Origin: Jiella sonneratiae
GTDB taxonomy: Bacteria > Pseudomonadota > Alphaproteobacteria > Rhizobiales > Rhizobiaceae
Direction of reading: 5' to 3'
Assembly (NCBI RefSeq): GCF_017353515.1
Contig: NZ_JAFMPY010000029.1
Span: 1-59,530, forward strand
DNA: 59,530 bases
Position 1 is the stretch's first letter. Every line of letters begins with the position of its first letter. Below the pieces are notes generated by a model. That model searched no databases, was not told the DNA's origin, and saw only the letters and a list, made by a program, of their open reading frames with translations. Positions 1 through 59,530 of the stretch are shown piece by piece. The translations under genes were made by a program, and so were the position numbers.

Positions 1-1
1 C

Positions 2-115
2 TTCAATCGCATCAAGAACATGCGCGGACTGGCAACGCGCTACGACCGACGCGCAGACAACTACCTCGCAGCCCTCAAACTCGTCGCAGTTCGAATCTGG
101 ATCGCATCGTTATGA
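2..115 (+). CDS. IS5-type transposase, C-terminal fragment (cut by window edge)
   Basis: An open frame enters from the left edge and ends at a TGA at 113-115. It encodes about 37 residues beginning FNRIKNMRGLATRYDRRADN and ending in an IWIASL tail. The pattern F-N-R-x-K-N-x-R followed by T-R-Y-D and a small hydrophobic C-terminus is typical of the last part of IS5-family DDE transposases. Only the tail is present, so subgroup and activity cannot be judged. It converges on add, whose stop lies only 9 bp away, so the right end of the element must be very close to the end of add. Confidence 0.75.
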   Translation, partial: FNRIKNMRGLATRYDRRADNYLAALKLVAVRIWIASL

Positions 116-124
116 GTCTACGCC

Positions 125-1162
125 CTAGTCGGATGCGCCGGGCGCGCCAAGCGCCAGCGCTGCGATCTGGAAGCGGTCGAGCAGCCGGCGCCGCACGTCC
201 TCCTCGACGAAGGCCGCCTCGATGGCGGTGCGGGTCAGCGCGATCCGCTGCGGATCGTCGAGGCCGTTTTCGGCGGCGAGCCGATATTCGCGCGCAAGAT
301 CGGTGCCGAAGAAGGGCGGGTCGTCTGAGCCGAGCGTCGCCTTCACCCCCGCTGCGACCAGCCGGCGGAGCGGGTGGGACGCGATGTCGGGATAGAGCCC
401 GAGGGCAAGGTTCGAGCCCGGGCAGACTTCGAGGACGATGCCCTTCTCGGCGATCTCGCGCACGAGGGCCGGGTCTTCGATCGCGCGCACGCCGTGGCCG
501 ATGCGGGCGGGCTTCAGCCACTCGATCGCCGCCCGGACGCTTTCCGGACCGCAGAGCTCGCCGGCATGGGCTGTGAGGCCGAGCCCCGCGTCGCGGGCGA
601 TGTCGAATGCCTTCACGAATTGCCGAGGATGCCCGCTGCGCTCCTCGCCGGCGAGGTTGAAGCCGGTGATCAGCGGATGGCCGGGCGCGGCGGCAAAGCG
701 CGCCGCCGCCTCCACGGCCTCGGCGCCGAGATGCCGGACGCCGACGACGACCATGCGGGCTTCGATGCCGGTCTCGGCCCGCGCCCGGGCGATCCCCGCG
801 GCGAGGCCCCGGACGTAGATCTCGGGCTCGGTGCCGCTCGAACGGGCGTGGTCAGGCGAGACGAACAGTTCGGCATAGAGGGCGCCGGCGGCGGCAAGAC
901 CGCCGAGATAGGCGCAGGCGAGTTCCGCGTAGTCCTCCTCGCTGCGGAACACCGTGGCGGCACGGTCGTAGGCCGCGAGGAAGGAAGTGAAGTCGTGCCA
1001 GACATAGGCGCCGTCGCGGATGATCGCCGAAACGTCGCTGCCGTATTTCGCAGCGAGCCGCTCGACGAGATCCGGCGATGCGGCGCCCTCGATGTGGCAA
1101 TGCAGCTCGGCCATCGGAAATGCAGGCTTCGGGACGCTTCGCCCGTCTGGGCCGCTCGTCAC
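125..1162 (-). CDS. add: adenosine deaminase
   Basis: This is a cytosolic Zn-dependent deaminase that converts adenosine (or deoxyadenosine) to inosine in purine salvage. With the GTG start it is 345 aa, near the family's usual length. Metal and catalytic motifs of the adenosine/AMP deaminase family are visible in order: HCH at residues 21-23, a T-A-H-A-G-E motif carrying the third ligand and the catalytic Glu, the R-I-G-H-G motif, and the S-D-D-P metal-binding Asp pair. The GTG at 1160-1162 was chosen because it overlaps the deoB stop (GTGA) and leaves 20 residues before HCH, as relatives usually have. The ATG at 1112-1114 would leave only four. It is co-transcribed with deoB. Its C-terminal end lies 9 bp from the transposase fragment. 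Confidence 0.9.
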
Positions 1163-2355
1163 AGGAAGCTCCGGCCGTTCGACGTCGCTTCGAGGCTGAG
1201 ATGCGCCGCGACGGAAGCGCCGATGTCGGCGAAGGTCTCGCGCCGGCCGATCGGCTTCGGCTCGATGGCTGGGCCGAAGGCGAGGACCGGGACGACCTCG
1301 CGTGTGTGGTCGCTGCCCCGGAAGGTCGGGTCGCAGCCGTGATCCGCCGTGACGACCGCGAGATCGCCGGGGCGCATGGCGGCCTGCAGCTCGGGCAGGC
1401 GCCTGTCGAAGGCTTCGAGCGCCGCCGCATAGCCGCCGACGTCGCGGCGATGCCCGTAGAGCATGTCGAAATCGACGAAGTTGGCGAAGACGAGGTCGCC
1501 GTCGGCCGCCTGGCCGAGGGCTTCGAGGGTCCTGTCGAACAGCGCCATGTTGCCGTCGCCCTTGAGGGTCCTCGTGATGCCGCGATGGGCGAAGATGTCG
1601 GCGATCTTGCCGATCGCGTGGACGCTCCGCCCGGCGCGCGTCGCGCTTTCGAGCAGGGTCGCTTGCGGCGGCGGGACGGAGAAGTCCCGGCGGTTGGCGG
1701 TGCGGGTGAAGGTCTCGGCCGTCTCGCCGGTGAAGGGGCGGGCGATCACCCGGCCGATGTTCAGGGGATCGACGTGCCGCCGGGCGACGGCGCAGAGGTC
1801 GTAGAGCCGCTCCAGGCCGAAATGCGTCTCGTGGGCGGCGATCTGCAGGACGCTGTCGGAAGAGGTGTAGAAGATCGGCCGACCGGTCGCGACGCTTTCT
1901 TCGCCGAGCTCGCGGATCACCTCCGTTCCGGAGGCGTGCTTGTCGCCGAGAATGCCGTCGATCCCGCCGTCGTCGACGATCTGCCGGATAAGTTCCGGCG
2001 GGAAGGCCGGTTCGGTCCGCGGGAAATAGCCCCAGTCGAAGAGCACCGGAACGCCGGCGATCTCCCAATGGCCCGACGGCGTGTCCTTGCCGTGAGAGAT
2101 TTCGCAGGCCGAGCCCCAGACCGCCTGCGGCCGCATCCGGGATTCGCCGCGCCCGGCGGCGGCGAAGAGGCCGAGCCGCTCGAGATTCGGCAGTCGCAGG
2201 GGTCCCTCCCGCCGGCCGTCGACGTCGGCTTCGCCGGCAAGGCACGCGGCGAGGATGTGGCCGAAGGTGTCCGCGCCGTCGTCGCCGAAGGCCTCGGCAT
2301 CGGGCGCCGTGCCGATGCCGAAGGAATCGAGCACCAGGATGATCGCGCGCGCCAT
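1159..2355 (-). CDS. deoB: phosphopentomutase
   Basis: This 398-aa enzyme interconverts (deoxy)ribose 1-phosphate and 5-phosphate, which lets nucleoside sugars enter central metabolism. It belongs to the alkaline-phosphatase-like metalloenzyme superfamily. The N-terminus ([20 protein letters not shown]) carries the first metal-binding Asp and the D-S-F-G-I-G signature. Later motifs include the [10 protein letters not shown] substrate loop and the D-x-D / T-A-D-H-G-C-D-P metal site near the C-terminus. A GGGAGAG ribosome site precedes the ATG. The 4-bp overlap with add shows a two-gene nucleoside salvage operon. The full length matches the family. Confidence 0.95.
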
Positions 2356-2449
2356 CGTCTCTCTCCCGTCGGTTCAACCGTGGGGCGACGGCCGATCGCC
2401 GGACGCCCGACCGGAGATGTGGGGGCGGCTTTCGGAAAGGACAGCCGGA

Positions 2450-3040
2450 TCAGCAGTCCGAGCAGGTGACTTTATCGCTGAGGCGGGGCGTGTGGTAGCT
2501 CGTCTCGCCCATGACGATCGGCCCGGTGAGGCCGAATCCGCCGAGCGCGTCGTAGGAGTAGTAGCCCTCCGCCACGATGATGTAGGCGCTCTTTTCCTTC
2601 GAGAACTGGCTCGGGAGCGTATAGGTCTGGCCCGCGACGAGGGCCGTGGTGCCGACCAGCGTGTGGCGGGACCGCGTCCAGTCGACGGTGGCCTTGCCGT
2701 TGGCGTCGATCTTCACCTGCGTGATGCGCAGGAAGACGTCATCCGATTCGTAGGGCTGCATCAGCGACGCGGTGACGTCGAACAGCGCGTCCACCTTGGC
2801 GGCCGTGGTCGTGTCCGTCTGCCCGACGAGGTCGCCGATCGTCTCGGCGGCATTGTTGATCTTGCGGTTGATCGAGACGGCGATCGCCGTGTCGGAGCCG
2901 GCCATGTAGAGGATGGCCATGAACGGGAAGACGATGGCGAACTCGACGGCGGCGACCCCACGCCGGTCCCGGCCGAGGCTTCGGCAGCGATCGGCCAGCC
3001 GCTTCGCCAGCCGGGGCAGCGCGATTGTGCTGAACGTCAT
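2450..3040 (-). CDS. TadE-like pilus assembly pseudopilin (second copy)
   Basis: A 196-aa protein with a short basic N-terminus and one hydrophobic segment around residues 30-52 that begins R-R-G-V-A-A-V-E-F-A. This is the TadE/TadG minor pseudopilin signature, in which a Glu follows the prepilin-type cleavage context. The rest is predicted periplasmic and ends in a Cys pair (C-S-D-C). TadE proteins are minor pseudopilins processed by the CpaA/TadV peptidase, and one such peptidase is encoded at 5385. The start ATG (3038-3040) overlaps the TGA of the upstream TadE-like gene, so the two are translationally coupled. It could equally be called TadG-type, because the short length does not separate them. 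Confidence 0.75.
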   Translation of the reverse strand: MTFSTIALPRLAKRLADRCRSLGRDRRGVAAVEFAIVFPFMAILYMAGSDTAIAVSINRKINNAAETIGDLVGQTDTTTAAKVDALFDVTASLMQPYESDDVFLRITQVKIDANGKATVDWTRSRHTLVGTTALVAGQTYTLPSQFSKEKSAYIIVAEGYYSYDALGGFGLTGPIVMGETSYHTPRLSDKVTCSDC

Positions 3041-3690
3041 CAGTAGGGCTCCGTCATGAAGGCCGCGCTTCCGACGATGACGAAGGAATGGTCGCTCATC
3101 GTCGTCGCGAGCTGCCGTAGGACGTCGACGTAGAGCGGCCATTTGTAATAGGCCTTCAGCGACGTGATCGTCTCCGCCGAGGGCGTGGTGTAGGAAAAGC
3201 CGCTGGAGTCGATGTCGCCGTTCTTGACGGGAACGCTGGTGGGCACGGCGCCGAAGGTGCCGTAGGTCTTGAGGTCCACCTGCAGCTTCGTGCAGTCGAA
3301 GAGGAAGTCGACCTCGTCGCAGAGCTTCGCCTTGAAGTCGTCCTTGGAGAGGCTCGCCGCGGTGATCTGGCCGGTGCGGACCTCGCGGCCGATCTTCGCC
3401 ACTGCCCGGTCCATCACCAGTTCGGCGATGAACACCGTCGCGGTCTCGATCAGGACGAACATCAGAAGAAAGAAGGGGAGCGCGAGAACCGCGAATTCGA
3501 GCGCGACGACGCCCCGATGATCGCCGAAAAACCGCGCCAGCCGCCGCTTTGCCAGAGGCTTTTTCCCGCGGTCCGTGCCGTCTTTGCCGGCGCCGCGCGG
3601 CGGACCTTCGCGCCCGGCACGGCCTTGAACCATCTCGTTCTCGCGCATCGCCAAATCCGAAACCCCGATGCCGACGGCATCTTCATCCAC
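3040..3690 (-). CDS. TadE-like pilus assembly pseudopilin (first copy)
   Basis: A 216-aa protein with a long charged N-terminal region (about 58 residues), then a hydrophobic segment starting H-R-G-V-V-A-L-E-F-A-V. This is the TadE-type transmembrane/cleavage signature. The periplasmic part contains two Cys residues that could pair. The unusually long, polar N-terminus suggests the true start may be an internal Met (for example the M-R-E-N-E site near residue 15), and no ribosome site clearly decides between them. It is followed without a gap by the second TadE-like gene and lies downstream of the CpaC-type gene on the same strand. Confidence 0.7.
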   Translation of the reverse strand: MDEDAVGIGVSDLAMRENEMVQGRAGREGPPRGAGKDGTDRGKKPLAKRRLARFFGDHRGVVALEFAVLALPFFLLMFVLIETATVFIAELVMDRAVAKIGREVRTGQITAASLSKDDFKAKLCDEVDFLFDCTKLQVDLKTYGTFGAVPTSVPVKNGDIDSSGFSYTTPSAETITSLKAYYKWPLYVDVLRQLATTMSDHSFVIVGSAAFMTEPY

Positions 3691-3986
3691 GCCGTCCGCG
3701 TCGTCGGCGAAGGCCGTCGGTGCACGTGCGGCAGCGACCGATGATGGACGGTAAGGCTTAGGAATTGGTTACGTCAGGGCAGGAAATTGCGCCGATCGGT
3801 CAGCGGGAGCCCCGGCTGCCGTCAAACAAGACGGCGCGCGCCGCTCGCTTCGGGACGAGCGGTCGAGATGGGGCCGGCCTCGTCGGTCGGAAAGAGGGCG
3901 CTTGGTTGGCGGGGACGGATCGGCGGCGATGCTCATCCGCGCCGGCTCGTCCGAGCGGGCGCGTCGACGTCCTCGCCCGCCTGGTT

Positions 3987-4460
3987 TCAGTGGTTCTTAG
4001 CGGCGTCCTCGACGATGCTCTGGCGCTGCGACTGCTGCTGCACGACCTGGCTGAACTGGCTCATGTCGTCGCCGACCGTGACGGTCGGCACGCATTTCGG
4101 CGTGCAGGCATAGGTCGCGCGGCTCGCCTGTCGGTAGACGCGCACGGTGTTCGCCTCGAAGGTCTGGACGGAGACCTGCTCGTCGATGAAGGGCTGACCG
4201 TTCTCGTCGAGGATGACCATGTTGGTGATGCCGTTGCTCTTGCCGGTGAGGACGAGGCGTTTCGGCGAGAGCACCTGGACGTCGACGATCGCCGGGTTGC
4301 CGACGATCACCGTGGACGCCGCCTTGTCGAGTTCGACGACCCGGGCCTGATCCATCTCGACCGACAGCGGTTCCTTGGCCGCCGCCGCGTCGACGGCCGG
4401 CCCGGCGGCCAGAGCCAGGACGGCAAGGGCGGAGAGCAGGGGGGCGATGGCTCGTCGCAT
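3987..4460 (-). CDS. secreted pilus assembly protein with CpaC/RcpA N-terminal domain
   Basis: A 157-aa exported protein. A signal peptide (MRRAIAPLLSALAVLALAAG, cleavage near the A-A-A-A-K stretch) is followed by the small domain found at the N-terminus of CpaC-type secretins: it opens with P-L-S-V-E-M-D-Q-A-R and includes V-I-V-G-N-P-A-I-V-D-V and a L-V-L-T-G-K-S-x-G-x-T-N motif. The secretin barrel itself is absent, so this is the stand-alone N-domain form, probably periplasmic and associated with the Tad machinery. Two Cys residues (C-T-P-K-C) are conserved-looking. It is divergent from flp across a 359-bp region. The role is inferred from domain and neighbourhood. Confidence 0.75.
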   Translation of the reverse strand: MRRAIAPLLSALAVLALAAGPAVDAAAAKEPLSVEMDQARVVELDKAASTVIVGNPAIVDVQVLSPKRLVLTGKSNGITNMVILDENGQPFIDEQVSVQTFEANTVRVYRQASRATYACTPKCVPTVTVGDDMSQFSQVVQQQSQRQSIVEDAAKNH

Positions 4461-4819
4461 GGCGGTGATCCGGTCGGTCGTCGGGTGGGGCGCGTTGATC
4501 GTCACTCTCGCTGAATAGGCTGAACGAAGCGTTAACGGCGTGCCGCAGGGTGAGCGAAGAGAGCCGGCTACGGGAATGCAACGGTCTGAAATTCCAAGCT
4601 GTTGCGGCGGTTGCCGTCGGTGCGCCGAAGAGTTGTCGCAAAAATCTTTCGCAACGGCAGCGGCGAGGTGATTGCGCCCGCCGCCCCGCTCGCCGCTCTG
4701 ATAAGTAAAAATCAACCAATGAATTTAAGTGCATCGCAACAGGCGGCCGGTAGCGTCAGCCTCACCCGAACGACGGGACAGTCGACGGGAGCGCTACACA
4801 GAGATCTCAAGGAGTCACC
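4461..4819. promoter_or_regulatory. divergent control region between the CpaC-type gene and flp
   Basis: This 359-bp gene-free stretch must hold promoters for the minus-strand pilus genes and for the plus-strand flp gene. It is clearly richer in A/T than its surroundings around 4640-4660 and 4695-4740. It contains an 8-bp inverted repeat, GCGGCGAG (4660-4667) with CTCGCCGC (4689-4696). No convincing -35/-10 pair or full CtrA site was found. A TTAACG near 4531 is only a partial match. Confidence 0.4.
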
Positions 4820-4990
4820 ATGTCCAAGCTCATCACCCGCTTTGCCAAGAACGAGTCCGGCGCCACCGCCATCGAGTACGGCCTCATCGCCGGCATCATG
4901 GCCGTCGCCCTGATCGCGATGTTCGCCATCCTCACGCCGAAGATGTCGGACGCCCTCAGCACCATCGGCGACAAGATGCAGGTCGAGTAA
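4820..4990 (+). CDS. flp: Flp/Fap-type IVb major pilin
   Basis: A 56-aa pilin precursor. The short leader MSKLITRFAKNESG is followed by the A-T-A-I-E-Y-G-L-I-A-G motif: Glu at position +5 of the mature part, Tyr next to it, then a single hydrophobic helix, which is the diagnostic Flp pilin signature. Cleavage after the Gly by the CpaA peptidase encoded 400 bp downstream is expected. An AAGGAG ribosome site (4809-4814) sits 5 nt before the ATG. A stem-loop at 5032-5062 probably ends the transcript, separating abundant pilin mRNA from the peptidase gene. Confidence 0.93.
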   Translation: MSKLITRFAKNESGATAIEYGLIAGIMAVALIAMFAILTPKMSDALSTIGDKMQVE

Positions 4991-5031
4991 TCGCCGCAAG
5001 TCGCCGGTCTGACCGGACGAAGGAATCGACT

Positions 5032-5070
5032 GTGGGCGGTCGGCGGCAAGCCGGCTGCCCACAATTGTAT
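5032..5070 (+). terminator. stem-loop terminator downstream of flp
   Basis: A 13-bp stem with two G-U wobbles (5032-5044 with 5050-5062) and a 5-nt loop is followed by AATTGTATT. The tail is A/T-rich rather than a clean U run, so termination may be partial. Confidence 0.5.
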
Positions 5071-5320
5071 TAGGCGGCCGGAAAAAAAAGGCCGGGCCGG
5101 CCCGCCTGGACGTTGGATGCGCGCGACAGCGTCGGGCGCAGCGAGGGCGCGGGTGCTCCGGCGGTTGATAGGCAGTGGTCTGTCCGGCCGATGCCGCGGG
5201 TTCGGGTGCGGGCGATGCCGCGCTTTTGGCCGTAAACCGAACGATCACCGTTCGGGGGCATCATGGTCGCGGCGGCCCCACTCGGGCGGGCACCGTTCGG
5301 ACCGCCGCCCGGCAGGCGTC

Positions 5321-5373
5321 CAGGAAGCGCCCAGGAAGCGCCCAGGAAGCGCCCGGGAAGCGCCCAGGAAGCG
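5321..5373 (+). repeat. 11-bp tandem repeat carrying AGGAAG units, directly upstream of cpaA
   Basis: The unit CAGGAAGCGCC is repeated almost five times (units start at 5321, 5332, 5343, 5354 and 5365; the fourth has CGGG in place of CAGG). Every unit contains a Shine-Dalgarno-like AGGAAG. The array ends 11 bp before the cpaA ATG, where a separate AAGGAA provides the likely ribosome site. Such arrays can change copy number by slippage. Confidence 0.85.
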
Positions 5374-5384
5374 AAGGAATCGAC

Positions 5385-5888
5385 ATGCTGGCGACGACCC
5401 TCTTTCTCACCGTGTTTCCCTTCGCGATGATCTACAGCGCGCTCACCGATCTTCTGGAGATGAAGATCGAGAATCGCGCGATGATCGTGCTTGCCGCCGC
5501 ATTCCTGCCGGCCGCCTATCTCGCCGGCCTGCCCTGGCCGGTCGTCGGCATGCATCTTCTGACCGGCTTTCTCTGCCTCTGCGTCACCTTCGGCATGTTC
5601 GCGGCCGGCTGGATGGGGGGCGGCGATGCCAAGCTGATCGCGGCGACGGCGCTGTGGTTCGGCCCCACCATGCTCGCCGCCGAATATCTGCTCGTCTCGG
5701 CGCTGGTCGGCGGTGGACTGACGCTGACCATCCTCGTCCTGCGCAGCCATCTCCTGCCGGTGACGGGCGTCGCCTTCGTCGACCGGCTGATGGAGAAGGA
5801 CACCGGCGTGCCCTACGGCATCGCGCTCGGCGTCGCCGGGCTCTATGTCTATTCCCACAGCTTCTGGCTTGCGGCGGCGCTCGGCTGA
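5385..5888 (+). CDS. cpaA: prepilin peptidase CpaA/TadV (A24 family)
   Basis: A 167-aa polytopic inner-membrane aspartyl protease that cleaves (and, in some relatives, methylates) prepilins of the Flp/Tad system. Both catalytic Asp residues are visible: D22 in S-A-L-T-D-L and D81 in the G-G-G-D motif (W-M-G-G-G-D-A-K). Length and the roughly five hydrophobic segments match the short CpaA class without the methylase domain. An AAGGAA six bases before the ATG supports this start, although the same frame stays open upstream through the 11-bp repeats. Its substrates should be Flp (4820) and the TadE-like proteins (2450-3690). Confidence 0.9.
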   Translation: MLATTLFLTVFPFAMIYSALTDLLEMKIENRAMIVLAAAFLPAAYLAGLPWPVVGMHLLTGFLCLCVTFGMFAAGWMGGGDAKLIAATALWFGPTMLAAEYLLVSALVGGGLTLTILVLRSHLLPVTGVAFVDRLMEKDTGVPYGIALGVAGLYVYSHSFWLAAALG

Positions 5889-6006
5889 GGCCGGCAGGGT
5901 TCGAGGCGATCGTCAAGGACGCTGCCCGGAAGCTGGCCGGCGGGGGCAGGTGGTGCGGACCACCTCACCCCCGCCTCCCCGAAGGCTCCGGGATGAAAGC
6001 CTCGGC

Positions 6007-6516
6007 TCACGGAACGATCGCGCCGAGAACCTGTCCGACGTTGCCCTGATAGGTCAGCAGCTTGTCGGCGACGTCGCCGAGGATCTTGCTGCCGCCCTTC
6101 TGGTACCAGTTGTCCGAGCAGGCGGTGCCGCGGGTCTTCTGCATGTCGATCTTGCGCAGGCCGGTCGCCGGATCGCGGCGCACGGTGGCGAAGATGCAGC
6201 CGATCTCGGCAAAGCCGAGCGGAATGCAGTAGGGCGTGGGGAGCTGGGCGTTGCTCATCAGCAGCCAGCCGCTGTTGCCGCTGCACTTGGCGTGCATGTC
6301 CATGATGTTGCCCGACGTCCCGTCGGCGAAGGTGATGTTCGCATTGAGCGGGGTCCAGGCGCTGTCGAGCGCGGGGACGTTGGCGCCGTTGAGGAGGATG
6401 GGCTCCTTGGTGGCGTTGATGACGACGGCGTAGGTGTCGGCGAAGGCGAGGGCCGGAGCGAGGGTTCCGACCAGCGGCAGCAGGGCGGAGAGGAGGATCT
6501 TGCGAAGGCTGCGCAT
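6007..6516 (-). CDS. secreted protein of unknown function
   Basis: A 169-aa protein with a clear Sec signal peptide (basic MRSLRK start, hydrophobic core, cleavage near A-L-A-F-A before D-T-Y). The mature part has four Cys residues (in A-K-C-S-G, P-Y-C-I-P, I-G-C-I-F and T-A-C-S-D), suggesting two disulfides and a periplasmic or extracellular location. I do not recognise the family. An AGGAA stretch precedes the ATG. It faces cpaA tail-to-tail and is separated by about 220 bp from the liv operon on the same strand, so it is probably its own transcript. Confidence 0.65.
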   Translation of the reverse strand: MRSLRKILLSALLPLVGTLAPALAFADTYAVVINATKEPILLNGANVPALDSAWTPLNANITFADGTSGNIMDMHAKCSGNSGWLLMSNAQLPTPYCIPLGFAEIGCIFATVRRDPATGLRKIDMQKTRGTACSDNWYQKGGSKILGDVADKLLTYQGNVGQVLGAIVP

Positions 6517-6739
6517 GGGAGTGTTCCTGAAGCTTGGGAGGCGGGCGAACCATTTCGCCGGCATCAGGAACCTAGCGACGAAGGGCCTGCGTCCGCTGTG
6601 ACCGGGGTCACCACGGGATCGCGTCTGGGGCTTGCTCTCTTACCGCCCCCCGCATCGGCGAGGCCGTCTCCATCGCCGAAAGCCGAAAGCCGGACCTTGC
6701 CGGCAGGAACCCGCACGGCGAATGCCGTGGCGGATCTCT

Positions 6740-7741
6740 TCAGCGCCTGATCAGGCGGATTGCCTCGCCGACGATGCCACGGCGGAAGAGCAGCACGCAG
6801 AGCACGAAGATCACGCCGACGATGACCGTGACCGGGACGTCGGAGGTCGCGAAATAGTTCTGCATCGTCACGACCAGCGCAGCCCCGACGGAGGGGCCGA
6901 AGATCGTCCCCATGCCGCCGAGCAGCGTCATCAGCACGACTTCGCCGGACATCTGCCAGGCGACGTCGGTGAGGGTGGCGATCTGCAGCACGATCGCCTT
7001 CATCGCGCCGGCGAGCCCGGCGATCGTCGCCGACATCACGAAGGCGGCGAGCTTGTAGCGCTCGACCCGGTAGCCGAGCGAGATCGCCCGGTTCTCGTTC
7101 TCGCGGATCGCCTGCAGCACGTGGCCGAAGGGCGAATGGACGATGCGCCAGACGGCGAAGAAGCCGCAGAGGAACACCGCCAGCACGAAATAATAGATGT
7201 TCAGGGGCCGCGTGAGGTCGACGAAGCCGAGCAGCCAGCCGCGCGGCACGTTCTGAATGCCGTCCTCGCCGTGGGTGAAGGGCGACTGCAGGAAGATGAA
7301 GAAGATCATCTGGGATAGGGCCAGCGTCACCATTGCGAAATAGATGCCCTGGCGGCGGATCGCGAGGAAACCGACGGCAAGGCCCATCAGACCGGCGCCG
7401 ACGGCGCCGAGGAGGATCGCCGACAGCGGTTCGAAGTGCCAGACCTTGACCGCGTGGGCGGCGAAATAGGCCGCGCCGCCGAAGAAGGCGGCATGGCCGA
7501 AGGACAGGAGCCCGACATAGCCGAGGAGAAGGTTGAAGGCGGTGGCGAAGAGGGCGAAGCACAGAACCGTCATCAGGAAGACGGGATAGACGAAGAACGG
7601 CGCGGCGATCAGCAGCGCGATCGCCACCGCGGCGACGGCGAAGCCGAGGCGTTCGAGATTTCTGTGGCGGGCATGCGCCGCCGTCGCAGGGCCGGTCTCG
7701 GCGGCGGCGCCCGCGGCGCCGGATCCCGTCAGGCTCGACAT
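6740..7741 (-). CDS. livM: branched-chain amino acid ABC transporter permease
   Basis: A 333-aa inner-membrane permease of the LivM class. After a polar N-terminus of about 35 residues there are around ten hydrophobic segments. The G-Y-V-G-L-L-S-F-G-H-A-A-F-F motif and the cytoplasmic loop with A-I-R-E-N-E-N-R-A (the ATPase coupling region of LivM proteins) are present. It is the last gene of a five-gene cassette and starts 2 bp after livH ends. Specificity for branched-chain amino acids is by family; related cassettes also carry urea, short-chain amides or aromatic compounds. Confidence 0.9.
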   Translation of the reverse strand: MSSLTGSGAAGAAAETGPATAAHARHRNLERLGFAVAAVAIALLIAAPFFVYPVFLMTVLCFALFATAFNLLLGYVGLLSFGHAAFFGGAAYFAAHAVKVWHFEPLSAILLGAVGAGLMGLAVGFLAIRRQGIYFAMVTLALSQMIFFIFLQSPFTHGEDGIQNVPRGWLLGFVDLTRPLNIYYFVLAVFLCGFFAVWRIVHSPFGHVLQAIRENENRAISLGYRVERYKLAAFVMSATIAGLAGAMKAIVLQIATLTDVAWQMSGEVVLMTLLGGMGTIFGPSVGAALVVTMQNYFATSDVPVTVIVGVIFVLCVLLFRRGIVGEAIRLIRR

Positions 7742-7743
7742 CG

Positions 7744-8631
7744 TCAGATCTCCTTGCCGAACAGACCGGCGGGCCGCAGCATCAGCACCACCGCCATGAT
7801 CACGAAGACGACGATGTTCGACGCCTCCGGATAGAACACCTTGGTCAGGCCCTCGAGAATGCCGAGGACGTAGCCGGTGACGATCGCGCCGCCGATCGAG
7901 CCCATGCCGCCGATCACGACGACCGCGAAGACGATGATGATGAGGTTCGAGCCCATCAGCGGCGAGACCTGGTAGATCGGCGCCGCCAGCACGCCGGCGA
8001 GGCCCGCGAGGCCGGCGCCGAGTGCGTAGGTGAGGGTGAGGAGCAGCGGGACGTTGACGCCGAAGGCCTGGACGAGCTGCGGGTTCTCCGTCGCGGCCCT
8101 GAGATAGGCGCCGAGCCGGGTCTTTTCGATCAGCAGCCACACCGACAGGCAGATGACGATCGAGGCGACGACCACGAAGCCGCGATAGTTCGGCAGGAAC
8201 ATGAAGCCGAGATTGGTGCCGCCGGACAGGATCTGCGGCTGGGCGTAGGGCTGGCCGGCGGCGCCGAAATACCAGCGGAAGGTGCCTTCGAGGATCAGCG
8301 CGAGGCCGAAGGTGAAGAGCAGGCCGTAGAGGTGGTCGAGGTCGTAGAGCCGCGACAGCATCGTGCGCTCGATCACCGCCGAGATCGCCGCGACGACGAG
8401 CGGCGCGATGACGAGCGCCGGCCAGAAGCCGATGCCGGTATGGGCGAGAAGCAGGTAGGCGGCGAAGGCGCCGAGCATGTATTGCGCGCCGTGGGCGAAG
8501 TTGATCACCCTGAGCAGCCCGAAGATCACCGCAAGGCCGAGCGACAGGAGCGCGTAGAACGAGCCGTTGATGAAGCCGATCAGAAGCTGGCCGAGCAGAG
8601 CGGGCAGCGGAATGCCGAAGATCATCGTCAT
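7744..8631 (-). CDS. livH: branched-chain amino acid ABC transporter permease
   Basis: A 295-aa LivH-class permease with about eight membrane segments. The N-terminal G-F-I-N-G-S-F-Y-A-L-L-S-L-G-L-A motif, V-I-N-F-A-H-G and the coupling loop R-A-A-T-E-N-P-Q are characteristic. It pairs with LivM to form the membrane channel. It is preceded by livF (5 bp gap) and followed by livM (2 bp gap), so all are on one mRNA. Confidence 0.9.
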   Translation of the reverse strand: MTMIFGIPLPALLGQLLIGFINGSFYALLSLGLAVIFGLLRVINFAHGAQYMLGAFAAYLLLAHTGIGFWPALVIAPLVVAAISAVIERTMLSRLYDLDHLYGLLFTFGLALILEGTFRWYFGAAGQPYAQPQILSGGTNLGFMFLPNYRGFVVVASIVICLSVWLLIEKTRLGAYLRAATENPQLVQAFGVNVPLLLTLTYALGAGLAGLAGVLAAPIYQVSPLMGSNLIIIVFAVVVIGGMGSIGGAIVTGYVLGILEGLTKVFYPEASNIVVFVIMAVVLMLRPAGLFGKEI

Positions 8632-8636
8632 CTTGG

Positions 8637-9357
<721 letters not shown>

Positions 9358-9365
<8 letters not shown>

Positions 9366-10122
9366 GCTCGCTTCCCATGTAGGCCTCGCGCACGCGGGCG
9401 TCGTTGCTGACCGTCCGGTAGTCGCCCTCGGCGAGGATCTCGCCGCGGGCGAGCACGGTCACCCGGTCGCAGAGATCGGCGACGACGTTGAGATTGTGTT
9501 CGACCATCACCACGGTGCGGCCCCTGGCGATGCGCCGGATGAGATCGGAGATTCGGCCGATGTCCTCGACGCCCATGCCGGCCATCGGTTCGTCGAAGAG
9601 CAGCACCGGCGGATCGAGGGCGAGGGTCGTCGCGATCTCCAGCGCCCGCTTGCGACCATAGGGGAGTTCCGCCGCGTCGTGGGCGGCGAAGGCCTCGAGG
9701 CCGACGGCGTCGATCAGCCCGTGCGCCTCGTCGTTCAGCCGGTCGAGCAGCCGGTTCGAGCGCCAGAACTGCCAGGCGAGCCCCTCCTTGCGCTGCAGCG
9801 CCACGCGGACGTTGTCGAGCACGGTGAGGTGGGGAAAGACGGCGGAGATCTGGAACGAGCGCACGAGGCCCATGCGCGCGACGTCGGCCGGCTTCACCCC
9901 GGTGATGTCCGTGCCGCGGAAGACGATCCGGCCCGCGGTCGGGGTGAGGAACTTGGTGAGGAGGTTGAAGACCGTGGTCTTGCCGGCGCCGTTCGGGCCG
10001 ATCAGCGCATGGATCGTGCCTTCGGCGACGTCGAGATCGACGTCGTTGACGGCCTTGAAGCCGAAGAATTCCTTGGTGAGGCCGCGGGCCGACAATATCG
10101 GATCTGCCGGGGGAGCGCTCAT
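9358..10122 (-). CDS. livG: branched-chain amino acid ABC transporter ATPase LivG
   Basis: A 254-aa ABC ATPase. Walker A (G-P-N-G-A-G-K-T), the G-L-V-R-S-F-Q-I motif typical of LivG, Walker B (V-L-L-F-D-E-P-M-A-G) and a V-E-H-N switch are all present. The signature motif is unusual: at the place of L-S-G-G-x-Q it reads L-P-Y-G-R-K-R, a variant common in LivG-type proteins. It forms a heterodimer with LivF and lies 262 bp downstream of livK, separated by a stem-loop at 10216-10239. Confidence 0.92.
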
Positions 10123-10215
10123 GCGGTTTCTCGTCTCCTGTCGCGGGCGATCGCCGTCGATGTCCGTTCTTCGATCTCGTGAAGGCTTCGGGCGTGAGCC
10201 CGGTGGAGTTTCTGC

Positions 10216-10239
10216 GGGCGGCGCTTTTCTCCGCCGCCC
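10216..10239 (-). promoter_or_regulatory. intercistronic stem-loop between livK and livG
   Basis: A perfect 8-bp GC stem, GGGCGGCG (10216-10223) with CGCCGCCC (10232-10239), has an 8-nt loop and no U run. Placed after the binding-protein gene, it would fit an mRNA-stabilising or partial-attenuation element that gives livK higher expression than the membrane components. This role is inferred. Confidence 0.5.
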
Positions 10240-10384
10240 GGGCTCCCCGGCCGCACGCCGCTCGCAGCGAAGCCACGGGGCAATGCATCGGGGCGGCTTT
10301 CCGGCGGTCGCAGGCGGCTCGCCGCGTCATGCGGGAAGCCGGCGGCGCCGCGGCCCGAGGGCCGGACGCCGCCAGGCAGGCATG

Positions 10385-11608
10385 TCACTTTGCGAAGGAG
10401 GAGACGTCGCAGCCGGACTTGTCGACCGACAGGAAGGCCTCGTTGCCCGGAACCTTCAGTACTTCGTTGTAAAAGTCCCAGTCGCCCTTCATCTCGTCCG
10501 GCTTCTTCACCTGGAAGAGATACATGTCGTAGACCATCCGGCCGTTTTCCTGGACCTTGCCGTTCTTGGCGAACAGGTCCTCGACGGGCATTTCGTGCAG
10601 CTTGGCGGCGACCGCCTTGGTCTCGTCGGTGCCGGCGGCCTTGACCGCCTTCAGATACTGCAGCACCGCCGAATAGGTGCCGGCCTGGATCATGTTCGGC
10701 ATGCGCCCGGTCTTCTTCATGAAGCGCTCGGCGAAGTCGCGGTTCTCGTCGCTCTGGTCCCAGTACCAGCCTTCGGTGAGGTTGAGGCCCTGGGCCGCCT
10801 CGGCCCCGAGGCCGTGCACCTCGGCGAGGGTGAAGAGCAGCGCGGCGAGCTTCTGGCCGCCCTGGACGATGCCGAATTCCGAGGCCTGCTTGATCGCGTT
10901 GGCGGTGTCGAGACCGGCATTGGCGAGGCCGATCACCTTGGCGCCGGAGGATTGCGCCTGCAGCAGGAAGGAGGAGAAGTCGTTGCTGGCCAGCGGATGC
11001 CGGACCTCGCCGAGCATCTCGCCGCCGTTCTCCTTGACGAAGTTCGCGGTCTGCTCCTCCAGCGAATAGCCGAAGGCGTAGTCGGCGGTCAGGAAGAACC
11101 AGCTGTCGCCGCCGGCCTTGACCAGCGCGCCGCCGGTGCCGACCGCCAGAGCATGGGTGTCGTAGGCCCAGTGAAAGCCGTAGGGGCTGCACTGCTTGCC
11201 GGTGAGTTCGGTCGTCGCCGCGCCGGTGACGATGTCGATCTTGCCCTTTTCCTTCGACAGGCCCTGGACGGCGAGGGCGACCGATGAGGTCGTCAGTTCC
11301 ATGATCGCGTCGACCTGCTGGGTGTCGTACCACTCGCGGGCGATGTTGGAGGCGATGTCCGGCTTGTTCTGGTGGTCGGCATTGATGATCTGGACCGGCT
11401 TGCCGAGAACGCTGCCGCCGAAATCCTCCGCCGCCATTTCCGCGGCGGCGACGGACCACTTGCCGCCGAAGTCGGCATAGACGCCCGACTGGTCGTTCAG
11501 GATGCCGATCTTGACGACGTCGTCGGAGACCTCCTGGGCGAAGGCACCGGCCGGTACCGCGACACCCGCCGCAACCGTGGCGGCGAGCAAAATCCTGTCC
11601 ATGCGCAT
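10385..11608 (-). CDS. livK: branched-chain amino acid ABC transporter substrate-binding protein
   Basis: A 407-aa periplasmic binding protein of the Leu/Ile/Val-binding type I fold. The signal peptide (MRMDRILLAATVAAGVAV with cleavage at A-G-A-F-A) is followed by V-K-I-G-I-L-N-D-Q-S-G-V-Y, the usual first strand and ligand loop. The start is set by a GAGGAG site upstream; the Met at residue 3 is a possible alternative. The ligand is not predictable: this subgroup (with N-x-A-R-E-W-Y-D and Y-D-T-H-A-L features) includes amide and short-chain acid binders. It heads the cassette livK-livG-livF-livH-livM. Confidence 0.9.
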   Translation of the reverse strand: MRMDRILLAATVAAGVAVPAGAFAQEVSDDVVKIGILNDQSGVYADFGGKWSVAAAEMAAEDFGGSVLGKPVQIINADHQNKPDIASNIAREWYDTQQVDAIMELTTSSVALAVQGLSKEKGKIDIVTGAATTELTGKQCSPYGFHWAYDTHALAVGTGGALVKAGGDSWFFLTADYAFGYSLEEQTANFVKENGGEMLGEVRHPLASNDFSSFLLQAQSSGAKVIGLANAGLDTANAIKQASEFGIVQGGQKLAALLFTLAEVHGLGAEAAQGLNLTEGWYWDQSDENRDFAERFMKKTGRMPNMIQAGTYSAVLQYLKAVKAAGTDETKAVAAKLHEMPVEDLFAKNGKVQENGRMVYDMYLFQVKKPDEMKGDWDFYNEVLKVPGNEAFLSVDKSGCDVSSFAK

Positions 11609-11675
11609 GTCGAACTCCTCCCGAACGAAACCGTGAAGGGCCAGTTTTCCTCCCGGGCCCTTCGTTTCGCCGCGA

Positions 11676-11704
11676 ATGAGAGACAGGGGCGGCACCGATG
11701 TCAA
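11676..11704 (-). promoter_or_regulatory. candidate promoter of livK
   Basis: On the minus strand TTGACA (11699-11704) is followed after 17 bp by TCTCAT (11676-11681), about 70 bp before the livK start. The -35 is perfect and the spacing correct, but the -10 is weak. Confidence 0.4.
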
Positions 11705-11742
11705 CGGCTTGATTTGCAAAAGGCCGGGTCTAACGCCGCCCA

Positions 11743-12261
11743 TTAGACTTTGGTCGAAGGCCCGCCGCCGGCGGGTTTCGCCCTGCGCCGCCGCGACCGG
11801 CCCGGCCCCGGACGGGCCGGCTTGCGAGGCTCGCCCTGACGCCTGATGCGGTCCTGCCTGCCGGGTCTCGATGGCTTGGCGGTGGAGGGGCGTCGGGCCG
11901 GGTCATCCGGCGGCTTCAGCCAGCGTTCGCCGGTGGTCAGCCAGCGCGCCAGGCGCGCGACGACGATGTGGCGGTTGATGTCGTAGCGCGGATCGCCGCC
12001 GCGCGAGAAGCGCGCCTGCCGATGCAGTTCCCGCGAGACGCGGAGCGCGACGGCGGCACGCTCCGCCGGATCGAGCCGCGACGGATCGTCGTCGCGGCAG
12101 GCTGCGGCGATGCCGGCGCCGGCCGCGCCGAAGCGCCGCAGCGCCGCAGACAGCTCCAGCCGCTGCGTCTCCTTAAGGTCGGATGCCTGCCGCGCCTCCC
12201 TGTGGCGGCGGATGCGGGCGGCAAGGATCGCGAGCATGGGAGAGAGGTCGTCGGCGGCCAT
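11743..12261 (-). CDS. hypothetical protein with basic C-terminal tail
   Basis: A 172-aa protein whose first 120 residues are helical and Arg/Glu/Ala-rich (M-A-A-D-D-L-S-P-M-L start). The last 45 residues are dominated by Pro, Arg, Lys and Gly. No domain is recognised and no signal peptide or membrane segment is seen. The basic tail suggests nucleic acid or polyanion contact, which is speculation. An upstream in-frame Met at 12339 would add 26 residues; the shorter start was preferred because the core begins there. It is divergent from the DnaA-domain gene, with an A/T-rich 230-bp region between them (a possible plus-strand TTCACA-N16-TTATAA promoter at 12432-12459). Confidence 0.55.
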   Translation of the reverse strand: MAADDLSPMLAILAARIRRHREARQASDLKETQRLELSAALRRFGAAGAGIAAACRDDDPSRLDPAERAAVALRVSRELHRQARFSRGGDPRYDINRHIVVARLARWLTTGERWLKPPDDPARRPSTAKPSRPGRQDRIRRQGEPRKPARPGPGRSRRRRAKPAGGGPSTKV

Positions 12262-12491
12262 CGCGGCGAAACTCCGGGAAACGATGCGGGGGGCCCAGCA
12301 TCGATGGCCTTCGTCGGGATGGGGATTTCTTCCGGCCACGGGTCGCAGCGTCTCGGCGTCGATGACTGGACAAGCGTTTGAAAAACCGGAAGATTGAACA
12401 GAAAGGGGATTTTTTCGGTTGTAGGAAGATATTCACATAATGCGTCGGCTGGCTTATAAGGTCTCGACAATCCAGCCGGGAGACGCAACCG

Positions 12492-12974
12492 ATGCAATTC
12501 GCCTCAGCAAGCGACGGGCCCGCCGCGACCGAAAGGTGCCGCGACGAACCGAGGCTCTGGTGGGAGGAGGCGGCGCGGCTGCAGGAGCCGCCCGGCCCGT
12601 CCTCGACGGTGCAGCTGCGCATGGCGACGGTTGCCGCGGCGTGCCGGCTGGCGCAGGAGATCGCCGCCTTCGGCTTCGACGTTCCGGTCGCCGAGATCCG
12701 CCGCGCCAGCCGGGCGGAGAGCCGCGCCTGCGACGCCCGCCACGTCGCGATGTATCTCGCCAACACCACCTTCGGCATCTCGTCGACGCGCATCGGTGCG
12801 GCCTTCGGCCGCGAGCGCACGAGCATTTCCTACGCCATCCGCCGGGTCGAGGATCTGCGCGACGACGAGGCGTTCGACCGCCGGCTGCAGCGCCTCGAGG
12901 ACCTCGCGGTCGCGGCCTGCCGGGCAATCGAGACGGGGGTGGCCGTCAAGCTCGCTGCCGGAGACCGGCGATGA
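12492..12974 (+). CDS. stand-alone DnaA domain IV (DnaA-box-binding HTH) protein
   Basis: A 160-aa protein lacking any AAA+ ATPase region. Residues about 40-135 look like the C-terminal DNA-binding domain of the replication initiator DnaA: A-R-H-V-A-M-Y-L-A, then I-G-A-A-F-G-R-E-R-T-S-I-S-Y-A, which parallels the A-R-x-x-A-M-Y-L and F-G-R-x-H-T-T-V signature of DnaA. The central D-H-T is changed to E-R-T. It could bind DnaA boxes without initiating, and so act as a regulator of replication or of DnaA-box promoters. This is inference. It overlaps the next gene by 4 bp (ATGA). Confidence 0.8.
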   Translation: MQFASASDGPAATERCRDEPRLWWEEAARLQEPPGPSSTVQLRMATVAAACRLAQEIAAFGFDVPVAEIRRASRAESRACDARHVAMYLANTTFGISSTRIGAAFGRERTSISYAIRRVEDLRDDEAFDRRLQRLEDLAVAACRAIETGVAVKLAAGDRR

Positions 12975-13468
12975 GCGCGGGGCCGGGTTTCGACGAGGAG
13001 GAGACGCCGCTGACGCGGCTGGCGACGCGACGGGTCAGGGGCGGCGAGCCTTTCCTGACGCAGGCCGAGGCGATGGCCGGCGAGCGGATCCGGGCCGATT
13101 TCACCCGCGGGCAGATGAGCCCGGCGATCACCCAGCGCTGGGACGCGATGCCCCGTGCGCCCCGGCGCGGCGGCATCGGCGACCTCGCCGACACGGCGAT
13201 CGACGCGAGGAAGCGCGTCGGCGCGGCCTGCGATGCGGTCGGTCCCGAACTGTCGGGCCTCCTCCTCGACGTCTGCTGCTTCCTCAAAGGGCTGGAGACG
13301 GTGGAGCGGGAACGCCAGTGGCCGGCGCGCTCGGCCAAGCTTCTGCTGAAGACCGGTCTCGCCATGCTCGCCCGGCATTACGGCTTCGACCGGGAGGGCG
13401 GCGCAAGGTCGGGCCGCATCCGCCACTGGCGGGCGCCGAAGGACGAGGCCGGGGACAGCGCCCGGTGA
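12971..13468 (+). CDS. DUF6456 domain-containing protein
   Basis: A 165-aa protein with the pattern G-E-R-I-R-A-D-F-T-R-G-Q, the V-G-P-E-L-S-G-L-L-L-D-V-C-C core and K-G-L-E-x-V-E-R-E-R-x-W-P-A-R-S-A-K near the C-terminus. This matches DUF6456, an alphaproteobacterial family of unknown function. No membrane segment is seen. Its ATG overlaps the stop of the DnaA-domain gene, so the two form a coupled pair and a shared role in DNA transactions is plausible. It ends convergent with sufE; a short 6-bp hairpin lies at 13473-13488. Confidence 0.8.
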   Translation: MSAGPGFDEEETPLTRLATRRVRGGEPFLTQAEAMAGERIRADFTRGQMSPAITQRWDAMPRAPRRGGIGDLADTAIDARKRVGAACDAVGPELSGLLLDVCCFLKGLETVERERQWPARSAKLLLKTGLAMLARHYGFDREGGARSGRIRHWRAPKDEAGDSAR

Positions 13469-13546
13469 CGCGAGGGGCCATCGCCCCTGCCGGCTTCCGC
13501 CGTCGAATCGCGGCCTTCTGCGAAGCGTCGCGCGAAGCTTCACCGC

Positions 13547-13966
13547 TCAGGCGGCGGCGGCCTCGCGCGCGTCGTTCTTGATGCGGGCGACCATCGATCT
13601 GAGGCCGTTGGAGCGCTGCGGCGTCAGATGCTCCTGCAGGCCGAGACGGGAAAACACCGCCTCGGCGTCGATCGCCTGGATCTCGTCGCTGGTGCGGCCG
13701 GAGAACAGCACCAGCGCTATGGCGACGAGGCCCTTGACGATGTGGGCGTCCGAATCGCCGCGGAAGGAGAGATGCGGCGGACGGGCGGCGTCGCTGGTTC
13801 CGACCAGCCAGACCTGGCTGACGCAGCCCCGCACCTTGGTGTCCTCGTTCATCTCGTCCGGCGAGAGCCCCGGCAGCGCGCGGCCGAGTTCGATCAGATA
13901 GCGGTAGCGGTCCTCCCAGTCGTCGAGAAGCTCGAAATCCGCGGTGATCTCGTCGATCGTCTGCAT
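13547..13966 (-). CDS. sufE: SufE family cysteine desulfuration protein
   Basis: A 139-aa cytosolic sulfur-acceptor protein that takes persulfide sulfur from the SufS/IscS desulfurase for Fe-S cluster assembly. The family signature is clear: D-W-E-D-R-Y-R-Y-L-I-E-L-G, then V-R-G-C-V-S-Q-V-W with the active-site Cys, then F-x-G-D-S-D-A. Length is normal. No other suf genes are in the window, so it acts with a system encoded elsewhere. Confidence 0.93.
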   Translation of the reverse strand: MQTIDEITADFELLDDWEDRYRYLIELGRALPGLSPDEMNEDTKVRGCVSQVWLVGTSDAARPPHLSFRGDSDAHIVKGLVAIALVLFSGRTSDEIQAIDAEAVFSRLGLQEHLTPQRSNGLRSMVARIKNDAREAAAA

Positions 13967-14132
13967 GATGCGTTCCGGAAACCCTCTTTGGCGATCGGGA
14001 CAAGGCGATGAGGCAGCAACGATGAAGCCGGGCCGACGAACCCGGCGCCGCCGCCTCGCCGGCCGTCCTCGCGGGGCGGGCCGTCGGGCCCGCCGCCGCT
14101 CGACCCGCATATAGGGGCGAAGGTGCGCCGTG

Positions 14133-14765
14133 TCAGCCGCGGGGGGGGGAGCCGGCACCCGGAACGTTCGCCGAAAGCCGCGTTGCGGGGATCTGCGCTT
14201 CGCCGGCGGCCTGCAGCGGCCGTGCCGCGACCGTCGGCAGACGCGCCGCCCCGGACGCGGCGAGGCGCGGGCCCGGCCCGGCCGGTTCGGCGACCCCGCG
14301 ATCCGTGGGCACGGCGATGACGTTGGTTTCGACCTTGCGTGCGGCAAGGCGCGCAGCGGCGATCGCCGCGGTGGTGATGCGGTCGGTCGCCGGCTCCCGG
14401 ATGCCGGCGGTCTCGCGCCGGGTGTCGGCCGCGGCGTCCGCCGGGCGGTGGCCCGCTGCAGAACCGCCATCGGCCGCCGGCGCCGCGTCCCGGCGCCGTT
14501 TGGCGATCGCATCGTCGACGAAGCCGTAGGCGATCGAAAATCCTTCGCTCACCCGGTCGCCGGCGAAGCGGGCGACGTCGCCGCCCGCCGCGCAGGCGGA
14601 GGGCGCCCGGTCGCAGAAGTTCGAAAGATCCGCCACGGCCGCCTGGGCGCCGTAGAGCAGCGCGAAGGCATTGATCGCGGGGCCGTCGCTGCGCCCGCCG
14701 CCGCCCGGCATGAGAAGGGCGATCAGCCCGAGAAAGAATGCCACCTTGATGACGAAGCGAATCAT
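14133..14765 (-). CDS. DUF5330 domain-containing protein
   Basis: A 210-aa protein with an N-terminal hydrophobic segment (MIRFVIKVAFFLGLIALLMP) acting as signal or anchor. A short conserved region follows with F-C-D-R-A-P-S-A-C, a pair of Cys residues separated by seven residues. This arrangement matches DUF5330 of Hyphomicrobiales, whose function is unknown. The second half is low-complexity Ala/Arg/Pro-rich and probably disordered. It is likely periplasmic, anchored at the inner membrane. Confidence 0.7.
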   Translation of the reverse strand: MIRFVIKVAFFLGLIALLMPGGGGRSDGPAINAFALLYGAQAAVADLSNFCDRAPSACAAGGDVARFAGDRVSEGFSIAYGFVDDAIAKRRRDAAPAADGGSAAGHRPADAAADTRRETAGIREPATDRITTAAIAAARLAARKVETNVIAVPTDRGVAEPAGPGPRLAASGAARLPTVAARPLQAAGEAQIPATRLSANVPGAGSPPRG

Positions 14766-15144
14766 CGCCGTTCCCCGTCCTGAATGCCGGCCGCGTTCCG
14801 GATCGCACCGGCCGCGGCTTCATTGCGCCGACATTGGCATGCCGGGCGGAAGGTCACGTTGAAATTGCGCGGCAAATTTTAGCTAAACCCGAGCGATTCG
14901 GCGCGGCCGGACGGTTTCGCACCGCCGCCGCCGGGGATTCGCCGTGCGGTTGCCTTTGGTTAACCATGTTGCGATCTCTTCGTCGTACGGAAAGCATAGT
15001 TTTCTGGGGAACGCAGGCCTCGCACCAGCTTGAGGAAGCGCCGGTTTATGGCTTCCTTAATGCGCCCCCGGCATGATCCGGACAGTCGGCTTCGACGCGG
15101 CCAGAGCGCCGTCGACGTGCCGGTTCGACAGATGATCTGCCAGG
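14766..15144. promoter_or_regulatory. divergent region upstream of the sensor kinase with a CtrA-type half site
   Basis: This 379-bp region separates the DUF5330 gene from the kinase gene. The most distinctive element is TTAACCAT at 14960-14967, inside the palindrome TGGTTAACCA, which matches the 8-mer CtrA half site described in Caulobacter. An A/T-rich stretch at 14870-14885 may hold the minus-strand promoter. No -10/-35 pair could be assigned with confidence. Confidence 0.4.
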
Positions 15145-16998
<1,854 letters not shown>

Positions 16999-17741
16999 GG
17001 GCCTGCTCGACCGGGTGGCCGCGCTCTCGACGCGGACGGGGATGCGATTCCTGCATCTCCTCGCGCGTCATCCCGCGAAGTCGACCGGCATCGCGGTCTT
17101 CGCCGTGACCTTCACCAGCATCACGGTGAACGGTCTCTACGAGCAGCACGGCCGGCACCAGAACCCGATTCTCGCGACCCGCGTCATGGCCGCTGCGCCC
17201 GACGCGGCGCGGTTCGGCGCGCCGGCGCGCACCGTGGCGGAGCCGGAAGCGTCGATGCGCGATCCGGGCGACGCGGCGCCGGCTTCCCCGCAGATCTCGC
17301 CGGCCGGATCCACGTCGCGGCAGGTCGCGGAGACCACGCGCTCGACGCCCGCCGACGCGGTCGCGCCGGTGCGGCCTGGCCGCGTGCCGGCGCCTGCCCC
17401 GCGGCCGCTCGAACGGCCGGATCCCGAGCAGACGGCCTCGATCACGCCCGGGCAGGGCGGCCGCGTCGTGGCGCTGCCGGAAGCCAAGCCGGCGCGGTCC
17501 GGATCGGCGGCGTCCAAGCGCTTTTCCGCCATGAGCGAGGGCGAGCGGGTGAAGCTCATCCAGGCCGCGCTGTCCTCGGCGCAGGTCGCCCAGCTCTCGG
17601 TCGACGGCGTTCTCGGCGAGAAGACCAGGGCGGCGATCCGCACCTTCGAGGCGCTGGAGGGCATGGACGTCACCGGCGAGCCGGATGCCAAGGTCCTCGA
17701 TCGGCTTGCCGCGATCGGCCTCGTCGAATAGACCCGGCCGC

Positions 17742-18071
17742 GTGCGGATCACCAGCGAGCTCTTCGTCTCCCAGCTGTCGCGCCGGCTGTTCGCGGCCGG
17801 CGGCTTTGCCGCCGTCATGCGCCGGGGCGCCGAGGCGGCGGGGGCGATCTTCGTCGTCCAGCGCGGGCGCGGCGGCGTCCGGCTCTACGGGCCGGCCGTC
17901 CAGAGCCTTTCCGACGAGGAGGGCGGCCGGCGCTTCATGCTGGAGGCCGCGGAGGACGAGGCGGCGCTCGACGCGCGGTTCCAGCGCGAGGCGCGATTTG
18001 ACCCGGATTTCTGGGTGATCGAGATCGAGACCGACGAGCCGGAAGCCTTCATCGACGTCGTCGAGGCCTGA
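17742..18071 (+). CDS. DUF1491 family protein
   Basis: A 109-aa small cytosolic protein starting at GTG. It shows the DUF1491 pattern: V-R-I-T-S-E-L-F-V-S-Q-L-S-R-R, then F-A-A-G-G-F-A-A-V and R-R-G-A-E-A-A-G-A-I-F-V, ending with D-P-D-F-W-V-I-E-I-E. Function is unknown. The GTG was chosen because the conserved domain begins exactly there and no ATG is available nearby. It follows the peptidoglycan-binding gene by 10 bp and is probably co-transcribed with it. Confidence 0.85.
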   Translation: MRITSELFVSQLSRRLFAAGGFAAVMRRGAEAAGAIFVVQRGRGGVRLYGPAVQSLSDEEGGRRFMLEAAEDEAALDARFQREARFDPDFWVIEIETDEPEAFIDVVEA

Positions 18072-18076
18072 TCCGG

Positions 18077-18132
18077 GAGGCCCGGTCCGCGAGGCCCGGT
18101 CCGCGAGGTTTGCTCCGAGAGGCCCGGGACCC
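18077..18132. repeat. 14-bp tandem repeat, four copies
   Basis: The unit GAGGCCCGGTCCGC begins at 18077 and 18091, with two diverged copies at 18105 and 18119. It lies just after the DUF1491 stop, in the gap before the convergent Amt-GGDEF-EAL gene. Confidence 0.8.
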
Positions 18133-18232
18133 GCGCCGTCTCCCCCGAGCCCTTTTCCGGATGCGCGCAGGCCGTGATTTTCCGGCGCCCGGCGGCCGCG
18201 CTTTGCCCGCGCGGAGCCGCCGCCCGGCGCGA

Positions 18233-21200
18233 TCAGGCCCTGCGGGCGGTGCGGGGCTCCTTGACGATGCTCCTGAGGATCACCGCGAGCTGACTTTCCA
18301 CCGTCTGCGGAACGACATCGGCCGGCAGCGGCCGGGAAAACAGATAGCCCTGCACCTCGTCGCAGCGCCGGCTCGACAGGATCGTCAGCTGCTCGACGGT
18401 CTCGACGCCCTCGGCGACGATCGTCAGCTTCAGCGCCCGGCCGAGATTGATCACCGCTTCGGCGATCGCCAGCGAGCTGTTGTCGTTGGCGAGGTTCATG
18501 ATGAAGGAGCGGTCGATCTTGATCGTGTCGAAGGGAAAGGCCCTGAGGTAGCTCAGCGAGGAGTAGCCAGTGCCGAAATCGTCGAGCGCCAGCCGGATGC
18601 CGCTGCGCTTCAGCGCCTTCAGCGTGGCGAGGGAGCGGTCGCGATCCTCGACGAGGATGCTCTCGGTGAGTTCGATCTCGAAACGCTCCGGCGGGAAGTC
18701 GCAGTCCTTCAGCATCTGCAGGACGTTCTCGACGAAGCCGCGGCTGCGCAGCTGGTGGCCGCTGACATTGACGCTGACCGGCGCGCCGGAGAGCTTGCTC
18801 AGGCTGAGCCGGCAGGCCTCGCGGATCACCCAGTTGCCGATGGCGTCGATCCGGCCCGACTGCTCGGCGATCGGGATGAACAGGCCGGGGCCGATCTGGC
18901 CGCGCTCCGGATGTTCCCAGCGCACCAGCGCCTCGTAGCAGATGATCGCGCCGCTGCTCATCGAGACCCGCGGCTGGAAGCAGAGCGACAGCTCGCCCCG
19001 TTCGACCACGCTGGCGAGATCCGCCTCGAGCTCGCGCCTGACCTTGAGCTCGGTGTCCATGCCCGGCTCGAACCCCGCGAAGGTGTTCCGGCCCTGCCGC
19101 TTGGCGTGGTAGAGGGCCGTGTCGGCCCGCGAGATCAGCGCCTCCTGCTCGACGGCGTCGTCCGGCGTCAGGGCGAAGCCGACGCTCGCCCCGGGCCGGA
19201 TCTGGATGCCGTTGCCGACGTCCACCGGTTCCGAGATCGCCCGGACGATCCTAAAGGCGAGATCGGCGACCTGGTTGCGGAAGGCCGCCTCGGTCTGGAT
19301 CACCGCGAACTCGTCGCCGCCCAGCCGGGCGACGATGGCGCTCCTGCCGGCCACCGCGCAGAGCCGCTCGGCCGTCGCGCGCAGCACGGCGTCGCCCGCC
19401 GGATGGCCGTAGAGGTCGTTGATGTCCTTGAAGTGGTCGAGGTCGACGCTGATCAGCGCGGCGCTGCGGCCGGTTTCCCGGGACCGCAGGATGACCGTCT
19501 CGAGCCGGTTCGCGAAGAGCGCGCGGTTCGGCAGCTGCGTCAGCGTGTCGTGGTGGGCGGTGAAGCGCAGCTGCTCTTCGGCCGCCTTGCGCTCGCTGAT
19601 GTCGGCGAAGGCCATGACCCGGGCGGCGACGCCGCGCAGCACGATGGCGCGCGAGCGCACCTCGACGGCGATCGGCGAGCCGTCGGCCCGCTTCAGCGAC
19701 AGTTCGAGCACCTTCGTCGATTCCGAGGCCATGAGTTCGGCGACCGTCGCCTCGCTGCAGTCGTCGACGAGGTCGGCGACCGGGGTTCCGACGAGATCGG
19801 CGCCGGGGCGGTCGACGAGGCGCGCGAGGGCGGCGTTCATGTCGACCACCCGACCGTCGACGACGACGGCGAGGCCTTCGAAGGCGGCGTCGCCGATGGC
19901 GGCGAGGCGTTCGGCCTCCTGGGTGGAGCGGTGCAGCGCCTCGCGGTCGCGGCGGGCCATTTCGGAATTTTCGATCTCGTCGAGAAAGGCGTTGAACAGC
20001 CGGGTGACGCTCTCGGCCTCGTCGCCGGTCTCGACCGGCAGGCGGTGGCTGAGGTCGATGCGGCCCGAGATATAAGCGGTGAGGGCGTTTTCGAGGCTGC
20101 CGGTACCGAGCACCGTGCCGTGCTCGGCCTGGTTGAGGCCGCGCTCCTCGTCGGCGGGGCTGACGCGGATCGGCTCGATCCGGTCGGCGATCCGGAAGAA
20201 CAGATAGGCGATCGGGAAGGTCCAGAGGAAGTTGACGCCGGCACCGGCCGCCTGGACCCCGAGCTGCAGGAGCCGATCGCCGTCGACGAGGGCGTCGCTC
20301 GGCGCGAGAAGCGCCGGCGCCAGCGTTCCGGCGATGCCGGCAAAGCCGTGGCAGCCGATGGCGCCGACGGCGTCGTCGATCCCGCAGCGGGTGACGAGAT
20401 CGTTGCCGAGGATGGCGATCAGCCCGCCGGCGACGCCGACCGTCATGGCGCCGGCGCCGTCGAGGACGTGGCAGCCGGCAGTGACCGCGACGAGGCCGCC
20501 GATGAGACCGCAGATCGGCATTTCCGGCCGGGTGATGCCGTCTTTCCAGAGGCCGTAGAGATAGCCCGCCGTTCCGCCGCAGCCGGCCGCCAGCACGGTG
20601 TTGGCGATGATCGAGGCGATGGCGGGGGTCGCCTTGATCGTCGAGCCGCCGTTGAAGCCGACCCAGCCGACGAAGATGATCATCGCGCCGGCCGTCGCCA
20701 GCACGGCGCTGTGGCCCTGGATGTGCCGGATGGTCCCGTCGGGGGCGAATCGGCCGATCCGCGGCCCGAGGACGATGCAGGCGGCAAGCGAGATCCACGC
20801 GCCGGTCGAGTGCACGACGGTCGAGCCGGCGAAGTCGATGAAGCCGATATTGGCGAGAAAGGCGGAGTCGCTGTGCTGCAGCGCGTTGCCCCACGCCCAG
20901 TGGGTGAACACCGGATAGATGAAGGCGGCGATCAGGATCGACACCACCCCGTAGACGGCGAGCCGCAGACGCTCCGCCGCGGCGCCCGAGACGATGGTCG
21001 CCGAGGTGCCGCAGAACATCACCTGGAAGGCGAAGAAGGCGTGTTCGCCGGGGGTGAGGTCGCGCAGGAAGGCGAAGCGCTGCTCGTGGCCGAAGCCGTA
21101 TCCGCTGTCGCGGCCGAACGCGAACATGAAGCCGACCGCCGCGAAGGCGACGATCGACAGGAGAAGGTCGAGAAGGTTCTTTTGGGCGACGTTGATCGAG

Positions 21201-21394
21201 TTCTTCGAGCGCACGAGGCCGGCCTCGAGCAACAGGAAGCCGATCTGCATCAAAAGCACGAGGCCCGCCGAGATCAGCACCCAGACATGGACGTCGTCCG
21301 CCGGCTGCGGAAGGTCACCGGCGGCCTCGGTGGCGAAGGCGGGGGCGGCACCGCATGCGAGGGCAAGGAGAACAGTGCTGAGAAAATACCGCAT
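18233..21394 (-). CDS. ammonium transporter (Amt)-HAMP-PAS-GGDEF-EAL fusion protein
   Basis: A 1053-aa single chain. A signal peptide (1-20) and a full Amt/Rh/MEP domain (about 35-405, eleven membrane segments) come first. Amt pore residues are all kept: D187, both pore His (H195 in T-V-V-H and H349 in G-C-H-G), Phe-gate positions F127 and F247, and S251 in F-N-G-G-S. A HAMP-like segment (435-478), a PAS domain (500-600), a diguanylate cyclase domain with intact G-G-D-E-F (692-696) and an EAL domain (E-A-L at 821-823, D-D-F-G-T-G-Y, A-E-G-V-E-T) follow. The cyclase lacks an RxxD inhibitory site. The probable role is sensing or transporting ammonium and tuning c-di-GMP. The ATG at 21394 was chosen because it starts the signal peptide. 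Confidence 0.93.
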   Translation of the reverse strand: MRYFLSTVLLALACGAAPAFATEAAGDLPQPADDVHVWVLISAGLVLLMQIGFLLLEAGLVRSKNSINVAQKNLLDLLLSIVAFAAVGFMFAFGRDSGYGFGHEQRFAFLRDLTPGEHAFFAFQVMFCGTSATIVSGAAAERLRLAVYGVVSILIAAFIYPVFTHWAWGNALQHSDSAFLANIGFIDFAGSTVVHSTGAWISLAACIVLGPRIGRFAPDGTIRHIQGHSAVLATAGAMIIFVGWVGFNGGSTIKATPAIASIIANTVLAAGCGGTAGYLYGLWKDGITRPEMPICGLIGGLVAVTAGCHVLDGAGAMTVGVAGGLIAILGNDLVTRCGIDDAVGAIGCHGFAGIAGTLAPALLAPSDALVDGDRLLQLGVQAAGAGVNFLWTFPIAYLFFRIADRIEPIRVSPADEERGLNQAEHGTVLGTGSLENALTAYISGRIDLSHRLPVETGDEAESVTRLFNAFLDEIENSEMARRDREALHRSTQEAERLAAIGDAAFEGLAVVVDGRVVDMNAALARLVDRPGADLVGTPVADLVDDCSEATVAELMASESTKVLELSLKRADGSPIAVEVRSRAIVLRGVAARVMAFADISERKAAEEQLRFTAHHDTLTQLPNRALFANRLETVILRSRETGRSAALISVDLDHFKDINDLYGHPAGDAVLRATAERLCAVAGRSAIVARLGGDEFAVIQTEAAFRNQVADLAFRIVRAISEPVDVGNGIQIRPGASVGFALTPDDAVEQEALISRADTALYHAKRQGRNTFAGFEPGMDTELKVRRELEADLASVVERGELSLCFQPRVSMSSGAIICYEALVRWEHPERGQIGPGLFIPIAEQSGRIDAIGNWVIREACRLSLSKLSGAPVSVNVSGHQLRSRGFVENVLQMLKDCDFPPERFEIELTESILVEDRDRSLATLKALKRSGIRLALDDFGTGYSSLSYLRAFPFDTIKIDRSFIMNLANDNSSLAIAEAVINLGRALKLTIVAEGVETVEQLTILSSRRCDEVQGYLFSRPLPADVVPQTVESQLAVILRSIVKEPRTARRA

Positions 21395-21619
21395 CGGTGG
21401 TCCGCAGATTGGGGCAAGCCGGCCAATCAACTCGGATTCTTGTTAAGCAAAGCTGAAAGTCCGGCGCCTCGCGGGCCTGCCGGGAAACAAAATTCTGCGT
21501 TGCGGCATCGGCGGACGTCGACGCCGGGTCTTCCGGCCGGCATTCCCTGCCGGAAAAGGGGTCTCAGCCGCTCGGGGCGCGCCGTGGTCCGCCGGTCGGT
21601 CCGGCTATGCCGTGACCTC

Positions 21620-22507
21620 TCAGTTGCATGCGACGCGGCGGTCCAGCGCCTCGCGCATGGCCCGCACGTGCCCGGGCGTCGTGCCGCAGCATCCGCCGAC
21701 GAGCGTCGCGCCTGCCGCCCGAGCGGCGGCTGCGAAGGCGGCGAGGTCGGCCGGCCCGATCGCATGGCGCGCCCCGTCCGGGCCGGGCGCCGGCAGCCCG
21801 CAATTCGGCTTCAGCGCCAGCGCCGCGCCGGCCGGGCGGGGGAGGGCGCCCGCGATCGCCAGCGCCGATGCCGGGCCGTCGCCGCAATTGGCGCCGATGG
21901 CCAGCGGCGGTCGGGCCAGGCCGTCGAACGCCGCGGCAAAGCCCGCCGGCGCCAGCCCCGCGGGGGTGAGCCCCCGATGGTCGAAGCTCGCCGTCGCGAC
22001 GTAGGAAAGCCCCGCCGCGATCGCCGCCATCGCCGCGGCGCGGGTCTCGGCGGCCGAGACCATGGTCTCCAGCCAGACGAAATCGATCCCGCCCTGTTTC
22101 AGCCCGGCGATCTGCTCGAAGAAAATCGCGGCCATCGCGTCTTCCGCCGCTTCTCCCGTCTGCCATGTCGGCCCGACGGAGCCGGCGACGAGCACCGGCC
22201 GCAGGGAAGCGTCGGCCGCCGCGCGGGCGAGTTCCGCCGCCCGGCGGTTCAGCGCAAAGGCCCGGCCCTCTGCGCCCCAGAGCGCCAGGCGCGGAGGGTT
22301 GCCGCCGAAGGAGCAGGTCAGGATCACCTCCGACCCGGCCGCGACGAAGCTTCGGTGCAGCGCCGCGATCGCGTCCGGCCGTTCGTCGAGCCAGGTCTCC
22401 GGCGCCGTGCCGGGCGCAAGCCCTAAGGCGAAGAGATTGGTCCCCATCGCGCCGTCGGCGAGAATCACCGTTCCGGGGGCGGCCAGTCTCTCGGCGAGGG
22501 TCGGCAT
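21620..22507 (-). CDS. homocysteine S-methyltransferase family protein
   Basis: A 295-aa cytosolic TIM-barrel enzyme of the Pfam S-methyl_trans family. The N-terminal D-G-A-M-G-T motif and the three Zn-binding Cys (one in G-A-N-C-G, two in G-G-C-C-G-T-T-P) are intact, so it should transfer a methyl group to homocysteine or a related thiol from S-methylmethionine, a betaine or a corrinoid partner. The substrate is not predictable. GGAGAG abuts the first ATG (22513) but is six bases before the second (22507), which is therefore preferred. No riboswitch was recognised upstream. Confidence 0.85.
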   Translation of the reverse strand: MPTLAERLAAPGTVILADGAMGTNLFALGLAPGTAPETWLDERPDAIAALHRSFVAAGSEVILTCSFGGNPPRLALWGAEGRAFALNRRAAELARAAADASLRPVLVAGSVGPTWQTGEAAEDAMAAIFFEQIAGLKQGGIDFVWLETMVSAAETRAAAMAAIAAGLSYVATASFDHRGLTPAGLAPAGFAAAFDGLARPPLAIGANCGDGPASALAIAGALPRPAGAALALKPNCGLPAPGPDGARHAIGPADLAAFAAAARAAGATLVGGCCGTTPGHVRAMREALDRRVACN

Positions 22508-22690
22508 CGGCATCTCTCCAGGCGCGCGACGCGACCATGCGCCCGCGTCAATTGCGCCGATTCGTCGCCGGCTCTCCAGCCACGCGCCAGCCTCGGATGA
22601 TGAACTCGCAGATGCAGCGGTGGGTGGCAGGCGAATCGCGTCTCGGCCCGCTTCCGTCGGTTCGATGCATCGGGTGAGGAGCCGTGGCAG

Positions 22691-22930
22691 ATGTATGAGC
22701 GTTCCGTCCGCCGTCTGGAAGACCCCGAACTCGTCGGCGCGCTGGTCGGCGCCCTGATCAGGGCCGGCTACGGCCGCGAGACCATCGAACGCGCGCTGAT
22801 CCGCCAGGCACCGGTCGATCTCGACGTCCTCGCCGCATGCTATGCGCAGCTCACCGAAGCCGCCGACTTGATGGCGGCCGACGCCGACGCCGACGTCGGG
22901 GAGACGCAGGCCGCTCGCCGGGCCGCCTGA
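22691..22930 (+). CDS. small hypothetical protein
   Basis: A 79-aa acidic protein (MYERSVRRLEDPELVGALVG start) predicted to be helical, with no signal peptide or membrane segment. The I-R-A-G-Y-G-R-E-T-I-E-R-A-L pattern looks like a short helix-turn-helix-like stretch, but no family is recognised. A GAGGAG lies about 10 bp upstream of the ATG. It is divergent from the methyltransferase gene. Confidence 0.55.
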   Translation: MYERSVRRLEDPELVGALVGALIRAGYGRETIERALIRQAPVDLDVLAACYAQLTEAADLMAADADADVGETQAARRAA

Positions 22931-23086
22931 GGAACGTTTCGGCGGGACGTGCTGCCAACGCGCCGGACCGGATCGGACCGGAAGGGCAAGGTGCGCCGCG
23001 CCGGGCGTCTTTCCGTGGCTCGTTTCGACCCGCGCCGGGCGCCGCCGCTGCCGCTCCGATTGAAGCCGCGTCGCCCCGGTCTATAT

Positions 23087-23098
23087 TGCACTGCACAA
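23087..23098 (+). promoter_or_regulatory. candidate PhaR-binding site
   Basis: TGCACTGCACAA fits the published PhaR consensus TGCRNYGCASMA at every position. It sits within the wider palindrome TATTG-N7-CAATA, about 90 bp before the phasin-like gene. PhaR represses phasin genes and responds to polyhydroxyalkanoate. Confidence 0.55.
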
Positions 23099-23189
23099 TA
23101 AAACGCGGAAGGTGCCGTCGGCGCCGTCCGCGGCGCGTTTGCATCGCTGCCGCCGTGCCGACGCATCGCATCGTGAAGGAGTTTTAGTC

Positions 23190-23624
23190 TTGTTCGACTT
23201 CAGGCTTTTCGATGCCGCGCTGCTCGAGGAACCGGGCGAGCCGGACCTCGCCACGGAGGGCGACGGGTCCGGCGGGGAGGACAACGACTGCCTCAGCGCG
23301 ATGATGATCATCGCCTACGAGGTGCCGCTGGTGCTTTCGTTGCGGATTCCGCTGCTCGTCGGCGAGACGACGATGTTCTCCCTCTCCGAGCGGCGGGAAA
23401 CCCGCAAGGCGATCGTCGAGAAGTCGGGCGCCTTCATCGAGGGGGTGGCGGCCGTGCAGGCGGCGACGCTGGCGGCATGCCTGGCGCTGCAGGCGGAAAG
23501 CTTGAGCGGCCGGTTGCTGCCCTGGCGGATGTTCGGTGTCGTCGACGGCATCGTCGCGGCGGGTCTCGCCCCGAGCGTCGAGCGCCTGCGGGCAAACGAC
23601 GACCGGCTCTCCACGACGGCCTGA
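23190..23624 (+). CDS. phasin-like protein, TTG start
   Basis: A 144-aa protein. The C-terminal two-thirds is helical and amphipathic (E-R-R-E-T-R-K-A-I-V-E-K, then F-I-E-G-V-A-A-V-Q-A-A) and ends A-P-S-V-E-R-L-R-A-N-D-D-R-L. This resembles the A-P-x-H-R-R-x-x-A-N-x-x-R-L tail of alphaproteobacterial phasins. Phasins coat polyhydroxyalkanoate granules. Identification rests on this weak similarity plus the PhaR-type site upstream. The start is TTG at 23190: AAGGAG (23176-23181) is spaced 8 nt from it, and no ATG or GTG fits. A structured terminator-like element lies downstream at 23875-23955. Confidence 0.55.
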   Translation: MFDFRLFDAALLEEPGEPDLATEGDGSGGEDNDCLSAMMIIAYEVPLVLSLRIPLLVGETTMFSLSERRETRKAIVEKSGAFIEGVAAVQAATLAACLALQAESLSGRLLPWRMFGVVDGIVAAGLAPSVERLRANDDRLSTTA

Positions 23625-24191
23625 CGCGCCGCCAGAAGGACCTGCCGGGAGGCCGCGATAAAATGCCGCGGTGACCGGCTACGCCTCGCCGCCGGCACGG
23701 CCCCGAGGGGCCTGCAACCCTCCGTTTCGACGCATCCTACGGAGCTCCGCTGCAGCGCTGGAGACGACATCCCCGCCGAGCCCGCTCGCTCTGCCGCAGC
23801 GCGAAGGACCTTTTCCCTGCCCGCCGGACGAGAGGGGCGGGGCGAGTAAAGAGAAAGGTAACCCCATTCCCGTAAAACCTTCCTCGACACCGGATGTCGT
23901 CGGCTTCGAAGAAGGTTTCGCGTATCGAAGCGCCACATCCGGTGTTTTCTTTTTCAGAACAAGCAGATCAGAACGTCCCGCCGCCTGCGGGCGCACTGGC
24001 GTTCGCCGCGGCGAGACTTGCGGCCGGCGACCCTCTGGCAAAGAATTCGTCGGCAGGATCTGACGGTATAGGTCCGATTCGGCGCCGGACGTCTCGTCGA
24101 ACGGCGAATCCGCAAGCCTTTGATCCTGGACGAGACCTTGCCCGCGCCGGCACGGCGGCGGCCCGTGCCCGGTTCCGCGTGCCCGGCCAGT
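23625..24191. other. 567-bp intergenic region without a recognised gene
   Basis: This convergent gap between the phasin-like gene and the MocR gene encodes nothing recognisable. Its main content is the folded element at 23875-23955 described separately. The stretch 23630-23870 has no clear promoter or repeat. Confidence 0.5.
23875..23955 (+). ncRNA. structured RNA element with terminator and alternative pairing
   Basis: An 11-bp stem ACACCGGATGT (23887-23897) with ACATCCGGTGT (23935-23945) encloses a 7-bp stem GCTTCGA (23903-23909) with TCGAAGC (23925-23931). It is followed by TTTCTTTTTC, which makes a Rho-independent-type terminator. The competing fold pairs AAACCTTC (23875-23882) with GAAGGTTT (23911-23918) around a small CGACA/TGTCG hairpin (23885-23899). 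That fold would break the terminator. This is the geometry of an attenuator or of a small RNA 3' end. No ligand class is recognised. Confidence 0.5.
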
Positions 24192-25559
24192 TCAGCCGCC
24201 CCAGGCGGGGCTGTGGAGGGCGCTCGCCATCACCATGAGCTCGGTCTTCAGCCGGTCGCGGGTGATCTGGCCGCCGAGGCAAACGCGCACGGTCTCTTCC
24301 GGCGGTCCGCAGACGGTGAAGGCGTCGGAGGGCGTTATGCCGACATGGCGGCCGGCCATCCGCCCCATCAGGTCGGCGCGGGAAAAGCCGTCCGGCAGGC
24401 GCAGCCAGATGTTGAAGGCATGCTGGTTGGTGTCGTAGTCAAAACCCTCCAGCGCTTCCGCCGCGATGCGCTGCCGCGCCTCGCTCTCGGCGCGGTTGAA
24501 GCGGCGGATCATGTCGGCCGTGCCGTCCTCGATCCACTGCGTCGCAAGCGCCATCGAGATCGGCGAGGCCATGCCGCTGACCGCCTTCAGGGCGTTTGCG
24601 AGCAGCAGCGCGTCCTTGCCGCTCGGCGCCACCGTATAGGCGAGGCGCAGCCCCGCGCCGATGCATTTGGCAAGGCCGCCGATGTGCCAGATCAGGTCCG
24701 GCGCGCTGACGGCGAGCGGCGCCGGCGCCTTCAGCGGAATGAAGCCGTAGGCGTCGTCCTCGATCGCGGCGAGGCCGTGCCGCGTCAGGATCTCCGCGAC
24801 CGCCAGCCGGCGCGCCGTCGGCATCGTCACCGTCGTCGGGTTCTGCAGCGTCGGATTGACGTAGAGCGCCTTCGGGGTGTGCGCGGCGATCGCCGCTTCG
24901 AGGGCGTCGGGCAGGATGCCGTCCCGGTCCATTTTGAGGCCGACGACGCGCAGGTTCATCAGCCCGGCGATCGCCCGCAGCCCGGGATAGGTGATCTCCT
25001 CGCACAGGATGGTGTCGCCGGACCGCGCGAGGATCGACAGGATCGCCGTGATCGTCGGATGGGCGCCGGGGGTGACGGCGATGCGCTCGAGCTTCGGCAC
25101 CATGCCCCGCATCGACAGCCAGGAGGAGGCGGCGACCTTGTCCTTCTCGCTCCCCGTGGTCGCCTGGTAGCGCAACAGCGCGACGAGGTTCGCCCCGACA
25201 TAGCCGAGGCCCTCCCGCATCTTGGCGAGCAGCACCGGGTCGGTCGGCTCGGGCGGCATGTTCATCGTCAGGTCTTCGGCGGCTTCCCGCGAGGCGTCGG
25301 GACGGGCGGCGAGGGCCTCGCCCGCCTCGACGAAGGTGCCGCGGCCGACATGGCTGTCGACGAGGCCGCGCTGGCGGGCCTCGGCATAGGCCCGCGAGAC
25401 GGTGGTGAAGTCGATGGCGAGCCGCTTTGCCAGGCGCCGCTGCGGCGGCAGCCGGTCGCCGGCCTTCAGCCGGCCGGCGGAGACGTCGGTCGCGATCGCG
25501 TCGGCGATCTCGAGATAGAGCGGCTTGCCGCTCTTGGTCAGTTCCGGAAGCCAACTCAT
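24192..25559 (-). CDS. MocR-type transcriptional regulator (GntR HTH + aminotransferase fold)
   Basis: A 455-aa regulator. An N-terminal GntR winged helix (about 10-75: G-D-R-L-P-P-Q-R-R-L-A and T-T-V-S-R-A-Y) is joined by a linker to a fold-type I aminotransferase domain. The expected PLP-lysine region reads G-G-L-A-K-C-I-G-A-G-L-R-L-A-Y and the Asp contact is E-D-D-A-Y. MocR/GntR proteins use PLP or an amino compound as effector and control neighbouring genes. It is divergent from the Nit1C cluster across a 266-bp repeat-rich region, so it is the likely regulator of that cluster. The start is the first Met of the HTH domain. Confidence 0.9.
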   Translation of the reverse strand: MSWLPELTKSGKPLYLEIADAIATDVSAGRLKAGDRLPPQRRLAKRLAIDFTTVSRAYAEARQRGLVDSHVGRGTFVEAGEALAARPDASREAAEDLTMNMPPEPTDPVLLAKMREGLGYVGANLVALLRYQATTGSEKDKVAASSWLSMRGMVPKLERIAVTPGAHPTITAILSILARSGDTILCEEITYPGLRAIAGLMNLRVVGLKMDRDGILPDALEAAIAAHTPKALYVNPTLQNPTTVTMPTARRLAVAEILTRHGLAAIEDDAYGFIPLKAPAPLAVSAPDLIWHIGGLAKCIGAGLRLAYTVAPSGKDALLLANALKAVSGMASPISMALATQWIEDGTADMIRRFNRAESEARQRIAAEALEGFDYDTNQHAFNIWLRLPDGFSRADLMGRMAGRHVGITPSDAFTVCGPPEETVRVCLGGQITRDRLKTELMVMASALHSPAWGG

Positions 25560-25825
25560 CGATGCGTCCCGCTTCGCAGCCCGGTGCCGGGCCATCCGTG
25601 TCGTGAATTGTATGGAGATTATTCGCGACCGAGGCAACCGCAATTTCGCCGTTCCATGCCCAATCCGACGGCGAAACATGCCTTTATAGTGCGCAATTTG
25701 GCGCATCCTTGCGCGCCATTGGCCCGAGGCGACAAAATAATTGTATGGAAAATAGAATGGCGATTGACTGGAGTTTTTGCACTCGCTCACTCTGCCCGTC
25801 GAACCATCCGCAAGAGGAGAGAGCG
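25560..25825. promoter_or_regulatory. divergent operator region between MocR regulator and Nit1C cluster
   Basis: It holds a direct repeat AATTGTATGGA at 25606-25616 and 25739-25749, with a related GAATGG at 25755-25760. It also holds a 9-bp inverted repeat TTTCGCCGT (25644-25652) with ACGGCGAAA (25668-25676), and a palindrome TGCGC-N6-GCGCA (25690-25705). Direct repeats of this kind are typical MocR targets. The region is A/T-rich at 25600-25625 and 25735-25760. No sigma-54 site with correct spacing is present. Confidence 0.6.
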
Positions 25826-26308
25826 ATGCCGGCAGTCATGGCGGAAGCCCACAAGGACGGCGACTACTTCGTCGATTACGAGGAGAAGGTCTTCGAGGAC
25901 GTGAAGGCCGCGCCCGGCGAGAAGGCGCTCGTCACCTTCCACACCGTCGCCTTCGAAGGCTCGATCGGCCTCGTCAACATCCTCAACGCCATCCGTTTGA
26001 ACCGCAAGGGCTACGAGACCTCTATCCTGCTCTACGGCCCGGGCGTCACCCTCGGCATTCAGCGCGGCTTCCCCAAGCTCGGCGACGCGGCCTTTCCGGG
26101 CCACCAGAACTTCGCCGACAATCTGAAGAAGTTCATGGGCGAGGGCGGCAAGGTCTATGCCTGCCGCTTCGCGCTGCAGGCGCTCTACGGCCACGGCGAG
26201 CCGTCGCTCCTGCCTGGGATCACCCCGATCGCGCCGCAGGACGTGCTCGACTGCATCCTTCTCCACAAGAAGGCGAACGCCGTCATCCTCGATACCTGGA
26301 CGGTGTGA
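25826..26308 (+). CDS. MSMEG_0572/Sll0783 family nitrogen starvation response protein
   Basis: A 160-aa cytosolic protein that opens Nit1C clusters in many bacteria. The conserved stretch [16 protein letters not shown] is followed by [12 protein letters not shown] and [10 protein letters not shown]. The fold is DsrE-like in appearance. Its biochemical role is unknown; the cyanobacterial homologue is induced by nitrogen limitation. An AGAGGAGAGAG ribosome site precedes the ATG. A nested stem-loop separates it from the nitrilase gene. Confidence 0.9.
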
Positions 26309-26313
26309 GACCC

Positions 26314-26383
26314 CGAAGGCGGAGGCGGGTTGCTGCGCCGCGGCGCCCGCCCTGCCGACCGAGGCCTCAAAGCGCCGCCTTCG
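26314..26383 (+). promoter_or_regulatory. intercistronic nested stem-loop in the Nit1C operon
   Basis: CGAAGGCGG (26314-26322) pairs with CCGCCTTCG (26375-26383) around an inner GGCGGG (26324-26329) / CCCGCC (26346-26351) stem. No U run follows, so it is more likely an mRNA processing or stabilising element, giving the first gene more product than the rest, than a full terminator. Confidence 0.4.
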
Positions 26384-26400
26384 CCGAGCGGGAGCCGGAG

Positions 26401-27426
26401 ATGCAGGCAGACAGTTTTCGAACCGACACGGTCAGGGCCGCCGCCGTGCAGATCGCGCCGGATCTTTCCGGGCGGACCGGCACGATCGAGCGCGTCCTCA
26501 ACGCCATCGCCGAGGCGGCCGACAAGGGCGCCGGGCTCGTCGTCTTCCCGGAGACCTTCGTTCCCTACTACCCCTATTTCTCCTTCGTCCTACCGCCGGT
26601 GATGCAGGGGGCGCCGCATCTGAAGCTCTACGAGGAGGCGGTCACGGTGCCGTCGCCGGAGACCGCGGCGGTGGCCGATGCCGCCCGCCGGCGCAACATG
26701 GTCGTCGTCCTCGGCGTCAACGAGCGCGACCACGGCTCGCTCTACAACACCCAGCTCGTCTTCGACGCCGACGGCTCGCTGGCGCTGAAGCGCCGCAAGA
26801 TCACCCCGACCTATCACGAGCGGATGATCTGGGGGCAGGGCGACGGGTCCGGTCTGAAGGTCGCCGAGACCGCCGTCGGCCGCGTCGGGGCGCTCGCCTG
26901 CTGGGAGCACTACAACCCGCTCGCCCGCTACGCCCTGATGGCGCAGCACGAGGAGATCCATGCGAGCCACTTTCCCGGCAGTCTCGTCGGTCCGGTGTTC
27001 GGCGAGCAGATCGAGGTGACGATGCGCCACCACGCGCTGGAATCCGGCTGCTTCGTCGTCAACGCGACGGGCTGGCTGACCGAGGAGCAGATCGCCGAAA
27101 TCCATCCCGACCCGAAGCTGCAGAAGGGGCTCCGTGACGGCTGCATGACCTGCATCGTCTCGCCGGAGGGGCGGCATCTCGTCCCGCCGCTGACCGCGGG
27201 CGAGGGCATCCTCGTCGCCGATCTCGACATGCGGCTGATCGCCAAGCGCAAGCGCATGATGGATTCCGTCGGCCATTACGCGCGGCCGGAGCTTTTGTCT
27301 CTCGTCCTCGACGCGCAGGCGGCAAGGCCGATGCACCGGATCGACGGGGCGGACGAGGCGGCGGATCCGGCGGAGCGGATCGAGGCGCCGAAGCCGGCGG
27401 CAAAGACGGAGGCGGCGCATGTCTGA
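26401..27426 (+). CDS. Nit6803-type nitrilase (Nit1C cluster)
   Basis: A 341-aa carbon-nitrogen hydrolase that converts nitriles (R-CN) to carboxylates and ammonia. The catalytic triad is visible as E51 ([10 protein letters not shown]), K133 (K-R-R-K-I-T-P-T) and C167 ([10 protein letters not shown]). The C-W-E-H-Y context is that of true nitrilases rather than amidases. Homologues are assigned to the Nit6803 group found only in Nit1C clusters. Its last 8 bp overlap the radical SAM gene, so the two are translationally coupled. Confidence 0.93.
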
Positions 27427-28552
27427 GGCGGACCTGATCAACGACCTCCAGACCCGCGGCATGCGCCTCGTCGACCCGCGGGCCGGCCACGAAAGCCGCC
27501 GCGGCGGCGCCGGGCCTTCCGACCACAAGGCGGTGACGATCGGCGGCCGGACGGTGATGGTGCCGGTGCACACCGCGCCGGCCTTCGACAGCCCCTATCT
27601 CGTCGACGCGCCGGATGCGGCGGGCCTGTCGCGCGTCACCCGCGACAGCGTCGAGGTGGCGAAGGTCCGCTTTCCCGCCCGCCCGCGGTTCTACGACCTC
27701 GAGACGGCCGACGGCATTCCCTACGGAAAGATCGCCGTTCTCCACTCCCGCGACGTGCTGGCGACGACGGTGCTGCAGACCTGCATCCGCTACGAGAGCA
27801 GGAAGAAGACCTGCCAGTTCTGCTCCATCGGCCAGTCGCTCGCCGCCGGCCGCACCATCGTCCGCAAGACGCCGCAGCAGCTCGCCGAAGTGGCGAAGGC
27901 CGCCGTCGAGCTCGACGGCGTGAAGCACATGGTGATGACGACGGGGACGCCGCCGGGCAAGGACCGCGGCGCGGCGATCCTTGCCGACAGCGCCCGGGCC
28001 GTGAAGGCGGCGGTCGACCTGCCGATCCAGGCGCAGTGCGAGCCGCCGGAGGACGACGCCTGGCACGAGAGGATGCGCGCGGCGGGCGTCGATGCGCTGG
28101 GCATGCATCTCGAAGCCGTGACGCCGGAGGTGCGGGCGAGGATCATGCCGGGCAAGGCTTCCGTGCCGCTCGAAAAGTATTTTTCAAGCTTCGAGGCGGC
28201 GGTGAAGGTGTTCGGGCGCGGCCAGGTGTCGACCTACATCCTCGCCGGGCTCGGCGACACCGCCGAGGCGATCCTACAAACCTCCGAGAAGCTCTGCGCG
28301 CTCGGCGTCTATCCCTTCGTCGTGCCCTTCGTGCCGATCTCCGGCACGCCGCTCGAAAGCCATCCGGCGCCGTCCGCCGGTTTCATGGCCGAGATCCTCG
28401 CGCCGCTCGCCGCGATGATCCGGGCCGCCGGCATGGCTGCCGAGGAGATCAAGGCCGGCTGCGGGCGCTGCGGCGCCTGCTCGGCGCTCTCGACCTACGA
28501 GAAGCTCGCCCTGCCGCGGCCGCCGGCAGCCCTCGAAAAGCGGAGCGCCTGA
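27419..28552 (+). CDS. MSMEG_0568 family radical SAM protein
   Basis: A 377-aa Fe-S enzyme. The cluster-binding Cys are C122, C132 and C135, a CX9CX2C spacing instead of the canonical CX3CX2C. The C-terminus adds a second Cys set at about 348, 351 and 354 (C-G-R-C-G-A-C), which could bind an auxiliary cluster. The chemistry is unknown; the conserved position beside the nitrilase suggests it makes or modifies the nitrile substrate. It overlaps the acetyltransferase gene by one base (TGATG). Confidence 0.9.
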
Positions 28553-29115
28553 TGAACGCCGTCGACCCCTCCGTCTTCCTCTCGCCCGGCTATTTCGTCC
28601 GCGCGGCGGTCGCCTCCTGGGAAAAGGCCGGCGCCGCCCGGCTCCGGCACCGCGTCTTCGTCGAGGAACAGACGCTCTTTCCGGTCCACGACCGCGACGC
28701 GGTCGACCGGGACTGCACTTCGCTCGTTGCTCTCTCGACCTATGCCCACGAGGCCGACGAGGTGGTGGGAACGGTGCGCATCCACGAGCCGGAGCCGGGC
28801 CTGTGGTGGGGCTCGCGGCTCGCCGTCGACAGCCGCTTCCGCCATGTCGGCCGGCTCGGCCGCGAACTGATCCGGCTTGCCGTCTCCACCGCCAACGGCC
28901 GGGGCTGCCACACCTTTCTCGCGCATGTCCAGGCGCAGAACGTCGAGATGTTCAAGCATCTGCACTGGCAGGTCGAGGAGGAGGTGGTGCTTCACGGCAT
29001 GAGCCATGCACGGATGCGCGCCGATCTTTCCGCCTATCCGCCGATCGCCGATCCCGCCGCAGGCTTCCTGGCGCTCGCACGGCGCGTGCCGCCGCCGGCC
29101 GAAATCCCGTGGTGA
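28552..29115 (+). CDS. MSMEG_0567/Sll0786 family N-acetyltransferase (GNAT)
   Basis: A 187-aa GNAT-fold protein. The V-V-G-T-V-R-I-H strand, the R-H-V-G-R-L-G-R-E-L-I acetyl-CoA loop and F-K-H-L-H-W near the C-terminus fit the family seen in Nit1C clusters. The acceptor amine is unknown. It starts on the last base of the radical SAM gene and ends 7 bp before the next start. Confidence 0.88.
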   Translation: MNAVDPSVFLSPGYFVRAAVASWEKAGAARLRHRVFVEEQTLFPVHDRDAVDRDCTSLVALSTYAHEADEVVGTVRIHEPEPGLWWGSRLAVDSRFRHVGRLGRELIRLAVSTANGRGCHTFLAHVQAQNVEMFKHLHWQVEEEVVLHGMSHARMRADLSAYPPIADPAAGFLALARRVPPPAEIPW

Positions 29116-29122
29116 GGGACCG

Positions 29123-30106
29123 GTGACGCTCGACCCCGACACGCTTGCCGAGAGCCTCAGGGCGCATCCCTCGATCCGCGGCAAGCTCGCCATCGGCCGG
29201 GCGACCGGTGCGCTCGGCCTGTCGATGCGCGACGCCGCGACGGCCGGCGACGACGCGGCGGCGCTGCCCAATGCGGCCGGCGGGTGGGACCTTCTCGCCG
29301 GCGAGGGCTTCATCCCGTCCTTCGTTGAGGACGACCCCTGGTTCGCCGGCTGGTGCGGGGTGATGGTCAATCTCTCCGACATCGCCGCGATGGGGGGACG
29401 GGCGGTCGCCCTCGTCGACCAGGTCTTTGCGCCGTCGCCGGAAAAGGCGGCGCCCCTGCTCGCAGGGTTGCGGGCGGCGGCGGAGGCCTATGGCGTGCCC
29501 ATCGTCGGCGGTCACACGAATTTCGCCGCGCCCGATCTCGGCCTCGCCGTCACCGTCCTGGGCCGGACGCGCGCGCTTCTCACGAGTTTCGACGCGAGGC
29601 CCGGCGACGTTTTGATGATCGCGGTCGACATGCGCGGCACCTACCGGAATTTCGACAATTTCTGCGCCGCGATCGACGTCGCCCCCGAGCGGCTGCGCGG
29701 CGACCTCGCCCTCGTCTCCGACCTTGCCGAGCGCCGGTTCTTCAGGGCGGGCAAGGACATCAGCCAGGGCGGCATCGCCGGAACGGCGCTGATGCTGGCC
29801 GAAGCCTCCGGCGTCGGGATCGCGCTCGATCTCGACCGCGTCCTCACTCCCTTCCCGCCCGGGCAAATTCCGCTCGAACGCTGGATGCGGACCTTCCCGA
29901 GTTTCGGATTCCTCTTTGCAATGAAGCCGGACAAAGTCTTGCGGGCAGCCGAGATGTTCCAAGAGCGCGGCATCTATGCCGGGCTCATCGGCGAGGTCGA
30001 GCGTTCGTCGACGGTGACGTTCCATTCCGGCGGGCGTTCCGCCGTCTTCTGGGACTGGCGGGAAACGCCCTATCTTCGCCCCGCGCCCGCCCCGGAGAGG
30101 CCGTGA
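29123..30106 (+). CDS. Sll0787 family AIR-synthase-like protein (PurM/HypE fold)
   Basis: A 327-aa protein with the two-domain PurM/ThiL/HypE/SelD fold. The N-terminal A-G-D-D-A-A-A-L nucleotide/metal motif, the V-N-L-S-D-I-A-A-M-G-G motif and I-V-G-G-H-T-N are the AIR-synthase superfamily landmarks. It probably activates a substrate with ATP; the substrate is unknown. The start is GTG at 29123 (GGGAC upstream) because the domain begins there. It overlaps the next gene by one base. Confidence 0.88.
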   Translation: MTLDPDTLAESLRAHPSIRGKLAIGRATGALGLSMRDAATAGDDAAALPNAAGGWDLLAGEGFIPSFVEDDPWFAGWCGVMVNLSDIAAMGGRAVALVDQVFAPSPEKAAPLLAGLRAAAEAYGVPIVGGHTNFAAPDLGLAVTVLGRTRALLTSFDARPGDVLMIAVDMRGTYRNFDNFCAAIDVAPERLRGDLALVSDLAERRFFRAGKDISQGGIAGTALMLAEASGVGIALDLDRVLTPFPPGQIPLERWMRTFPSFGFLFAMKPDKVLRAAEMFQERGIYAGLIGEVERSSTVTFHSGGRSAVFWDWRETPYLRPAPAPERP

Positions 30107-30393
30107 TGCCCGAGGTTCGCTTCACCATCCGCTGGCCGGACGGAAAGGAGGAGCGCTGCTATTCGCCCTCCACCGCGATCAGACGCTTCGTCGCCGCCGG
30201 CGAGACCTATCCGCTCGCCGACTTCCTGGAACGGGCCCGGGACGGGCTCACCGCCGCCTCCGACCGGGTGGCGGCGAAATACGGCTTCGCCTGCACCGCC
30301 GCGATGGCGGAACTCGCCCGCATCGAGGCGCGGGGGCGGCCGTTCCTCGGCTGCGAGGGCGCCGAAGTCGTCTGCCTGTCGCTCGACGAATGA
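30106..30393 (+). CDS. MSMEG_0570 family nitrogen starvation response protein
   Basis: A 95-aa small cytosolic protein beginning MPEVRFTIRWPDG, with a Y-S-P-S-T motif and a conserved Cys in R-C-Y-S. It is a standard Nit1C member with no known activity. The ATG overlaps the previous stop (TGATG), and 79 bp separate it from the flavoprotein gene. Confidence 0.85.
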   Translation: MPEVRFTIRWPDGKEERCYSPSTAIRRFVAAGETYPLADFLERARDGLTAASDRVAAKYGFACTAAMAELARIEARGRPFLGCEGAEVVCLSLDE

Positions 30394-30472
30394 CGGGGGG
30401 CGGGTGGCAAGGCGCCGGGACTGCGCGCGGCATGGCCGCCGCGACGCGCCGGCAATCTGAAAGGACAAAGCG

Positions 30473-31741
30473 ATGAGCAAGAGCCCGGCGGCACCGAGCC
30501 ACGTCACGGTCGCCATCGTCGGTGGCGGCCAGGCGGGGCTTTCCGTCAGCTGGCACCTCGCACGACGCGGCATCGGCCACGTCGTCTTCGAGCGCTACCG
30601 GCGGTTCCATTCCTGGCGGGTCAACCGCTGGGACAGCTTCTGCCTCGTCACGCCGAACTGGCAATGTCGGCTGCCGGGCCATCCCTATCGCGGCGAGGAT
30701 CCGGACGGCTTCATGGTGAAGGACGAGATCGTCGACTATCTCGAAGGCTTCGCGGCGAGCTTTGCCCCGCCGCTCCGCGAGAACGTCGCCGTCACCCGGA
30801 TCGCCCGCGCCGGAAGCGGCTATCGCATCGAGACCTCGGCCGGCGTCTGGACCGCCGATCAGGTGGTGATCGCCACCGGCGGCTACGACACGCCGATCGT
30901 CCCGCCCTATGCCGAACGTCTCGATCCGGCGATCGTCCAGATGCATTCGCGCGAATATCGGCGGCCATCGCAGCTTCCGGACGGTGCGAGCCTCGTCGTC
31001 GGCACCGGCCAGTCCGGCGTCCAGATCATGGAGGATCTCCTCAAGGCGGGGCGCGAGGTGCATCTCGCCGTCGGGCCGGCCCCGCGCAGCCCCCGCAGAT
31101 ATCGCGGCCGCGATTCGACCGACTGGCTCCACGAGGCCGGCCACTATGCCATGACCATCCGGGATCATCCCGATCCGATGAAGGCGGTCACCCAGACCAA
31201 CCACTACATGTCGGGGCGCGACGGCGGCCACGAGATCGACCTGCGCCGCTTCGCGCTGGAGGACGGCGTCCGCCTCTACGGCTCGGTCGCCGGCATGGAC
31301 GGCCGGACGATCCGCTTCGCGCCGGAGCTCGAGAAGAACCTCGACGACGCCGACCGGAGCTATGTCGGCATCCGCAACCAGATCGACGTCCATATCGAGA
31401 GAAACGGCATCGACGCGCCGGCCGAGCCGCCCTTCGAAAAGCTCTGGCGCCCCGAGCGCGAGATCACCGAGATCGACGCGCAGGCCGAGAACATCACCTC
31501 GGTCGTCTGGTCGATCGGCTTTCGCCCGGACTATTCCTTCATCGAGGTTCCGGTCTTCGACGAACGCGGCAAGCCGGTCTTCGACCGCGGCGTCACGAAG
31601 GTTCCCGGCTTCTACTTCATCGGGCTCGGCTGGCTGAACACCTGGGGCTCCGGCCGCTTCCTCGCCATCGACGAAGACTGCCGGCATCTCACCGACGAGA
31701 TCGCGCGGATTACGGCCGGCAAGGCGCTGGCCGAGGCCTGA
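30473..31741 (+). CDS. MSMEG_0569 family flavin-dependent oxidoreductase
   Basis: A 422-aa FAD/NADPH enzyme resembling flavin monooxygenases. The FAD Rossmann motif is G-G-G-Q-A-G near residue 16 and the second dinucleotide motif is V-V-G-T-G-Q-S-G-V-Q near 180. The V-W-S-I-G-F-R-P-D-Y segment is the usual C-terminal FAD-binding loop. In Nit1C clusters this oxygenase may oxidise an amino or nitrile precursor; its substrate is not established. AAGGA lies ahead of the ATG. Confidence 0.9.
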   Translation: MSKSPAAPSHVTVAIVGGGQAGLSVSWHLARRGIGHVVFERYRRFHSWRVNRWDSFCLVTPNWQCRLPGHPYRGEDPDGFMVKDEIVDYLEGFAASFAPPLRENVAVTRIARAGSGYRIETSAGVWTADQVVIATGGYDTPIVPPYAERLDPAIVQMHSREYRRPSQLPDGASLVVGTGQSGVQIMEDLLKAGREVHLAVGPAPRSPRRYRGRDSTDWLHEAGHYAMTIRDHPDPMKAVTQTNHYMSGRDGGHEIDLRRFALEDGVRLYGSVAGMDGRTIRFAPELEKNLDDADRSYVGIRNQIDVHIERNGIDAPAEPPFEKLWRPEREITEIDAQAENITSVVWSIGFRPDYSFIEVPVFDERGKPVFDRGVTKVPGFYFIGLGWLNTWGSGRFLAIDEDCRHLTDEIARITAGKALAEA

Positions 31742-31878
31742 TCGCCGTCGCGGCGTCCGGCGGGGGCGCTGCCTGCGCCGCCTGCGGGGACCTCCCGGCT
31801 TCGCGGCAGGTCGCGGGTTGCGGGCCGCATGAAAGGCTGGCATCTCGGGCCGATCCGACGAAGAGGGATGACGTCCAG

Positions 31879-33555
31879 ATGCGAAACGGCGGCCAGTTGC
31901 TCGTCGACTGCCTGATGGCGCTCGGAGCGAAGACGTGCTTCGGCGTTCCCGGCGAGAGCTATCTCGCGGTGCTCGACGCGCTGCACGACACGCGCGGCCG
32001 CCTCGACTACGTGCTCTGCCGGCAGGAGGGGGGCGCCGCCTTCATGGCCGCCGCCTGGGGCAAGCTGACCGGTTCGCCCGGCATCTGCATGGTGACCCGC
32101 GGCCCGGGCGCGACCAATGCCGCCATCGGCGTCCACACGGCGATGCAGGATTCGGCGCCGATGATCCTCTTCGTCGGCCAGGTCGGTACCGACATGAAGG
32201 GCCGCGAGGCCTTCCAGGAGCTCGACTACCGGGCGGTGTTCGGCACCATGGCGAAATGGGCCGTCGAGATCGACCGGGCGGAGCGGATCCCAGAGATCCT
32301 GCTGCGCGCCTGGACGACGGCGGTGAGCGGCCGGCCGGGCCCGGTCGTCGTCGCCCTGCCGGAGGACATGCTCAGCGGCGCCGCCGACGCCGCGCCGCTG
32401 TCGGGCCCGGCCGAGATCTTCGAGCCGGCGCCGGCCGCCGCCGCCATGGCGCGGTTCGGCGAGATGCTGCAGGGCGCCGAGCGGCCGCTGATCCTCTATG
32501 GCGGCTGCAACTGGAAGCCCGGCTCGATGGCCGCGGTGCAGCGCTTCGCCGAAGCCTCCGACATTCCCGTCGTCTCGGTGTTCCGCTACCAGGACCAGTA
32601 CGACAACTTCTCGCCGACCTTCTGCGGCGAGGCGGGCGTCGGCATGACGCCTTCGGTAAAGGCGCTGATTGCCGAAGCCGACCTGATCCTCGCGCTCAAC
32701 ATTCGGTTCGGCGAGAATTCGACCGCCGGCTACACGCTGCTGACGGTTCCCGAACCCAACCAGGCGCTCGTCCACGTCCACGGCTCCGACGGCGAGATCG
32801 GCAAGGTCTACCGTCCGTCGCTCGGCATCCAGGCCGGGCCGAACGCCTTCGCCGCGGCGCTTGGCGAAATGGAGGCCGTTTCCGGCGACCGGGCGGACTG
32901 GCGGGCGCGGGGCAGGGCGGCCTTCGAGGCGGGCCTCGACCTGCCGGACCTGCCGTCGCCGGTCGACATGGGCAAGGTCGCGGCGCATCTGCGCGCCGTG
33001 CTGCCAAAGGACGTGATCGTCACCAACGGCGCCGGCAACTTCACCGTCTGGCCGAACAAGTTCCTGCTCTACGGGCCGCAGGCGCGACTCCTCGCGCCCC
33101 AGGCCGGCGCGATGGGCTACGGACTTCCGGCGGCGATCGCCGCCAAGGTTGCTGATCCCGGCCGCACCGTCGTCTGCTTCGCCGGCGACGGCGACTTCCA
33201 GATGACCTCGCAGGAACTCGCCACCGCCAAGCAGGCGGGCGCCCAGCCGATCGTCCTCGTCCTCAACAACGGCACCTACGGGACGATCCGCGCGCATCAG
33301 GAGCGCCACTATCCGGCGCGGGTCTCGGGGACCGACATGGAGAGCCCGGACTTTCCGCTGCTGGCGAGGGCCTATGGCTTTCACGGCGAGCGGGTGGAGC
33401 GGACGGAGGAGTTTCCTGCGGCCTTCGAACGCGCGCTCGCCTCGAAGACCGGCGCGGTGCTCGACCTTGCGATATCGGCGGAGGCGCTGACCCCGCGCCA
33501 GACCCTCAGCCAGATGCGCGTCGCCGCGCTTGCCCAGCGCGGGGAGCCCGGCTGA
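31879..33555 (+). CDS. thiamine-diphosphate enzyme, acetolactate-synthase-like
   Basis: A 558-aa three-domain ThDP enzyme: N-terminal PYR domain with catalytic Glu E50 (C-R-Q-E-G-G-A), central domain, and C-terminal PP domain with the G-D-G-D-F ... L-N-N cofactor motif. It resembles the large subunit of acetolactate synthase, but no regulatory ilvN gene follows. The set also includes oxalyl-CoA decarboxylase, sulfoacetaldehyde acetyltransferase and glyoxylate carboligase relatives, so the reaction is open. It lies 137 bp after the flavoprotein gene on the same strand and may belong to the same regulon. Confidence 0.85.
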   Translation: MRNGGQLLVDCLMALGAKTCFGVPGESYLAVLDALHDTRGRLDYVLCRQEGGAAFMAAAWGKLTGSPGICMVTRGPGATNAAIGVHTAMQDSAPMILFVGQVGTDMKGREAFQELDYRAVFGTMAKWAVEIDRAERIPEILLRAWTTAVSGRPGPVVVALPEDMLSGAADAAPLSGPAEIFEPAPAAAAMARFGEMLQGAERPLILYGGCNWKPGSMAAVQRFAEASDIPVVSVFRYQDQYDNFSPTFCGEAGVGMTPSVKALIAEADLILALNIRFGENSTAGYTLLTVPEPNQALVHVHGSDGEIGKVYRPSLGIQAGPNAFAAALGEMEAVSGDRADWRARGRAAFEAGLDLPDLPSPVDMGKVAAHLRAVLPKDVIVTNGAGNFTVWPNKFLLYGPQARLLAPQAGAMGYGLPAAIAAKVADPGRTVVCFAGDGDFQMTSQELATAKQAGAQPIVLVLNNGTYGTIRAHQERHYPARVSGTDMESPDFPLLARAYGFHGERVERTEEFPAAFERALASKTGAVLDLAISAEALTPRQTLSQMRVAALAQRGEPG

Positions 33556-33618
33556 GCGCAGGCGGCGCCGCGGAAAGCGGGGTTCCGGCCGAAGCGGCGC
33601 GGCCTTGCGGGACGGCGC

Positions 33619-33930
33619 CTACTTCTTTTCGAGAAGCAGCGTGCCTTCCTTCTTCAGCCGGCCCTTGAGCTTCTCGGCGATCGAGGCGAGGAAGCCCGGC
33701 AGGTCGATCTCCACATGCACGCTGTCGTCGAGGACGTCGAGACGGCCGGTGACGGTCTGGCCCATCACCCTTGCCCGGAAGTCGAGATGGTCGCCCTCCC
33801 AGCTGTCCTCGAACTTCACCATGCCGCCCAGCATGTCCTGCCTGAGGCTCGCGAACCCGCCTTCGATGCGGCCACGCGCCGCCTCGCGGGTGAGCTTGTG
33901 GGGAATGTCGACCTTCACCGTCTCGGCCAT
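33619..33930 (-). CDS. polyhydroxyalkanoic acid system family protein
   Basis: A 103-aa protein beginning MAETVKVDIPHKLTREAARG and ending in a Lys/Leu-rich stretch, matching the PHA_gran_rgn family, which is found around polyhydroxyalkanoate loci. The exact role is unclear; it is probably cytosolic and granule-associated. A GGAGA ribosome site supports the start. It is convergent with the ThDP enzyme and is the second PHA-linked gene in the window besides the phasin-like one at 23190. Confidence 0.8.
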   Translation of the reverse strand: MAETVKVDIPHKLTREAARGRIEGGFASLRQDMLGGMVKFEDSWEGDHLDFRARVMGQTVTGRLDVLDDSVHVEIDLPGFLASIAEKLKGRLKKEGTLLLEKK

Positions 33931-34030
33931 CGCCGTCTCCTTGCCGTCTGCCTCGCACCGGATATGGCGACGCCGCCCCTGCGGCGCAACGTCGTGCCGC
34001 GCGTCTGCCCCCGGGACAGCGGCCATCACG

Positions 34031-34060
34031 CAAAAAGAGCGCGGAGTTGCCCCCGCGCTC
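34031..34060 (-). terminator. Rho-independent terminator of rhlE
   Basis: Read on the minus strand, an 8-bp stem GAGCGCGG/CCGCGCTC (34053-34060 with 34037-34044) is followed by five U (34032-34036). It lies 31 bp past the rhlE stop. Confidence 0.75.
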
Positions 34061-34091
34061 CCCACCATGATCTGCGTTGGCGCCGGCAGGC

Positions 34092-35483
34092 TCAGACGCC
34101 GGCCGCCTGGCGCTGTGCGCCGCCGCCGCCGCCGCGCCGCCGCCGGCGCTGGCCTTCCCGCTGGCCCTCACGCTGTCCCGCGCGCTGGCCGCCGTTCTCC
34201 TGGCGGCGGTTCTCGCCACCGCCGGCATTGCGCGGCGCGCCCTGGCCGGGATTGCCGCCGCGGCGATTGCCTCCGCCGTTGCGGCCGCGCGGCTGGCGCG
34301 GACCGCGGGCGGGACGCTCGTCGCCGTCCATGGCAGCGCCTTCCGGCACCTTGAAGTCGGTCGGCTGCGGCTCGAGGCTCTGGCCGGTCAGCCGCGCGAT
34401 CGCCTTGAGCTTGGCGCGCTCGGACGGATCGATCAGCGAGATCGCGATGCCGGAATGGCCGGCCCGCGCCGTGCGGCCGATCCGGTGGACGTAGCTCTCC
34501 GGCTCTTCCGGCAGCTCGAAGTTCACCACATGGCTGATCTCGTCGACATGGATGCCGCGGGCGACGATGTCGGTGGCGACGAGAACCCGCGCCGAGCCGT
34601 GCTGGAAGGCGGCGAGCGCCTTCTGCCGGGCCGCCTGGCTCTTGTTGCCGTGGATCGCCAGCGCCGGGATGCCGGCCTTTTCGAGGTCGCCGGCGAGGCG
34701 GTTGGCGCCGTGCTTGGTGCGGGTGAAGATCACCACCTTGGCAAGGCTCGCATCCGCCAGCCGGTCGATCAGCCAGTGCTTCTTGGCCTTCTGGGGAACG
34801 AGGAAGACGCTCTGGTCGATCTTCTCGACGGTCACGACTTCCGGCGTCACCTCGACGCGCACCGGCTTGGTCAGGATCTTGGCGGCGAGGTCGCCGATCG
34901 AGCGCGGCATGGTCGCCGAGAAGAGCAGCGACTGGCGCTCGCTCGGCAGCTTGGCGACGATCTTCATGACGTCGCGCACGAAACCCATGTCGAGCATCCG
35001 GTCGGCCTCGTCGAGGACCACGTGCTCGACGGCCGAAAGGTCGACGGCGCGCTGGTTCATCAGGTCGATGAGCCGGCCGGGCGTGGCGATGACGATGTCG
35101 ACGCCGCGGGCGAGCGTGGCGATCTGCGGACGGATCGAGACGCCGCCGAAGACGGTCGTGTGGCTGATCTTGGTGCCGACGGTATAGGACTTGACGTTGC
35201 CGGCGATCTGCGAGGCGAGCTCGCGGGTCGGCGTCAGGATCAGCACCTTGGTCTGCTTCGGGGCCGCACGGCCGCCCTTCTTCAGGAGGGCGTGGATGAC
35301 GGGAAGCGAGAAGGCGGCAGTCTTGCCGGTGCCGGTCTGGGCGATGCCGAGAACGTCGCGGCCGGCCATGACGGCGGGAATGGCCTGGGACTGGATCGGC
35401 GTCGGTTCGGTGATGGAAAGACGCGCAAGCGCCGAGAGGAGCGTGTCGGCAAGGCCGAACGCCTGAAAATTCTGAGAGGTCAA
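34092..35483 (-). CDS. rhlE: DEAD-box RNA helicase RhlE type
   Basis: A 463-aa ATP-dependent RNA helicase. The Q motif (P-T-P-I-Q), motif I (A-Q-T-G-T-G-K-T), motif II (D-E-A-D), motif III (S-A-T) and motif VI (H-R-I-G-R-T-A-R) are all present. The C-terminal 75 residues are an Arg/Gly/Gln-rich disordered tail with G-Q-R-E repeats, typical of RhlE. The start is TTG at 35483: AAAGG is spaced six bases from it, and the conserved F-x-x-F-G-L begins just after. It has its own promoter at 35684-35712 and a leader of about 190 nt, as expected for a cold- or stress-tuned helicase. Confidence 0.9.
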   Translation of the reverse strand: MTSQNFQAFGLADTLLSALARLSITEPTPIQSQAIPAVMAGRDVLGIAQTGTGKTAAFSLPVIHALLKKGGRAAPKQTKVLILTPTRELASQIAGNVKSYTVGTKISHTTVFGGVSIRPQIATLARGVDIVIATPGRLIDLMNQRAVDLSAVEHVVLDEADRMLDMGFVRDVMKIVAKLPSERQSLLFSATMPRSIGDLAAKILTKPVRVEVTPEVVTVEKIDQSVFLVPQKAKKHWLIDRLADASLAKVVIFTRTKHGANRLAGDLEKAGIPALAIHGNKSQAARQKALAAFQHGSARVLVATDIVARGIHVDEISHVVNFELPEEPESYVHRIGRTARAGHSGIAISLIDPSERAKLKAIARLTGQSLEPQPTDFKVPEGAAMDGDERPARGPRQPRGRNGGGNRRGGNPGQGAPRNAGGGENRRQENGGQRAGQREGQREGQRRRRRGGGGGAQRQAAGV

Positions 35484-35784
35484 AGCATGCCTTTGGATGC
35501 GTGCGGCGCCGTGACCGGGGCCGCCGGAAGGATCGAACGTCTTCGCGCGGGCGGACGGTTCGACGGGCCGTGTCGGGCGGGCCGATGGCGGGGCCACCAG
35601 GCCGATCCGATTTCGTCGAGGGCTACCAACTGTGGGTGAAGCTGAAGATACGACGATCGCGCGATCACGGCGTGATGTTGCCCATATCGTCGTTTTGCTG
35701 CGCCGCGTCAAGTCACAATCGAGGGGGCGTCCTGCCGCACCGCCCAAGGGTCAGCGGCTTCCGCAGCGACGCGCCCGCGGCCCG
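35484..35784 (-). promoter_or_regulatory. rhlE promoter and long leader
   Basis: On the minus strand CTTGAC (35707-35712) and CGATAT (35684-35689) are separated by 17 bp, eleven of twelve bases matching the alphaproteobacterial CTTGAC-N17-CTATAT consensus. Transcription would start near 35677 and leave a leader of about 190 nt before the TTG start. A three-codon ATG-CTT-TGA overlaps that start. The rest of the region, toward the carboxypeptidase gene, shows nothing else. Confidence 0.6.
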
Positions 35785-36939
35785 TCACTCGCTGCGTTCC
35801 GACGAGAACTGCCCGACGATGGTCTCGGCGACCCGCGCGACGACCCCCGCCCGGTCTACCGCTTCGGCGGCATAGAGCGGCACCTCGCGCATGGTCTCGT
35901 CGCCGCGCGAAAACAGCGCCCAGCCGGCCCGCTGCCCCATGGCGACGGGGGCGGGGATCGGGCCGTTGTCGACGATGTGGCGGCTGACGTCCTTCAGGCT
36001 GCCGCGCGGCACGAGCAAAGCGAGGTCCTCGCGCGCCGTGAGCTGCACGCTCGCCTGCGAGCCGCCCGCGACGCGCGCCGTTCCGAGCGGCTCGCCGGCC
36101 TTGACCAGCGTCACCTCCTCGAAGTCCTGGAGCCCGAAATCCATCAGGCGCTTGGCCTCGCGCGCCCGCTCCTCGGAGCTCTGCATGCCGGACATGGCGA
36201 GGACGATCCGCCGCCCGTCCTTCGTCGCCGAGGCGACGAGGCCGTAGCCGGCCGCGGCCGTATGGCCGGTCTTCAGACCGTCGGCGCCGAGCGCCAGCAG
36301 CGGATTGCGGTTGCGCTGGGTGATGCCGTTGAACCGGAAGCTTTCCTCGGAGAACAGCGGATATTCCTCCGGAAAGGTCTTGATCAGATATTCCGCGAGC
36401 AGTGCGAGGTCGCGCATCGTCACCTGCTGGCCCTCGGCCGGCAGGCCGTGCGGGTTGACGAAATGCGAATGCGACAGGCCGATCGCCTTGGCCTCGGCAT
36501 TCATCTTCTCGGCAAAGCCCTGTTCGCTGCCGGAAAGTCCCTCGGCGATGACGATCGCCGCGTCGTTGCCGGACTGGATGATCAGGCCCTTGATCAGGTC
36601 GCCGAGGCTGACCCGCTTGTGCACCGGCAGGAACATGGTCGAGCCGCCGGAATTCGCCCCGCCCTCCTTCCATGCGTGTTCGGAGACCTCGAACGTGTCG
36701 TCCTTCGAGGCCTCGCCCTTGCGGATCATGTCGAAGACCACCGTCGCGGTCATCAGCTTGGCGAGGCTCGCAGGCGGAATCGGATCGTCGGCATTCTTTT
36801 CGAACAGCACCCGGCCCGTGCCGACGTCGACGAGGATCGCCGTCGGCGCCTTCGTCTCGAAGGCAAGCGCCGGCGCGCCGAAGCCGCAGGCGGCGACGAT
36901 GAGGACCAGGAAGGGTGCGAGCAAGCGGCGGAACGTCAT
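35785..36939 (-). CDS. D-alanyl-D-alanine carboxypeptidase (PBP5/6-type)
   Basis: A 384-aa exported low-molecular-weight penicillin-binding protein that trims the terminal D-Ala from peptidoglycan stem peptides. A signal peptide (1-26) precedes the catalytic motifs: S58-L-A-K61, S123-G-N125 and K223-T-G225. The C-terminal all-beta domain (about 270-375) and the end of the chain match DacA/DacC proteins, although the final amphipathic membrane anchor is not obvious. It is monocistronic as far as can be seen. Confidence 0.93.
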   Translation of the reverse strand: MTFRRLLAPFLVLIVAACGFGAPALAFETKAPTAILVDVGTGRVLFEKNADDPIPPASLAKLMTATVVFDMIRKGEASKDDTFEVSEHAWKEGGANSGGSTMFLPVHKRVSLGDLIKGLIIQSGNDAAIVIAEGLSGSEQGFAEKMNAEAKAIGLSHSHFVNPHGLPAEGQQVTMRDLALLAEYLIKTFPEEYPLFSEESFRFNGITQRNRNPLLALGADGLKTGHTAAAGYGLVASATKDGRRIVLAMSGMQSSEERAREAKRLMDFGLQDFEEVTLVKAGEPLGTARVAGGSQASVQLTAREDLALLVPRGSLKDVSRHIVDNGPIPAPVAMGQRAGWALFSRGDETMREVPLYAAEAVDRAGVVARVAETIVGQFSSERSE

Positions 36940-37079
36940 GGCTCAAGGCGTAGACGCAGCGCCGCCGCCCCGCAAGCTGATCACGCGACTTTGCGCCCCT
37001 CGCGAGGGCGCGGCCGGACGTGCCGAGGTTCGAAACGGGTGCCGCGTGGATCGGCGCTCTGCCGCAGCCACCGGGACGG

Positions 37080-37529
37080 ATGACAAGGCCCGTCTTCTCT
37101 GCGACAAGTCGCGCCATGCGCGCGTTTCGGCTTCTTCTCGGCGACAGGCTCACGGCGGCGGCGGCAGTCGCGCTGCTGGCGCAGCTGATGCTGCTGCAGG
37201 GGCTCGTCGCCGGAAAGTCCTGCCTCGACATGGCCTTCGGCGGGGTGCCGGCGGTGCTGTGCTCCGGCGTGGCGGTCCCTGCCGATGCCGCGGTCGATCG
37301 CGGCGAGCGGTCGGACGGCAATTCCGGCCACTGTCCGGACTGTGCCTGCGCGACGCTCTGCGGCTCCGGACGCCCGGTCGTCATGGCGATGACGCCGGAG
37401 ACGGCGCCGGCCTTCGACCGCAGCGCCTCGATCGCCCTGCCGCGGCCCGTCGCCGCAAGGGTCGTGCGCCGGCGCACGATACCCGGCGGCCTCATGCGCC
37501 AGCGCGGGCCGCCGTCACTCTCCGCCTGA
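37080..37529 (+). CDS. DUF2946-like Cys-rich membrane protein next to PCu(A)C
   Basis: A 149-aa protein (or 137 aa if the Met at 37116 is used) with one hydrophobic segment near the N-terminus (about 24-45) and a Cys cluster C-P-D-C-A-C-x3-C in the middle. Such Cys clusters occur in DUF2946 proteins encoded beside copper-handling genes. Metal binding is inferred from the Cys spacing and from the copper chaperone gene 67 bp downstream. The start is uncertain; GGGACGG precedes the chosen ATG. Confidence 0.55.
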   Translation: MTRPVFSATSRAMRAFRLLLGDRLTAAAAVALLAQLMLLQGLVAGKSCLDMAFGGVPAVLCSGVAVPADAAVDRGERSDGNSGHCPDCACATLCGSGRPVVMAMTPETAPAFDRSASIALPRPVAARVVRRRTIPGGLMRQRGPPSLSA

Positions 37530-37596
37530 AGTTCGAGAATCGCCGGCGGCCATCCCGCCGGCGCCGTCCTTTCACGTTTCAATCGGAGAAGAATTC

Positions 37597-38124
37597 ATGC
37601 GTCTCACGACGACCACGATCGCTGCGGCCGCGATCATCTGCGCCGCGAGCCTTCCCGCCGGCGCCCATTCCTACAAGGTCGGCACGCTCGAGATCGGCCA
37701 TCCCTGGAGCCGCGCGACGCTGCCCAATGCGCCGGTCGCGGGCGGCTACATGACCATCACCAACACCGGCAAGACCGCCGACAGGCTGCTCGGGGGCACC
37801 ACGCCGGCCGCCGCGAAGGTCGAGCTGCACGAAATGAAGATGGAGGGCGACGTCATGACGATGCGTCCGCTGAAGGAGGGCCTCGAGCTGCCGCCCGGCG
37901 AAACGGTGAGGCTGGCGCCCGGCGGCTACCATCTGATGCTGATGAAGCCGTCCAAGCGCTTCGAAGAGGGCGAGCGCGTCCCCCTGACCCTCACCTTCGA
38001 GAAGGCGGGAGAGGTGAAGGTCGACCTTGCCGTCGACAAGCCCGACGCGATGGGCAAGGCGCCCGACGCCCATGCCGGTCACAACGGTCATGCCGGGCAG
38101 AAGACGGGCGCCAAGTCCAAATAG
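37597..38124 (+). CDS. copper chaperone PCu(A)C family protein
   Basis: A 175-aa periplasmic copper chaperone that delivers Cu(I) to cytochrome c oxidase. After the signal peptide (1-23), the copper ligands appear as H78 and M89 region (H-E-M-K-M ... M-T-M) and H112 with M114/M116 (Y-H-L-M-L-M), the H-x-nM and H-x-M pattern of the family. A His-rich tail (D-A-H-A-G-H-N-G-H) adds possible metal sites. A GGAGAA ribosome site precedes the ATG. It is probably co-transcribed with the upstream Cys-rich protein. Confidence 0.9.
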   Translation: MRLTTTTIAAAAIICAASLPAGAHSYKVGTLEIGHPWSRATLPNAPVAGGYMTITNTGKTADRLLGGTTPAAAKVELHEMKMEGDVMTMRPLKEGLELPPGETVRLAPGGYHLMLMKPSKRFEEGERVPLTLTFEKAGEVKVDLAVDKPDAMGKAPDAHAGHNGHAGQKTGAKSK

Positions 38125-38245
38125 GCGCCGGCCGGAAGCCTTGCGCGGCGGCATCGAGGCGGCCCGCCGCAACCGTCGAGAGAGGGGCGGCGCGCTCGGC
38201 GTGTCGCCCGCCGGCGGTCCGGAACGTCCGGGCGGCGGATGCCGC

Positions 38246-38629
38246 TCACCAGTCCCGCTTGGTCGGCGGCTCGTCCACTTCGATCCGCACGGCGGTCGGA
38301 TAGAAGGCGATGTAACCGGCGATCTCCTGGACGCCCCCGTGCGGCGTCTCGTAGGACCAGGCGGCGTCTTCGGCCGCCCGGCCCATCGCCGTGATCGTCC
38401 AGTAGCGGGCCTCGCCCTTGTGGGGGCAGGTCGTGCGCTTGTCCGTCGCGGCGAAATAGGCCATCTCCACCCGGTCGCGCGGAATGTAGTAGACGGGCGC
38501 GTGGCCGTCCTCGACGAGTTTCAGCGCCTCCTTGGTCGAGGCGATGACGACGTCGTCGAAATAGACGGTGACCGGATGCGGCTCGGGCGTGATCGTGATC
38601 CGCTGACGGGTTTCTTCGGGGCTTGCCAT
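38246..38629 (-). CDS. DUF427 domain-containing protein
   Basis: A 127-aa protein. The DUF427 landmarks are [33 protein letters not shown] and the C-terminal A-F-Y-P-T-A-V. The family is small, widely distributed and of unknown function. GGGAGA precedes the ATG. It is divergent from betB, with a 175-bp region between them. Confidence 0.9.
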
Positions 38630-38804
38630 TGCGGTCTCCCTTATTCGCTTTCACCAGGAACTGCGGGAGCGGCGCTTTCGATCCCCGCCGGCACCCGGCG
38701 ATCCCGCCGATCGGAGGAAGCGGTTGGCGTTCGCGCGTTCCGGCCGATATGAAGCGCCGACGCAAGAACCGGTCGGTCCGACCCGCATCGAGGAGCCCGA
38801 AGCC

Positions 38805-40268
38805 ATGCGAGCCCAGCCCGAAGCCTCCCATTACGTCGACGGCGCCTATGTCGACGACACCGCCGGCGAGGCTTTCGAAAGCCTCTACCCGGCGACCGGC
38901 GAAACGCTGGCGAGGCTCCATGCCGCCACCCCGGCGCTGCTCGAGCGCGCCGTCGCGGCCGCCCGCCGCGGCCAGGCGGAATGGGCGGCAAGGAGCGGCG
39001 CCGAGCGCTCTCGCGTCCTCAGGCGGGCGGCGGAGATCATGCGCGAGAGGAACGAGGAGCTCAGCCAGATCGAGACCCTCGACACCGGCAAGGCGATCCA
39101 GGAGACGCGGGTGGCGGACGCCGCCTCCGGCGCCGACTGCATCGAGTATTTCGCCGCGCTTGCCGCCGACATGCGCGGCGCCCACATCCCGCTCTCCAAC
39201 GGCTTCGCCTACACCCGCCACGAGCCGCTCGGCATCTGTGCGGGTATCGGCGCCTGGAACTATCCGATCCAGATCGCCTCGTGGAAGAGCGCGCCGGCGC
39301 TCGCCTGCGGCAATGCGATGATCTTCAAGCCATCGGACGTGACGCCGCTTTCGGCCCTCAAGCTCGCCGAGATCTATACCGAGGCGGGGCTGCCGGCCGG
39401 CGTCTTCAACGTGCTGCAGGGCAAGGGCCCGCTGGGGGCGGCGCTCGCCTCGCATCCGGCGATCGCCAAGGTCTCGGTCACCGGCTCCGTCGGCACCGGC
39501 GCGAAGGTGATGGGTGCGGCTTCCGAGACGACCAAGCACGTCACCCTCGAACTCGGCGGCAAGTCGCCGATCCTCGTCTTCGCCGACGCCGATCTCGATG
39601 CGGCGGTCTCCGGCGCGATCCTCGGCAATTTCTACTCGACCGGCCAGATCTGCTCGAACGGCACCCGCGTCTTCGTCGAAAGGAGCGTGCGCGCGGCCTT
39701 CGTCGAACGGCTCTGCGAAAGGGTGCAGGCGATCCGGCTCGGCGATCCGCTCGATCCCGAGACCCATCTCGGCCCGCTGGTCTCCAGGGCGCAGTACGAC
39801 AAGGTGCTGGAATATCTGAAGATCGGCAGCAGCGAGGGCGCGAGCCTGGCCTGCGGCGGAAAGGCGGCGAAGGTCGCGGGCATGGAGCGCGGCTTCTTCG
39901 TCGAGCCGACGGTCTTCACCGACGTCGCCGACGGCATGCGCATCGCCAGCGAGGAGATCTTCGGACCGGTGATGTGCGTCATGGATTTCGACGGCGAGGA
40001 CGAGGCGATCGCGAGAGCCAACGCCACCGATTTCGGCCTCGCCGCCGGCATCTACACGCGCGATCTGTCGCGGGCGCACCGGATGGCGGCGCGTGTCGAG
40101 GCGGGGACGGTGTGGATCAACGCCTACAATCTGACCCCGGTGGAGATGCCCTTCGGCGGCGTCAAGCGCTCGGGCATCGGCCGCGAGAACGGCCGCGAGG
40201 CGCTCGAACACTACAGCCAGGTGAAGTCGGTCTATGTCGCGACGGGGCCGGAGGCGGCGCCCTACTGA
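38805..40268 (+). CDS. betB: betaine-aldehyde dehydrogenase
   Basis: A 487-aa NAD(P)-dependent aldehyde dehydrogenase. E249 (L-E-L-G-G-K-S) and C283 (G-Q-I-C-S-N-G-T) are the catalytic pair, and W-N-Y-P is the nucleotide-site motif. The sequence style and length fit BetB, which oxidises betaine aldehyde to the osmoprotectant glycine betaine; other aldehyde dehydrogenases cannot be excluded. GAGGAG precedes the ATG. betA and betI are not adjacent; choline-sulfatase betC is 19 kb away. Confidence 0.85.
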
Positions 40269-40375
40269 CGCCGCCGGACCATTCGGGCGACGCGATCGAC
40301 CCGACGTTGACAACCGGGCCTCGAAGCTGTTTGCCCTAGGCACAGCTGTGTGTGGCCGCGTTGGAGGAGCATTTC

Positions 40376-40933
40376 GTGCAGCCAGAGGAGGCGCGGACGG
40401 TTCTCGTCGCGATCATGGGCCGTCTCGCCGCGGGCGACGAGGCCGCGCTCGGCGAGCTCTACCGCCGGACGGGGGCGAAGCTTTTCGGTGTCTGCCTGCG
40501 TATATTGAATGACCGCGAGGAAGCCGAGGACGTTCTCCAGGACGTCTATCTGACCGCCTGGCGGCGCGCCGACAGCTTCGACGCCGGACGCGCGAGCCCG
40601 ATCACCTGGCTCGCCACCATTGCCCGCAACCGCTCGATCGACCGGCTGCGGCAGATCGGGCGGCGGGGCGGCGACCGCCCGATGGAAGAGGCGGCGGAAG
40701 TCGCCGAGACCGGACCGTCGGCCTTCGACCGCCTCGCCGAGGTGGACGAGGGCCGCCGTCTCGGCGATTGCCTGCGCACGCTCGACGAGCGCACGCGGGA
40801 ATCCATTGCCGCCGCCTTCTTCGGCGGCATGACATATGAACAGCTCGCTGCGGGGCTCTCGGTGCCGCTCGGGACGATCAAGAGCCGGATCAGGCGCGGC
40901 CTGATCAGATTGAAGGAGTGTCTGTCGCAATGA
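40376..40933 (+). CDS. ECF-family RNA polymerase sigma factor
   Basis: A 185-aa extracytoplasmic-function sigma factor. Region 2 (D-V-L-Q-D-V-Y-L-T-A-W-R-R) and region 4 (M-T-Y-E-Q-L-A-A and G-T-I-K-S-R-I-R-R-G-L) are present; the SigK/SigL-like type fits the RskA-type partner downstream. The start is GTG at 40376 because GGAGGAG (40363-40369) sits 6 bases ahead; the frame is open further upstream. It overlaps the anti-sigma gene by 4 bp. Confidence 0.88.
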   Translation: MQPEEARTVLVAIMGRLAAGDEAALGELYRRTGAKLFGVCLRILNDREEAEDVLQDVYLTAWRRADSFDAGRASPITWLATIARNRSIDRLRQIGRRGGDRPMEEAAEVAETGPSAFDRLAEVDEGRRLGDCLRTLDERTRESIAAAFFGGMTYEQLAAGLSVPLGTIKSRIRRGLIRLKECLSQ

Positions 40934-41676
40934 ACGATCTGCGCCGCGACGACGGTGACGAGGCGGATCCGGCCGCCGAGTACGCGCTCGGCGTGCTCGA
41001 CGGTGCCGATCGTCGCGCCGCGCAGCGCCGGATCGAGCGCGATCCGGCCTTCGCCGCCGAGGTGGCCGCGTGGGACGCGCGTCTGGCACCGCTCTATGCG
41101 GCGATCCAGCCGGTGGAGCCGCCGGCCGGCGTCTGGCCCGGCATCGCCGGCGAACTGGCGCGCATGCGCCGCGTCGCGGCGGCCGACGGCCGCGAGCGGC
41201 CGCGCGGCCGGCGGGTCTCCGGCATCTGGCAGTGGATCGGCCTGTCCGGCATGGGCCTTGCGGCGGCGAGCCTCGCCGCGCTGATCCTGGTTTCCGGCAA
41301 TCTCGCCGGGCTCGGGACGGGCAACACGGGCGACGTCTTCGAAAACGTCCTCGTCGGCACGCTGGCGAGCGACCAGGGGCAGGCCCTCTTCACGGTGGTG
41401 ATGGACCGCGACCACGACATCGCGACGCTGATTCCGGTCACCCACGAGAATCACGGCAACCGCGTGCCGGAGCTCTGGGTGGTGCCGCCGAACGGCGGGG
41501 CGCCGCTGTCGCTCGGCCTGATCAATGCCGAGCGGCCGGCCCAGATCCATTTCAAGAACCGGCCGGTGGGAGAACCCAAGGCGGCGCTCGCCGTCTCGCT
41601 CGAACCCCCCGGCGGCTCGCCCACCGGCCAGCCGACCGGCCCGGTCGTTGCCTCCGGGGCGCTCGACAGGATCTGA
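40930..41676 (+). CDS. RskA-type membrane anti-sigma factor
   Basis: A 248-aa protein with a cytoplasmic N-terminal sigma-binding region (A-A-E-Y-A-L-G-V-L-D near residue 20), one transmembrane segment (about 102-122) and an extracytoplasmic RskA domain (P-E-L-W-V-V-P-P-N-G-G motif). It should hold the ECF sigma factor inactive until a signal triggers release. The ATGA overlap with the sigma gene ensures balanced production. Confidence 0.88.
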   Translation: MNDLRRDDGDEADPAAEYALGVLDGADRRAAQRRIERDPAFAAEVAAWDARLAPLYAAIQPVEPPAGVWPGIAGELARMRRVAAADGRERPRGRRVSGIWQWIGLSGMGLAAASLAALILVSGNLAGLGTGNTGDVFENVLVGTLASDQGQALFTVVMDRDHDIATLIPVTHENHGNRVPELWVVPPNGGAPLSLGLINAERPAQIHFKNRPVGEPKAALAVSLEPPGGSPTGQPTGPVVASGALDRI

Positions 41677-41740
41677 CGGACGACGGCACCCGCCCGTTTC
41701 GGCCGGGATCTGCGCCGGGACGATTTTGCTTCGCGCCGCG

Positions 41741-41920
41741 ATGCTGTACGGCCTCGGCACCATGAGCAAACTCTTCTCGATCCTGTTCGTCCTGTTGATG
41801 GGCGCCCATCTCATCCGCCCGCTCGGCCTGCCCGGGCTGAGGAAGCGCGGCGATTTCTGGAAGATCGCCGCCGTCGGCCTCGTCCTCTTCGGTCTCGTCA
41901 TCCTGATCCGCCCCGAGTGA
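41741..41920 (+). CDS. small two-helix membrane protein
   Basis: A 59-aa protein with two hydrophobic segments (about 8-24 and 41-56) separated by a basic loop with R-P-L-G-L-P-G-L-R-K-R. The loop and helices are well ordered and look like a conserved Hyphomicrobiales small membrane protein, but I know no function. A second Met at residue 8 is an alternative start. It lies 64 bp after the anti-sigma gene. Confidence 0.6.
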   Translation: MLYGLGTMSKLFSILFVLLMGAHLIRPLGLPGLRKRGDFWKIAAVGLVLFGLVILIRPE

Positions 41921-42194
41921 GGGCGGCCGGGCCCGCCGCGATGCGGGTCGGCGGCCCTCATGGGCGGGGGGGGGCGGGCATAGGGCGTCCGGGGCCGGCA
42001 AGACGTATACGTTGCGCCCTCTTGCGGCCGGCGGCGGCGTTTCTGCCGGTCCGTCCGGCGCCGTAGCGACGGAGGCCTTTCCACACTGTCGACGGCGAAA
42101 TTCCGGTGCGCGCGACTGGCCTGTTGCGCTTCCGCGGCGAAGCGGACAGTATGCGCCCAAAAAATACGTTGCAAATCGATCCGGGGGGTAGTGG

Positions 42195-43259
42195 ATGGCA
42201 TCGGTGACGTTCAAGGACGTCCGCAAAGCGTTCGGTACGGTGGAGGTCCTGCACGGCGTCTCGATCGCCATCGAGGAAGGCGAATTCGTCGTCCTCGTCG
42301 GCCCGTCGGGCTGCGGCAAGTCGACGCTGCTGCGCATGCTCGCCGGTCTGGAGCACGTCACCGCCGGCGAGATCTGGATCGGTGACCGGGTGGTCAACGC
42401 GCTGCCGCCGAAAGAGCGCGACATCGCCATGGTGTTCCAGAACTACGCGCTCTACCCGCACATCACCGTCGCCGAGAACATGGGCTTCTCCCTGAAGCTG
42501 AAGGGCGTCGGGAAGGCCGAGATCGCCGAGCGGGTCCGGCCCGCGGCGGAGATCCTCGGCCTCAGCCATCTCCTCGACCGCTATCCGCGCCAGCTCTCCG
42601 GCGGCCAGCGCCAGCGCGTCGCGATGGGCCGGGCGATCGTCCGCGAGCCGCAGGTCTTCCTGTTCGACGAGCCGCTCTCCAACCTCGACGCCAAGCTGCG
42701 CGTCTCGATGCGCTCGGAGATGAAGAACCTCCACCAGCGGTTGAAGACGACGACCGTCTACGTCACCCACGACCAGATCGAGGCGATGACCATGGCCGAC
42801 AAGATCGTCGTGATGCACGACGGCGCGGTCGCGCAGGTCGGCGCGCCGCTCGAACTCTACGACCGGCCGGACAACCTGTTCGTCGCCGGTTTCATCGGCT
42901 CGCCGGCAATGAATTTCCTGACCGGCCATATCGAGGGCGGCGATGCCCGGCGCTTCGTCACAGGCGACGGCCACGTCCTGCCGGTCGGCCGGCCGGGCAC
43001 CGCTGCGGCTGGGGCCGAACTGATCTACGGCGTGCGGCCGGAAAGCTTCCACCTCGGCGGCGACGTGCCGCTGACGGTCGACGTCGTCGAGCCGACCGGC
43101 TCCGAGACCCACGTCCTCGCCAGGCTCGGCAAGACCGAGGTGACCTGCGTCTTCCGCGAGCGCATCGCGGCGCGGCCGGGCGAGGAGATCCGGGTCGGCA
43201 TCGATCCCGAGAGCGTCCACGTCTTCGACGCCAAGTCGGGAGAGCGGGTTTCGGCATAG
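42195..43259 (+). CDS. sugar ABC transporter ATPase, UgpC/MalK type
   Basis: A 354-aa ABC ATPase. Walker A is G-P-S-G-C-G-K-S-T, Q-loop F-Q-N-Y-A-L-Y, signature L-S-G-G-Q-R-Q-R, Walker B F-L-F-D-E-P-L-S-N-L-D and H-loop T-H-D-Q. The C-terminal TOBE domain (about 270-350) is typical of carbohydrate importers of the CUT1 class. It heads a cassette of ATPase, binding protein and two permeases. The sugar cannot be deduced; glycerol phosphate, alpha-glucosides and others are possible. Confidence 0.92.
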   Translation: MASVTFKDVRKAFGTVEVLHGVSIAIEEGEFVVLVGPSGCGKSTLLRMLAGLEHVTAGEIWIGDRVVNALPPKERDIAMVFQNYALYPHITVAENMGFSLKLKGVGKAEIAERVRPAAEILGLSHLLDRYPRQLSGGQRQRVAMGRAIVREPQVFLFDEPLSNLDAKLRVSMRSEMKNLHQRLKTTTVYVTHDQIEAMTMADKIVVMHDGAVAQVGAPLELYDRPDNLFVAGFIGSPAMNFLTGHIEGGDARRFVTGDGHVLPVGRPGTAAAGAELIYGVRPESFHLGGDVPLTVDVVEPTGSETHVLARLGKTEVTCVFRERIAARPGEEIRVGIDPESVHVFDAKSGERVSA

Positions 43260-43405
43260 GCAAGATTGCGGCGACCTCGGGCGCGATGCGTCAAGCCGCA
43301 GCGTTCCGGCCGCCGGCCGGAGGCGAGGAAGAGGTCGAAAGCGGCGCCGCCGAGGAGGGTGGCGCCATCAGGCAGTGACATTCGGTGTGACAGGGAGGAA
43401 ACGTC

Positions 43406-44722
43406 ATGACCATCAATCGCAGGACGCTCATGCAGGGCGCGGCCGGCATCGCCGCCGGCGCGGCCCTCGGCAGCCCCTTCGGCGCCGGCCGGGCCTTCGC
43501 GGCGGGCTCGATGCCGCAGTTCAAGCCGGAGGAGGGCGCCTCGCTGCGCCTGCTGCGCTGGGTGCCCTTCGTCTCCGGCGAGGAGGCGGCCTTCAACGCC
43601 AACACCAAGGCCTTCACCGAGGCGACCGGCGTCGAGGTCCGCATCGACCAGGAAAGCTGGGAGGACGTGCGTCCGAAGGCCGCCGTCGCCGCGAATGTCG
43701 GCTCCGGGCCGGACATGGTGATGAGCTGGTTCGACGATCCGTTCCAGTATCCCGACAAGCTCGTCGACGTCACCGACCTCGGCAACGCGCTGGGCGAGGC
43801 GAATGGCGGCTGGTACGACGGCCTGAAGGGCTACGCCACCCAGGGCGACAAGTTCATCGCCATCCCGCTCTGCGCCATCGGCAACGCCATCTGCTACCGC
43901 GACAGCCACATGAAGGCGGCGGGCTTCTCGGAATTTCCCAAGGACACCGACGGTTTCCTCGAGCTCTGCAAGGCGATGAAGGACAAGGGCACGCCCGCCG
44001 GCTTCCCGCACGGCAAGGCGGTCGGCGACGGCAACAACTACGCCCACTGGCTGCTCTGGAGCCACGGCGGCATGACCGTCGACGAGAACGGCAAGCCGGC
44101 GATCAACAGCCCCGAGACCAAGGCCGCCGTCGAATACGCCAAGAAGCTCTATGCGACCTTCATCCCGGGCACCGAGAGCTGGCTCGACATCAACAACAAC
44201 CGCGCCTTCCTGGCCGGCCAGATCTCGCTGACGGCGAACGGCGTCTCGCTGTACTACGCCGCCAAGAAGGATCCGGCGATGGCCGAGATCGCCGAGGACA
44301 TCCGGACGACGAACCTGCCGATCGGCCCGGTCGGCAAGTCGGTGGAACTGCACCAGACCTCGACGATCAACATCTTCAAGCACACCAAATATCCTGAAGC
44401 GGCGAAGGCCTGGATCGCCTTCATGTTCCAGCCGGAGAAGTTCAACGCCTGGCTGGAAGGCGCCAGCGCCTACTGCTGCCAGCCGCTCAAGGCCTTCGCC
44501 GACAATCCGGTGTGGTCGTCGAACCCGGTGCACAAGGCCTATGCCAACGCCTCCGCGAGCCTCAGGCCGAACGGCTATGCCGGGCCTCTCGGACCGGCAT
44601 CGGCGGGCGTCATGGCCGACTACGTTCTCGTCGACATGTTCGCCGAGGCGGTCACCGGCCAGCGCTCCACCGAGGACGCGATCGCCAATGCCGAACGGCG
44701 GATCAAGCGGTATTATCGGTAA
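43406..44722 (+). CDS. sugar ABC transporter substrate-binding protein (Tat-type signal)
   Basis: A 438-aa periplasmic binding protein of the extracellular solute-binding family 1. The signal N-R-R-T-L-M-Q-G-A-A-G has the twin Arg of a Tat substrate rather than a plain Sec signal. The mature part starts after A-F-A-A and has the V-R-I-D-Q-E-S-W-E segment common to CUT1 binders. It follows the ATPase gene by 146 bp and is separated from its permeases by two large palindromic elements. Confidence 0.9.
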   Translation: MTINRRTLMQGAAGIAAGAALGSPFGAGRAFAAGSMPQFKPEEGASLRLLRWVPFVSGEEAAFNANTKAFTEATGVEVRIDQESWEDVRPKAAVAANVGSGPDMVMSWFDDPFQYPDKLVDVTDLGNALGEANGGWYDGLKGYATQGDKFIAIPLCAIGNAICYRDSHMKAAGFSEFPKDTDGFLELCKAMKDKGTPAGFPHGKAVGDGNNYAHWLLWSHGGMTVDENGKPAINSPETKAAVEYAKKLYATFIPGTESWLDINNNRAFLAGQISLTANGVSLYYAAKKDPAMAEIAEDIRTTNLPIGPVGKSVELHQTSTINIFKHTKYPEAAKAWIAFMFQPEKFNAWLEGASAYCCQPLKAFADNPVWSSNPVHKAYANASASLRPNGYAGPLGPASAGVMADYVLVDMFAEAVTGQRSTEDAIANAERRIKRYYR

Positions 44723-44766
44723 GGAGGAGGCGCCGCGCCGATCCGGTGCGGCGCTGAAATAGCCTC

Positions 44767-44913
44767 CCTCATCCTGAGGTGCTCACCCGCTCATCTGAGC
44801 GGGTGAGCCTCGAAGGGCGAGGGGGCGCTTGGTGCCGCATCGAAACCAGGCGGGGTCACCCTCGCCCTTCGAGGCTCCCCGTCGCAGGCTCCGGTTCGCA
44901 CCTCAGGATGAGG
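44767..44913. repeat. 147-bp nested palindromic intergenic element
   Basis: The outer arms CCTCATCCTGAGGTGC (44767-44782) and its exact complement (44898-44913) enclose a 13-bp perfect hairpin (44781-44793 with 44796-44808, loop TC). They also enclose a second perfect 19-bp inverted pair (44805-44823 with 44859-44877). This mosaic resembles palindromic intergenic repeats spread through Hyphomicrobiales genomes. Confidence 0.85.
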
Positions 44914-45075
44914 ATGATCCGGTGCCGCGACGGCCCCTCATCCAGGACCTCTCGAGTTCATCGAAGGGGGGTAGGGGCGAGAGGGTTCGGGCGGCATCGC
45001 CGCCGCGGCGGGGTCTGGTCGGCGAGCGGCTTTCGAGGGCCGTCTGCTCGGAAGGGTCGGGGCAGAAGTTGAAAC

Positions 45076-45210
45076 CTCGTCATTCTCTGGCCCCGTCCCG
45101 AGAATCCAGGGGCGGTTGGCGCCGCATCGGCCGCGTCCGCCCCTTTGCGGCCGGAGCTGGCAGGGCCGACGATCTCCGGGATCTCGGGACGGGGCCCGAC
45201 AATGACGAAG
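45076..45210. repeat. 135-bp imperfect inverted-repeat element
   Basis: Arms 45076-45107 and 45178-45210 are imperfect complements of about 32 bp centred on GGCCCCGTCCCGAGA, with a GGGGCGG/CCGCCCC inner stem (45109-45115 with 45137-45143). The CGTCATT...CCCGAGA wording is that of a repetitive palindrome family common in Alphaproteobacteria. It would form a very stable mRNA hairpin. Confidence 0.75.
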
Positions 45211-45306
45211 CGTCGAGGGTGTCGCCCGATCGGGGGCGTCCGTCGACTGAATTGCATGTCCCGTCGGTCGGACGGGCGAAGAGAGCATCTCAGGGAGCCT
45301 CGGTCG

Positions 45307-46260
45307 ATGGCCGCCATAGACACCACCGGATCACGCGGCACGGCGAGGCCGCGCCCCGGTCTCCTCCGCCGCTTCGTCGAAAGCCGCAACGGCCTCGGCT
45401 TCCTGTTCATGCTGCCGGCGGCGGTGTTTCTGCTCTGCTTCCTCACCTATCCGCTCGGCCTCGGCGTCTGGCTCGGCTTCACCGATGCCTCGATCGGCCG
45501 GTCGGGGCAGTGGATCGGCTTCGAGAACTACGCCTGGCTGTTCGACGATCCGGTGTTCTGGCTGTCGGTCTACAACACGCTGCTCTACACGATCGTCGCC
45601 TCGATCCTGAAATTCGCCCTCGGCCTGTGGCTCGCCCTGATCCTCAACGAGCACCTGCCGTTCAAGACCTTTTTCCGGGCGATCATCCTCCTGCCCTGGG
45701 TGGTGCCGACGGTGCTCTCGGCGCTGGCCTTCTGGTGGATCTACGATTCGCAGTTCTCGATCATCTCCTGGGTGCTGATGCAGTGGGGCTGGATCGACCG
45801 GCCGATCAACTTCCTCGGCGATCCGACCAATGCCCGCGCCGCGGTCATCGCCGCCAATGTCTGGCGCGGCATCCCCTTCGTCGCCATCTCGCTGCTCGCC
45901 GGCCTGCAGACCATCCCGCAGTCGCTGAACGAGGCCGCCGCCCTCGACGGCGCGACGTCGTGGCAGCGCTTCACCAAGGTGACGCTGCCGCTGCTCACCC
46001 CGATCATCGCCGTGGTGATGACCTTCTCGGTGCTGTTCACCTTCACCGACTTCCAGCTGATCTACGTCCTGACCCGCGGCGGCCCGGTGAACGCCACCCA
46101 CCTGATGGCGACGCTCTCCTTCCAGCGGGCGATCCCGGGCGGCCAGCTCGGCGAGGGCGCGGCGATCGCCGTCGCGATGATCCCGTTCCTGCTCGCCGCG
46201 ATCCTGTTCTCCTTCTTCGGTCTGCAGCGCCGCAAATGGCAGCAGGGCGGAGCCGACTGA
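45307..46260 (+). CDS. sugar ABC transporter permease (MalF type)
   Basis: A 317-aa inner-membrane permease with six hydrophobic segments after a 40-residue basic N-terminus. The E-A-A-A-L-D-G-A-T-S-W-Q-R-F coupling helix (EAA motif) is clear. It pairs with the next gene. The ATG at 45307 was chosen because the frame upstream passes through the repeat region and has no ribosome site. Confidence 0.9.
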   Translation: MAAIDTTGSRGTARPRPGLLRRFVESRNGLGFLFMLPAAVFLLCFLTYPLGLGVWLGFTDASIGRSGQWIGFENYAWLFDDPVFWLSVYNTLLYTIVASILKFALGLWLALILNEHLPFKTFFRAIILLPWVVPTVLSALAFWWIYDSQFSIISWVLMQWGWIDRPINFLGDPTNARAAVIAANVWRGIPFVAISLLAGLQTIPQSLNEAAALDGATSWQRFTKVTLPLLTPIIAVVMTFSVLFTFTDFQLIYVLTRGGPVNATHLMATLSFQRAIPGGQLGEGAAIAVAMIPFLLAAILFSFFGLQRRKWQQGGAD

Positions 46261-46275
46261 GGAAAGACCCGTTCG

Positions 46276-47178
46276 ATGAGCCAGCCGTCCGTTTCCGCAA
46301 ACCGCCCGGCGATCCACGACGATTCCGAAGGCATGGACCAGTTCGACACGCCGCTGCGGCGGATCTTCGTCGTCTATCTGCCGCTCGCCTGCTTCATCTT
46401 CGTGCTGCTGTTTCCCTTCTACTGGATGGCGATCACCGCCATCAAACCGGATCACCAGCTCACCAACTACAAGGACTACAGCCCGTTCTGGGTGGTCAAT
46501 CCGACCCTCGAACACATCAGGTACCTTCTGTTCGAGACCTCCTATCCGGGCTGGCTGTGGAACACGATGCTGGTCGCCGTCGCCTCGACCTTCATCTCGC
46601 TCTTCGCCTCGGTCTTCGCGGCCTATGCCATCGAACGCATCCGCTTCACCGGCGCGCGGACGACCGGCCTCATGATCTTCCTCGCCTATCTCGTGCCCCC
46701 GTCGATCCTGTTCATCCCGCTCGCCTTCATCGTCTTCCAGGTCGGCATCTTCGATTCGCGCCTGGCGCTGATCCTGACCTATCCGACCTTCCTCATCCCC
46801 TTCTGCACGTGGCTTTTGATGGGTTATTTCCGGACGATCCCGTTCGAACTCGAGGAATCGGCGCTGGTCGACGGCGCGACGCGCTGGCAGATCCTCACCA
46901 GGGTGGTGCTGCCCTTGGCCGTGCCCGGCCTGATCTCCGCCGGCATCTTCGCCTTCACGCTCTCGTGGAACGAGTTCATCTACGCGCTGACCTTCATCTC
47001 CTCTTCGGAGAACAAGACGGTGCCGGTCGGCGTCCTCACCGAACTTGTCAGGGGCGACATCTACGAATGGGGTGCCCTGATGTCCGGCGCGCTGCTCGGC
47101 TCGCTGCCGGTGGTGATCCTCTATTCCTTCTTCGTCGATTACTACGTTTCGTCGATGACCGGCGCCGTGAAGGAATAG
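46276..47178 (+). CDS. sugar ABC transporter permease (MalG type)
   Basis: A 300-aa permease. The EAA-type coupling motif reads E-E-S-A-L-V-D-G-A-T-R-W-Q-I, and F-T-L-S-W-N-E-F-I-Y-A-L is the conserved MalG C-terminal segment. It starts 15 bp after the partner permease and ends the transporter cassette. Confidence 0.9.
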   Translation: MSQPSVSANRPAIHDDSEGMDQFDTPLRRIFVVYLPLACFIFVLLFPFYWMAITAIKPDHQLTNYKDYSPFWVVNPTLEHIRYLLFETSYPGWLWNTMLVAVASTFISLFASVFAAYAIERIRFTGARTTGLMIFLAYLVPPSILFIPLAFIVFQVGIFDSRLALILTYPTFLIPFCTWLLMGYFRTIPFELEESALVDGATRWQILTRVVLPLAVPGLISAGIFAFTLSWNEFIYALTFISSSENKTVPVGVLTELVRGDIYEWGALMSGALLGSLPVVILYSFFVDYYVSSMTGAVKE

Positions 47179-47313
47179 CGCTCTCGCGATGCTTGCGCGC
47201 CGGCGCCGGGCGGCTCCGGCGCCGCAGGATTGTGCGCTGCAAGCTTGACACCCGGGTTCGTAGCGCCCATTGCCCACGCCACCCTTATCCCGAGTGGACG
47301 ATTACGGAGCGAG

Positions 47314-48261
47314 ATGATGACGTTGGCGCTGGTTTTCCCAGGGCAAGGCAGCCAGGCCGTGGGAATGGGCCGGACGCTGGCCGAGACCTATGCGGAGAGC
47401 CGCGCGGTCTTCGAGGAGGTCGACGAGGCGTTGGGCGAGAAGCTGTCGGCGCTGATCTTCGAAGGCCCCGAAGAGAGCCTGACGCTGACCGAGAACGCCC
47501 AGCCGGCGCTGATGGCGGTGTCGCTCGCGGCAATGCGCGCGCTCGAGGCCGAAGGCTTCGCCGTCACCGCGGCGGATTACGTCGCCGGCCATTCGCTCGG
47601 CGAATATTCGGCCCTCTGCGCCGCAGGCGCGATCGGCGTTTCCGAGGCGGCGCGGCTCCTGAAGCTGCGCGGCCGGGCGATGCAGGCGGCGGTGCCCGCC
47701 GGCGAGGGCGGCATGGCGGCGATCCTCGGCCTCGACGCCGCGAGCGTCGCCGAACTCTGCGTCAGGGCCGCCGAGGGCGAGGTGCTGTCGCCGGCCAACG
47801 ACAATGGCGGCGGCCAGATCGTCATTTCCGGCGCCGCGGCGGCGGTGGCGCGCGCCGTCGCGCTGGCGCCCGAGGCCGGCGCCAAGCGGGCGATCCCGCT
47901 GCCCGTCTCCGCGCCCTTCCACTGCAGCCTGATGGCGCCCGCCGCCGAAAAGATGGCCGAAGCGCTGGCGACGGCGACGATCCGCGCGCCGAAGGTGCCG
48001 GTGGTCTCGAACGTCACCGCGACGCCGACCGCCGATCCGGCGGAGATCCGCGATCGGCTGGTCAGGCAGGTCACCGGCGAGGTGCGTTGGCGCGAGAGCA
48101 TGGAGTATCTTGCCGGGACCGGCGTCACCGACCTCGTCGAAATCGGCAGCGGCAAGGTCCTCAGCGGCCTCGCCCGGCGGATCGACAAGCGTCTGTCGGC
48201 CCAGGCGCTCGGCACGGCGGAGGCGGTGAAGGCCTTCGTCGAAGCGCATCGGATGGCGTGA
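47314..48261 (+). CDS. fabD: malonyl-CoA:ACP transacylase
   Basis: A 315-aa enzyme that loads malonyl groups onto acyl carrier protein. The N-terminal F-P-G-Q-G-S-Q motif, active Ser S94 in G-H-S-L-G-E, and a catalytic His in A-P-F-H-C-S are all present. The start is the first of two adjacent ATG codons, with ACGGAGCGAG ahead. It begins the fabD-fabG-acpP-fabF cluster. Confidence 0.95.
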   Translation: MMTLALVFPGQGSQAVGMGRTLAETYAESRAVFEEVDEALGEKLSALIFEGPEESLTLTENAQPALMAVSLAAMRALEAEGFAVTAADYVAGHSLGEYSALCAAGAIGVSEAARLLKLRGRAMQAAVPAGEGGMAAILGLDAASVAELCVRAAEGEVLSPANDNGGGQIVISGAAAAVARAVALAPEAGAKRAIPLPVSAPFHCSLMAPAAEKMAEALATATIRAPKVPVVSNVTATPTADPAEIRDRLVRQVTGEVRWRESMEYLAGTGVTDLVEIGSGKVLSGLARRIDKRLSAQALGTAEAVKAFVEAHRMA

Positions 48262-48326
48262 GTCCCCCATAAGATCGAGCGAAGCCGTCGAGCTCGCCTC
48301 CACGAACGCTTTCGAGGAAACACGAC

Positions 48327-49064
48327 ATGTTCGACCTGACCGGCCGCAGGGCCCTGATCACCGGTGCCACCGGCGGCATCGGCGAAGCCATCGCCCGGGC
48401 GCTGCACGAACGCGGCGCGACCGTCGGCCTGCACGGCACGCGCCGGGAGAAGCTCGAGGAACTCGCAGCCTCGCTCGGCGAGCGCTGCGTCGCGCTGCCG
48501 GCCGACCTTTCCGAGCGCGACGGCCAGACCCGGCTGGCGGAACAGGCGAGCGAGGCGCTCGACGGGATCGACATCCTCGTCAACAATGCCGGCATCACCA
48601 AGGACGGTCTGATGGTGCGCATGTCCGATGCCGACTGGGACAACGTGCTCGAGATCGATCTCACGGCGGCCTTCCGCCTGACCCGCGAGCTTGTCCATCC
48701 GATGATGCGGCGCCGCTTCGGCCGCATCATCAACATCACCTCGGTGGTCGGCGTGATCGGCAATCCCGGCCAGGCCAACTACTGCGCCGCCAAGGCCGGA
48801 ATGGTCGGCTTCTCGAAATCGCTGGCGCAGGAGATCGCCTCGCGCGGGGTCACCGTGAACTGCATCGCCCCCGGCTTCATTTCCAGCGCCATGACGGATA
48901 AGCTGAACGAGAAACAGCGGGATTCGATCTTGGGGATGATTCCCATGAAGCGCATGGGGGAGGCATCGAACATCGCCACCGCCGCGGTCTATCTCGCATC
49001 CAGCGAGGCGGGCTACGTCACCGGGCAGACCATCCACGTCAACGGCGGAATGGCGATGATCTGA
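48327..49064 (+). CDS. fabG: 3-oxoacyl-ACP reductase
   Basis: A 245-aa short-chain dehydrogenase. The cofactor motif T-G-A-T-G-G-I-G, the N-N-A-G motif and the catalytic Ser, Tyr, Lys (I-T-S-V-V-G, then Y-C-A-A-K) are intact. It reduces beta-ketoacyl-ACP with NADPH. GAGGAAAC lies before the ATG. 65 bp separate it from fabD. Confidence 0.95.
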   Translation: MFDLTGRRALITGATGGIGEAIARALHERGATVGLHGTRREKLEELAASLGERCVALPADLSERDGQTRLAEQASEALDGIDILVNNAGITKDGLMVRMSDADWDNVLEIDLTAAFRLTRELVHPMMRRRFGRIINITSVVGVIGNPGQANYCAAKAGMVGFSKSLAQEIASRGVTVNCIAPGFISSAMTDKLNEKQRDSILGMIPMKRMGEASNIATAAVYLASSEAGYVTGQTIHVNGGMAMI

Positions 49065-49252
49065 ACGCACGGGGCGCCCGTCGCGCGATGCCGCCGCCCT
49101 TGGCGGGACCTCGCGGAGGTGCTAACGAGCCGCCGCATCGAGACCGATGGGGCCGAATTGATGGCGCGGCCGGCAAAACCGGGCGCGCCGCTTGATAAAG
49201 CGCCGTGTCGCCGCTAACGAACGGCCAACGTCATCACAGCAGAGGAATGACA

Positions 49253-49489
49253 ATGAGTGATACCGCCGAGCGAGTGAAGAAGATCGTCGTCGAACACCTG
49301 GGCGTCGAGCAGGAAAAGGTCACCGAGAACGCCAGTTTCATCGACGATCTCGGGGCAGACAGCCTCGACACCGTCGAGCTCGTGATGGCGTTCGAGGAGG
49401 AATTCGGCGTCGAGATTCCCGACGATGCGGCCGAGACGATCCTCACCGTCGGCGACGCCGTGAAGTTCATCGAGAAGAACCAGGCCTGA
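49253..49489 (+). CDS. acpP: acyl carrier protein
   Basis: A 78-aa highly acidic four-helix carrier. S37 in the [10 protein letters not shown] motif takes the 4'-phosphopantetheine arm. AGAGGA six bases before the ATG selects this start over the ATG two codons upstream. It has 188 bp of its own upstream sequence and is followed by a strong hairpin, so it may be transcribed more than its neighbours. Confidence 0.97.
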
Positions 49490-49497
49490 TGGGCGGG

Positions 49498-49518
49498 CGG
49501 CCCCCGTTTCGGGGGCCG
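49498..49518 (+). terminator. strong stem-loop between acpP and fabF
   Basis: CGGCCCCCG (49498-49506) pairs perfectly with CGGGGGCCG (49510-49518) across a TTT loop, 9 bp after the acpP stop. There is no U run, so it is likely a partial attenuator or stability element that keeps acpP mRNA in excess. Confidence 0.5.
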
Positions 49519-49689
49519 ACGGCTTGCCGCGCAGCGGGTGCGGACTGAACGCCGCATGGCGGCGGCCCTCGCCCGGTCGGGGCGAGGCTGGCGGATGTAG
49601 GCAGGGCTCGTCGGCATCGCGTTTGCCGGAGCCGGGGCGGCCGACCAGTTTCCCGCAGATCGACCCGTCCATCTGACAAAAGAGCCGAT

Positions 49690-50955
49690 ATGAGACGAGT
49701 AGTCATCACTGGCGTCGGGATGGTCACACCGCTTGGCGCCGGCGCACCGGTCACCTGGCGGCGCCTCCTGGCCGGAGAGAGCGGCGCGGCGCGGATCGAG
49801 AACTTCGAGGTTTCCGATCTGCCGTGCCAGATCGCCTGCCAGATCCCGCGCGGCGACGGGCACGACGGCACCTTCGATCCAGACCAGTGGATGGAGCCGA
49901 AGGAGCAGCGCAAGGTCGACGATTTCATCGTCTACGCCGTCGCGGCCGCCGCCGAAGCGCTCGACGACGCCGACTGGCATCCCGAGACCTACGAGGACCG
50001 GATCACCACCGGCGTCCTGATCGGCTCCGGCATCGGCGGCCTGCAGGGCATCGAGAAGACCTCGCTGATCCTGGCGGAGAAGGGGCCTCGCCGGGTTTCG
50101 CCCTTCTTCATCCCGGGCAGCCTGATCAATCTCGCCTCCGGCCACGTCTCGATCCGCAACGGCCTCAAGGGCCCGAACCATTCGGTGGTGACCGCCTGCT
50201 CGACCGGCGCGCATGCGATCGGCGACGCCAGCCGCCTGATCGGGCTCGGCGATGCCGACGTCATGGTGGCGGGCGGCGCCGAGTCGCCGGTCTGCCGGCT
50301 GTCGCTCGCCGGCTTCTCCGCCTGCAAAGCGCTGTCGACCCACTTCAACCACGACGCCAGGCGGGGCTCGCGGCCCTATGACCGCGACCGCGACGGTTTC
50401 GTCATGGGCGAGGGCGCCGGCGTCGTCGTTCTCGAGGAACTCGAGCACGCCAAGGCCCGCGGGGCGCGCATCTATGCCGAGATCATCGGCTACGGCCTGT
50501 CCGGCGACGCCTATCACATCACCTCCCCCTCGCCGGACGGCGATGGCGCCTTCCGCTGCATGTCGGCAGCGCTGAAGCGGGCCGGCATCAGCGCCGGCGA
50601 GCTCGACTACGTCAACGCCCACGGCACCTCGACGCCGATGGGCGACGAGATCGAGCTGAAAGCCTTCGAGCGGCTTGCCGGCGAGAATGCCGACAAGATC
50701 ACCATGTCTTCCACCAAGTCGGCGATCGGCCATCTGCTCGGCGCCGCCGGTTCCGTCGAGGCGATCTTCTCGGCGCTGGCGATCCGCGACAACGTCGCAC
50801 CGCCGACGCTGAACCTCGACAATCCCTCCGTCGAGACGCCGATCGACCTCGTGCCGCACAAGAAGAAGGAAAAGCGGATCGACACGGTGCTGTCGAACTC
50901 CTTCGGCTTCGGCGGCACCAACGCCTCGCTGGTGATGCGCCGCTACGCCCAGTAA
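49690..50955 (+). CDS. fabF: 3-oxoacyl-ACP synthase II
   Basis: A 421-aa condensing enzyme that elongates acyl-ACP with malonyl-ACP. The Cys-His-His triad is C170 (T-A-C-S-T-G-A), H311 (N-A-H-G-T-S-T) and H348 (S-A-I-G-H-L-L-G). Length is normal. It ends at a Rho-independent terminator. The usual Rhizobiales neighbour mltG is absent; a GST gene follows instead. Confidence 0.95.
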   Translation: MRRVVITGVGMVTPLGAGAPVTWRRLLAGESGAARIENFEVSDLPCQIACQIPRGDGHDGTFDPDQWMEPKEQRKVDDFIVYAVAAAAEALDDADWHPETYEDRITTGVLIGSGIGGLQGIEKTSLILAEKGPRRVSPFFIPGSLINLASGHVSIRNGLKGPNHSVVTACSTGAHAIGDASRLIGLGDADVMVAGGAESPVCRLSLAGFSACKALSTHFNHDARRGSRPYDRDRDGFVMGEGAGVVVLEELEHAKARGARIYAEIIGYGLSGDAYHITSPSPDGDGAFRCMSAALKRAGISAGELDYVNAHGTSTPMGDEIELKAFERLAGENADKITMSSTKSAIGHLLGAAGSVEAIFSALAIRDNVAPPTLNLDNPSVETPIDLVPHKKKEKRIDTVLSNSFGFGGTNASLVMRRYAQ

Positions 50956-50980
50956 GGCGGGACGCGACGATTTTTGCGAG

Positions 50981-51018
50981 GGGCGGATGGTCGAGCGGAC
51001 CGTCCGCCCTTTCTTGTT
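50981..51018 (+). terminator. Rho-independent terminator of fabF
   Basis: A 12-bp stem with one wobble (50981-50992 with 50998-51009) and a 5-nt loop is followed by TTTCTTGTT. It closes the fab transcript 25 bp after the fabF stop. Confidence 0.75.
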
Positions 51019-51130
51019 CCTGGGATTGCGACGCGCGAGCCGCCGCCCTGTGGCGGGCGGCACATCCGCCGGCCGGCAGCGCAGGGGGCGACACGCAGCG
51101 TCGCGCGAGCAAAGGGCGAGGACGGCAGCG

Positions 51131-51781
51131 ATGAAACTCTACTATGCCCCGGGCGCGTGTTCGCTTGCCTCGCACATCGCGCTGGAGGAGGCGGGGGCCG
51201 ACTTCGAGGCCGTGCGGATCGATACCGCCGGCGGTCAGCAGCGTTCGCCGCAATATCTGAAGATCAATCCGAAGGGCCGGGTCCCGTCGCTCGCCGACGG
51301 CGACTTCGTCGTCACCGAGAATCCGGCGATCCTGCGCTACGTCGCGGTGACCCATCCGGATGCCAGGCTCTGGCCCGCCGATCCGCACGGCGAGGCGCGC
51401 TGCGCCGAGTGGCTGGCCTTTCTTTCGTCGGGTGTTCATCCGAGCTACGCCCACATCCGCCGGGCCGAGCGCTACGCGGCGACGGAAGAGGGGCGCCAGG
51501 ACGTCGTGGAGACCGGCAAGCGGGCGACGCGCGAGATCTACCGGATGGTCGAGGACAAGCTTGCTGCCGCGGGCGACGACTGGGCGGCGGGCGAAAGTTA
51601 TTCGGTGGCCGATCCCTATCTCCTGGTGTTCTGGAACTGGGGCAACGGATCCTTCCTCGGCTATGACATGGCCGGCGATTTTCCGGCATGGACCGCCCAT
51701 GCCCGGCGGATGGTGGGGCGCCCGGCGGTGCGGGCGGCCTTCGAGCGCGAGGGCCTGAAGCTTCCCGAGCTCGCCGCCTGA
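51131..51781 (+). CDS. glutathione S-transferase (Beta-like)
   Basis: A 216-aa cytosolic enzyme. An N-terminal thioredoxin-like domain begins MKLYYAPGACSLASHIALEE, where C10 is the catalytic Cys typical of Beta-class enzymes, and the glutathione-binding loop reads T-E-N-P-A-I. An all-helical C-terminal domain follows. No clear ribosome site is seen, but the Met starts the conserved domain exactly. Confidence 0.88.
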   Translation: MKLYYAPGACSLASHIALEEAGADFEAVRIDTAGGQQRSPQYLKINPKGRVPSLADGDFVVTENPAILRYVAVTHPDARLWPADPHGEARCAEWLAFLSSGVHPSYAHIRRAERYAATEEGRQDVVETGKRATREIYRMVEDKLAAAGDDWAAGESYSVADPYLLVFWNWGNGSFLGYDMAGDFPAWTAHARRMVGRPAVRAAFEREGLKLPELAA

Positions 51782-51983
51782 GACGACGCGGGACGCCTGG
51801 TGCCCGTTGCGGCAGGGCTCTCCGCAGGGCGTATCATTTTTGCAACAATCGTCCTCTCCGCCTCTTCCGCCGCCGGCTTTTGCCTCCCATATCTGTTTCG
51901 GGCGGCTCGCCGCGTGCGGGAGCCGGACTCCAGGGTAGGTGCTGCGTGCCTGAACGAGGGCGCAGCGCAGCAAGGAGAGAGCC

Positions 51984-54608
<2,625 letters not shown>

Positions 54609-54638
54609 GCCGCCGCTTCACGAGGTGAATGCAACAAG

Positions 54639-54671
54639 GCGCGGGTCCGGAAGGGCCCGCGCTGTTTTTTT
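54639..54671 (+). terminator. Rho-independent terminator of clpB
   Basis: A 10-bp stem with one wobble (54639-54648 with 54653-54662) closed by a GGAA tetraloop is followed by TGTTTTTTT. It is a textbook terminator 30 bp after the clpB stop. Confidence 0.9.
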
Positions 54672-54879
54672 GCAGGCGCACCGCGTCGAGCGAGGCGCCG
54701 CCGCTCGCCCGCTTCCCGCCGTCCTTCTCGGGACGGTGCCCTGGACCGTCGAAGCGTCGAGGCCGCCGCCATGTCGGACACGCAACGTCGCCCGCATTCT
54801 CGCCCCCCGGTGCTGCCTGCTGCGGGATCTCGCTTTCTTTGGCCACCGCCAGATCGCTTCTCTCCTCGCAACGAAACGT

Positions 54880-54921
54880 GTTACCCCAGCCGGGAGTGCT
54901 TTCGGTCGCATGTGGGGTAAC
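54880..54921 (+). promoter_or_regulatory. 9-bp inverted repeat over the ribosome site of the nucleotidyltransferase-fold gene
   Basis: GTTACCCCA (54880-54888) is an exact complement of TGGGGTAAC (54913-54921), separated by 24 bp. The right arm contains the GGGG that would serve as ribosome site for the ATG at 54925. It could be an operator for self-repression or an RNA hairpin that hides the start. Confidence 0.6.
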
Positions 54922-54924
54922 GCC

Positions 54925-55953
54925 ATGAACTTCAGACCGTTACGGCTGGATCAGTCTCGCCAGGTCGCCGATCTCGGCCAGGTTTACGCGACCATGATCG
55001 ATGGTCGCGACCGGTTGGCGCATCATCGCGGAACAATGCGTTGGAAGACCATCAAGGGACGAGATTACCTCTATCGCCGAAGCGGGGTGAAGGACGTTTC
55101 CCTGGGGCCCCGCTCCGCGGATACGGAGAAGACCAAGGCGGCCTTCGACGAGGCAAAGGCCGATGCTCGGGCGATCCACGATGCCGCGCGACGCCGGATC
55201 GAGGAAATGGCCCCCGTCAATCGGGCGATGGGCCTCGGCCGTCTTCCGGTCATTGCGGCTCGCATTCTGCGCAAACTCGACGACGCGGGGCTTTTGGGGT
55301 CGTCGGTCTGCATCGTCGGCACCAACGCGCTCCACTGCTACGAAGCGATGGCGGGAGGGCATTTCGCGACCGAGCTCGCTTCGACCGAGGACATCGATCT
55401 TCTGTTCGACTCGCGAGCGCATATGCAGATCGCTTCCGATACCTTCCCCGCCGCCGGCCTGGTCGGCATGCTGCAGTCGGTCGACCGCTCGTTCCGCAAG
55501 CTCGCGAACGGGTTTCGCATGGCCAACAGGGACAACTATCTGGTGGACCTGATAGCGCCGGTGCCGAAGGATGCCGCGCGCTCACCGCCCCAGCGCGTCG
55601 GCGATGTCGAGGGAGATCTCGTCGCGGTGGAGATTCGCGGCCTGGAATGGCTGGTGAACGGACCCAAAGTCTCCGCGGTGGTCGTGGACATGCGAGGCCT
55701 GCCGGCGCCGATGGTCTGCGTCGACCCCCGCTACTTTGCCCTTCACAAGCTCTGGGTTTCGGAAACTGACGATCGCGAAGCCGCCAGGCGGCGGCGTGAT
55801 CGTGCACAGGCAGTGGCCGTCGGAAATCTCGTCACGACCCACTTGCCGTCACTGCGTTTCGACGACCGATCGCTCGAAGCCTTGCCGAAAGCGCTTCGCG
55901 ACCGGGCCGGCGAACTGGCAGGCGAAGCATCGGCGGAAGGCGCGGACTGGTGA
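54925..55953 (+). CDS. GSU2403 family nucleotidyltransferase-fold protein
   Basis: A 342-aa protein. The N-terminal region (Y-A-T-M-I-D, then M-R-W-K-T-I-K-G-R-D-Y-L-Y-R) and the central nucleotidyltransferase signature (I-V-G-T-N-A-L ... T-E-D-I-D-L-L-F-D) match the GSU2403 family. The D-I-D pair can bind metal. Function is unknown; the fold is shared with AbiEii-type toxins and with tRNA and antibiotic nucleotidyltransferases. It seems less GC-rich than its neighbours and stands between a terminator and a convergent gene, so lateral gain is possible. A Met five codons upstream is an alternative start. Confidence 0.8.
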   Translation: MNFRPLRLDQSRQVADLGQVYATMIDGRDRLAHHRGTMRWKTIKGRDYLYRRSGVKDVSLGPRSADTEKTKAAFDEAKADARAIHDAARRRIEEMAPVNRAMGLGRLPVIAARILRKLDDAGLLGSSVCIVGTNALHCYEAMAGGHFATELASTEDIDLLFDSRAHMQIASDTFPAAGLVGMLQSVDRSFRKLANGFRMANRDNYLVDLIAPVPKDAARSPPQRVGDVEGDLVAVEIRGLEWLVNGPKVSAVVVDMRGLPAPMVCVDPRYFALHKLWVSETDDREAARRRRDRAQAVAVGNLVTTHLPSLRFDDRSLEALPKALRDRAGELAGEASAEGADW

Positions 55954-55975
55954 ACGCCCCGGCGGCCTGACGCCC

Positions 55976-57388
55976 TCAGGGCGTGCCCATGAGCCCGTAT
56001 TTCGCGCGCCTCACATAGCGCCAGTTCATCATCACCGCCGCCGTCGCGAGGCCCGAGGCGAGGCCCCACCAGATGCCCGGGCCGCCGAGGCCGACCGGAA
56101 AGGCGAGGACGTAGGCGACCGGCATGCCGACCGCCCAGTAGCTGACCAGCGCGATGAGCATCGGCACGCGGGTGTCCTTCATGCCGCGCAGAACGCCCGC
56201 CCCCACCGCCTGCAGCGCGTCGGCGATCTGGAACACCGCCGCGACGAGGAGCAGCGGCACCGCCGTCGCGAGGACGTCCGCGGCGTTCGGCTTCGTCGGA
56301 TCGAGATAGAGCCCGATCAGCCGTTCCGGGAACGACCAGAACAGTGCGGCGGCGCAGAGCGCGACGCCGCCGCCGATGAGGACGGCGATGGTGCCGGCGC
56401 GCCCCAGGGCGAGGCTGTCGCGCCGGCCGTGGGCGAGGCCGACGCGCACCGTCGCGGCGCTGGCGAGACCGAGCGGCACCATGAAGGAGACCGAGGCGAT
56501 CTGCAGCGCGATGCCGTGGGCGGCGAGCGGGATCGTCCCCAGCCAGCCCATCATGATCGACGAGGTGGCGAAGAGCGAGACTTCCGCGATGATCGTCGCC
56601 GAGATCGGCAGGCCGAGGCGGAGGACCTCGACGAAGGCCGGCCAGTCCGGCCGCCAGAACCGCGCATAGAGCTCGTAGCGGGCGAGCCCTTTGGCGACCA
56701 GCGTGTAGCCGACGAGGAGCGAGGCCATCAGGAGGTTGGCGAGGAGCGTTGCCAGCGCCGCGCCGACGACGCCGAGCGGCGGCGCGCCGAGATGGCCGAA
56801 GATGAACACCCAGTTGAAGAGCGCGTTGGCGACCGCCCCGGCGACGATGACCGACAGCATCAGATAGGCGCGGCCGACGACGGTCAGATAGGCCCTGAGG
56901 CTGAGGATCGCCAGCGCCGGGAAGATCGACCACTCGCCGACCGCCATGTAGGCGCCGGCGAGCCGCGCGGTCTGCGGCGCCTGGTCGAGGAAGAGAAGGA
57001 TCTCGCCGAGAAAGGCGAGGGGGATCGTCGTCACGGCGCCGTAGGCCATCAGGATCCACAGGCTCATGCGAATCGAGCGCCGGACGCCGCGGCCGTCCCC
57101 CTGGCCCTCGGCGGCGGCGGCGAGCGGGATCGCGGCATGGGCGAAGCCCGATCCGAACATGAAGACGAGGAAGAAGATCTGGGTGGCGAGGACGGTCGCG
57201 GCGAGTTCGCCCGCGCCGAGCCAGCCGACCATCACCGTGTCGGTGACGTTCATGGTGATCTGGGCGAGCTGCACCCCGACCAGCGGCAGCGCCAGCGACA
57301 CCGTCGCGCCGACATGGCCGAGCCAGGACTGCGGCACCGGCGCCGCCTTTCGCGCCGCCTCCGCAAAGATTCGGTCTTCCTTCAGCAT
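55976..57388 (-). CDS. MATE family multidrug/Na+ efflux transporter
   Basis: A 470-aa membrane protein with about twelve hydrophobic segments in two homologous halves. The start of each half shows the MATE pattern (A-L-P-L-V-G-V-Q-L, T-D-T-V-M-V-G-W-L-G in the first; L-R-L-G-L-P-I-S-A-T, M-M-G-W-L-G in the second). It should export organic cations in exchange for Na+ or H+. The start at 57388 follows an AGGATCGAGGG. It converges on the nucleotidyltransferase-fold gene with a 22-bp gap. Confidence 0.9.
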   Translation of the reverse strand: MLKEDRIFAEAARKAAPVPQSWLGHVGATVSLALPLVGVQLAQITMNVTDTVMVGWLGAGELAATVLATQIFFLVFMFGSGFAHAAIPLAAAAEGQGDGRGVRRSIRMSLWILMAYGAVTTIPLAFLGEILLFLDQAPQTARLAGAYMAVGEWSIFPALAILSLRAYLTVVGRAYLMLSVIVAGAVANALFNWVFIFGHLGAPPLGVVGAALATLLANLLMASLLVGYTLVAKGLARYELYARFWRPDWPAFVEVLRLGLPISATIIAEVSLFATSSIMMGWLGTIPLAAHGIALQIASVSFMVPLGLASAATVRVGLAHGRRDSLALGRAGTIAVLIGGGVALCAAALFWSFPERLIGLYLDPTKPNAADVLATAVPLLLVAAVFQIADALQAVGAGVLRGMKDTRVPMLIALVSYWAVGMPVAYVLAFPVGLGGPGIWWGLASGLATAAVMMNWRYVRRAKYGLMGTP

Positions 57389-57600
57389 CGGCCCTCGATC
57401 CTTTCGCAGCGGCTGTAGCGCCGCCGGAGGCGAAAGACCACTCGTTGCATGGGCGGCGCGTCGGCAGAGGCGGCCCGCGCGGCGCGCGGGCGCCCCCTCC
57501 GCCATTCTCCCGCCATTCTGCCCATTGTCGCGGGCCTTGCCGACGCGTTATGCCGCAGGGGCGCACCCGATCTCCTTTTCCCAGCCTAGGACCGCCGCCC

Positions 57601-59115
57601 ATGGCCCGCCCGAACTCCCTCGTCATCATGGTCGACCAGGCCAACGGAACGCTGTTTCCCGACGGGCCGGCGGACTTTCTCCACATGCCGCATCTGAAGG
57701 GGCTGGCGGACCGCTCTGTGCGGTTCGCGAACAGCTATACGGCAAGCCCGCTCTGCGCGCCGGCGCGGGCATCCTTCATGTCGGGCCAGCTGCCGTCGCG
57801 CACGGGGGTCTACGACAACGCCGCCGAATTCGCCTCGGCGATCCCGACCTATGCCCATCACCTGAGGCGCGCCGGCTACCACACCTGCCTTTCGGGCAAG
57901 ATGCACTTCGTCGGGCCGGATCAGCTGCACGGCTTCGAGGAACGGCTGACGACCGACGTCTATCCGGCCGATTTCGGCTGGACGCCGGACTACCGCAAGC
58001 CCGGCGAGCGGATCGACTGGTGGTATCACAATCTCGGCTCGGTGACGGGGGCGGGGGTCGCCGAGATCACCAACCAGATGGAATATGACGACGAGGTCGC
58101 CTTCTTCGCCGAGCAGAAGCTCTACGATCTCTCGCGCGGCCATGACGGCCGGCCCTGGTGCCTGACCGTCTCCTTCACCCATCCGCACGACCCCTATGTG
58201 GCGCGGAAAAAATTCTGGGACCTTTACGGGGGCTGCGCCCATCTGGAGCCATCGGTCGGCCCGATCGCCTTCGACGAGCAGGACGCCCATTCCAGGCGTC
58301 TCTACGCCGCCAACGACGCGGCGAAGTCCGCAATCACCGCCGAAGACGTCCGGCGGTCGCGGCGCGGCTACTTCGCCAACCTCTCCTATCTCGACGAGAA
58401 GATCGGCTCGATCCTCGACGTGCTTTCCAGGACGCGCATGGCCGAGGACACCATCGTCGCCTTCGTCTCCGACCATGGCGACATGCTCGGCGAGCGGGGC
58501 ATGTGGTTCAAGATGTGCTTTTTCGAGGGCTCGGCCCGGGTGCCGATGATGATCGCCGCGCCCGGGCTGCAGCCGCGCCGCGTCGAGGCTCCGGTCTCGA
58601 CCATCGACATGACGCCGACGCTCTGCGATCTCGCCGGCATCGACATGAGCGAGATCATGCCCTGGACCGACGGCCATTCGCTGCTGCCGGTGATCGAGGG
58701 CCGGGCGCGGCCGGAGCCGGTCCACATGGAATATGCCGCCGAGGGCTCCTATGCGCCGATGGTCTCGATCCGCGAGGGACGGTTCAAGTTCAATCACTGC
58801 GAACTCGACCCGCCGCAGCTCTTCGACCTTGCCGCCGATCCGCACGAACGCGCCAATCTGGCCGGGGATCCCGCCCAAGCCGCCACGCTGGCGGGGTTCG
58901 AGGCGAAGATGCGGGAAAAATGGGACATGGCCCGCTTCGACGCGGCGGTGCGCGAGAGCCAGGCGCGGCGCTGGGTGGTCTATGAGGCGCTCAGGAACGG
59001 CGCCTACTATCCCTGGGACCACCAGCCGCTGAAGGTCGCCTCCGAGCGCTACATGCGCAACCACATGGACCTCAACGTCGTCGAGGAGAACGCCCGCTTT
59101 CCGCGGGGCGAGTGA
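57601..59115 (+). CDS. betC: choline-sulfatase
   Basis: A 504-aa sulfatase that releases choline from choline-O-sulfate, feeding glycine betaine synthesis. The formylglycine signature is C52-A-P-A-R56 in S-P-L-C-A-P-A-R-A-S. The choline-sulfatase hallmarks are D-Q-A-N-G-T-L-F near the N-terminus and a C-terminal domain with N-G-A-Y-Y-P-W-D-H-Q-P. A Cys-type sulfatase would require a formylglycine-generating enzyme, which is not encoded in the window. It is separate from betB. Confidence 0.92.
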   Translation: MARPNSLVIMVDQANGTLFPDGPADFLHMPHLKGLADRSVRFANSYTASPLCAPARASFMSGQLPSRTGVYDNAAEFASAIPTYAHHLRRAGYHTCLSGKMHFVGPDQLHGFEERLTTDVYPADFGWTPDYRKPGERIDWWYHNLGSVTGAGVAEITNQMEYDDEVAFFAEQKLYDLSRGHDGRPWCLTVSFTHPHDPYVARKKFWDLYGGCAHLEPSVGPIAFDEQDAHSRRLYAANDAAKSAITAEDVRRSRRGYFANLSYLDEKIGSILDVLSRTRMAEDTIVAFVSDHGDMLGERGMWFKMCFFEGSARVPMMIAAPGLQPRRVEAPVSTIDMTPTLCDLAGIDMSEIMPWTDGHSLLPVIEGRARPEPVHMEYAAEGSYAPMVSIREGRFKFNHCELDPPQLFDLAADPHERANLAGDPAQAATLAGFEAKMREKWDMARFDAAVRESQARRWVVYEALRNGAYYPWDHQPLKVASERYMRNHMDLNVVEENARFPRGE

Positions 59116-59150
59116 CGAGGGCGCGTGACGGGGGCGCGTGACGGGGGCGG
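59112..59150 (+). repeat. 13-bp tandem repeat at the end of betC
   Basis: Three copies of GTGACGRGGGCGC start at 59112, 59125 and 59138. The first includes the betC stop codon, so copy-number change would not alter the protein. Confidence 0.75.
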
Positions 59151-59370
59151 GGGTGGTGAGGGCGAGGGACGGAGGGCCGGGTGGCCGATGCGGCCCCGGC
59201 GGACCGGAGCGGGTGCGGGCAGCCGGGGCGGCGGCGGCTCCCGGATTTTGGTTTGCGCCCGGACTCGGACCGTTCTGCGTCTCAACAGCCGAGCGGCAAA
59301 TCTCGACCCGTGTCTGATGCGCAATAATCTCCAGGGCTCCGAATCCATGTTTCATACCAGATTCGGGTGA

Positions 59371-59530
59371 TCAGGTCGGCCTGACTGGCTTGGGCCACCA
59401 TGCAAAGCTTGTATGCGCCGCGACGGTTTGGCGTTGTTGGTCGAGTTCGCGGCAGCGTTTTTCGAGAACGAGCTCGAGGTCCCCGAGCGTTTCGAAGTAT
59501 CGATTGGCGAGCGGTTCGTCGACGAGCGGC
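59371..59530 (-). CDS. IS630-type transposase, C-terminal fragment (cut by window edge)
   Basis: A minus-strand frame enters from the right edge and stops at TGA (59371-59373). The 52 residues read P-L-V-D-E-P-L-A-N-R-Y-F at first and end in F-A-W-W-P-K-P-V-R-P-T. The L-A-N-R-x-F ... L-x-x-R-C ... F-x-W-W-P pattern is the usual C-terminus of IS630-family transposases. A CCGAATC/GATTCGG inverted pair around 59340-59368 may be part of the element end. Integrity cannot be judged. Confidence 0.75.
   Translation of the reverse strand, partial: PLVDEPLANRYFETLGDLELVLEKRCRELDQQRQTVAAHTSFAWWPKPVRPT

Follow-up and report, generated by a model that had tools for sequence, protein, structure and literature searches.

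Fused ammonium transporters (Amts) that act as sensors have been described or deposited in two cases close to the protein studied here. Ks-Amt5 from Kuenenia stuttgartiensis (PDB 6EU6) carries a sensor Amt domain with a long loop 5 and has been reported as non-translocating, with a pore obstructed by three bulky helix-1 residues, F27, Y30 and F34, although the pore residues considered below are present in it (PMC5764959). Sd-Amt1 from Shewanella denitrificans, on which no paper was found in the open literature, is deposited as 'Receptor Sd-Amt1 (OFF-state)' (PDB 8QJ3), in an ON-state (8QJ4) and as 8QPF, and it combines an Amt and a GGDEF domain on a single chain, so that a link from Amt to c-di-GMP is not new in itself. 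The Sd-Amt1 coordinates in Foldseek comprise only 389–402 residues, and the GGDEF part is therefore seemingly absent from the model.

The window, which is the whole stretch of 59,530 nucleotides analyzed from Jiella sonneratiae (contig NZ_JAFMPY010000029.1), contains an intact gene whose product of 1053 aa is counted from the ATG at 21394, within a minus-strand open frame extending from a TTG at 21430 to the stop at 18233–18235 (Table 1). A plus-strand frame of 1438 aa (18110–22426) lying over the gene appears to be one of the antisense frames typical of GC-rich DNA. The original prediction of Amt, HAMP-like, PAS, GGDEF and EAL parts on one chain was borne out by the Pfam matches, with the HAMP match remaining below threshold (E 0.0071; 17.1 bits vs. 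the Pfam cut-off of 25). In the structure model this linker forms a helix (431–442), a loop and a second helix (461–495). A relaxed scan reported HAMP for 8 of the 18 proteins of our alignment, which consists of the window protein and 17 relatives, with a best E-value of 4.5e-5, and the fusion L054 to a chemoreceptor signalling domain (MCP) exceeds the Pfam cut-off with 29.8 bits.

Table 1. Features of the fused Amt gene, with positions in the window.
Feature	Position	Strand	Basis
Whole gene, Amt-(HAMP-like)-PAS-GGDEF-EAL, 1053 aa	18233–21394	-	Frame, Pfam, residue check
Signal-peptide-like N-terminus, residues 1–21	21332–21394	-	Inferred from translation
Amt domain, residues 37–427	20114–21286	-	Pfam Ammonium_transp, E 3e-94; structure model
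Predicted intramembrane ammonium site, helices 1–2: Q50, E57, N73, D76	21167–21247	-	Alignment to Ks-Amt5 Q24, E31, N47, D50 (PMC5764959)
Predicted intramembrane ammonium site, helix 4: T133, S136	20987–20998	-	Alignment to Ks-Amt5 T109, T112
HAMP-like linker, residues 430–480	19955–20107	-	Weak Pfam HAMP match, structure model, full HAMP match in related L054
PAS domain, residues 509–601	19592–19870	-	Pfam PAS_9, E 4e-9
GGDEF domain, residues 613–770, RLGGDEF intact, without RxxD	19085–19558	-	Pfam GGDEF, E 6e-42
EAL domain, residues 793–1022, checked catalytic positions intact	18329–19018	-	Pfam EAL, E 2.5e-69

The pore residues named in the original prediction (D187, H195, H349, F127, F247 and S251) are all present at the numbering it gave and are invariant in all 18 aligned proteins, and W168 is likewise among the kept pore residues of the window Amt. 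Since Ks-Amt5 has the same residues and is reported as non-transporting, they do not separate a transporter from a sensor, and the residues of the intramembrane ammonium site appear to say more on this question. Five of the seven site residues of Ks-Amt5 are identical in the window protein (Q50, E57, N73, D76 and T133), the sixth (T112) is replaced by S136, a serine also found in Sd-Amt1, and the seventh (T51) by L77. The resulting six-residue signature is also present in Sd-Amt1 (8QJ3). In the main set, which was mostly collected by similarity to the window Amt, 77 of the 79 fused Amts keep this signature; so do all 24 further fused Amts fetched later and 40 of the 41 proteins of the window architecture, the remaining one lacking data at the site. 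L053, whose contig stops right behind the Amt domain, also has the site residues.

The signature is not exclusive to fused Amts, as two unfused whole-length Amts (L079 and L155) carry it, and it is therefore no proof of a sensor. On the tree, the association between fusion and site amounts to only one or two independent pairs, a number that does not suffice for a test, and a single clade of all site-bearing Amts was not the best tree but was not rejected (AU p 0.10). L155, a Bacteroides Amt flanked by PII and glutamine synthetase genes, is a candidate counter-case to the statement, made in PMC5764959, that the intramembrane site is absent from assimilatory Amts. A long loop 5 was also considered as a sensor mark; it measures 19 residues (G210–H228) in 41 of 41 proteins of the window architecture, but 18–19 residues are also found in 12 of the 45 unfused Amts without the site, so that the length is not specific.

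The function that we regard as fairly probable is that of an ammonium receptor controlling c-di-GMP turnover, in which the HAMP-like linker would relay the signal from the intramembrane site of an Amt trimer to the PAS-GGDEF-EAL part. Ammonium would enter the periplasmic vestibule of the predicted trimer and occupy the site formed by Q50, E57, N73, D76, T133 and S136; occupancy would shift the last Amt helix and, by way of the linker, the output part, altering its presumed turnover of c-di-GMP. Net phosphodiesterase activity would be expected in one state, and net breakdown of c-di-GMP is perhaps the outcome. The GGDEF domain may be a cyclase that works only conditionally, or else a switch that senses GTP, in line with other GGDEF-EAL proteins of this type; RmcA, MorA, RbdA and DosP show such behaviour. 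Biofilm or motility could be affected in turn, and external ammonium is probably steering the decision to swim or to settle through this protein. At the sequence level, the original prediction of an Amt receptor joined to the enzymes of c-di-GMP turnover is supported by the domains, the intact output active sites and the nearness to Amts deposited as sensor or receptor.

Binding of ammonium is the likelier trigger over its transit, while transport by the window Amt is possible, as only F53 of the three pore-blocking residues of Ks-Amt5 is kept, the other two positions being L56 and L60. The same positions read F, F and N in the alignment of Sd-Amt1, suggesting that the bulky pore block is peculiar to Ks-Amt5 and does not define the class. 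A transceptor, in which the Amt has remained a carrier of ammonium and c-di-GMP turnover is set by its transport cycle and not by dead-end binding, is an unlikely alternative that is consistent with these two missing residues, with the kept pore residues (F127, W168, H195, F247, S251 and H349) and with the presence of the same site in the unfused Amt with a PII neighbour. The usual role of Amts with PII neighbours is uptake. Against the transceptor stand the reported lack of translocation in Ks-Amt5 with the same pore residues (PMC5764959), the two other Amts of the genome, to which uptake could fall, and the nearest PDB relatives by sequence, which are deposited as sensor or receptor (E-values of 8e-86 for Ks-Amt5, 6e-83 for Sd-Amt1 and 2.5e-41 for Af-Amt1). 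Foldseek also places Ks-Amt5 and Sd-Amt1 over other Amts, with target-normalised TM-scores of 0.92–0.93 to the modelled Amt; nonetheless, the TM-score to Af-Amt1 is equal (0.93).

The GGDEF and EAL pair was correctly predicted to be intact, since all the active-site positions checked, which we take to be the catalytic ones, are kept in the window protein; they are likewise intact across the 18 aligned proteins, save for EVL in L051 and GGDEY in L037. The missing inhibitory site was also confirmed, with GRSA at the RxxD position. Of the 45 Amt-GGDEF-EAL fusions tested, a set to which the window protein belongs, 17 have RxxD by a pattern that missed L148, so the missing site is no family trait.

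Substantial differences in conservation were observed among the parts, with invariant positions numbering 127 of 391 in Amt, 38 of 158 in GGDEF, 56 of 230 in EAL and only 7 of 93 in PAS. That the best conserved part is the Amt and the least conserved the PAS, in the same 18 proteins, argues against the PAS being the main input with the Amt mainly a membrane anchor or a docking place for PII, as does the lack of a PAS match in four chemoreceptor-type relatives scanned with Pfam. PAS domains are frequent regulators of GGDEF-EAL activity, which speaks for such an input, and the genome has two PII genes, both on other contigs than the window gene. In Azospirillum brasilense, two c-di-GMP enzymes are reported to be bound by PII proteins (PMC7646526), which would fit the docking role. 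We consider this explanation very improbable.

Among 297 sampled genomes of the order, 26 have the window architecture, as do 15 of 151 sampled within the family, and the genome searches thus rejected the idea of a rare or singleton architecture. The original prediction that this domain order is much less described does not hold for its occurrence, as many such fusions exist; it stands insofar as none was found characterised, with no published description of an Amt-GGDEF-EAL protein among the matches listed from the open literature, subscription journals being mostly uncovered. The patchy presence of the architecture in the order, together with one of the two listed same-genus genomes being without a match and the gene being one of 14 in the genome with an EAL match, would suit an ordinary housekeeping GGDEF-EAL enzyme on which ammonium control has little cellular effect. 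We hold that explanation to be improbable, given that the 18 aligned proteins show constant residues at the ammonium site and in both active sites and that the site recurs throughout the window architecture wherever data exist.

The window-type fusions form one well-supported tree group, and their nearest relatives are Amt-HAMP-chemoreceptor fusions. A second Amt-PAS-GGDEF-EAL lineage exists in other classes, and a single origin of all Amt-GGDEF-EAL fusions was rejected (AU p 0.002). Before counting, we excluded identical duplicates and six short or partial Amt matches, two in L150 and one each in L081, L082, L096 and L105; near-identical rows were thinned from 130 to 124 for one tree, and 58 chosen rows were used for the relatives tree. 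A check of the domain make-up locus by locus, PAS included, left the counts unchanged, apart from showing L081 to be an MCP fusion with a partial Amt match. These relatives have a chemoreceptor output in place of GGDEF-EAL, with the Amt and mostly the HAMP-like stretch retained, and other fused Amts carry kinases, a pattern that fits a receptor module. A bolder version, which we doubt, is a transceptor with a two-way output, in which the threefold Amt passes ammonium and flips a dimer-type output between making and breaking c-di-GMP by a HAMP-like relay, Amt-HAMP being an exchangeable cassette. Of the 26 genomes of the order that have the window architecture, 6 contain both the GGDEF-EAL and the MCP fusion, and if that version were true, a single ammonium input would steer swimming directly (through the MCP) as well as settling (through c-di-GMP) within one cell.

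No member of a nitrogen-control family was found among the neighbouring genes scanned. A nitrogen-type (sigma-54) promoter was rejected, because no such pattern lies ahead of the gene (21394–21620) and the window holds 8 matches with up to two mismatches, fewer than the 14.8 expected by chance. The upstream gene on the same strand, a homocysteine S-methyltransferase, gives no operon clue, being 225 bases away and present at the same place in 6 (L133–L138) of the 18 named loci in the nucleotide comparison.

If the ammonium receptor reading is true, external ammonium joins the direct inputs of c-di-GMP networks; a term search of a 2022 census of such inputs gave no hit for 'ammoni' or 'Amt' (PMC8846402). 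What is new here is the HAMP-PAS-GGDEF-EAL output on an Amt with both active sites intact.

Compared with known systems, the window Amt has the fold and pore residues of the AmtB/GlnK-regulated ammonium channels, which have no fusion; the seven site positions read QFENDTS in the window protein vs. TIYVTGV in Escherichia coli AmtB and VVYSSAT in Af-Amt1. The closest GGDEF-EAL structures in Foldseek were PA0575 (42% identity in the matched part), MorA (40%), PA0861 (28%) and DosP (23%), which share a GGDEF-EAL or PAS-GGDEF-EAL output. PA0575 and PA0861 are RmcA and RbdA, and the inputs of all four proteins differ from that of the window protein, none being known to have an Amt. The Amt-HAMP-MCP fusions (among them L054, L055, L056 and L165–L170), with no characterised example among the matches listed from the open literature, mostly have the linker type of the window protein, but end in a chemoreceptor signalling domain. 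Ks-Amt5 has a histidine kinase without HAMP or PAS, unlike the window protein. Sd-Amt1 is 38–39% identical to the window Amt over about 395 columns, with an rmsd of 1.6–2.6 Å to the model; however, it has only 644–661 aa, with GGDEF alone matched behind the Amt and no EAL match. Kinase, cyclase, GGDEF-EAL and chemoreceptor outputs together provide a natural series on one receptor type, which bears on the way in which outputs that commonly work as dimers are driven by a transporter fold that is trimeric.

The window's fusion is real and well conserved, a variant form of sensor Amt, and the original prediction was right in its coordinates and residue numbers (see the table). The predicted pore residues D187, H195, H349, F127, F247 and S251 were present, and were invariant in all 18 aligned full-length proteins (the window's and 17 relatives that share 46-54% identity with it). 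The GGDEF and EAL pair also proved intact, with the checked positions kept in 18/18 of these proteins, the exceptions being EVL in relative L051 and GGDEY in relative L037. The inhibitory RxxD is indeed absent from the window's GGDEF, and it was found in 17/45 Amt-GGDEF-EAL fusions tested. The Amt domain was the best conserved part (127/391 positions invariant) and the PAS domain the least (7/93). The HAMP-like segment was the weakest part of the predicted domain order, its Pfam match lying under the cut-off in the window's protein; a relaxed scan matched HAMP in 8 of the 18 aligned proteins, the related MCP fusion L054 passed the cut-off, and the linker forms a helix-loop-helix in the predicted structure (mean pLDDT 82.4, pTM 0.46). 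A plus-strand open frame of 1438 aa (18110-22426) lies antisense across the whole gene and seems to arise merely from the GC-rich composition of the coding strand.

Features of the Amt fusion and its surroundings
Feature	Position	Strand or placement	Remark
Whole gene	18233-21394	minus	intact, 1053 codons from ATG 21394
Signal-peptide-like stretch	N-terminus of the protein
Amt domain	residues 37-427		followed by HAMP-like linker
PAS	residues 509-601
GGDEF	residues 613-770
EAL	residues 793-1022
DUF1491	17685-18068	downstream, converging
Protein with peptidoglycan-binding domain	16937-17728	downstream, converging
Histidine kinase	15145-16995	downstream, converging
Homocysteine S-methyltransferase	21623-22513	upstream, same strand	225-base gap

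In a nucleotide comparison of 18 named loci, this neighbour order recurred in L133-L138, and L140 kept part of the downstream side. No nitrogen-type promoter was found by pattern search. The host genome totals 3 Amts, 2 PII genes and 14 EAL matches, so the fusion is one of many c-di-GMP enzymes. A further Amt of this genome (L003:1402-3225) is very divergent and sits on a long branch of the tree; its outer phenylalanine is replaced by A and its S251 by C.

The exact domain order, predicted to be little described, turned out to be recurrent, yet no characterised Amt-HAMP-PAS-GGDEF-EAL protein was found in the open literature. The nearest named relatives (L133-L142) belong to Jiella, Aurantimonas and a Fulvimarina MAG, with 69-90% identity over the best Amt-linker segment, so the host is probably an alphaproteobacterium of the aurantimonad group. 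The Amt frame seems incomplete or interrupted in the assemblies of L142 (Aurantimonas endophytica) and L150 (a Breoghania MAG). With the window's Amt piece as query (E <= 1e-60), matches were obtained in 32/297 genomes and 17/123 genera of the order Rhizobiales. Outputs of these 32, classed with custom profile HMMs, were HAMP-PAS-GGDEF-EAL in 26 (window's included), MCP in three and histidine kinase in one, while two loci end at a contig edge, one inside PAS and one after Amt. Six of the 26 have an Amt-MCP fusion too (L165-L170). The family Rhizobiaceae gave matches in 17/151 genomes, 15 with the window's architecture, one a GGDEF-EAL fusion without HAMP-like and PAS matches and one MCP; of the two same-genus genomes listed, one has the fusion and the other lacks it. 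The class sample matched in 32/385, window counted, and a breakdown covering 29 other loci gave 23 kinase fusions, four MCP (one assigned from a partial Amt match), one unfused and one too short to class; matches beyond those 29 include one with a 1039-aa frame. Among the matches listed from a 100-genome Amt-family sample of the phylum, at least five genomes beyond the class had an Amt joined to GGDEF-EAL (L113-L117, each with the RxxD I-site), and a Pfam scan of three revealed two or three PAS stretches each. Given this recurrence, the Amt-GGDEF-EAL fusion is a conserved receptor type and no oddity.

A tree of 58 Amt domains, constructed with the seven ammonium-site columns left out, placed the HAMP-PAS-GGDEF-EAL proteins in a single group (18 rows, 100/99), which joins the MCP fusions in a larger group of 23 rows (100/99); no other proteins are as closely related to the window's as these Amt-(HAMP)-MCP fusions. 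A second Amt-GGDEF-EAL lineage (L113-L117) stood apart, and a single group of all 23 GGDEF-EAL rows was rejected (AU p 0.002), so either Amt acquired a GGDEF-EAL output on two or more occasions or outputs were swapped. Support for the deeper branches was weak. Amt-(HAMP)-MCP fusions were observed at L031, L032, L033, L054, L055, L056, L153, L165-L170 and L172, and in them the ammonium-transporter domain is the sensor of a chemoreceptor. L153 lies on a Phaeobacter inhibens plasmid typed as conjugative, adjoins a recombinase and an IS481 transposase, and is annotated merely as 'ammonium transporter'.

The Kuenenia sensor Ks-Amt5 (PMC5764959) has two ammonium ions bound within the membrane, through Q24, E31, N47, D50, T51, T109 and T112, and retains the known pore residues; it was reported not to carry out efficient translocation. 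The aligned window residues are Q50, E57, N73, D76, L77, T133 and S136: five are identical, one is Ser for Thr and one differs. Of 126 distinct Amt domains, counted after 6 partial ones were set aside, 79 were classed as fused, and 77 of these carried the signature Q-E-N-D-T-S/T; the fused set was mostly collected by similarity to the window's Amt and is so biased towards the signature. The two exceptions are L142, for which most positions have no data, and L132, with an extension and altered pore. The signature occurred in 2/47 classed as unfused, L079 and L053, the contig of the latter stopping just after the Amt domain. Fused Amts fetched later had it in 24/24. A complete signature was also carried by an unfused Bacteroides finegoldii Amt (L155:2779-4218), on a plasmid record between genes for PII and glutamine synthetase III, and on the tree the association rests on only one to two independent pairs. 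Given this unfused Amt, the few pairs and the biased set, the intramembrane site is common to an Amt sub-lineage where fusions abound. It makes ammonium sensing by the window's Amt plausible, not proven. Of the three Ks-Amt5 pore plugs, F53 alone is kept and L56 and L60 differ, so transport may be possible. The Amt at L132:549-2786 has an extension of ~345 aa that matched no Pfam family, an altered pore (phenylalanine gate, S251 position) and partly lost site residues, and is perhaps a degenerate or different receptor.

Most likely, ammonium occupying the Amt site would be the trigger, the HAMP-like linker would relay the binding signal, and the PAS-GGDEF-EAL output would then alter c-di-GMP turnover. 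The net effect may be breakdown, a roughly even bet made by analogy with the nearest GGDEF-EAL enzymes. Outputs of this type normally act as dimers, whereas Amt is threefold. A trimeric core that carries kinase modules is called unprecedented in the Ks-Amt5 paper (PMC5764959).

The best PDB sequence matches were 8QPF and 8QJ3/8QJ4 for the whole chain, joined by 6EU6 for the Amt domain. Foldseek titles give 8QJ3 as 'Receptor Sd-Amt1 (OFF-state)', 8QJ4 as the ON-state and 8QPF as Shewanella denitrificans Amt1; the three entries share the release date 2024-06-12, and no paper on these structures was found in the open literature. Their chain sequence contains a GGDEF domain, as does the window's protein, although the coordinates span only 389-402 residues. 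The window's PAS-GGDEF-EAL output resembles PA0575, MorA and PA0861. The general idea of an Amt linked to c-di-GMP is already in the structural record; what the window's fusion adds over known sensor Amts is the HAMP-PAS-GGDEF-EAL output, and the fusion is of interest and open to direct testing.
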